From a virus, in the IMG/VR virus record IMGVR_UViG_3300007960_008533, positions 1-26,084 of that record: a DNA stretch of 26,084 nt. One strand, 5' to 3'. Below, piece after piece: positions 1 through 26,084 of the stretch. Below the pieces are notes generated by a model. It made no database searches. It was not told the DNA's origin and worked only from the letters and a program-made list of their open reading frames with translations. The translations under genes were made by a program, and so were the position numbers. Position 1 is the first letter of the stretch. Every line of letters begins with the position of its first letter.

Positions 1-827
1 ATAACCTTGGGATCTGCCGTGTACTGAACATTTACGAGGTCAGAGTGAGTAACGCTGGCGAAGGTCTGGCCATCGTTGGCGAACTCAACGGAGGTGATGT
101 TGGTGTCGGCAGCAACTCCAGTGAAGGGACTTGTAGAATTGAAAGCCTGCTTGTTTTCTTCCTTGCCAACTGCCTCCGCGAACATCTGCGCGAAGAACGG
201 CTCAAGAGCAACAATCGAGTCCTCATCCAGCTCTGCAGAAACCTCGTCAATTGCCATGAGAGTCTTGCTGGTAAGGGTGTTGTTCTCGAATACAACAGAA
301 GTCTTGCTTGCTTGAGCTGAACCTTGGTTGGTTAGCCAAGAAACCGAAGGACCACTTGAACGAGTTGGCATCACCATCGTGTTGGAGGACATTGGAACAA
401 CCGTAGCAATATTACGAATGATAGATGCCTCTTCTACAATACGGGCAACCTTATCATAGGTAAGCTGCGGAACGAGAACACTACCAGCAGTAGCCTCATC
501 GCCATCGTTACCAGCTGCGCCTCCCTGTCCGGAACGGCCATATTGCTTCATACGCCAAGCACGGGTGATCTCGCTTCCAAACTCACGAAGAGCAGTATTC
601 TTGCCCGGAGTCTCAGCAGAGAAGACCTTCTGCCCCATCGGCAGTTCCTTGTCAAGCTGATCAGATCGAGCAGAAAGACGCTCAATTGCACCCTTAAGCT
701 CGTCTACCTCGCTACCAACATCGCCAAGTTCTTTAGTGCGAGCAGAAATTCCCTCAAGAACTTCCATCATGGTGTGAAGATTTTCGTCCTCACTACCGCG
801 AACAATAACATTTTTTTCTGAAGCCAT
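1..827 (-). CDS. HK97-type major capsid protein (3' end cut by window)
   Basis: Main structural subunit of the icosahedral head. The reading frame starts at ATG 827 and runs off the window edge; about 275 codons are visible, and relatives are usually near 380-400 residues. The N-terminal ~65 residues are charged and predicted coiled coil (MEVLEGISARTKELGDV...), like the delta domain that acts as an internal scaffold and is removed on maturation. A glycine/alanine-rich linker follows, then a typical capsid core (GSVLVPQLTYDKVARIVEEA, later VVPMSSNTMVMPT and the E-loop-like PSVSWLTNQG). A good Shine-Dalgarno (GAAAGGAAAT) lies just before the ATG. It is downstream of the protease, portal and terminase genes in the usual head order. 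The frame is open without stops and fits family PF05065. The call is firm; only the C-terminus is unseen. Confidence 0.9.
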   Translation of the reverse strand, partial: MASEKNVIVRGSEDENLHTMMEVLEGISARTKELGDVGSEVDELKGAIERLSARSDQLDKELPMGQKVFSAETPGKNTALREFGSEITRAWRMKQYGRSGQGGAAGNDGDEATAGSVLVPQLTYDKVARIVEEASIIRNIATVVPMSSNTMVMPTRSSGPSVSWLTNQGSAQASKTSVVFENNTLTSKTLMAIDEVSAELDEDSIVALEPFFAQMFAEAVGKEENKQAFNSTSPFTGVAADTNITSVEFANDGQTFASVTHSDLVNVQYTADPKV

Positions 828-965
828 TTTATTTCCTTTCTTTTGTTAAAATTTACTAGACTTACAAACGCTAAATCTACTTGAACATTGACGATGCACA
901 CGATGCATTAAAATGCCGTATGCCGACAAGTTTTTATGGTACAAAATTAAATTAATTTAGTCAAA
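828..965 (-). other. intergenic leader between protease and capsid genes
   Basis: A 138-bp AT-rich gap, the longest one in the head block. It carries the capsid Shine-Dalgarno. I see no clean sigma70 pair and no obvious hairpin with a T-run, but the length fits a separate late promoter or processing site for the highly expressed capsid gene. That role is inference. Confidence 0.3.
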
Positions 966-2693
966 TTACTTAGAGTAGTTCCTAGATTGATCAACCACTT
1001 TCTTAAGATAGTCTGACTTAATTTCAACAGACTTATTCGGAGTTCTTTCGATTTTACCTATAGAATCGAGAAGGTCTTGCGCCTTGTTGGCAAGAAGGGA
1101 CAAGGACGCTTTCTTCACGTCGCCCCCTGCAGCTTCCTCGCCTTCTACTTGTTTTTCCTTAAGATTTAGATCTTCTTGTATTCTAGTTGCGATCTCTGTC
1201 GCCCGACCCCAGTCGATCTTTCCAACAGATGCATCTTCCCCTACAGAGAGAGTTGTTTCGTCCTTCTCAGGGACTTCGACCTCCATCATGTCTGAATCGT
1301 CTTCCTTTTTTCTTTCCTCAAGCATCTTATCAAGCTCTCTGACCACATCACTGAGATTGTCCCTGCACCGGCATAGGCGATCTTTCGTTGACTTGGAAAC
1401 CTTAGCACCAATGCGCTGCTCTAGCCTTTGATCAACCTCCTCAAGTTCCTCACAGGCGTCCTCGGAAACATGAGCTTCCATACCGAAAACATCTGAAACA
1501 GGCCCATCCAGCCCAAGAGCCTCATCTTCAAGTCGAACATCCCCATCTTCTTCCAAAGAGGATTCGAATTTAGAATCCCCTAAAACAGACATCACAGCCG
1601 ATATAATCTTTGTGGTAAAATCTTTGCTTGCTTCCTGGAGAACGGCAACCAGCTCTTCTTTCACATCAGGCATACCATCGCTATCTTCGTACTTCTCGTC
1701 GTCTTCCATGTCGCCTCTATCCTCAGAAATGACTTCTTCGTGGTCTGGCGTCTCTGCAACTAGGCGCTCTTCCTCCTGGCTCAATTCAGCCGAAGAATCC
1801 CCGCCGTCTCGATCTTCACAGTCAATCTCTTCATTTATTTCCTGTCTCACCTCAGTCAAATCTTCTGCGGATTCCACAACGCAACTATCTGATTCATGCT
1901 CAGATGCAACCTCAGCTTCAGGTGCAACTTCATCCGAAAGATGATTCTGATTTGATAGACGATATGATACCCCTAGATTATCTCCCCGCTTTTTGTTCTG
2001 CACCAGCTTCTCCATGTCTTCTCCGGAAAGAACACCTCTCTGGACAGCCTCTATTAAAGCATTTGGATCACTGGGAACAGGAACAGCGGAAAACTCCAAA
2101 AGGTCATTCTTGAGAAAATCAAACCCGACCGTATAGCCATTTTTGTCTACGATCGTTTCGTACTCAAGGGGGATCCAGCCAATAGAGCCAGCTCGAAGAA
2201 AGCCTTGCTCATACATCTTGCGAACCTTATCCGCAAATGGGTATAGATCTTCAGAGCAGAATTGACTCCAAAGACGAAGCACACTTTCTCCGTCAACCTT
2301 GTCCACCTTCCACTGAACATGCTTGCCGATTGGCAATGAACTATAATCATGTGCCCACAGAAACTGAGGATTCTTTGCGAAGTTGTCAAAAGACCAACCG
2401 TCGTTCCTAACTCGATTGCCGTCTCTTTTGATCCCCTCAGTGCATGCAATAAACTGAACGATGTTCTCGCCCATGTCGGGCTCTGACCTTGCCGAGCGAA
2501 TCGAAATTCCTCTCTCCAAGAGAACCCTTTTGTTAGTCTTAAGGTCTCCCTCAAGGTCGCCGGATGGCCGACATATACCAAGACTTTCCGCCAGCCCTGC
2601 TCGCGTTAGTTCTGAGCTTCCCGAATCCGGACTAATTTGACCAGCACCAGTTGTAGCGTCAGAAGATTTGATTGTTTTGGATTGTTCTTCCAT
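966..2693 (-). CDS. prohead protease with long acidic scaffold-like extension
   Basis: Serine protease of the HK97/S78 prohead type, which cleaves the capsid delta domain inside the prohead. I choose ATG 2693 (575 aa) because GGGTGA sits 5 nt upstream. The frame can be extended to a TTG at 2726, but that start has no ribosome site. With this start the candidate catalytic residues are His115 (WAHDYSSLPIGK) and Ser170 (AGSIGWIP), followed by the family signature LLEFSAVPVPSDPNAL near residue 205. From about residue 230 to the end the protein is strongly acidic and helical (EELEEVDQRLEQR, ELDKMLEERKKEDDSD), which is unlike the ~200-residue plain proteases and suggests a fused scaffold. It lies between portal and capsid genes on the same strand. 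The protease call is firm; the scaffold role is inferred. Confidence 0.85.
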   Translation of the reverse strand: MEEQSKTIKSSDATTGAGQISPDSGSSELTRAGLAESLGICRPSGDLEGDLKTNKRVLLERGISIRSARSEPDMGENIVQFIACTEGIKRDGNRVRNDGWSFDNFAKNPQFLWAHDYSSLPIGKHVQWKVDKVDGESVLRLWSQFCSEDLYPFADKVRKMYEQGFLRAGSIGWIPLEYETIVDKNGYTVGFDFLKNDLLEFSAVPVPSDPNALIEAVQRGVLSGEDMEKLVQNKKRGDNLGVSYRLSNQNHLSDEVAPEAEVASEHESDSCVVESAEDLTEVRQEINEEIDCEDRDGGDSSAELSQEEERLVAETPDHEEVISEDRGDMEDDEKYEDSDGMPDVKEELVAVLQEASKDFTTKIISAVMSVLGDSKFESSLEEDGDVRLEDEALGLDGPVSDVFGMEAHVSEDACEELEEVDQRLEQRIGAKVSKSTKDRLCRCRDNLSDVVRELDKMLEERKKEDDSDMMEVEVPEKDETTLSVGEDASVGKIDWGRATEIATRIQEDLNLKEKQVEGEEAAGGDVKKASLSLLANKAQDLLDSIGKIERTPNKSVEIKSDYLKKVVDQSRNYSK

Positions 2694-2752
2694 ATTTTCA
2701 CCCATTCTATTCGAGCGTAAGCTCAAAGTTTATTTTTGTATAATTTTTAAGG

Positions 2753-4786
2753 TTAGACAAGTAAACTGCCGCTAGGTACAACAATACAGCTACAGCCGAT
2801 ATTTTGGGAATCCTGTTCGCCATTCTCGCCTGGGTACCTAAGCCCACCGGGAAAGAGAGACCCAAGCTTGATCGATTCGAATGCCCCCCGATGGTTTGAG
2901 CAGTCGCCACTGAGCCAAGAAATGCTCTCTTCAGAGCTATATCCTTCGAATATTCTGTATCGAGCAAAATTGCTAGCCGCGAAAATTTCAGTTCTCGATA
3001 TCATTTTAGCTTTCCCAATTATCTTATTATAAGCCTTGCGTATACGCTCTCGGATTTCTTCTGCTCCCTCGCCCATAGAATAACCTGTGCAAATTTCCTG
3101 ATCAACTAAATCTTTAGCTTCCTCACAAAGCTGTATTAAAGTTGTATATCTACCAGAACAATAATCTGCAGCCTCTTGAATTGCTTGTCTACTGAGACTT
3201 TTAACGGTGTCTTCTGGAATCTGTATTGCTTCAAGTGCCGAAGAGTGACCCTCGCCATAGCCCGATATCAACATCGGAATAAGACCTTCGGCGAAAGCTG
3301 CTGAGTCAACTTTTCCTAAGGCCTCCCTAGCTATATCAATGCTATAATCCGAAGAGTCGACTAAGGAACGCAAAACCGAGCTTCGGTGGCTTAAGAGCAT
3401 TCTCCTCATCTTGTTCGTGAACTTTTTGTCGATCTTGTGAAGATCCCTTGTTAGCTTACCCCACTGCTGTTCCCGACTGGCATTTCCTGCAATCTCTTCA
3501 GCTGGTGAATCGACAATAGAGCTGGGAGAGTCGGAACTTGGAAGCTGAACCGAATGATCAACTACATCTTGAGCAGGAACCATGTTTACTGGAACTAAGT
3601 GATCATCCCCCCACGGCTCATCCTTCAATCCAAGATCAAGCCGCTCGTTGATTTGATTAATGCTAAATCCAATTCGATGTAGCTCCCTAGCTGCATCAAC
3701 CCTCGCATTGTAGTCAACCTGTAATGCGGCTATATTCGAAAAATCAAACTCAACTCTAAGCATGTTGTCAATTTTCGACAAAAGCTCAGATGTTATAATT
3801 TTTTCTATCTTCCTAGCGAGGGGGATTAAGTTTTCTTCGTAAAACATCCTCCTTTGTATTGTTATGCTGGCTTCGCTTAGTGTCCCCGCAGAATCATCAT
3901 TTAGATACATGACGGGAACATTGAATGCTCTAGCGATATCTACTAGGTTCCACCTTCTAGCCTGAAGGAACTCCATCTCTTTTTGACTGGTTCCTGTAGC
4001 CTGAAAGCTCCAGTCAGAATTTGTAACCGCAAGTCTCGAAGATGACCTTGGAGAGCCATAAGTCCGATACCAGCTTTGCCGTATCTCTTCCTTCATCTCT
4101 TCGGTTAACTTTCCAGGGCCTTTATAGGAAAGTATGCCGGAAGGCAGGCCTCCGTTCTTCATTACGCTTCTGTTATAAACTGCAGCCGCAAAGTCAGTAT
4201 CTACAGCCAAGCGAGCTATTCTTGTAGGCCCCAAGCCCATTATTGGGTCATTCGGATCCGATGAGTATTTAATATGAACTACATCTGACTTGCTCACCTC
4301 TGCGTACTTAGTTCCCTTTGTTTTTACCTTCCAACCAAGAAGGTCGTAGATGCTCGCACCCTTGATCGGGGAAACCGCTCCCGGAGGCAATAGCATTAGG
4401 GATCTTGGTATTTTATCAGAGTTTCTTTCGTCTACATATATAAAGCAATTACCCGAAATATGGAGTTGAGTAAGGAGCATGTTCATAAACTCAATTCCAT
4501 TCTGAACAGGGTTTGGAGAGTCCATAAGTGAGTAAACTTTACCTCCAGTTATTTCCCTGTCCTTCCGCATAAGTCTCAATGGAACTCTGCTTAGCGAACT
4601 CGAAATTATATTAATGCATCTAAATACAGCTATATTCTGACTGTAGGGGTCCTGTACTCCATGGTCGAATACACCTTCTCCCTGAAAAGGAAGGTCATCT
4701 CCACGCAGAAAAGCCTGCACAAGAGCGGCATCTGTTCTGGTTTCAGCCCCTTGAAACCCAAGTGTCTTTTTTATTCTTTCGAACAT
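2753..4786 (-). CDS. portal protein fused to MuF-like head morphogenesis domain
   Basis: Forms the dodecameric portal at the head vertex. Residues ~1-400 match HK97-type portals: NIAVFRCINIISSSLSRVPL near the N-terminus, GNCFIYVDERN, the WKVKTKG/HIKY region, and the tunnel segment with EASITIQRRMFYEENLIPLA. At 677 aa it is much longer than a plain portal (~400-450 aa). The extra C-terminal part looks like the Mu gpF / SPP1 gp7 minor head domain: ISRTEIFAASNFARYRIFEG from residue 596, then W624, C629 and H632, and a closing GCSC (C665, C667). Only 1 nt separates the terminase stop from this ATG, so translation is probably coupled. In many phages the MuF protein is a separate gene just after the portal; here the two are one polypeptide. 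The portal call is firm, the MuF call good. Confidence 0.88.
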   Translation of the reverse strand: MFERIKKTLGFQGAETRTDAALVQAFLRGDDLPFQGEGVFDHGVQDPYSQNIAVFRCINIISSSLSRVPLRLMRKDREITGGKVYSLMDSPNPVQNGIEFMNMLLTQLHISGNCFIYVDERNSDKIPRSLMLLPPGAVSPIKGASIYDLLGWKVKTKGTKYAEVSKSDVVHIKYSSDPNDPIMGLGPTRIARLAVDTDFAAAVYNRSVMKNGGLPSGILSYKGPGKLTEEMKEEIRQSWYRTYGSPRSSSRLAVTNSDWSFQATGTSQKEMEFLQARRWNLVDIARAFNVPVMYLNDDSAGTLSEASITIQRRMFYEENLIPLARKIEKIITSELLSKIDNMLRVEFDFSNIAALQVDYNARVDAARELHRIGFSINQINERLDLGLKDEPWGDDHLVPVNMVPAQDVVDHSVQLPSSDSPSSIVDSPAEEIAGNASREQQWGKLTRDLHKIDKKFTNKMRRMLLSHRSSVLRSLVDSSDYSIDIAREALGKVDSAAFAEGLIPMLISGYGEGHSSALEAIQIPEDTVKSLSRQAIQEAADYCSGRYTTLIQLCEEAKDLVDQEICTGYSMGEGAEEIRERIRKAYNKIIGKAKMISRTEIFAASNFARYRIFEGYSSEESISWLSGDCSNHRGAFESIKLGSLFPGGLRYPGENGEQDSQNIGCSCIVVPSGSLLV

Positions 4787-4787
4787 T

Positions 4788-6230
4788 TTACATAAAAGAT
4801 ATGGATTCTTTTAATGCAGCCTCTCCCAGGCCAATTTTCGCAGAGCTTGCAAATGCAAGAATAAAAGCATCAGCCCTATCGGGGCTTCCAATGCCAGATC
4901 TTCGCATTTCATCTTTTGTCATGAGCCGTCTTTGTCTAGCTTTCCCTGTGAACTTATATTGCCTAATTTCTAACTGATTAGCAAGAATTTCGTCTTCTAT
5001 GATCGAACAGGACTGTATTGCATCCTTACCATCTTCCATCCAAAGCTCACATCCTAGATTATAATAGTCATCCGGCATATACGACTTCGAGCCATTGTGA
5101 ACTCCCCTGACCATCCACCCCTGCTCGACCAAGGGGTCTACCACCCCAGACCCTCCGAGACCTGTCTCGTCTACTCGAAACTCCACGCAATGACGAGGCT
5201 CCTCCCAGGGCTTGGCCCACTTCCCTGCCAAACTGATCGCACGGCCAACAACCTGAGGACCATCTGTCTTGGACTCGCAAACCATGTCGAGCATTTTCAT
5301 GCCACGACGAACTATATAAACAGTCTCATCTGTACCAAATCTAGAAACATCAATCCCAATACATATTGGCTGTTCAAGGTCCTCCTGAACCTCCCTCTCC
5401 ATGGCAAGTTGGATTTCTTCTCGGCTAAACACCGTATCGTCTGTGCTTGATTCTGGAAACTTCCCAAAAACTCTAGCTTGCACATAGGCAGATTCTTTAC
5501 CGTACATCTCAATCCACTTCTCACGAATAGCCCTAACCTCCGGGGTTCCTGAAGTTCGGATTGAATCAAGATAGCTAACATTCTGCTTATACCAGCCGTC
5601 CCCAAATCTTTGATCCAAGAATATCTTAGCAAACCTGCCAGTTCTTCTTAGGGGGTTGCCGATAACTAACATTTTACGCCGAGGAGTATTTGCGCTGCCT
5701 TCTAGGGCGTCAAAATTTGCGTCATCTACGCCAGAAGCCTCGTCTACTACGGCAAGGGTATCGTCAGCATACTTTCCGGCCAGACCTTCAGCTTGGGCAT
5801 TTCCTCCCCCTGCCGAATATTTCTTCGAGGTTGTCCGCGCTACAGCAAACCACTCTTCCTCTGCTCCCTTTGCCGCAATCTTAGTCATGCCAAAAACGAA
5901 CAGCTCTTGAATCAGTCTTGAGCGTCTTTGCAGCCGAGAAAGTTCTCCCCAAAGATTGTCAGTAAGCGTTTCCTTTTTAACTGCAGTGCAAATTACCTTC
6001 GGATATTCATGTGTGCAAAGAAACCACCATATTAAATTGGCAGCTAAGAAGTCTTTCCCTACACCTGTGCATCCCGCTATCGCAATTTTTTGATTGGAGG
6101 CCGTAGCCTTCATCGCCTGTATCTGCCATGGATCTAGCTCGACATTGAAAACATCCTTGGCGAATGCTGCTGGGTGCTTGCGATAACGCCTAAGTCTTTC
6201 CCCTATCTCTCCATTTATTTGACTAGCCAA
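4788..6230 (-). CDS. terL: terminase large subunit
   Basis: ATP-driven DNA packaging motor and headful/cos nuclease. ATPase domain: Walker A GCTGVGKD at residues 53-60, Walker B LAVVDE at 159-164, coupling motif VIGNP near 190. RNase H-like nuclease domain: GIDVSRFGTDE with D294 and D301, VDETGLGGSG with D354, and SPDRADAF with D451/D454, giving the expected acidic metal-binding set. At 480 aa it has normal length for the family. The gene sits 3 nt after the small terminase stop and 1 nt before the portal start, so the three form one translation-coupled block. The packaging type (cos or pac) cannot be told from this sequence alone. Confidence 0.95.
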   Translation of the reverse strand: MASQINGEIGERLRRYRKHPAAFAKDVFNVELDPWQIQAMKATASNQKIAIAGCTGVGKDFLAANLIWWFLCTHEYPKVICTAVKKETLTDNLWGELSRLQRRSRLIQELFVFGMTKIAAKGAEEEWFAVARTTSKKYSAGGGNAQAEGLAGKYADDTLAVVDEASGVDDANFDALEGSANTPRRKMLVIGNPLRRTGRFAKIFLDQRFGDGWYKQNVSYLDSIRTSGTPEVRAIREKWIEMYGKESAYVQARVFGKFPESSTDDTVFSREEIQLAMEREVQEDLEQPICIGIDVSRFGTDETVYIVRRGMKMLDMVCESKTDGPQVVGRAISLAGKWAKPWEEPRHCVEFRVDETGLGGSGVVDPLVEQGWMVRGVHNGSKSYMPDDYYNLGCELWMEDGKDAIQSCSIIEDEILANQLEIRQYKFTGKARQRRLMTKDEMRRSGIGSPDRADAFILAFASSAKIGLGEAALKESISFM

Positions 6231-6233
6231 ACC

Positions 6234-6575
6234 CTAAGACTCCTCTGAGTCCTCACTCGGCAATGAATCACCATAAAACATATTTGCTAGAGATATCTCG
6301 ACTGGTCCACCCTCTCCCCCGGAAATCTCTTTCCGCTTAGGAGCACAGTGTGCGACAAGATTCTTAAGAGCGTCAAACCCAAACTTTTTATGCCACTCAT
6401 GCTCTGGGTCGTTCGCCACCTTCCACAGAAGCGCCATACCCTCTAGCGTGTAGCCGTCCAGTGCCTCGGTTAGCTCCTTAGGGCGGCGCCCTCCCGCCCT
6501 GCTCCCTGCCGCTGCCTTATTCCCAGGCTTGAATCTCGTATCCTTTTTCGGACCTGATTTGATTTCTTCTGACAT
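6234..6575 (-). CDS. terS: terminase small subunit
   Basis: DNA-recognition partner of the large terminase. The 113-aa protein has the basic, glycine-rich N-terminus typical of many phage small terminases (TRFKPGNKAAAGSRAGGRRP, the DUF5681-like pattern), a helical middle (LEGMALLWKVANDPEHEWHKKFGFDALKNLV) and an acidic tail. Its position directly before the large terminase, with a 3-nt gap, supports the role. It overlaps nothing and follows the RRM gene by 2 nt. Similarity rests on the N-terminal motif and context, so the functional call is good but not certain. Confidence 0.75.
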   Translation of the reverse strand: MSEEIKSGPKKDTRFKPGNKAAAGSRAGGRRPKELTEALDGYTLEGMALLWKVANDPEHEWHKKFGFDALKNLVAHCAPKRKEISGGEGGPVEISLANMFYGDSLPSEDSEES

Positions 6576-6577
6576 AG

Positions 6578-6847
6578 TTACTCCCTTTTTGTATTCCTTG
6601 GCAATGCAAAATCAATATGTATGTGCCTTCCTTTTAGGCTCTTCCCCTGAAGCTTGTCTCTCCAGCAATCCTCTGGGTTATCCATGGTATCTAAGGTTAC
6701 AAACCCTAAGCCCCTAGGCTTGTTGGTTTTTTTGTCTATTATAATATTAACTACGGTTGGCCTTCCTGCTTCGAGAAAAAATTCTCTTATGTCTCCTTCA
6801 GTAGTTTTATAATCTAGATTTGCTAAGAATAATCGAACAATTGCCAT
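6578..6847 (-). CDS. RRM-type RNA-binding protein
   Basis: A single RNA recognition motif of 89 aa. RNP2 is LFLANL (residues 6-11) and RNP1 is RGLGFVTL (45-52), with the expected alternation of strands and helices between them (TEGDIREFF as helix 1; the second helix is less clear) and a short basic tail (PRNTKRE). The start is ATG 6847: GAGGAG lies 6 nt upstream, while an in-frame upstream ATG at 6865 has no such site. Small RRM proteins are known from cyanobacteria and scattered other bacteria, where they bind RNA; phage copies are unusual. The gene stops 2 nt before the small terminase ATG, so it is made with the packaging genes. Its target is unknown. It could bind phage or host mRNA, or a packaging-related RNA. 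Confidence 0.85.
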   Translation of the reverse strand: MAIVRLFLANLDYKTTEGDIREFFLEAGRPTVVNIIIDKKTNKPRGLGFVTLDTMDNPEDCWRDKLQGKSLKGRHIHIDFALPRNTKRE

Positions 6848-6896
6848 TTCAACTCCTCTAAGCATTATTGACTATTTCCATTGGGGAAACTAGGCC

Positions 6897-7451
6897 ATGG
6901 TCCATAAAATAAATAAACAGAAAAGAAGAGGGAGGGAGAAGCCCCCATCTTCTGATTCCATTATAGTAGCCAACCGTAGGATTCTTGAGATAATTGAAAT
7001 TCCAGCAGCATATGCATCAAGTACTTGTTGGTCCTGCAAAAGAATAAAATCTGCTCCGCTGGAAAAGGCGCACATAGAGCCATTCAGTCGCGGCGGATCT
7101 AATAGCCCAGATAATTATTTGCTGCTATGTAACCACTGCCACCAAAGCCAACCAGATGGAGCACCCGTTGAATACCAGATAGAATGGCTTACTAAGAGAC
7201 CCCAATTCTGGGAATCTAAGTTTGAACCGAGTCCTTTTCAGACTGAGTTCAAAAGAATGTCCGGCATAGAAATAGAAAGTTTTTGCGATCTAATAATAGA
7301 AAGACATGGTACTAAAAAGCTCGAATCGATATTTAAAACGACTCTCAGGGGAGGGGTAATGGACAAGGCGGGAATGACTACCGGAAACGCAATGGCGAAC
7401 GCGGTCTATGCCTTCATCCGAATGTACCGCGACGAATACATGCGAATGTAA
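6897..7451 (+). CDS. HNH endonuclease, probably homing type
   Basis: Nicking or double-strand endonuclease of the HNH (beta-beta-alpha-metal) family, 184 aa. The zinc ribbon cysteines are C44/C47 (CWSC) and C78/C81 (CNHC); the catalytic set is H59 (KAHIEPFSRGG), N73 (SPDNYLLL) and H82. The C-terminal ~100 residues are unrecognised and may read the DNA target. GGGGAAA lies 8 nt before the ATG. It is the only plus-strand gene among minus-strand genes from 1 to 18.5 kb. It separates the AEP gene from the RRM-terminase block and overlaps the AEP gene's 3' end by 46 bp. This placement is typical of a selfish insertion. A packaging-assisting HNH, known near some terminases, is the alternative. Confidence 0.85.
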   Translation: MVHKINKQKRRGREKPPSSDSIIVANRRILEIIEIPAAYASSTCWSCKRIKSAPLEKAHIEPFSRGGSNSPDNYLLLCNHCHQSQPDGAPVEYQIEWLTKRPQFWESKFEPSPFQTEFKRMSGIEIESFCDLIIERHGTKKLESIFKTTLRGGVMDKAGMTTGNAMANAVYAFIRMYRDEYMRM

Positions 7452-8959
7452 TCTTCGCGCTCTTTCTCGTATCTTCCCGCCTGTCTTGCCCGCGCCCCCA
7501 AAAGCCCCGAGCGTTCCGCATGCTCGCTTAGTCGGTCATCCAGATTTCCGGAACAAACGACCCACCTCAATTTCCGCTTTTCCACCAGGCGAGCCTCAAG
7601 CAGCCTACCCAGTACCCTCCCTACGGTACTCCTAGAAAATCCCGTTAGGCGGCAAATCTGAGCGATCCTGAGGCCATCTGATTCCATAAGGCAACCCAAA
7701 ATGATTGCCGCAGAGGTTCCCAACCCCCTCCGCGAGTCAAATGAATACCGAAAAGCGTCATGGTCAAAGTGGCTCGATCGTATGACAGAAGACCCACGCC
7801 CCCTAAGGTTATCTTCTTTACGGAGGGTTGAATTTAATGTATCACTTGCGGAGCACGATGATGCGGAACGCATGGCGGCGGGATAGCAAAGCTCCCAGCA
7901 TGATCCGGTTGCGCCTAGACCCTTTCGGGTTCTTCGAATCAACCCAAGCTTCTCCAGCTCTCTGTTTCCCTTCGTTACCGTTACCGTTGAACTTATCGCG
8001 GCCTCTAACGCCAATTGCCGAACACTTGCGGTATATCTGTAAGACTTTGCCTTGCTAGCTATGTCAAAATGAGACTTTATAAGCCTAATTATACTAAGCC
8101 TCCTCCTGCCAAGTGAATGTGATTGGTTTATTTTATAAATAAATGAATCTATCCATTCTTGGCTTCTTTCTGGATCATTAATACAGACGAATTTCTCAGC
8201 CTTTTTGTAGCTTAGCATTAGCCAATCTCTTGCTGTCTCTTCTCCACGCTTCCTAATTCGGTTCTGCAGAGATGCTCCGCCTAGGTTTTTAGGATCCGAT
8301 AAAATATTAAATATATCATCGAATCCAAGTCCGGACATATGAAGAGAGTTAACTATTGACTGGACAAGCTCAGAGCCGCTTTGATATCCGAAGCCACCCT
8401 TCCATCCAAGCTTTATTTTTTTATTTACAGATTCATCTATATCAACTTTGCTACTGCTTCTAGAAAGAAAGCATATCGCCTCTTCACAGCTTAATGGTTC
8501 AACCAATGAAACCTCTAGGCCAGACCTATGGGGAGACAAGGGAGGTCTTATGAAGGTATTTCTCCTAACCCAACTCAATGCCCCCTTAGCGGATATGAAG
8601 TTGACTATCTGCCTTCTGAGTTTTATATCGGAGATCCTGCAAAACAGATGACGATGACCATCGCTTCCGCTTGATATTATAACAGGCCTAATGCCATTCC
8701 CCTTTATGCACTCAACGATCTCCTTGAACTTAGGCTCTTGGCTCTCTGGGTTATCAAAGTCAATCGCTAATATATCATCATGTGGACGAACGGCGAAGCA
8801 TAGGTTTTTATCTATTGCATTTTTTAAGTTAAAAAATATCCTGCCTGTATTGCTTTTATCAATTACCAGTATCTTGTCACAAGGACTTATTGCAAAAGCC
8901 ATCTCCATTCTAATTCTAGAAATCTCACTTGATTGGGCATGCTCCGCCTTCACACTCAA
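7406..8959 (-). CDS. AEP-like primase/replication protein with winged helices
   Basis: Probable archaeo-eukaryotic primase-type protein, 517 aa. AEP marks: ILAIDFDNP (D67, D69, metal-binding DxD), IISSGSDGHRHLF (S97-H102 or H104, nucleotide-binding S-x-H type), and RPPLSPHRSGLEV from residue 138, matching the RxPGSxH-like segment of phage/plasmid primases. The C-terminal half holds two likely helix-turn-helix regions (TVTVTKGNRELEKLGLI; RIAQICRLTGFSRSTVGRVL), which would bind DNA. It starts at TTG 8959, with GAGGAG 7 nt upstream, 35 nt inside the RNR gene, so it is coupled to RNR. The last 46 bp are also coding, in antisense, for the HNH protein. Role in primer synthesis or origin initiation is inferred; the AEP call is fairly good. 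Confidence 0.7.
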   Translation of the reverse strand: MSVKAEHAQSSEISRIRMEMAFAISPCDKILVIDKSNTGRIFFNLKNAIDKNLCFAVRPHDDILAIDFDNPESQEPKFKEIVECIKGNGIRPVIISSGSDGHRHLFCRISDIKLRRQIVNFISAKGALSWVRRNTFIRPPLSPHRSGLEVSLVEPLSCEEAICFLSRSSSKVDIDESVNKKIKLGWKGGFGYQSGSELVQSIVNSLHMSGLGFDDIFNILSDPKNLGGASLQNRIRKRGEETARDWLMLSYKKAEKFVCINDPERSQEWIDSFIYKINQSHSLGRRRLSIIRLIKSHFDIASKAKSYRYTASVRQLALEAAISSTVTVTKGNRELEKLGLIRRTRKGLGATGSCWELCYPAAMRSASSCSASDTLNSTLRKEDNLRGRGSSVIRSSHFDHDAFRYSFDSRRGLGTSAAIILGCLMESDGLRIAQICRLTGFSRSTVGRVLGRLLEARLVEKRKLRWVVCSGNLDDRLSEHAERSGLLGARARQAGRYEKEREDYIRMYSSRYIRMKA

Positions 8960-10853
8960 CTTGTAACTCCTCTTCCCCTATTTCGTCTATATTTGATATA
9001 GGCGTGATTTTTCTCTTAATTTCCTCATATTGAGTTTGGCTTATAGGCTCATATGGTGCTAGATCAAAGCCGTGATCGTCGTGAAGAAGGAACGACACGG
9101 ATTTTATCTTCTTCGAGTAGTTTTTCTTGAGCCATTCTTTTATTTCTGGCAATTCCTCTTTCTTGTAGTATACAGTTACGCTTACCGCATTGTCGCTCCA
9201 TAGTGTCTGTGCAGTTACGACCCATTCAAGCTGCTGAATTGCAGTTAGATTATCAGATAAAGTTGTTTCATCTGGATACTCACAAGGGAATTCAACAACA
9301 GATAGAAGGTGATTCTCTCTTCCGTCTATTCCCCTGTCGAACTTAACCGGATATCCCGCGTCTCTGCATATCTTAACAAGCGGGTCGTGAGAACCTATCC
9401 TGACCCTCCTTATGAAATACCTAGAGTACCCAGGGTGTATGCCTGGGGTAACAAACGGGAGAAGGCTCAGTGTCCCAGATGGTTTAACCGTAGTAAGTTT
9501 GATTGAAGTGTTAACGCCTATCTTTGCAGACCAACTCTCGTCAAACTTTCTGAGGTTCTTGTAGCAACCGTCCAGCCAAGCTATCTGTTCCCTTGATGAC
9601 TGCAGCCATCCGGTAACACCCAGTCCAAGCCTTCGGTTGCGGTATGTCGTTTCCCTGGTTTTTTCAAACGGGAAATAGAGAGATGTGATAGCTTTTTGAG
9701 TCTTGTAAAGTAGCTTACTGAGGTCATAAAGCTCTTCCCTTGACTCAATTCTCGGCAAGAAGATTTCAGCAAGATTGCAATTCTCGCCGTCTTCTAACCA
9801 TATCTCGCTACACGGGTTCGTTCCAACAACCTTTGAGTCATTGACCCTCTCGCCGATCCTGCCAAACTGACGGGCAAGTTTTCTATTCAACAAACCATAT
9901 GGCTCTCCGTTGCCAAGGTATCCATTCCAAACTTCCTCAATAATTTCATCAAAACTATCGGCCAAGATCGAGTTGTTGCTGTTCGCCCTGTAGGCCGGGA
10001 TGTCGCCTCTGTCCCAGCGTTTCGCTCGTAGGAAAAGGTAGTCATCTGGATCGCCCGCCGCAATCTGGGCGGATCTTCGAGCTGATCCTGCCACGACGAT
10101 TTTCCCGATAACATTACAGATGTCGAGGGCATCTATTGAGCGAATTTTCTTCCCAGCCCTAGAGGAAAGTATTTCGCAGATCTCTTCGATGCCTTCAATG
10201 AGGACCTCTGGACCACTGGCTGTGCCACCGAAGGTCTTAAGAGTGGCACCGCGTCCTCTGATAAGTATTGTTGAATAGGTGAACGACTCTCCGGTATCAA
10301 AGTAAGATTTAAGAACCTTACCCAAGAGAGCACTCCATCCTTGCCTGCTGTCAGGGACTATGAAGTCGGCGTCGTTGGTTTTCTTGTGAGTGATGGCAAC
10401 ATTGTTTTTAACTTTTTTAAAAGAGTGGACGCTTGCCCTCTCCACAGAAAACCCAACGCCTCCACCTAACATAAGATGAGTCATGAGGAATTCAAAGTCT
10501 TTTATATCCTCGATATTTGTGAAATAACAGTTTAGGAGTGACGGTCCCCCAAACTTTTCAATCATATCCGTACCTAGCTGCCATAGTGCCCTGCCAGAGA
10601 AAGAACCTTTTAGGTTAAATACATAATCGAATAACCTCTCGGCTTCCTTTTCTGAATATCCAGCACCAATACTCTGTGCGCCATTGACGCACCTGGCTAT
10701 GGTTTGCCACCACTCTTCCTTCTTGCCCGATTCTCCAATGGCCCTTGCATACGTTCTCTTATAAACAAGGTATCCAAGTCCGTTCCCCCCAAAGGGGGGC
10801 TCCTTACCCACATACGAATCTAGAAAGCTATTTTTTAAAATTTCTTGGCTCAT
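8925..10853 (-). CDS. nrdJ: adenosylcobalamin-dependent (class II) ribonucleotide reductase, monomeric type
   Basis: Reduces ribonucleotides (triphosphates in the characterised relatives) to deoxyribonucleotides for phage DNA synthesis, with B12 as radical source. All key cysteines of the Lactobacillus leichmannii-type enzyme have a counterpart: C109 (SLLNCYFTN) and C359 (ENCNLAE) as the redox pair, C348 in NPCSE as the thiyl radical, E350 beside it, and the C-terminal shuttle pair C634/C639 (CEGGAC). Its 642 aa are somewhat shorter than the ~740-aa bacterial enzyme. The start is ATG 10853, with GGAG 6 nt upstream. It needs no NrdB or NrdD-activase partner, which suits a compact genome, but it makes replication depend on host B12. 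It is followed by the overlapping AEP-like gene. Confidence 0.93.
   Translation of the reverse strand: MSQEILKNSFLDSYVGKEPPFGGNGLGYLVYKRTYARAIGESGKKEEWWQTIARCVNGAQSIGAGYSEKEAERLFDYVFNLKGSFSGRALWQLGTDMIEKFGGPSLLNCYFTNIEDIKDFEFLMTHLMLGGGVGFSVERASVHSFKKVKNNVAITHKKTNDADFIVPDSRQGWSALLGKVLKSYFDTGESFTYSTILIRGRGATLKTFGGTASGPEVLIEGIEEICEILSSRAGKKIRSIDALDICNVIGKIVVAGSARRSAQIAAGDPDDYLFLRAKRWDRGDIPAYRANSNNSILADSFDEIIEEVWNGYLGNGEPYGLLNRKLARQFGRIGERVNDSKVVGTNPCSEIWLEDGENCNLAEIFLPRIESREELYDLSKLLYKTQKAITSLYFPFEKTRETTYRNRRLGLGVTGWLQSSREQIAWLDGCYKNLRKFDESWSAKIGVNTSIKLTTVKPSGTLSLLPFVTPGIHPGYSRYFIRRVRIGSHDPLVKICRDAGYPVKFDRGIDGRENHLLSVVEFPCEYPDETTLSDNLTAIQQLEWVVTAQTLWSDNAVSVTVYYKKEELPEIKEWLKKNYSKKIKSVSFLLHDDHGFDLAPYEPISQTQYEEIKRKITPISNIDEIGEEELQVECEGGACPIK
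8967..8972 (-). promoter_or_regulatory. Shine-Dalgarno that decides a TTG start
   Basis: GAGGAG on the minus strand, 7 nt before TTG 8959. It lies inside the last codons of the RNR gene and supports the non-ATG start of the AEP-like gene and its translational coupling to RNR. Confidence 0.6.
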
Positions 10854-10945
10854 TTGAACTCCATAAGTTTAGACGGGCTTTTTGTCAGGAACAGCTCGAT
10901 GAGTCAATCTTGATTTTCCAGCGATGGTTTGCCTGTTGGACAAAA

Positions 10946-11287
10946 CTACCACTCATTGTCAATCTGTATGGAAATTAATATCAAATAGCCAATTAAGTCT
11001 AGTATCTGATCTTCGCCAGATTCCCTTAGCCCCGTCGTCTTAATTCGGGATAATTTGTCGTCGCATCTGACAAGTAGGCCCTCAATCGGGTTGCTCTTGC
11101 TAAATATCCTTACAGGTTCAGTTGCGCTGTTGCCGTACTTTTCGTTCTTATCTTGGAGCATATTTTTAATTTGCTCGCACTTCTCCGCTATCGCAACCCT
11201 CATGGGCTTGGGCTCCATGTTCAGGTCTTGTTCGCTGTACGCAGTAGAGGTTGCGGGATAATAGTCCGCGCTTTTGAATATAGTCAC
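10946..11287 (-). CDS. DUF1599/Nmad1-like protein (MazG-like fold)
   Basis: 113 aa. Residues 46-100 carry the pattern I associate with the DUF1599 / nucleotide-modification-associated domain 1 family: DKNEKYGNSATEPVRIFSK, then LLVRCDDKLSRIKT and EDQILDLIGYL. The acidic helices (D76, D77, D93, D97) fit a MazG-like nucleotide-pocket fold. The first ~28 residues look disordered. It starts at GTG 11287, with GGAGA 5-6 nt upstream, overlapping the stop of the preceding gene (GTGA), so the two are coupled. It lies just before RNR, which fits a role in nucleotide supply or base modification. The family's biochemical role is not settled, so only the family is claimed. Confidence 0.65.
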   Translation of the reverse strand: MTIFKSADYYPATSTAYSEQDLNMEPKPMRVAIAEKCEQIKNMLQDKNEKYGNSATEPVRIFSKSNPIEGLLVRCDDKLSRIKTTGLRESGEDQILDLIGYLILISIQIDNEW

Positions 11288-11655
11288 GCTGTTCTCCGGT
11301 CTAGTTGTCTCTTTAGTTTATTTCTTGTCTTGGTATCGCCCAGAATTGCCTCGCGGGCGGCTTCGGGTGATATATTAAAAGTATCGCAGATGTCGTTAAA
11401 ACTGTACCCAGGCATGGATTCAAAGGCGCCATTAACCCATCTTATTGCGTCGTTGAGTATAACGCCCGCACCCCTTTCTATGTCTAGTATTGCATTTATC
11501 AGCACTGCACTGCGAATCGTCAATTCGCATTTTTCTGCCGAAGATCTAGGGCCAGAATTTGCCATGCATTGCTCATCTGCTTGGTAGACAACATTGAACC
11601 CCGCCATCCACTTGGGAAGTTTTTTCTTGTTCGTTTTATTTCTAGGTCTTGCCAT
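11284..11655 (-). CDS. small protein with the 'A-W-YSF-IC' domain (paralogue 1 of 3)
   Basis: 123 aa, function unknown. A lysine-rich N-terminus (PRNKTNKKKLPKW) is followed by a helical domain: AVLINAILDIERGAG, DAIRWVNG, then YSFNDICDTFNISPEAA, which looks like a helix-turn-helix. The same order of landmarks (AVL..A..D, A..W, YSF..IC..LN) appears in the proteins at 15404-15937 and 21222-21578. There is no clear Shine-Dalgarno before ATG 11655. Its stop overlaps the GTG of the Nmad1-like gene. Similar segments are common in phage and proteobacterial hypothetical proteins, and I infer DNA binding from the HTH-like part. Regulator is the best guess, not a call. Confidence 0.6.
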   Translation of the reverse strand: MARPRNKTNKKKLPKWMAGFNVVYQADEQCMANSGPRSSAEKCELTIRSAVLINAILDIERGAGVILNDAIRWVNGAFESMPGYSFNDICDTFNISPEAAREAILGDTKTRNKLKRQLDRRTA

Positions 11656-11864
11656 GTTTGATTTCGTAATTATCTAGCCTTAATGGGTAGCTCATTTGAT
11701 AGTAACTGTTTTTATGTCAGTAAATACAGGGATGTTCCTTGGGAAACAGATTCCTGGGGAAATGTACTATATGGGAAGTTCTTGGTTTCTCCTGGTATGT
11801 CTTTTGTTTCTGACAAATATTTTTTCATCTTTGGACCAATAAGCCATCAAGGGGCAGGGGGGAG
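11656..11864. other. 209-bp gap; no convincing gene
   Basis: Two small frames compete here. On the plus strand a 61-codon frame runs from 11683 to 11868 with no ribosome site. On the minus strand a 38-codon frame runs from ATG 11828 to a stop at 11712 (starts MKKYLSETKDIPGE), in the direction of its neighbours but also without a clear ribosome site. I see no terminator. The minus-strand frame is the better candidate for a real peptide, at low confidence; the gap may also hold a promoter for the genes downstream. Confidence 0.25.
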
Positions 11865-12167
11865 CTAGACCTTATGTTCTCTAAAGGTGTTAATGGAAAC
11901 CCTAGTAACAACTGCACCTTCTATTGCTTCTTTGATGTCTATGATTTCCCCTAGCCACTTTTGCCTCTCCGAATCGGTTAGTTTTTCGAGACTCGCGACT
12001 GCATGGTTCAGTTCTTCCCTGAAGAAGACAGCGCGACCCTTACTCTTGCCGTTGGGTTCTTTTCTCCTTCGCTCGCCAAGCCGATTTGCCTCTTTATGAG
12101 TGCGTGCAATGTACCAAGTTCCTGCGGGGCTCTTCACCCGAATCGCCTTCCAATCAGAATTGATCAT
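11865..12167 (-). CDS. hypothetical protein, basic, helical
   Basis: 100 aa, not recognised. An N-terminal part that could form strands (WKAIRVKSPAGTWYIARTHKEAN) is followed by a basic stretch (GERRRKEPNGKSKGR) and a predicted long helical C-terminus (NHAVASLEKLTDSERQKWLGEI). I take ATG 12167 because AGGAGG lies 9 nt upstream, although TTG codons just before it are closer to that site. It overlaps the end of the primase-helicase gene by 14 bp, so it is probably co-translated with the replication genes. The basic stretch could bind nucleic acid or the helicase, but nothing shows this directly. Confidence 0.6.
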   Translation of the reverse strand: MINSDWKAIRVKSPAGTWYIARTHKEANRLGERRRKEPNGKSKGRAVFFREELNHAVASLEKLTDSERQKWLGEIIDIKEAIEGAVVTRVSINTFREHKV

Positions 12168-13980
12168 CAACAAAATCCTCCTCTATGTCAGGGTCGTCTT
12201 CCCACATGGGCTTAATATATTCAGCTTGTTGGTCCATGAATTTTTGGCCCGAATATGAGAATGCCATATCAACCTTTCCTTCAGATCCACATTCAGACCT
12301 GCACTTGAGGGAATGTATCTCTGCTCTCCCCATGGTCGGATGCAGTTTGCTAATGTCCCTGTCTCGCCAGACTACCAGAACATTGTCAGCGACTTGACTG
12401 ATGAAGCTGGACCCTCGGAAATCCTCGATGCCGATAACGGGGTTTTCGTCCTGCTTCTTCCTAGGATGCGCGACGACGTAGCAAGACAAGTCCTTGTCAA
12501 TCGTCATCTGCTTTAAGGAAAGCATTGTGTTGTCTATCTCAATTCTCTCGGAGTCCGCCCTCTCATGCTTGAGCATAAAATGTATATGATCAAGAATGAC
12601 AGTTTTAACTTTGAGCCTACGCCGAGCGAAAGATACACATTCCATGAACTCCTCTGTGTTCATCTGGCCAAATACGTTGATTACATAAAGCGGCATTTCC
12701 GAGAAAACTTTAACTACTCGATTTAAGTCGTCCTCGTTCATTACCTTTCCTACGTCGTCCTCGCGCATGCTCCACCATCTGCCGGTGATCATTTGTGCCA
12801 TCTTGCGCATGATCGCTGGAATTGTTTGCTCAAAGCTGCCAAGAAGAACAGCCTCGCCTGTCGATGCGATATTAAGAGCTGTATTCAAGCAGAAGGTACT
12901 TTTCCCGCTGCCGGTATTGCCAGATATTACGGTTATTTCCCCAGGCCTTCTGCCTCCGATTAGATTGTCCAGACTGGGAAACCCTGTAGATGCCCCCCGA
13001 TCCCTTTGGCCGTTGAGGAAGCTGTCCCTAAAATCATCTGCAAATGAAGATATATGCTTGATTGAGTCTGGCGCTTCTCCTTCTGTGTTCTCAATCTCAG
13101 CAAGAGCCATCTGCAAACATCCAGCCCTCGCGAAATCGCTAATGTCCTTTGCTGGGTCTTTCTGGCCGGGAACGGCGATGCCGTTCGGTAACGAAACAAT
13201 TCTACATCGCTGGGGTCCGAGGGCACTTGCGAGTTTCTCAGCTCCAGCCCTACCTGCATCATCGGAATCAAAGCAGATTACAATGTCGCGGAATGGCTCT
13301 ATGTCGTTCAGAAATTCCCCAACGCAAGATTGTGCCCCGTTGGGCACGCTAACGACGTTCTCCAGTCCCGCTTCGACTAGAACAATACAATCTTCCTCGC
13401 CCTCTACTACATAACAAGTTTCATTCCCCGATAGCGAGTCTACGTTATAAAGTGTCGAGGCAGTCTTTCCGCCGTCTTTAGATTTCCACCGGGTTATAAA
13501 TTTAGTCCCATCATGCTTCTTTGTCTTGTACTTAATGGAAACAGGCTTCCCTTTCTTGAAATAAGGAAAGCTAACCGCAGATGTTGACTTGTCGAACCCG
13601 ATCTTGAATTTCTTAATAGAACTAATGTCCAAGCACCTGGCCTTGCAGTACGAAGCGAGGTGCCTCTCTTCCTTCAGGAATCCTTCGTGCAGCTCCTCAA
13701 TCAGATGAGCGGGTGGAGAAACGATCTTCTTAGGAGACCGTTGATGCTGTCGATCCAGAGATGAAACTACATCTCCCTGCGATGCCTTCAGCATAGAAAG
13801 ACCACCCCGCCAATCGCATCGGTGGCATTTGGCATACCCCTCCTCGGGGTCTATTGAGAACGGCGCCCTTGAAGTTGAATCACAAAATGGGCACTTCCGA
13901 AGTCTTATTTCGCCCCCCTGCTCAACGTATCTCCACCCCTTGGAATCAAGATATGATACAATGCTCGACCTAATACTCAT
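12154..13980 (-). CDS. T7 gp4-like primase-helicase
   Basis: Makes lagging-strand primers and unwinds DNA at the fork. Three parts are visible in 608 aa: a four-cysteine zinc finger (C30, C33, C52, C55); a TOPRIM primase domain (YVVEGEEDC with E193, then CFDSDDAGRAG with D238 and D240); and a RecA/DnaB-type helicase with Walker A GNTGSGKST at 354-362, ILDHIHFML and the late motif GIEDFRGSSFISQVADNVL. Length and domain order match T7 gp4 and Twinkle. GGGAG lies 5 nt before ATG 13980, and the start overlaps the end of the upstream replication gene by 11 bp. No DNA polymerase gene is in this window. It is the second primase-type gene here beside the AEP-like one. Confidence 0.93.
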   Translation of the reverse strand: MSIRSSIVSYLDSKGWRYVEQGGEIRLRKCPFCDSTSRAPFSIDPEEGYAKCHRCDWRGGLSMLKASQGDVVSSLDRQHQRSPKKIVSPPAHLIEELHEGFLKEERHLASYCKARCLDISSIKKFKIGFDKSTSAVSFPYFKKGKPVSIKYKTKKHDGTKFITRWKSKDGGKTASTLYNVDSLSGNETCYVVEGEEDCIVLVEAGLENVVSVPNGAQSCVGEFLNDIEPFRDIVICFDSDDAGRAGAEKLASALGPQRCRIVSLPNGIAVPGQKDPAKDISDFARAGCLQMALAEIENTEGEAPDSIKHISSFADDFRDSFLNGQRDRGASTGFPSLDNLIGGRRPGEITVISGNTGSGKSTFCLNTALNIASTGEAVLLGSFEQTIPAIMRKMAQMITGRWWSMREDDVGKVMNEDDLNRVVKVFSEMPLYVINVFGQMNTEEFMECVSFARRRLKVKTVILDHIHFMLKHERADSERIEIDNTMLSLKQMTIDKDLSCYVVAHPRKKQDENPVIGIEDFRGSSFISQVADNVLVVWRDRDISKLHPTMGRAEIHSLKCRSECGSEGKVDMAFSYSGQKFMDQQAEYIKPMWEDDPDIEEDFVDDQF

Positions 13981-14764
13981 CTCTCTCCCTTTTCACAATC
14001 TCCCAATACCCAGATAGATCCCTGCCCCTGATTGAAGACCCTGCGCTCTTGGCGAATTTGTTCACATTTCTCCGAAACGACATGAAGTCCATGGATGTTT
14101 TCGAGCATAGCCAATCGTCCTTGAAGTACAGATCGATACGCGCCTTTAAGTTCTCCAGTGTCTCTGCGGTGAGAAGATCTTTTGCCGCACGAACCTCTCT
14201 GCTCCAGTCTCCTATGTAGGTTCCATGACCTTCCTTTTCGAAGCATGTAGCGAAGTACCTGACTAGAGCGACAGCATCAGCAGAGCCAATATTGCCGTTT
14301 GTATCAAGTTGAGATTCTGTTCCGTCAGAGAATTTTTCAAAAACCTTCTCCGCTATCTTCTTAGGATAAGACATGTAGCATCTCATTAGCTCCGACCGCC
14401 ATTCGCTAACCAAGTCTACTTCCGGCATCAGATGAACCCTCTTCTCCCAAGACGAGATATTGCGCACAGAGTAGTTCTTAATCCAGCCTCCTGACAAAGA
14501 TTGAGGGAAGTACAAGATACCTTCTGAGGTATCGTGCTTTGCAAGACCAACCTCGACAAGCGGTCGGGTGTCAGTGGTGAGGCTTATTCCGGCTTTCCTG
14601 GCGAGGGCGCGAATGCCCTTGTCTCCCGCGTACCAGATCAGGCCAAGAGGTGCTGCGCCGGATTGGGCTGTCAGACAGAAAAGATAAAGATCCCTGCTCC
14701 TTCGGGGGGAGGCAAGAAAGAGCGGGTTGCTCCATTCGTTGAGGAGTCGTTCTGCGTTGGGCAA
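13970..14764 (-). CDS. replication-initiation or helicase-loader-like protein
   Basis: 264 aa. The N-terminal half looks like a winged helix (LFCLTAQSGAAPLGLIWYAG, IRALARKAGISLTTDTRPLV). The C-terminal part (DWSREVRAAKDLLTAETLEN, then YFKDDWLCSKTSMDFMSFRR) has the layout of the C-terminal segment of many phage DnaD/O-like replication proteins. The likely job is origin binding or loading the downstream helicase. The start is TTG 14764: AAGGAGG lies 9 nt upstream and no ATG fits. It overlaps the primase-helicase start by 11 bp. The family call is by layout and context, not by a diagnostic motif; a transcription factor is the alternative. Confidence 0.55.
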   Translation of the reverse strand: MPNAERLLNEWSNPLFLASPRRSRDLYLFCLTAQSGAAPLGLIWYAGDKGIRALARKAGISLTTDTRPLVEVGLAKHDTSEGILYFPQSLSGGWIKNYSVRNISSWEKRVHLMPEVDLVSEWRSELMRCYMSYPKKIAEKVFEKFSDGTESQLDTNGNIGSADAVALVRYFATCFEKEGHGTYIGDWSREVRAAKDLLTAETLENLKARIDLYFKDDWLCSKTSMDFMSFRRNVNKFAKSAGSSIRGRDLSGYWEIVKRERDEY

Positions 14765-14773
14765 TCGTAGTTT

Positions 14774-14780
14774 CCTCCTT
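14774..14780 (-). promoter_or_regulatory. Shine-Dalgarno that decides a TTG start
   Basis: AAGGAGG on the minus strand, 9 nt before TTG 14764. It is the strongest ribosome site in this gap and supports the TTG start of the replication-initiation-like gene. Confidence 0.6.
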
Positions 14781-14922
14781 TGTTTTCCCTATCCGCCAAT
14801 TCTGGCACGATCTGAACCTTGGCTCAAGGGGTGGGGGTATGCTCGTCTCAGATCTTCTCCCTAGCAGGCGGTGCGGCGATTCGGCTGAAGCGGCAAGCAT
14901 CCCTGTTTTAAGTCACGCCGAT

Positions 14923-15402
14923 CTAAATTTCGATTTTTATTTTTTTGAATTTCTTTTCGCATCTTTCTATTATGAAGATATTCGTGTTAATCCCATCAAG
15001 CCTCTCTGCAATAGCGGCAGTTGTTCCTATTTTTTCGCAAACGTCCAGGAGCTTTAATACTTCTTTTGTGTTTATAGATCCTCCTCTTTTACATTGGACA
15101 AAAAGAACCTCACCTTTTTTGAGCGCGATTAAGTCTGCTACACCCCTAGATTGAGCTGACCTAAAAACAAAATAACCGGCCATCTCAAGCATGTCTCTGG
15201 TCCTATACTCAAACTGCCTGCCCAGTGCGTATTGAGACTGCTTTCTTTTTTTCGAAGCTACTGCATCGATCCAGCCCTTTTCGCCCAAGATCTCCCTGCC
15301 GATTTTCCTAAGTTTATGCGCAGAAATCTTGTTTCGTGCTGCGTATTGGCCAACGTCAGCGGGGCTATTGATAAAGCCATCTATTAAGTTTTTGTTATTC
15401 AC
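14923..15402 (-). CDS. Hjc-like PD-(D/E)XK nuclease (Holliday junction resolvase type)
   Basis: 159 aa. The C-terminal ~100 residues have the archaeal Hjc layout: GRQFEYRTRDMLEMAGYFVF with E65, RSAQSRGVADLIALKKG with D90, and VLFVQCKRGG with K105. The first ~50 residues are helical and may be a small HTH (QYAARNKISAHKLRKIG). It would cleave branched DNA made by annealing and replication, or debranch DNA before packaging. It starts at GTG 15402, only 1 nt after the stop of the AP2 gene, and has no clear ribosome site, so translation is probably coupled. A VRR-NUC or other PD-(D/E)XK nuclease is the alternative. Confidence 0.75.
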   Translation of the reverse strand: MNNKNLIDGFINSPADVGQYAARNKISAHKLRKIGREILGEKGWIDAVASKKRKQSQYALGRQFEYRTRDMLEMAGYFVFRSAQSRGVADLIALKKGEVLFVQCKRGGSINTKEVLKLLDVCEKIGTTAAIAERLDGINTNIFIIERCEKKFKKIKIEI

Positions 15403-15403
15403 T

Positions 15404-15937
15404 TTAATCTACTTGAGACGTTGATCTAACAAGCCTTCTCCCAAGCATCTGCAAAGCCTTTGACTTGTTTCGACTTGCCTTTTTAAGGCCCTTGAGAACG
15501 AAGCTGTGATCTAAGTTAAGAACTTCACATATTTCCTGAAATGAATATGTGGGCTCGCTCTCTGTTTTTCCCTTGAACCAGAGTCTTGCATTCTTTTGCG
15601 CCAATGGCTTATTGCTTGTTAGAAAGTCCTTAACCGCCTGTATTAGCACTGCTAGCCTAAGACTCCTCTCTGGGCTTTCTGCTTGGTCAATATTATTGAA
15701 TGATAAAAAATATAGGTAGGGGTCATTCTCTATTTCTACTGGGACTGAGGAGGTTGAGTAGCTATGAACATAGGAGACCTTTGCCCCCCTTTTATGTTGC
15801 CTTTCTGCCTCAAGTCTTGCCGATATCGCATCCTCTTGTCTTTCAAAATATCCAAGGTGATAGACGCACCCGTTTCGTGTTAATCGTGCTCGGTACTTTT
15901 TGCACCTCGCGTCATAATCTACACCCTTTGGCACCAA
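15404..15937 (-). CDS. AP2-domain protein with the 'A-W-YSF-IC' domain (paralogue 2 of 3)
   Basis: 177 aa in two parts. Residues ~5-48 are an AP2/ERF-type DNA-binding domain (GVDYDARCKKYRARL, then YHLGYFERQEDAISARLEAE). Residues ~90-155 carry the domain shared with the proteins at 11284 and 21222: LRLAVLIQAVKDFL, NARLWFKG, YSFQEICEVLNLDHSFVL. AP2 domains in phages usually sit in HNH homing enzymes; here there is no nuclease motif, so a regulator is likely. Starts are TTG 15937 or GTG 15934; a stop codon directly precedes the TTG. There is no Shine-Dalgarno, and a TATATT box lies only about 7 nt upstream, so the mRNA may be leaderless. It comes after the SSB terminator. Confidence 0.7.
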   Translation of the reverse strand: MVPKGVDYDARCKKYRARLTRNGCVYHLGYFERQEDAISARLEAERQHKRGAKVSYVHSYSTSSVPVEIENDPYLYFLSFNNIDQAESPERSLRLAVLIQAVKDFLTSNKPLAQKNARLWFKGKTESEPTYSFQEICEVLNLDHSFVLKGLKKASRNKSKALQMLGRRLVRSTSQVD

Positions 15938-15943
15938 TCAGTT

Positions 15944-15949
15944 AATATA
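15944..15949 (-). promoter_or_regulatory. possible -10 box for the AP2 gene
   Basis: TATATT on the minus strand, about 7 nt before the TTG/GTG start and just after the SSB terminator. No good -35 is seen at 16-18 nt. If used, it would give a leaderless or nearly leaderless transcript. Confidence 0.25.
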
Positions 15950-15959
15950 ACAAAGCCTT

Positions 15960-16001
15960 CAAATAAAAATAGGGGGAGCAGCAAATGCCACTCCCCCTAT
16001 T
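15960..16001 (-). terminator. rho-independent terminator after ssb
   Basis: Perfect 11-bp inverted repeat (15968-15978 with 15991-16001; arm AATAGGGGGAG) around a 12-nt loop. Reading on the minus strand it is followed by TTTTTATTTG. It starts about 20 nt after the SSB stop, so it ends the exonuclease-Sak4-SSB transcript and limits read-through into the AP2 and Hjc-like genes. Confidence 0.85.
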
Positions 16002-16021
16002 GTCACAGGCGGTTGTAGGTA

Positions 16022-16405
16022 TTAAAAATCAAGATCGCCTTCGCCGCCGCCGCCACCGCCGCCACCGCCGTTCCTTGTGTTCAGGAATTGAACCCTGTCG
16101 GCGTTGATCTCCGCTGAGATCCTCTCTACGTCATCCTTGCCCGTGTACTTGCGGTATCGCATTTCGCCGCTGACCAGAACCAAAGAGCCCTTAGAAAGAT
16201 ACTTGGAGCAGTTTTCTCCCTGTGGTCCCCAAACCTGGACAGAGTGCCACTGTGTTTCTTCCTTAAGCTGCCCATCTCGCGTATTGTATTTCCGCGAAGT
16301 AGCTACAGGGAAGGACGTTACAGTCCGATCACCTTCGCCAACCGACCTCTGCTCAGGGTCTCTTCCGAGATTTCCGACAATCGTTATATTGTTAAAGCTC
16401 GACAT
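16022..16405 (-). CDS. ssb: single-stranded DNA-binding protein
   Basis: 127-aa OB-fold SSB of bacterial type. It opens with NITIVGNLGRDPEQR, then TSFPVATSRKYN, the QWHSVQVWGPQGENCSKYL segment and the GSLVLVSGEMRYRKY strand, all typical. A run of nine glycines (GGGGGGGGG) leads to the acidic tail GEGDLDF, a shortened version of the DDDIPF tip that recruits partner proteins. AGGAGA lies 6 nt before ATG 16405. It follows the Sak4-like and exonuclease genes and precedes a strong terminator, so it closes that transcript. It protects ssDNA during replication and would work with the Sak4-like annealing protein. Confidence 0.95.
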   Translation of the reverse strand: MSSFNNITIVGNLGRDPEQRSVGEGDRTVTSFPVATSRKYNTRDGQLKEETQWHSVQVWGPQGENCSKYLSKGSLVLVSGEMRYRKYTGKDDVERISAEINADRVQFLNTRNGGGGGGGGGEGDLDF

Positions 16406-16431
16406 TCTATTCTCCTATCTCCTATACCCTA

Positions 16432-17412
16432 TTAGAAGGGAATCGATTGCGCAGAAGCCTGCGCGGTTTCTTTCATCTTTGCGGCCAGCTTCTGAGCATC
16501 AGAGCGGCTGATCTGGCCGTCGATCTCTCCGATGAACAAGGCGATTGCCTTCCGTATGTCTTCGTAGCCGCAATCCTTTGCCAATGCAACCAGCTTGTTT
16601 TTCTCTGCCTTGCTAAGAGGGCGTTCGTCGGCTGATTGCTCTGGCCCGCTAGCCTTAGAGGCCTCTTCATTTTGAGGCTTCTTAACAACTGGCGCCTCCT
16701 CGACTGCGCCATCCTCTAGCCATTCCTTAATCATCTTGCCCGTTTTATCGGAGATAAGAAAGGACTGGTCGGGCGGGAATAGGGAAGTCCTATCCTTCGT
16801 GGAAACTGCCGTATGCGTTTTCTGATCGATGTCAAAAACGATAGTGAACTCGTACTCCAAGCCCTCTCTCTGAACTGGGGCAAGCCCTAGTTTCTTCGGG
16901 GACTTCTTACCCCTCTCGTTTTCTTCTACGACGTACTCCTGCTTGCTTCGCATAGTTGCGATTATATGGCATGAGCTTTGCAGCATGGCGTCAACGAATG
17001 CGTTATGCTTTGGCGTGATCTGTCTCCACGCAGTGAAGGAATTGCCGCCTCGATCGGTGATCTTTCCCTGTTGATCAAGCAAACCACCGCTTCCCGCCCA
17101 GGCGTGGGAAAGCGAGTCTACAATAACTACGTCAAACCCATTTTCCTCCGCTGCTTTTATCGCATCAATAAACTTTGCAGGGTCAAAGGGGGCTTCGATG
17201 GAAAAAACAAAATACTCAGGAATGCCAGCCTTTCCCGCCTCCATTTCGCCGGAATGGTTTTCTGTGTCTATCAGGAGGATCTTCTCTCCCAGCTCTCCCG
17301 CGAGACGGAGAGAACTATGAGTCTTACCCGAACCAGCGGGACCACAAAGAGCAATGCGGGCCTTGGCCCTTTTCCTTTCTGCTTTTACTGGAGCAAATTC
17401 GATTTTCGGCAC
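16432..17412 (-). CDS. Sak4-like RecA-fold ATPase (single-strand annealing/recombination)
   Basis: 326 aa. RecA-fold ATPase of the phage AAA_24/Sak4 type: Walker A GPAGSGKT at 24-31, LLIDTEN, and Walker B DVVIVDSLSHAW (95-100 core). The segments HIIATMRSKQEY and VQREGLEYEFTIVFDID are family landmarks. The last ~90 residues are a low-complexity linker (KKPQNEEASKASGPEQ) and a helical end that stops in QSIPF, resembling the SSB C-terminal tip. Sak4 proteins promote strand annealing with help from SSB, and both neighbours, a RecB/Cas4-like exonuclease and SSB, fit that pathway. The stop of the exonuclease gene is 5 nt upstream, so the genes are one operon. Confidence 0.85.
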   Translation of the reverse strand: MPKIEFAPVKAERKRAKARIALCGPAGSGKTHSSLRLAGELGEKILLIDTENHSGEMEAGKAGIPEYFVFSIEAPFDPAKFIDAIKAAEENGFDVVIVDSLSHAWAGSGGLLDQQGKITDRGGNSFTAWRQITPKHNAFVDAMLQSSCHIIATMRSKQEYVVEENERGKKSPKKLGLAPVQREGLEYEFTIVFDIDQKTHTAVSTKDRTSLFPPDQSFLISDKTGKMIKEWLEDGAVEEAPVVKKPQNEEASKASGPEQSADERPLSKAEKNKLVALAKDCGYEDIRKAIALFIGEIDGQISRSDAQKLAAKMKETAQASAQSIPF

Positions 17413-17417
17413 TTTAA

Positions 17418-18530
17418 CTATCCTTTCATCCGCTTCGTTGTGATTGTCTGTATCGACTGAAACCTTGTTGCCTTCTCCAGTACAGACTCTGGAATCAAAT
17501 CATTATCTATAGTTTTCTTATTGAAACTCTTAAGTGCGAATTTTACATCTCCGCACTTTCCAGACTTAACTCCAAGCTCGTTGATCCTCTTTAATACCTT
17601 GGCTCTTAGTTCCTTGGCTTGAGCTTTGAGTTCTTTTTCTTTGGACTTAACTTCGTCTAGCTCTTCTAGGGCAAAGTATAGCTCATCCGTGTCTGGTACC
17701 TCCTCCTCTTCTTTGTAGGAATTATATTCAACGTCATAGTTTTCCCAGCATGTACTAGAGTATCTGCAAAACCTACAGTGCCAATCCGTTGAGTCATAGG
17801 GCCTGTCCGGAAGATCCTCTTCTCCCATTGCCCTGTATTTTTCTACAGTTTCGTGAAGGTCGATTATCTGCTTTACAACGTCGTAGTGATAAGTAACCTT
17901 ACCGCTCCAGGTGTTTACCGCAGTGGCCTGATCGGATTCCTTATCGTACATTACGTTGACCTGCCTGTACTCGGAGGTGTTCTTATTCTTTACAACTATA
18001 ACTGCCTGATCAAAGTCCATGCCCGCATTTCCCAGCCCAATGATGTATGCGCAGCATTGCCCAATATATCCGACTGGAGCCTCGTTGTTTAGGTTGTCAA
18101 ATGCGAATTGACCTAGCCCTTTATGCTCGAAAAGGAGCGATATCTCATCTGTCATTATTAGGCCGTCGATATGACCGTGTAGGGTACTAAGCGGTATACT
18201 CCTGTCGCACGATGCGCAGTACCACGTCCCTTCCGGTGCGCCCTCTATCTCCGCAACATCAAGACCCATTTGGTTGTGAGAAACCTTGTAGTCTGTTTTC
18301 TCTAGCCATTTTATAGTCACATCCTCATGGACATTCCCGTCCTCGAAGAGCAACGCCATGCGGCCCGAGTGTTGCTTCGCCTCGTATCCTCGGGCGGCAT
18401 AAGTAAGCGCCCTAGGGCATGATCCAGAATTGGAGACTCTAGGGCGATAGAGGAAGTCATTATCCTCCTTTGCCTTCTCCTCGCGAGCCATCTCCGGCAA
18501 GATGGCGTACAGCCTTGGGATCTCTTCCAT
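17418..18530 (-). CDS. Cas4/RecB-like PD-(D/E)XK exonuclease with iron-sulfur cysteines
   Basis: 370 aa. RecB-family nuclease marks: H68 (GNVHEDV), D122 in HGHIDGLI, E135 and K137 in LLFEHKGLG, and Q158 (GYIGQCC). Four cysteines, C38 (SCPRAL) and C252, C255, C261 (CRFCRYSSTC), match the Cas4/AddB pattern that holds a 4Fe-4S cluster. An extra CASC pair (C105, C108) may be a small zinc insert. The C-terminal ~90 residues are coiled coil (ELDEVKSKEKELKAQAKELR). It would resect DNA ends for the Sak4-like annealase encoded next. AAGGAAA lies about 7 nt before ATG 18530. It is the first gene of the long minus-strand run, reading out of the control region. Isolated Cas4 family, not a CRISPR locus. 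Confidence 0.85.
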   Translation of the reverse strand: MEEIPRLYAILPEMAREEKAKEDNDFLYRPRVSNSGSCPRALTYAARGYEAKQHSGRMALLFEDGNVHEDVTIKWLEKTDYKVSHNQMGLDVAEIEGAPEGTWYCASCDRSIPLSTLHGHIDGLIMTDEISLLFEHKGLGQFAFDNLNNEAPVGYIGQCCAYIIGLGNAGMDFDQAVIVVKNKNTSEYRQVNVMYDKESDQATAVNTWSGKVTYHYDVVKQIIDLHETVEKYRAMGEEDLPDRPYDSTDWHCRFCRYSSTCWENYDVEYNSYKEEEEVPDTDELYFALEELDEVKSKEKELKAQAKELRAKVLKRINELGVKSGKCGDVKFALKSFNKKTIDNDLIPESVLEKATRFQSIQTITTKRMKG

Positions 18531-18546
18531 TCGTCTTTCCTTATCG

Positions 18547-18575
18547 TTGTGCTCTAATCCAAGAGGTGTTATACT
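18547..18575 (+). promoter_or_regulatory. strong sigma70-like promoter
   Basis: TTGTGC (18547-18552), exactly 17 nt, TATACT (18570-18575), reading right into the small membrane protein gene. It overlaps, on the other strand, a TATAAC box (18568-18573) with a weak -35 that could serve the exonuclease operon. Confidence 0.7.
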
Positions 18576-18604
18576 ATTTCCTGCCGTTTCCTCATGCTAC
18601 ACCG
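18564..18604. promoter_or_regulatory. candidate repressor operator in the 18.5-kb divergent region
   Basis: AGGTGT (18564-18569) and its inverted partner ACACCG (18599-18604) flank the start region of the promoter, 29 nt apart counting from GGTGT to ACACC. The 9-mer GCTACACCG (18596-18604) recurs at 20357-20365 in the other divergent region. A CGTTTC/GAAACG inverted pair surrounds the same 9-mer. A shared XRE operator is inferred. Confidence 0.4.
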
Positions 18605-18634
18605 AAACGAGGAGGCCGCGCAAGGGGCGCCGAT

Positions 18635-18841
18635 ATGGAATGGACATTTTTTATTTTGGGGTTTTTAACCGGGCTAGGTTCGTTTGGTTTTATGCTGGTC
18701 ATCTTGGCGATTTACTTTGCCATTCGCGGGCAGCAACTGCAGCGAGAGATAACAGAAAGCGCGGGAAAAACATTCCAAGAAATCATGGCAAAGGCTAGCA
18801 CAGCCGAGATGATGAAGAGAGATGGCGGGAGTCGGCATTAA
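18635..18841 (+). CDS. small single-span membrane protein
   Basis: 68 aa, unknown. An N-terminal hydrophobic segment (FFILGFLTGLGSFGFMLVIL, residues 5-24, continuing as AIYFAI) would cross the membrane once, followed by a charged helical tail (REITESAGKTFQEIMAKAS). I choose ATG 18635, although the frame is open upstream to 18470, because the upstream part runs antisense through the exonuclease gene. AAGGGG about 9 nt upstream is a modest ribosome site, and the strong promoter at 18547 precedes it. The next gene's ATG directly abuts this stop. First gene of an immunity-region operon, so superinfection exclusion or a lysogeny accessory role is possible, but this is a guess. Confidence 0.65.
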   Translation: MEWTFFILGFLTGLGSFGFMLVILAIYFAIRGQQLQREITESAGKTFQEIMAKASTAEMMKRDGGSRH

Positions 18842-19522
18842 ATGGACAACCAACACTTAAAGTTCTTCGACGGAGTCTCATACGTCGATAGAATCATAAA
18901 CCCCGTAGAGGTAAAAGATTCGCTTAGTAGCGCAACCGTAGAAACAATCGCGGAGGCTTTTAAGCAAGTCAGAGATGTTTTCCAAGGGTCTTGGATGAGC
19001 ATGGCGGTTTGTGTTGGAATGGCACAGGAAAAAGCAGGGCCAGGAGAAGCAGTCACAGAGGACTTGGCCAGGCTTTTTGAAATGCATAAAAGTAGGATAT
19101 CTAGGCTTGGTAAAATCTACAGAGAAATTCTTCTTCCTAGGTTTGAGCTGTTAGGAAAAGATGCAAAGTTTTATATAAAAGAAATATCTTTCTACGAAGC
19201 TGCCGCTGACGCTGCTACTAGGACAGGGCAGCCAGCCATAGAACTTCTTGAGATCGCTGAAGAAAACAAGATAAATAACCCCAAGTATTCAGTCAGGAAG
19301 TTTAGAGACGAGATAAAGCTGGATGGCGGCGGAAAATACGAGAAAGGTGCCATTTCACTTGCTGTTGATTTTGCAAACTCATTGTCTGAGATAGCAACCA
19401 CGCCAGATGATGTCATAGCCACATTCTTAGAAAATGCAGTCAACCACGATGGATGGATTGAAATAGCACAAAAAATTAAGATCATAAGCAGCCACATAGA
19501 GTCGCGGTTCAAGCAGTCATAG
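18842..19522 (+). CDS. hypothetical helical protein in the control region
   Basis: 226 aa, not recognised. Mostly helical. The middle (DLARLFEMHKSRISRLGKIY) looks like a possible helix-turn-helix, and the stretch SFYEAAADAATRTGQPAIEL, later KYSVRKFRDEI, resembles the 'choose when to divide' helices of DUF3102- or ParB-like DNA-binding proteins only loosely. It starts immediately after the stop of the membrane protein gene, so the two are expressed together from the promoter at 18547. Its 3' end overlaps the convergent XRE gene by 14 bp. It could be a regulator or replication-control protein. No catalytic motif is seen. Confidence 0.65.
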   Translation: MDNQHLKFFDGVSYVDRIINPVEVKDSLSSATVETIAEAFKQVRDVFQGSWMSMAVCVGMAQEKAGPGEAVTEDLARLFEMHKSRISRLGKIYREILLPRFELLGKDAKFYIKEISFYEAAADAATRTGQPAIELLEIAEENKINNPKYSVRKFRDEIKLDGGGKYEKGAISLAVDFANSLSEIATTPDDVIATFLENAVNHDGWIEIAQKIKIISSHIESRFKQS

Positions 19523-19961
19523 ACCGAATCTCTTCTTGGCGTAGATTCTCTTCAAATACCTCCGCGATCGCTTGAGACATTCGTTCGAGCACATACGCCC
19601 TGCCCACTCGCCCGAGCGGCTTAAGCTTTCGAATTACTGCCCCCGTCTCCTTTGGCATGTCCATAATAATCTCCCGAATTTCGGGAGATATCCTACCCGC
19701 TGCGGCAAATAAGCTATCCTCGTTAGATCCAATCGCCCTGGAAAGCTGCGAAATTCTCTCGTCAGCAGGAGCGGGAGATTCCCCTCTCTCCAGCTTGTAG
19801 ATGTAATCGGCGGTTATTCTTGAAATATCAGACAGGTCGCTCACCGTTAAATCAGCGTGAGTTCGCGCCTCTTTCAGCTGCTTCGCAAATTCCATTCGGT
19901 CGCGCATCTGGTATTCCGACTCCGACAACCTTCGGAATCTCTTCTTTCTTTCTGTTGGCAT
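19509..19961 (-). CDS. XRE-family (Cro/CI-type) regulator 1
   Basis: 150 aa. Helix-turn-helix of XRE type in residues ~25-60: FAKQLKEARTHADLTVSDLS, then RITADYIYKLERGESPAP. After it comes the segment SEDEL-like (SNEDSLFAAAGRISPEIREI) that closely matches the neighbour at 20008, so the two are paralogues. This copy has an extra C-terminal helical region of ~50 residues (ERMSQAIAEVFEENLRQEEI), perhaps for dimerisation. AGGAGA lies 8 nt before ATG 19961. It is the second gene of a two-gene repressor unit and may act on the operator-like repeats at 18564 and 20337. Repressor polarity is inferred. Confidence 0.88.
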   Translation of the reverse strand: MPTERKKRFRRLSESEYQMRDRMEFAKQLKEARTHADLTVSDLSDISRITADYIYKLERGESPAPADERISQLSRAIGSNEDSLFAAAGRISPEIREIIMDMPKETGAVIRKLKPLGRVGRAYVLERMSQAIAEVFEENLRQEEIRSMTA

Positions 19962-19985
19962 TCTAGATGTCTCCTGGAGTAAATA

Positions 19986-20000
19986 GGGGCGAAATGCCCC
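19986..20000 (-). terminator. small GC hairpin between the two XRE genes
   Basis: GGGGC, loop GAAAT, GCCCC, directly downstream of the first XRE stop reading on the minus strand, then TATTTACTCC. The stem is short and there is no proper T-run. It may slow transcription or shield the ribosome site of the second XRE gene; a full terminator is unlikely. Confidence 0.25.
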
Positions 20001-20007
20001 CCCCGCC

Positions 20008-20310
20008 TTACTTAATGCCGTGTTTAGTGGTTGTCAACCGAATATCTGATGCAATTTCAGGTGCTTCTACTATTTTTTGAATAACATCCGGCGCGACCTT
20101 CCCCGCCTTCGCAAGCAGGCGATCCTTGTCGGTTTCAAGGAAATCCGCCATTGAGCAGATGTACTCCTCGCTCGGAGGAGGCAGCAAGTCGCGCTCTAGC
20201 TTGGAAAGATAAGCGGGACTCATCTCCAGCAGCTTCGCCAGCTTACGGAGAGATACTCCGTTCTGCTCCCTTAGGTACCTCACCGTCTTGCCAAATGTGT
20301 CACTTCCCAA
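20008..20310 (-). CDS. XRE-family (Cro/CI-type) regulator 2
   Basis: 100 aa. XRE helix-turn-helix in residues ~5-42 (KTVRYLREQNGVSLRKLAKL, then MSPAYLSKLERDLLPP), followed by a C-terminal LAKAGKVAPDVIQKI that matches regulator 1. It starts at TTG 20310: GGAGG lies 5 nt upstream and no nearby ATG is in frame. It is the first gene leaving the divergent region at 20311-20413. A TACAAT box (minus strand) and an inverted repeat overlap there, so it probably controls itself and the plus-strand gene beyond. It could be the Cro-like partner of regulator 1 or the main repressor; the sequence does not decide. Confidence 0.85.
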   Translation of the reverse strand: MGSDTFGKTVRYLREQNGVSLRKLAKLLEMSPAYLSKLERDLLPPPSEEYICSMADFLETDKDRLLAKAGKVAPDVIQKIVEAPEIASDIRLTTTKHGIK

Positions 20311-20315
20311 TTTAA

Positions 20316-20320
20316 CCTCC
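20316..20320 (-). promoter_or_regulatory. Shine-Dalgarno that decides a TTG start
   Basis: GGAGG on the minus strand, 5 nt before TTG 20310. It fixes the start of XRE regulator 2. Confidence 0.6.
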
Positions 20321-20335
20321 AGTTTTGCTGTCCGT

Positions 20336-20364
20336 TTGACGGGTGTTTTATTGTACGCTACACC
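20336..20364 (+). promoter_or_regulatory. plus-strand promoter of the 20.4-kb operon
   Basis: TTGACG (20336-20341), exactly 17 nt, TACACC (20359-20364). The -10 is poor, which fits a controlled promoter. On the opposite strand TACAAT (20350-20355) could be the -10 for XRE regulator 2, with no good -35 visible. Confidence 0.45.
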
Positions 20365-20368
20365 GTCA
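20337..20368. promoter_or_regulatory. inverted-repeat operator candidate
   Basis: TGACGGGTGT (20337-20346) and ACACCGTCA (20360-20368), inverted with one inserted base, 13-nt spacer. It covers the -35 of the plus promoter and the -10 of the minus promoter, where an XRE dimer would block both. It contains GCTACACCG, also found at 18596-18604. Confidence 0.5.
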
Positions 20369-20413
20369 CATCCTGGGGATCAACAATCCCAAGCGGGGAA
20401 GGAGGAGGTTGAG

Positions 20414-20941
20414 GTGCTCTACGAGATTACCGCAGCAGAAGATGTAGGGATCAGGAAGGCCGCAGAGGCAAGGCAGCAGAACAAGCAAATCCGGCAGATT
20501 TCGAGCAAGAGATTCGATCGGTCAAAAACGGATCTTGAGATTCATCTCGAAGGAATGCGGGCCGAATTCGCGGCAGCCCAGCTTCTCGGCGCAGAACTAA
20601 ATTGGGAACTCTTAGTCGGAGGAGACAAGAATCGGGGAGACATTACTCTTCCCGATAACCGCACCGCTTCTGTGAAATTCCGCCAAAAGAAAGGTTGGGA
20701 TTTTGCCCTGCAATCAAGCGACCCGCGAGAGTTCAAGGAAGATATCGGTATCCTTGTTTATCCACACGCCACCCACTTTCGGGGGCTGGATATATGTAGG
20801 TGGATAAGCAGGGGTGATTTTCTTCGCCTAGCCGAAGTTAGAAACTACGGCTATGGAGATCGACTTGTTGTATCGCCGAATTTTATGAGCCCCATAGAAG
20901 AGCTTATCGGGCAGATTCGACTCGCTGGCTCAGGCATTTGA
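20414..20941 (+). CDS. PD-(D/E)XK-like putative nuclease
   Basis: 175 aa from GTG 20414; GGAGGAGG ends 5 nt upstream, and the frame further upstream runs through the operator region. The core has the order expected of a restriction-endonuclease-type fold: EGMRAEFAAAQLLGA with E51, GDKNRGDITLPD with D76, and TASVKFRQK with K88, then a strand-rich half (IGILVYPHATHFRGLDICRW). This E...D...VK layout is common in phage-encoded hypothetical nucleases. It is the first gene of the plus-strand run starting at the operator. A role in host DNA degradation or recombination is possible. The fold is inferred from spacing of three residues, so the call is moderate. Confidence 0.6.
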   Translation: MLYEITAAEDVGIRKAAEARQQNKQIRQISSKRFDRSKTDLEIHLEGMRAEFAAAQLLGAELNWELLVGGDKNRGDITLPDNRTASVKFRQKKGWDFALQSSDPREFKEDIGILVYPHATHFRGLDICRWISRGDFLRLAEVRNYGYGDRLVVSPNFMSPIEELIGQIRLAGSGI

Positions 20942-20942
20942 T

Positions 20943-21221
20943 ATGAAAAAAGGAAGCCTGGGAAGCATGACGATGGTTATCTCTCTGTGCCGCCAACTAA
21001 GCTCAATCACTTCTTCTAAGGTGGGCATTCTCCCGTCTGACGAAGAACTTGAACTAGAAAAGTATCACCTAATTTCAGAATCTAATCCATTAACCGGGGA
21101 AAGATTTAGATCTCTCAGCATCATAAATCAAAACCCACTAGATATAGATGATATCATAGCCCTCATTTCAAAATCTATGAGGACAGCCAGAATGCGCCGG
21201 GATGCCGCAAAGGAGCTTTAG
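20943..21221 (+). CDS. hypothetical protein, 92 aa
   Basis: Unrecognised. N-terminal part hydrophobic-serine rich (MTMVISLCRQLSSITSSKVG), then an acidic stretch (LPSDEELELEKYHLI) and a helical, basic end (IIALISKSMRTARMRRDAAK). ATG 20943 comes just after the stop of the nuclease-like gene; ATG 20967 is an alternative start. The stop is directly followed by the GTG of the next gene. No membrane segment is convincing. Size and position suggest a small partner or control protein, without evidence for which. Confidence 0.55.
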   Translation: MKKGSLGSMTMVISLCRQLSSITSSKVGILPSDEELELEKYHLISESNPLTGERFRSLSIINQNPLDIDDIIALISKSMRTARMRRDAAKEL

Positions 21222-21578
21222 GTGCAGAGTAAATATAATCTTTATAAAATAGATGAGATTTTAGGCGGTTGCTGCTCTAGTAATTTAATTGAGACTAGCC
21301 AGTCAATCGGCCCATTGCATTACCTTATGTACGAAATTTTAGCGATCTCACTTCGCGACCTTCTATCCAAGGATAATAAAGAAAAAAATGACGCGCTCAA
21401 CTGGTTCAATTCTGAAGATGAAGATTATTGTTTCAGCTTTAGAAGCCTGGCAGAAGCCCTTGGTACTAGCCCAGACGAGATCAGATCTAAAGTTGTTAGC
21501 CCCGCAATAGGGGGCAATCGATCAGTAGTTGATAGGGTTAAAAAATTTGCCAAAGTGTCCAAGCGGAGTGTATTATAA
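21222..21578 (+). CDS. small protein with the 'A-W-YSF-IC' domain (paralogue 3 of 3)
   Basis: 118 aa. Residues ~30-90 follow the layout of the proteins at 11284 and 15404: LMYEILAISLRDLLSKDN, DALNWFNSEDED, then FSFRSLAEALGTSPDEIRSK, an HTH-like end. It lacks the AP2 part of the second copy and the lysine-rich start of the first. The start is GTG 21222, directly after the upstream stop, with AAGGAG 6 nt away. Being on the other strand and in a different operon, it should be expressed at another time than its two relatives. DNA binding is inferred; function unknown. Confidence 0.6.
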   Translation: MQSKYNLYKIDEILGGCCSSNLIETSQSIGPLHYLMYEILAISLRDLLSKDNKEKNDALNWFNSEDEDYCFSFRSLAEALGTSPDEIRSKVVSPAIGGNRSVVDRVKKFAKVSKRSVL

Positions 21579-21583
21579 CTGCT

Positions 21584-22111
21584 ATGAAAGGACTCATTTG
21601 TATATGGGTGTTCCTCTTCCTCCTTGCGGCGGTTAGGTTCCCCGACGCAGCTAGTGGTATCGATCTTGGCAGATGTACCAAGTTTCCCGCATCGGTGTCT
21701 GCAGTAACAGATGGAGATACCATCGTGGCAGATATTGATCTTGGTTTTTCCGTTGTCATGTCAAAATCCAAGGTTCGCCTCTGGGGGATAAATACCCCAG
21801 AGTCTAGAACTAGAAACCCGCTCGAAAAGGAGGCCGGAATCGCTGCAAAAACTCGCCTGTCGGAGCTAGTCATGGGCGCGGATGGAGTAGAACTCTGTAT
21901 CGACCGTAGAAAGCCTCGCGGGAAGTTTGGCCGAATCTTGGCGATCGTTTTCGTGAATGACCTGAACGTAAACCAAGCTCTATTAGACGAAGGGCACGCA
22001 ACCCCATACTTTGGCGGCAAGAGAGAGCCTTGGGCTCCGCCCCCTGCAGAAGCCCCCGCGATTAGGGGACTAGGCATCATAGATTTTCTTTACCTAAACC
22101 ACCTCGCCTAG
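21584..22111 (+). CDS. secreted staphylococcal nuclease-like (SNase) protein
   Basis: 175 aa. Residues 1-24 are a likely signal peptide (MKGLICIWVFLFLLAAVRFP, cleavage near AAS). The SNase fold follows: TDGDTIVADI with D43/D45, KVRLWGINTPES with R65, N70 and E73, and KFGRILAIVFV with R117. These match the Staphylococcus aureus Arg35, Asp40, Glu43 and Arg87 positions, except that the Asp40 equivalent is Asn. It ends in QALLDEGHATPYFGGKREPW, a family landmark. It would degrade DNA or RNA outside the cytoplasm, in periplasm or medium. A nucleotide-scavenging role, or one against extracellular DNA, is inferred. Fourth gene of the plus-strand run. Confidence 0.85.
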   Translation: MKGLICIWVFLFLLAAVRFPDAASGIDLGRCTKFPASVSAVTDGDTIVADIDLGFSVVMSKSKVRLWGINTPESRTRNPLEKEAGIAAKTRLSELVMGADGVELCIDRRKPRGKFGRILAIVFVNDLNVNQALLDEGHATPYFGGKREPWAPPPAEAPAIRGLGIIDFLYLNHLA

Positions 22112-22114
22112 ATC

Positions 22115-22321
22115 ATGACTGAAGCCCAGCTTGGAAAAGCTGTTCAACTCGCCTCTGACGCTCTGTTTAAAGAAGTCAAGGTGAATGTTAGGGACGGCAT
22201 CTATTCCGAAGAAGAAGGCTCCAGAATTATCATGGGGGCAGCATTGTTTCTGGTTATGCTGGGAGATGCCTTCGGCGAGGATCCCGCCAAGATCGACAAC
22301 CCATTCTGGGAATTAAATTAA
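22115..22321 (+). CDS. hypothetical protein, 68 aa
   Basis: Unrecognised. Helical, mildly acidic (AVQLASDALFKEVKVNVRDG; IIMGAALFLVMLGDAFGED). The hydrophobic stretch is too short and mixed to call a membrane span with confidence. It begins 3 nt after the SNase stop, so it belongs to the same run. No clear ribosome site is visible; coupling is likely. Confidence 0.5.
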   Translation: MTEAQLGKAVQLASDALFKEVKVNVRDGIYSEEEGSRIIMGAALFLVMLGDAFGEDPAKIDNPFWELN

Positions 22322-22402
22322 ATCGCTAACTTTTAGATTAAATAATTCCCGCTTAGCAATTTATCGTTTTAACGGCCATGCGATAGGTGGTAATATTGAT
22401 TA

Positions 22403-22606
22403 ATGGATCTAACCAAAAAAGAAAAAATACTCCGCCTTGTCGACGCATGCCGAGACCTAGGCTGGGAAATAGTAATACCTAATGTGGATATGCTTGAGGA
22501 TGACGACGAAATACCAGGAATGGTTATTGGACAAGCAGACTACATTGCCAAGGTCCTAGAGTTTCTTCCGCCACCGATCGATCTGCCTAAAGAAACTGTA
22601 CACTGA
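22403..22606 (+). CDS. hypothetical protein, 67 aa
   Basis: Unrecognised, acidic (DMLEDDDEIPGM). One predicted N-terminal helix (KKEKILRLVDACRDLGWEIV), then short strands and a proline-rich end (LPPPIDLP). AGGTGG lies 12 nt before the ATG, a loose ribosome site. The 81-bp gap before it shows nothing clear. It is followed by the deaminase gene 13 nt later. Confidence 0.5.
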   Translation: MDLTKKEKILRLVDACRDLGWEIVIPNVDMLEDDDEIPGMVIGQADYIAKVLEFLPPPIDLPKETVH

Positions 22607-22619
22607 ACCATAAAACAAG

Positions 22620-22970
22620 ATGCAAGGAATCCGTCAGGCTATTAGAATAGCCAAGACCTCAAGTCACAAGCAGCGAGTAGGAGCTGTAATAACCAAGGGG
22701 CAAAGAATAATCGCCTCTGGCGTCAATAGCTACAAAACTCACCCAAGAAGCACCTCGCCCTACAAAACAACCCACGCGGAATTCTCCGCAATTCTTCGGG
22801 CCAATAAGGGACTAACCGGGGCAACCCTTTATGTCGTGAGACTCCTTGCCACCGGAGAGCTAGGTCTAGCTAGACCCTGCCCGAATTGCAGGAGGTTCAT
22901 CGAAAAGATGAGCCTCAAAAAAATTATTTATTCTACAGACTCAGGCTTCGCCGAAGAAACCCTGTCCTAA
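22620..22970 (+). CDS. cytidine/dCMP deaminase-like zinc protein
   Basis: 116 aa. Zinc-binding deaminase marks: H52 and E54 (THAEFSAIL), C87 and C90 (RPCPNCRRF). The N-terminal RVGAVITKGQRIIASGVNSY is the usual first strand pair of the family. It would turn (d)CMP or cytidine to (d)UMP or uridine, adding to the thymidine supply next to RNR and the Nmad1-like protein. It is short for dCMP deaminases (~150-190 aa), and the substrate cannot be read from the sequence. Its stop overlaps the convergent coiled-coil gene by 4 bp. Confidence 0.8.
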   Translation: MQGIRQAIRIAKTSSHKQRVGAVITKGQRIIASGVNSYKTHPRSTSPYKTTHAEFSAILRANKGLTGATLYVVRLLATGELGLARPCPNCRRFIEKMSLKKIIYSTDSGFAEETLS

Positions 22971-23266
22971 GGACTAGGCGATCTCGGAAGACGATCCAAA
23001 ATCTGATCGATCTTCTCCCCGTTGCGCTTTACCGACTCGTCGATGTTTCTTACTCGCTCCTTCACGACCTCTACGTCGCGCTGAATCTCCATCTGTCGAG
23101 TCATCGTGGATGCCTGGTCAACCTCCGCTACCTCAATGCGGTTTGTGTTGTTGAGTACACGCTCATCTACTCTGGCAACCTGAACCAAACCGCCAGCTCC
23201 AGCACCAACGCCAGCGACCGCTAAACTTCCTAATGCTCCAAGAATAAAATTCGTGTAACTCTCCAT
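22967..23266 (-). CDS. membrane-anchored coiled-coil protein, lysis candidate
   Basis: 99 aa. A hydrophobic N-terminal segment (FILGALGSLAVAGVGAGAGG, residues 7-26) is followed by a long charged helix (QMEIQRDVEVVKERVRNIDE, then SVKRNGEKIDQILDRL) of coiled-coil type. An N-terminal anchor with a coiled-coil tail is the layout of inner-membrane spanins; holin accessory or XhlA-like proteins are the alternatives. AGGAGA lies 5 nt before ATG 23266. It is convergent with the deaminase gene and follows the glycosyltransferase-like gene. No endolysin is seen nearby, so the lysis role is only a candidate. Confidence 0.6.
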   Translation of the reverse strand: MESYTNFILGALGSLAVAGVGAGAGGLVQVARVDERVLNNTNRIEVAEVDQASTMTRQMEIQRDVEVVKERVRNIDESVKRNGEKIDQILDRLPRSPSP

Positions 23267-23274
23267 GGCTTCTC

Positions 23275-24474
23275 CTATGTATTAATTTCTACTGCTCCAT
23301 TTTTAGTTTGAATCTCAGAAAGATTTGACCATCCGCGTTCAGCCTGTGACTTGTTTTTCCTTATGCATGCCCAAGTTAGATACTTGGGAGTAAGTTTTTC
23401 AATCTCGTTATTCTTATTTACAGTAAAAGATCCCAAGTCTATTGATACCAAATATTCTTCGTCTATGTTGCTATGGTAATTCAAAGATAATAGCCCGTTT
23501 GATAGCAAATGCATTCCAAACTGGTTCTCAGAACACCAATCTAAATTATTGCCAGACACATACTCACCAACAGTATCTGCCAATCTAACCAACTTCTCCA
23601 TGTGCTCTCGCTTGGTAAAATAAATTACATTATACCGAATGGCGAATACACCAGGGATATTCCTCAAGAAATCAGCGGTGTACTCCTCTTCGCAGGCCTC
23701 CTTTAGGTCAATCCCCTTTAGTATCTGAAGATACTTATCGTACATCACTCCGCCGCTGTTTGCCCTTAGGCAATCCCCAAAATTCTTGCCGTCGATCTTC
23801 CCGCAATAACCCACGTCAGCCATCTCGCCTTGGAGTATCTGATGCGCCATAGTCTCGTCGCCGCCTGAAATCAAAACCGCGTACAACAACTCAGCACTGG
23901 TTCTACCCTGATTTCGAGCCTCTTTCTTAAACTTAAAAATATTCTCCCAAAATAAAGAAGGATCAAAATAGTTTGCCATAATCAACTTTCTGAAAGTGAT
24001 CACATCAAAACGTGACCTGCAAACTATGTCGTACCGCTCGCCCCTCCTTTCCTCCTCCGCGCACATCGCCTCGTATGCACACCTAAGCTGATGATACTCT
24101 AGGGCTGCCCCTGTCGCTTCGTAGAACAAGCGGCCAGCCAAATTATCTTCCGCTAGCGCACTCGCCCTCTCCCGCCGATATTCGTCGCGGGATATTTTCC
24201 CAGCATCCTGCCCCTCCGCATCTGCATCGGCTTTGCCGCTCCAATAGTGGGGATCAGAATCTGCTACCTCGATCGACTTGATCGAAGAACCCCACTCGGA
24301 TCGCACATGGTCTAAGCTGCCGCGCTCCTGTGAACCATACTGCTGGTCGGCTAGCCGTTCCTCGCAGTAAAGGAACGCATCTGCGTTGTTTGGCTCAATC
24401 AGATTCTCGCGAATGATCTTTGCTGTTCGCTGAATTGTCCTGAGCTGCCCCGTGAATAATATTGCCGTCCTCAT
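23275..24474 (-). CDS. glycosyltransferase-like protein
   Basis: 399 aa. The start MRTAILFTGQLRTIQRTAKI and the later YDIVCRSRFDV (the 'YDxxxRxRxD' type motif) match a group of glycosyltransferase-like proteins found in large viruses, phages and bacteria. The rest is mixed and not recognised. AGGAGA lies 5 nt before ATG 24474, and its stop is 8 nt before the next ATG. Possible roles are modifying the host surface to stop superinfection, decorating capsid or tail, or glycosylating phage DNA. No second glycosylation or base-modifying gene beside the Nmad1-like protein is in the window. Catalytic identity is not shown; the family call rests on two motifs. Confidence 0.6.
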   Translation of the reverse strand: MRTAILFTGQLRTIQRTAKIIRENLIEPNNADAFLYCEERLADQQYGSQERGSLDHVRSEWGSSIKSIEVADSDPHYWSGKADADAEGQDAGKISRDEYRRERASALAEDNLAGRLFYEATGAALEYHQLRCAYEAMCAEEERRGERYDIVCRSRFDVITFRKLIMANYFDPSLFWENIFKFKKEARNQGRTSAELLYAVLISGGDETMAHQILQGEMADVGYCGKIDGKNFGDCLRANSGGVMYDKYLQILKGIDLKEACEEEYTADFLRNIPGVFAIRYNVIYFTKREHMEKLVRLADTVGEYVSGNNLDWCSENQFGMHLLSNGLLSLNYHSNIDEEYLVSIDLGSFTVNKNNEIEKLTPKYLTWACIRKNKSQAERGWSNLSEIQTKNGAVEINT

Positions 24475-24967
24475 TGAATCTCCTGCTCCAATCTTTCTTC
24501 GATTACCTTGTGGTTAGCTAGTGGTGAATTTTCGAAACCTTGAATTACTGTCTAAGCCAAATTTTCAGGTTTTCCATAATATTACTCAACCGCAGTTATT
24601 GCGTCGGTCGAATTTTACAGGTTAGCTTGCTCGAAATTAATTTCAAGCTCACTAACCCTACCCCGCCATCCCTCCCTGTATCGGTCCGACAAGGCTTGCT
24701 CGAAATGTAAGCCAATCTCGGCCAGGTGCGGGAGCGTTGATGCGGACTGAACACAGGAGGTATTTTTCGCCGCCACCAATGGGGGAAATCGTTTTCTTCG
24801 AGCCAATTGATTAACCCCCCCCAGGCAACCTATAGGGGGCAGTGTTGCTCCGCACTAAACTGCAGCCCAAAATTGGTGTGGCGTATATGCGGTAGCCGAC
24901 ATTACAGACTCGAGGTCGCGTGCCGATGGGCTTGACTGGCATATGGTTGCGTGGTTTAACTCTGGAC
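24475..24967. other. 493-bp region without a convincing gene
   Basis: A 63-codon minus-strand frame (24615-24806, TTG start) looks like chance. The plus-strand AGGAGG at 24757 has a short frame of 11 codons (ATG at 24780, ends before a C-run) that could be a leader peptide but is too far from the site. A direct repeat, GCTTGCTCGAAAT at 24625-24637 and 24694-24706, and the palindrome GAAATTAATTTC (24633-24644) lie here; they could be protein-binding or attachment sites. The base composition shifts to GC-rich toward its right end. No tRNA is visible. Confidence 0.4.
24625..24706 (+). repeat. direct repeat pair with palindrome
   Basis: GCTTGCTCGAAAT occurs at 24625-24637 and 24694-24706, 69 bp apart. 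The first copy overlaps the perfect palindrome GAAATTAATTTC at 24633-24644, itself flanked by GCTT and AAGC. Function unknown. Confidence 0.4.
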
Positions 24968-25165
24968 ATGGCAGGAAAACATACTCACAAGGTGAAACCA
25001 TCGAATCGGGAAGAAGCATTGGCGAACGACTGCCAAGCGTGTACCGATAAGGTGCTCCGTTTCCGCAGCGCCAATGCGGATTATGACAAAAACCGTCGTG
25101 GCAAAGTAGACGCTGCGACCCTAAAGGACCGCCGTGCGCAAGCGTTCGAGCGGTTGGGAGAGTAA
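24968..25165 (+). CDS. hypothetical protein, 65 aa, GC-rich region
   Basis: Unrecognised. Highly charged, helical, one CxxC (DCQACTDKVLRFRS), closing in RRAQAFERLGE. I choose ATG 24968; the frame is open to 24920. No clear ribosome site. Codon third positions are more GC-rich than in the phage genes to the left. The stop is 4 nt before the next ATG, so the two genes form a unit. The CxxC alone is not enough for a zinc-binding call. Confidence 0.5.
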   Translation: MAGKHTHKVKPSNREEALANDCQACTDKVLRFRSANADYDKNRRGKVDAATLKDRRAQAFERLGE

Positions 25166-25169
25166 AACA

Positions 25170-25808
25170 ATGGCAAAGACGGACAAGGCAATCGCGAGAG
25201 ACTGCACCTACTACTACGGCGAGACCGTCGCGCAAGTGCGCGAGCGGTTCGAAGCAGAGATCGCCGATCGGGAAGCCGATCGGAAGGCGCGGTTCGAAGC
25301 GAACAGCATCGCCATTGCGATGCGGGATGGCTACCGAGCAGGATTGAACAGCGGCAACGTCGGAGAACTGGACACCGAGGAAACGCGTAGCAGTTGGGCC
25401 TCGCTGGACACCGATCTGGAGAACGTCGGTCGAGACCATTCGACCATGGGTGTGTCATGGCGCGAGATCACGGTAGGTACCTCGCAGGTGGTCATCACCT
25501 GCGAGGTCCATGGCCAGCCCAACCCCGAAGGGGATATGGTGGCCAAGGCGGTCCTGTTCCGCATCGCGAGTTCCGAGGGCGTAACGCCCACATACGGGCT
25601 TCGCTACAAGGTCGCCCACGAATTGATCCATTCGGGAATCATCACGCGCAACATGGCGCTGGCCATGGTGCAGGAAGCGAGCCACGTCGGAGGATTCGAG
25701 CCAGTCGCAATCGCGACATGGCTTCGCACGTCGGAGGTCGCTTCGCAGGAGCGACACGGGATGAAGACTCCCACCACGTCGTGGGCTAGCGTGAAGGTAG
25801 CACGCTAG
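25170..25808 (+). CDS. hypothetical protein, 212 aa, GC-rich region
   Basis: Unrecognised. N-terminal helical, charged part (VAQVRERFEAEIADREADRK), then a strand-rich middle (SWREITVGTSQVVITCEVHG; DMVAKAVLFRIASSEGVTP) and a helical end (RNMALAMVQEASHVGGFEPV). ATG 25170 has GGGAGAG about 7 nt upstream; the frame is open a little further left. High GC in third codon positions and a textbook terminator 20 nt after the stop support a real gene. Its composition differs from the other genes in the window. No catalytic motif, membrane span or signal peptide is seen. Confidence 0.6.
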   Translation: MAKTDKAIARDCTYYYGETVAQVRERFEAEIADREADRKARFEANSIAIAMRDGYRAGLNSGNVGELDTEETRSSWASLDTDLENVGRDHSTMGVSWREITVGTSQVVITCEVHGQPNPEGDMVAKAVLFRIASSEGVTPTYGLRYKVAHELIHSGIITRNMALAMVQEASHVGGFEPVAIATWLRTSEVASQERHGMKTPTTSWASVKVAR

Positions 25809-25827
25809 CAGCGGCAGCGGGAGCGGG

Positions 25828-25862
25828 AGCGGGAGCGGGCTAGCCCGCTCCCGCTTTTTTTT
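25828..25862 (+). terminator. strong rho-independent terminator
   Basis: A 28-bp perfect palindrome (25828-25855, arms of 13 bp, arm start AGCGGGAGCGGGC) runs into eight T residues (25855-25862). It sits 20 nt after the stop of the 212-aa gene. The left arm is preceded by short GCGGGA tandem copies, which would allow slipped pairing. Confidence 0.9.
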
Positions 25863-25869
25863 GGCCCCG

Positions 25870-26084
25870 CGACCCCGGCACCTAGTCGCTACGCACTAGT
25901 GAGGCGACACGCACGCGACACGCACGCGACACGCACGCGAGGCGCACGCGAGGCGCACGCGAGGCGCACGCGACCCCGGCACCTAGTCGCTACGCACTAG
26001 TGAGGCGACACGCACGCGACACGCACGCGACACGCACGCGAGGCGCACGCGAGGCGCACGCGAGGCGCACGCGACCCCGGCACC
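25870..26084 (+). repeat. nested tandem repeat, 101-bp unit built on 11-bp units
   Basis: The block beginning GACCCCGGCACCTAG starts at 25871, 25972 and 26073, a period of exactly 101 bp; the two full copies appear identical and a third is cut by the window edge. Each unit has three copies of GCGACACGCAC, three of GCGAGGCGCAC and a 35-bp linker holding an inverted pair CTAGT/ACTAG. Six 11-mers (66 bp) plus 35 gives 101. The 11-bp period is close to one DNA helical turn. No coding frame is likely. Iterons of a replication origin, a partition site, or a repeat-rich host or plasmid region are possible. Confidence 0.85.

Follow-up and report, generated by a model that had tools for sequence, protein, structure and literature searches.

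The 26,084-base window analysed here, which is an entire IMG/VR record of the linear type without end repeats, ends in an array of 11-base repeats nested in a 101-base repeat; the array is genuine and does not code for protein. The simplest reading of this array is a higher-order minisatellite that grew by slippage. We place about even confidence in this reading of an array that lies between genes, downstream of a strong terminator, in an uncultured tailed phage.

Architecture of the array and its surroundings

An exact repetition with a period of 101 extends from position 25868 to position 26084 (217 bp), the last base of the record. Each 101-bp unit consists of a 35-bp linker, three copies of GCGACACGCAC (A) and three copies of GCGAGGCGCAC (B), two 11-mers that mismatch at two adjacent bases. 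Two full units (25869–25969 and 25970–26070) are followed by 14 bp of a third (26071–26084). The A 11-mers occupy 25904–25936 and 26005–26037 on the plus strand, the B 11-mers 25937–25969 and 26038–26070 on the same strand. The linkers at 25869–25903 and 25970–26004 have the same sequence, and the third is cut by the contig end after its initial 14 bp. Within the first linker, CTAGT (25882–25886) and ACTAG (25895–25899) form an inverted pair around an 8-base loop; the linker also holds the palindrome CACTAGTG (25894–25901) and a decayed 11-mer, TCGCTACGCAC, with 3 mismatches. This exact periodicity bears out the anatomy described in the first-pass annotation, namely an AAABBB order and a linker with an inverted pair in units of 101 bp.

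The longest self-match at any lag measured 116 bases, compared with 7–11 in five mononucleotide shuffles, and a chance origin of the periodicity is excluded. The A word occurs nowhere else in the window on either strand, and the B word nowhere else on the plus strand. The identity of 100% over 2.1 head-to-tail units outside genes is that of a minisatellite, while the 12 copies of the 11-mer in two classes are tandem direct repeats of binding-site length, as found in iteron origins. The GC content of the array is 74%. A coding repeat was ruled out, since neither 11 nor 101 is divisible by 3 and such periods break the reading frame; the array is placed 3′ of a stop codon and of the terminator. 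A structured RNA was likewise rejected, with no match in Rfam and an ordinary folding energy (z about −0.9 to −1.0).

The intrinsic terminator (25828–25862, plus strand) consists of a perfect inverted repeat of 14 bp with a T run behind it, which confirms the strong terminator proposed earlier ahead of the array. This hairpin was omitted by our terminator scan, which requires a loop of 3–8. The terminator overlaps five tandem hexamers (AGCGGC/AGCGGG, 25810–25839) that provide its left arm and form, next to the array, another repeat prone to slippage. Just 5′ of the terminator ends an ORF of 212 aa (25170–25808, plus strand). It matched no family in Pfam, PHROGs or NCBIfam, no relatives were found in phages, viral contigs or genome contigs, and its predicted structure was unusable (mean pLDDT 44). 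It is preceded by an ORF of 65 aa (24968–25165, plus strand).

The phage and the ownership of its right end

The window encodes a major capsid protein, a protease, a portal, a terminase, a ribonucleotide reductase, a primase/helicase, an SSB, a Sak4-like ATPase and a Cas4-like exonuclease, a gene content that marks the record as part of the genome of an uncultured tailed phage. Three collinear relatives were present in IMG/VR, with identities of 73–76% in the primase/helicase; they show the remainder of the contig to come from a single phage lineage, and profile searches for further relatives returned the same three contigs and no others. In one of them (G003), the genes after the capsid (L019, 3339–8619) appeared sugar-transfer-like and radical-SAM-like, as judged by eye only.

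G001 is the sole relative reaching the right end. It is collinear with the window up to position 24465, where DNA similarity stops inside the gene of a 399-aa protein (23275–24474, minus strand) that has no family match and is common only to G001 (56% identical). The contig of G001 is too short to include an array, and collinearity with G002 and G003 breaks off earlier still. Past the 399-aa gene, the GC content of the window rises from 0.47 to 0.54–0.62 along with a plus-strand ORF, the upper value (61.5%) being that of the last gene. Past the same gene, G001 rises from 0.43 to 0.58–0.59, with a GC3 of 0.65 and also a plus-strand ORF. The first small ORFs of the two contigs, which are located in the same place, share a CTDK-containing stretch; the similarity is weak (BLASTP E 0.002), with 5 of 2000 shuffles as good. 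For the flanking DNA, alignment to G001 scored no higher than alignment of shuffled sequence.

The change in composition could also mean that the last 1.1 kb are foreign, either through an assembly chimera or as host sequence adjoining a prophage, and that the array belongs to another replicon. The GC content, 0.47 before the rise, reaches 0.62 in the last gene and 0.74 in the array, and GC3 climbs from at most 0.58 to 0.76 in the 212-aa ORF; both would fit such an origin. However, GC rises likewise in G001 past the 399-aa gene, where an ORF of weak similarity follows, and the 212-aa ORF is without a match in host genomes. We thus regard foreign DNA as unlikely; a chimera in particular is disfavoured by the collinearity of G001 and its GC rise, and these same features leave the suggestion that the array may start a different replicon unsupported. 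From the comparison with G001, the GC-rich region at the right end most likely belongs to the phage.

The tandem junction and the end of the contig

The left neighbour of the first linker is the terminator (...TTTTTTTTGGCCCC), whereas that of the second and third linkers is the B block (...GAGGCGCAC). Since the junction from B to linker is absent from any single unit, slippage on one unit during assembly cannot generate the array, and the reads must have held at least one real tandem junction. These two different left contexts make unlikely the assembly slippage that the first-pass annotation had named as a possible refutation, and the one-unit artefact was rejected on this ground. The junction is read directly from the record, as are the structure and the position of the array.

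Within the contig all 117-mers are unique and exactly one 116-mer recurs; hence the contig stops exactly where a graph walk with k = 117 closes its loop, the use of this k by the assembler being our guess. Virome assemblies are known to fragment at repeats (PMC6350398), and the array is probably the reason why the assembly ended there. An end at a repeat loop implies that the array has at least the number of units recorded.

The position of the array at the contig end and after a terminator would also suit a site close to a physical genome end, with a part in packaging or in forming that end; in T7, for instance, short repeats flank the terminal repeats. We consider such a role very improbable, as the repeat loop suffices to explain the contig end, the record is classed as linear without end repeats, and the terminase gene is located 20 kb from the array.

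Slippage growth or protein-binding site

Three nested periods (6, 11 and 101) in a stretch of 280 bp, the decayed 11-mer in the linker and the identity of the units would fit growth by slippage and a recent duplication in a non-coding interval. The hexamer array, 30 bp away from the 101-bp array, shows local slippage. In the proposed course of events, slippage would first have multiplied an 11-bp word, of which a variant in two bases then arose; slippage or unequal recombination would subsequently have doubled the AAABBB block and its linker as one unit of 101 bp, so recently that the copies are still identical, and the resulting repeat would have broken the short-read assembly. The array appears to owe its form to slippage and seems to lack a dedicated protein partner. 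Against the minisatellite, the regular AAABBB order and a repeat spacing close to one helical turn would also be expected of a cluster of protein-binding sites.

As an iteron-type site, the array would serve the phage as an origin of replication, as a partition site or as a cluster of regulatory sites. The protein that binds each 11-mer and assembles on the block would have its gene past the contig end or in another part of the genome. This alternative is tentative. Six contiguous 11-mers per unit, about one turn apart and in ordered classes, are consistent with it, and binding of R1 ParR requires at least two 11-bp repeats (PMC9426499). The phage encodes its own primase/helicase and SSB, and a DNA-binding trans factor could exist in the form of a 517-aa protein (7406–8959, minus strand) whose winged-helix domain matches MarR_2 (E 3e-9) and which also gave a weak O-like match (E 6e-4). 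This protein has collinear counterparts in the relatives and is possibly a replication protein of the phage lineage, but its gene lies 17 kb away from the array, and no direct repeats were found in or near it. Genes for Rep, ParR or ParM were not recognised among the window proteins scanned with PHROGs, and the check for replication or partition genes beside the array that had been proposed earlier recognised none among the window ORFs scanned.

The spacing itself gives a divided answer. The one-turn regularity claimed in the first-pass annotation stands inside each 66-bp block, where a helical drift of 0.5 bp per 11-mer copy keeps the copies roughly on one face, but it fails between units: with 10.5 bp per turn, a unit of 101 bp makes about 9.6 turns, and neighbouring blocks therefore face roughly opposite sides and successive units are out of helical phase.

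Known systems resemble the array in part. The R1 parC centromere (ParMRC) shares with it clustered 11-bp direct repeats, but it surrounds the par promoter, whereas the array is downstream of a terminator, has two ordered sequence classes, is very GC-rich and was found without a ParM or ParR gene in the window. Lambdoid origins likewise contain short direct repeats and belong to phages with replication genes of their own; their iterons, however, lie inside the O gene and are paired with an AT-rich tract (PMC7466680), while the array is intergenic and GC-rich, with no family match for the ORFs on its visible (left) side, no neighbouring initiator gene found and no AT-rich tract in that GC-rich flank.

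Exact searches of viral contigs with two A copies, with the linker and with three copies in which the variable bases were left free gave no match. These searches yielded no related array that would indicate a conserved site, and the contigs of the relatives do not reach the array. Among genome contigs, a degenerate pattern of 33 bases identified six loci, in a Prevotellaceae MAG (L022–L026) and a Kuenenia MAG (L027). Like the array, these are three-copy runs fitting GCGANNCGCAC, but they are single short runs in unrelated contexts with different variable bases, and the 101-bp higher order was not seen in their flanks. The five Prevotellaceae loci form a dispersed repeat family of three-copy 11-mer runs (GCGAGACGCAC or GCGATACGCAC) with similar flanks on five contigs. 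A 38-bp match to a Streptomyces plasmid (E 3e-3) was treated as chance.

An iteron-like role, which would require a partner protein and conservation, is possible but unsupported, and nothing found shows the array to be a replication or partition site, a role that is unproven. It is improbable that the array is long, with many 101-bp units and two 11-mer classes, and represents a centromere- or origin-like site of an uncultured phage lineage whose binding protein belongs to no known family. At present, the array chiefly shows where this genome breaks off, and why, and cautions that the recorded copy number is a minimum. If bound by a protein, it would offer a way into the study of replication or segregation in an uncultured lineage of phages.
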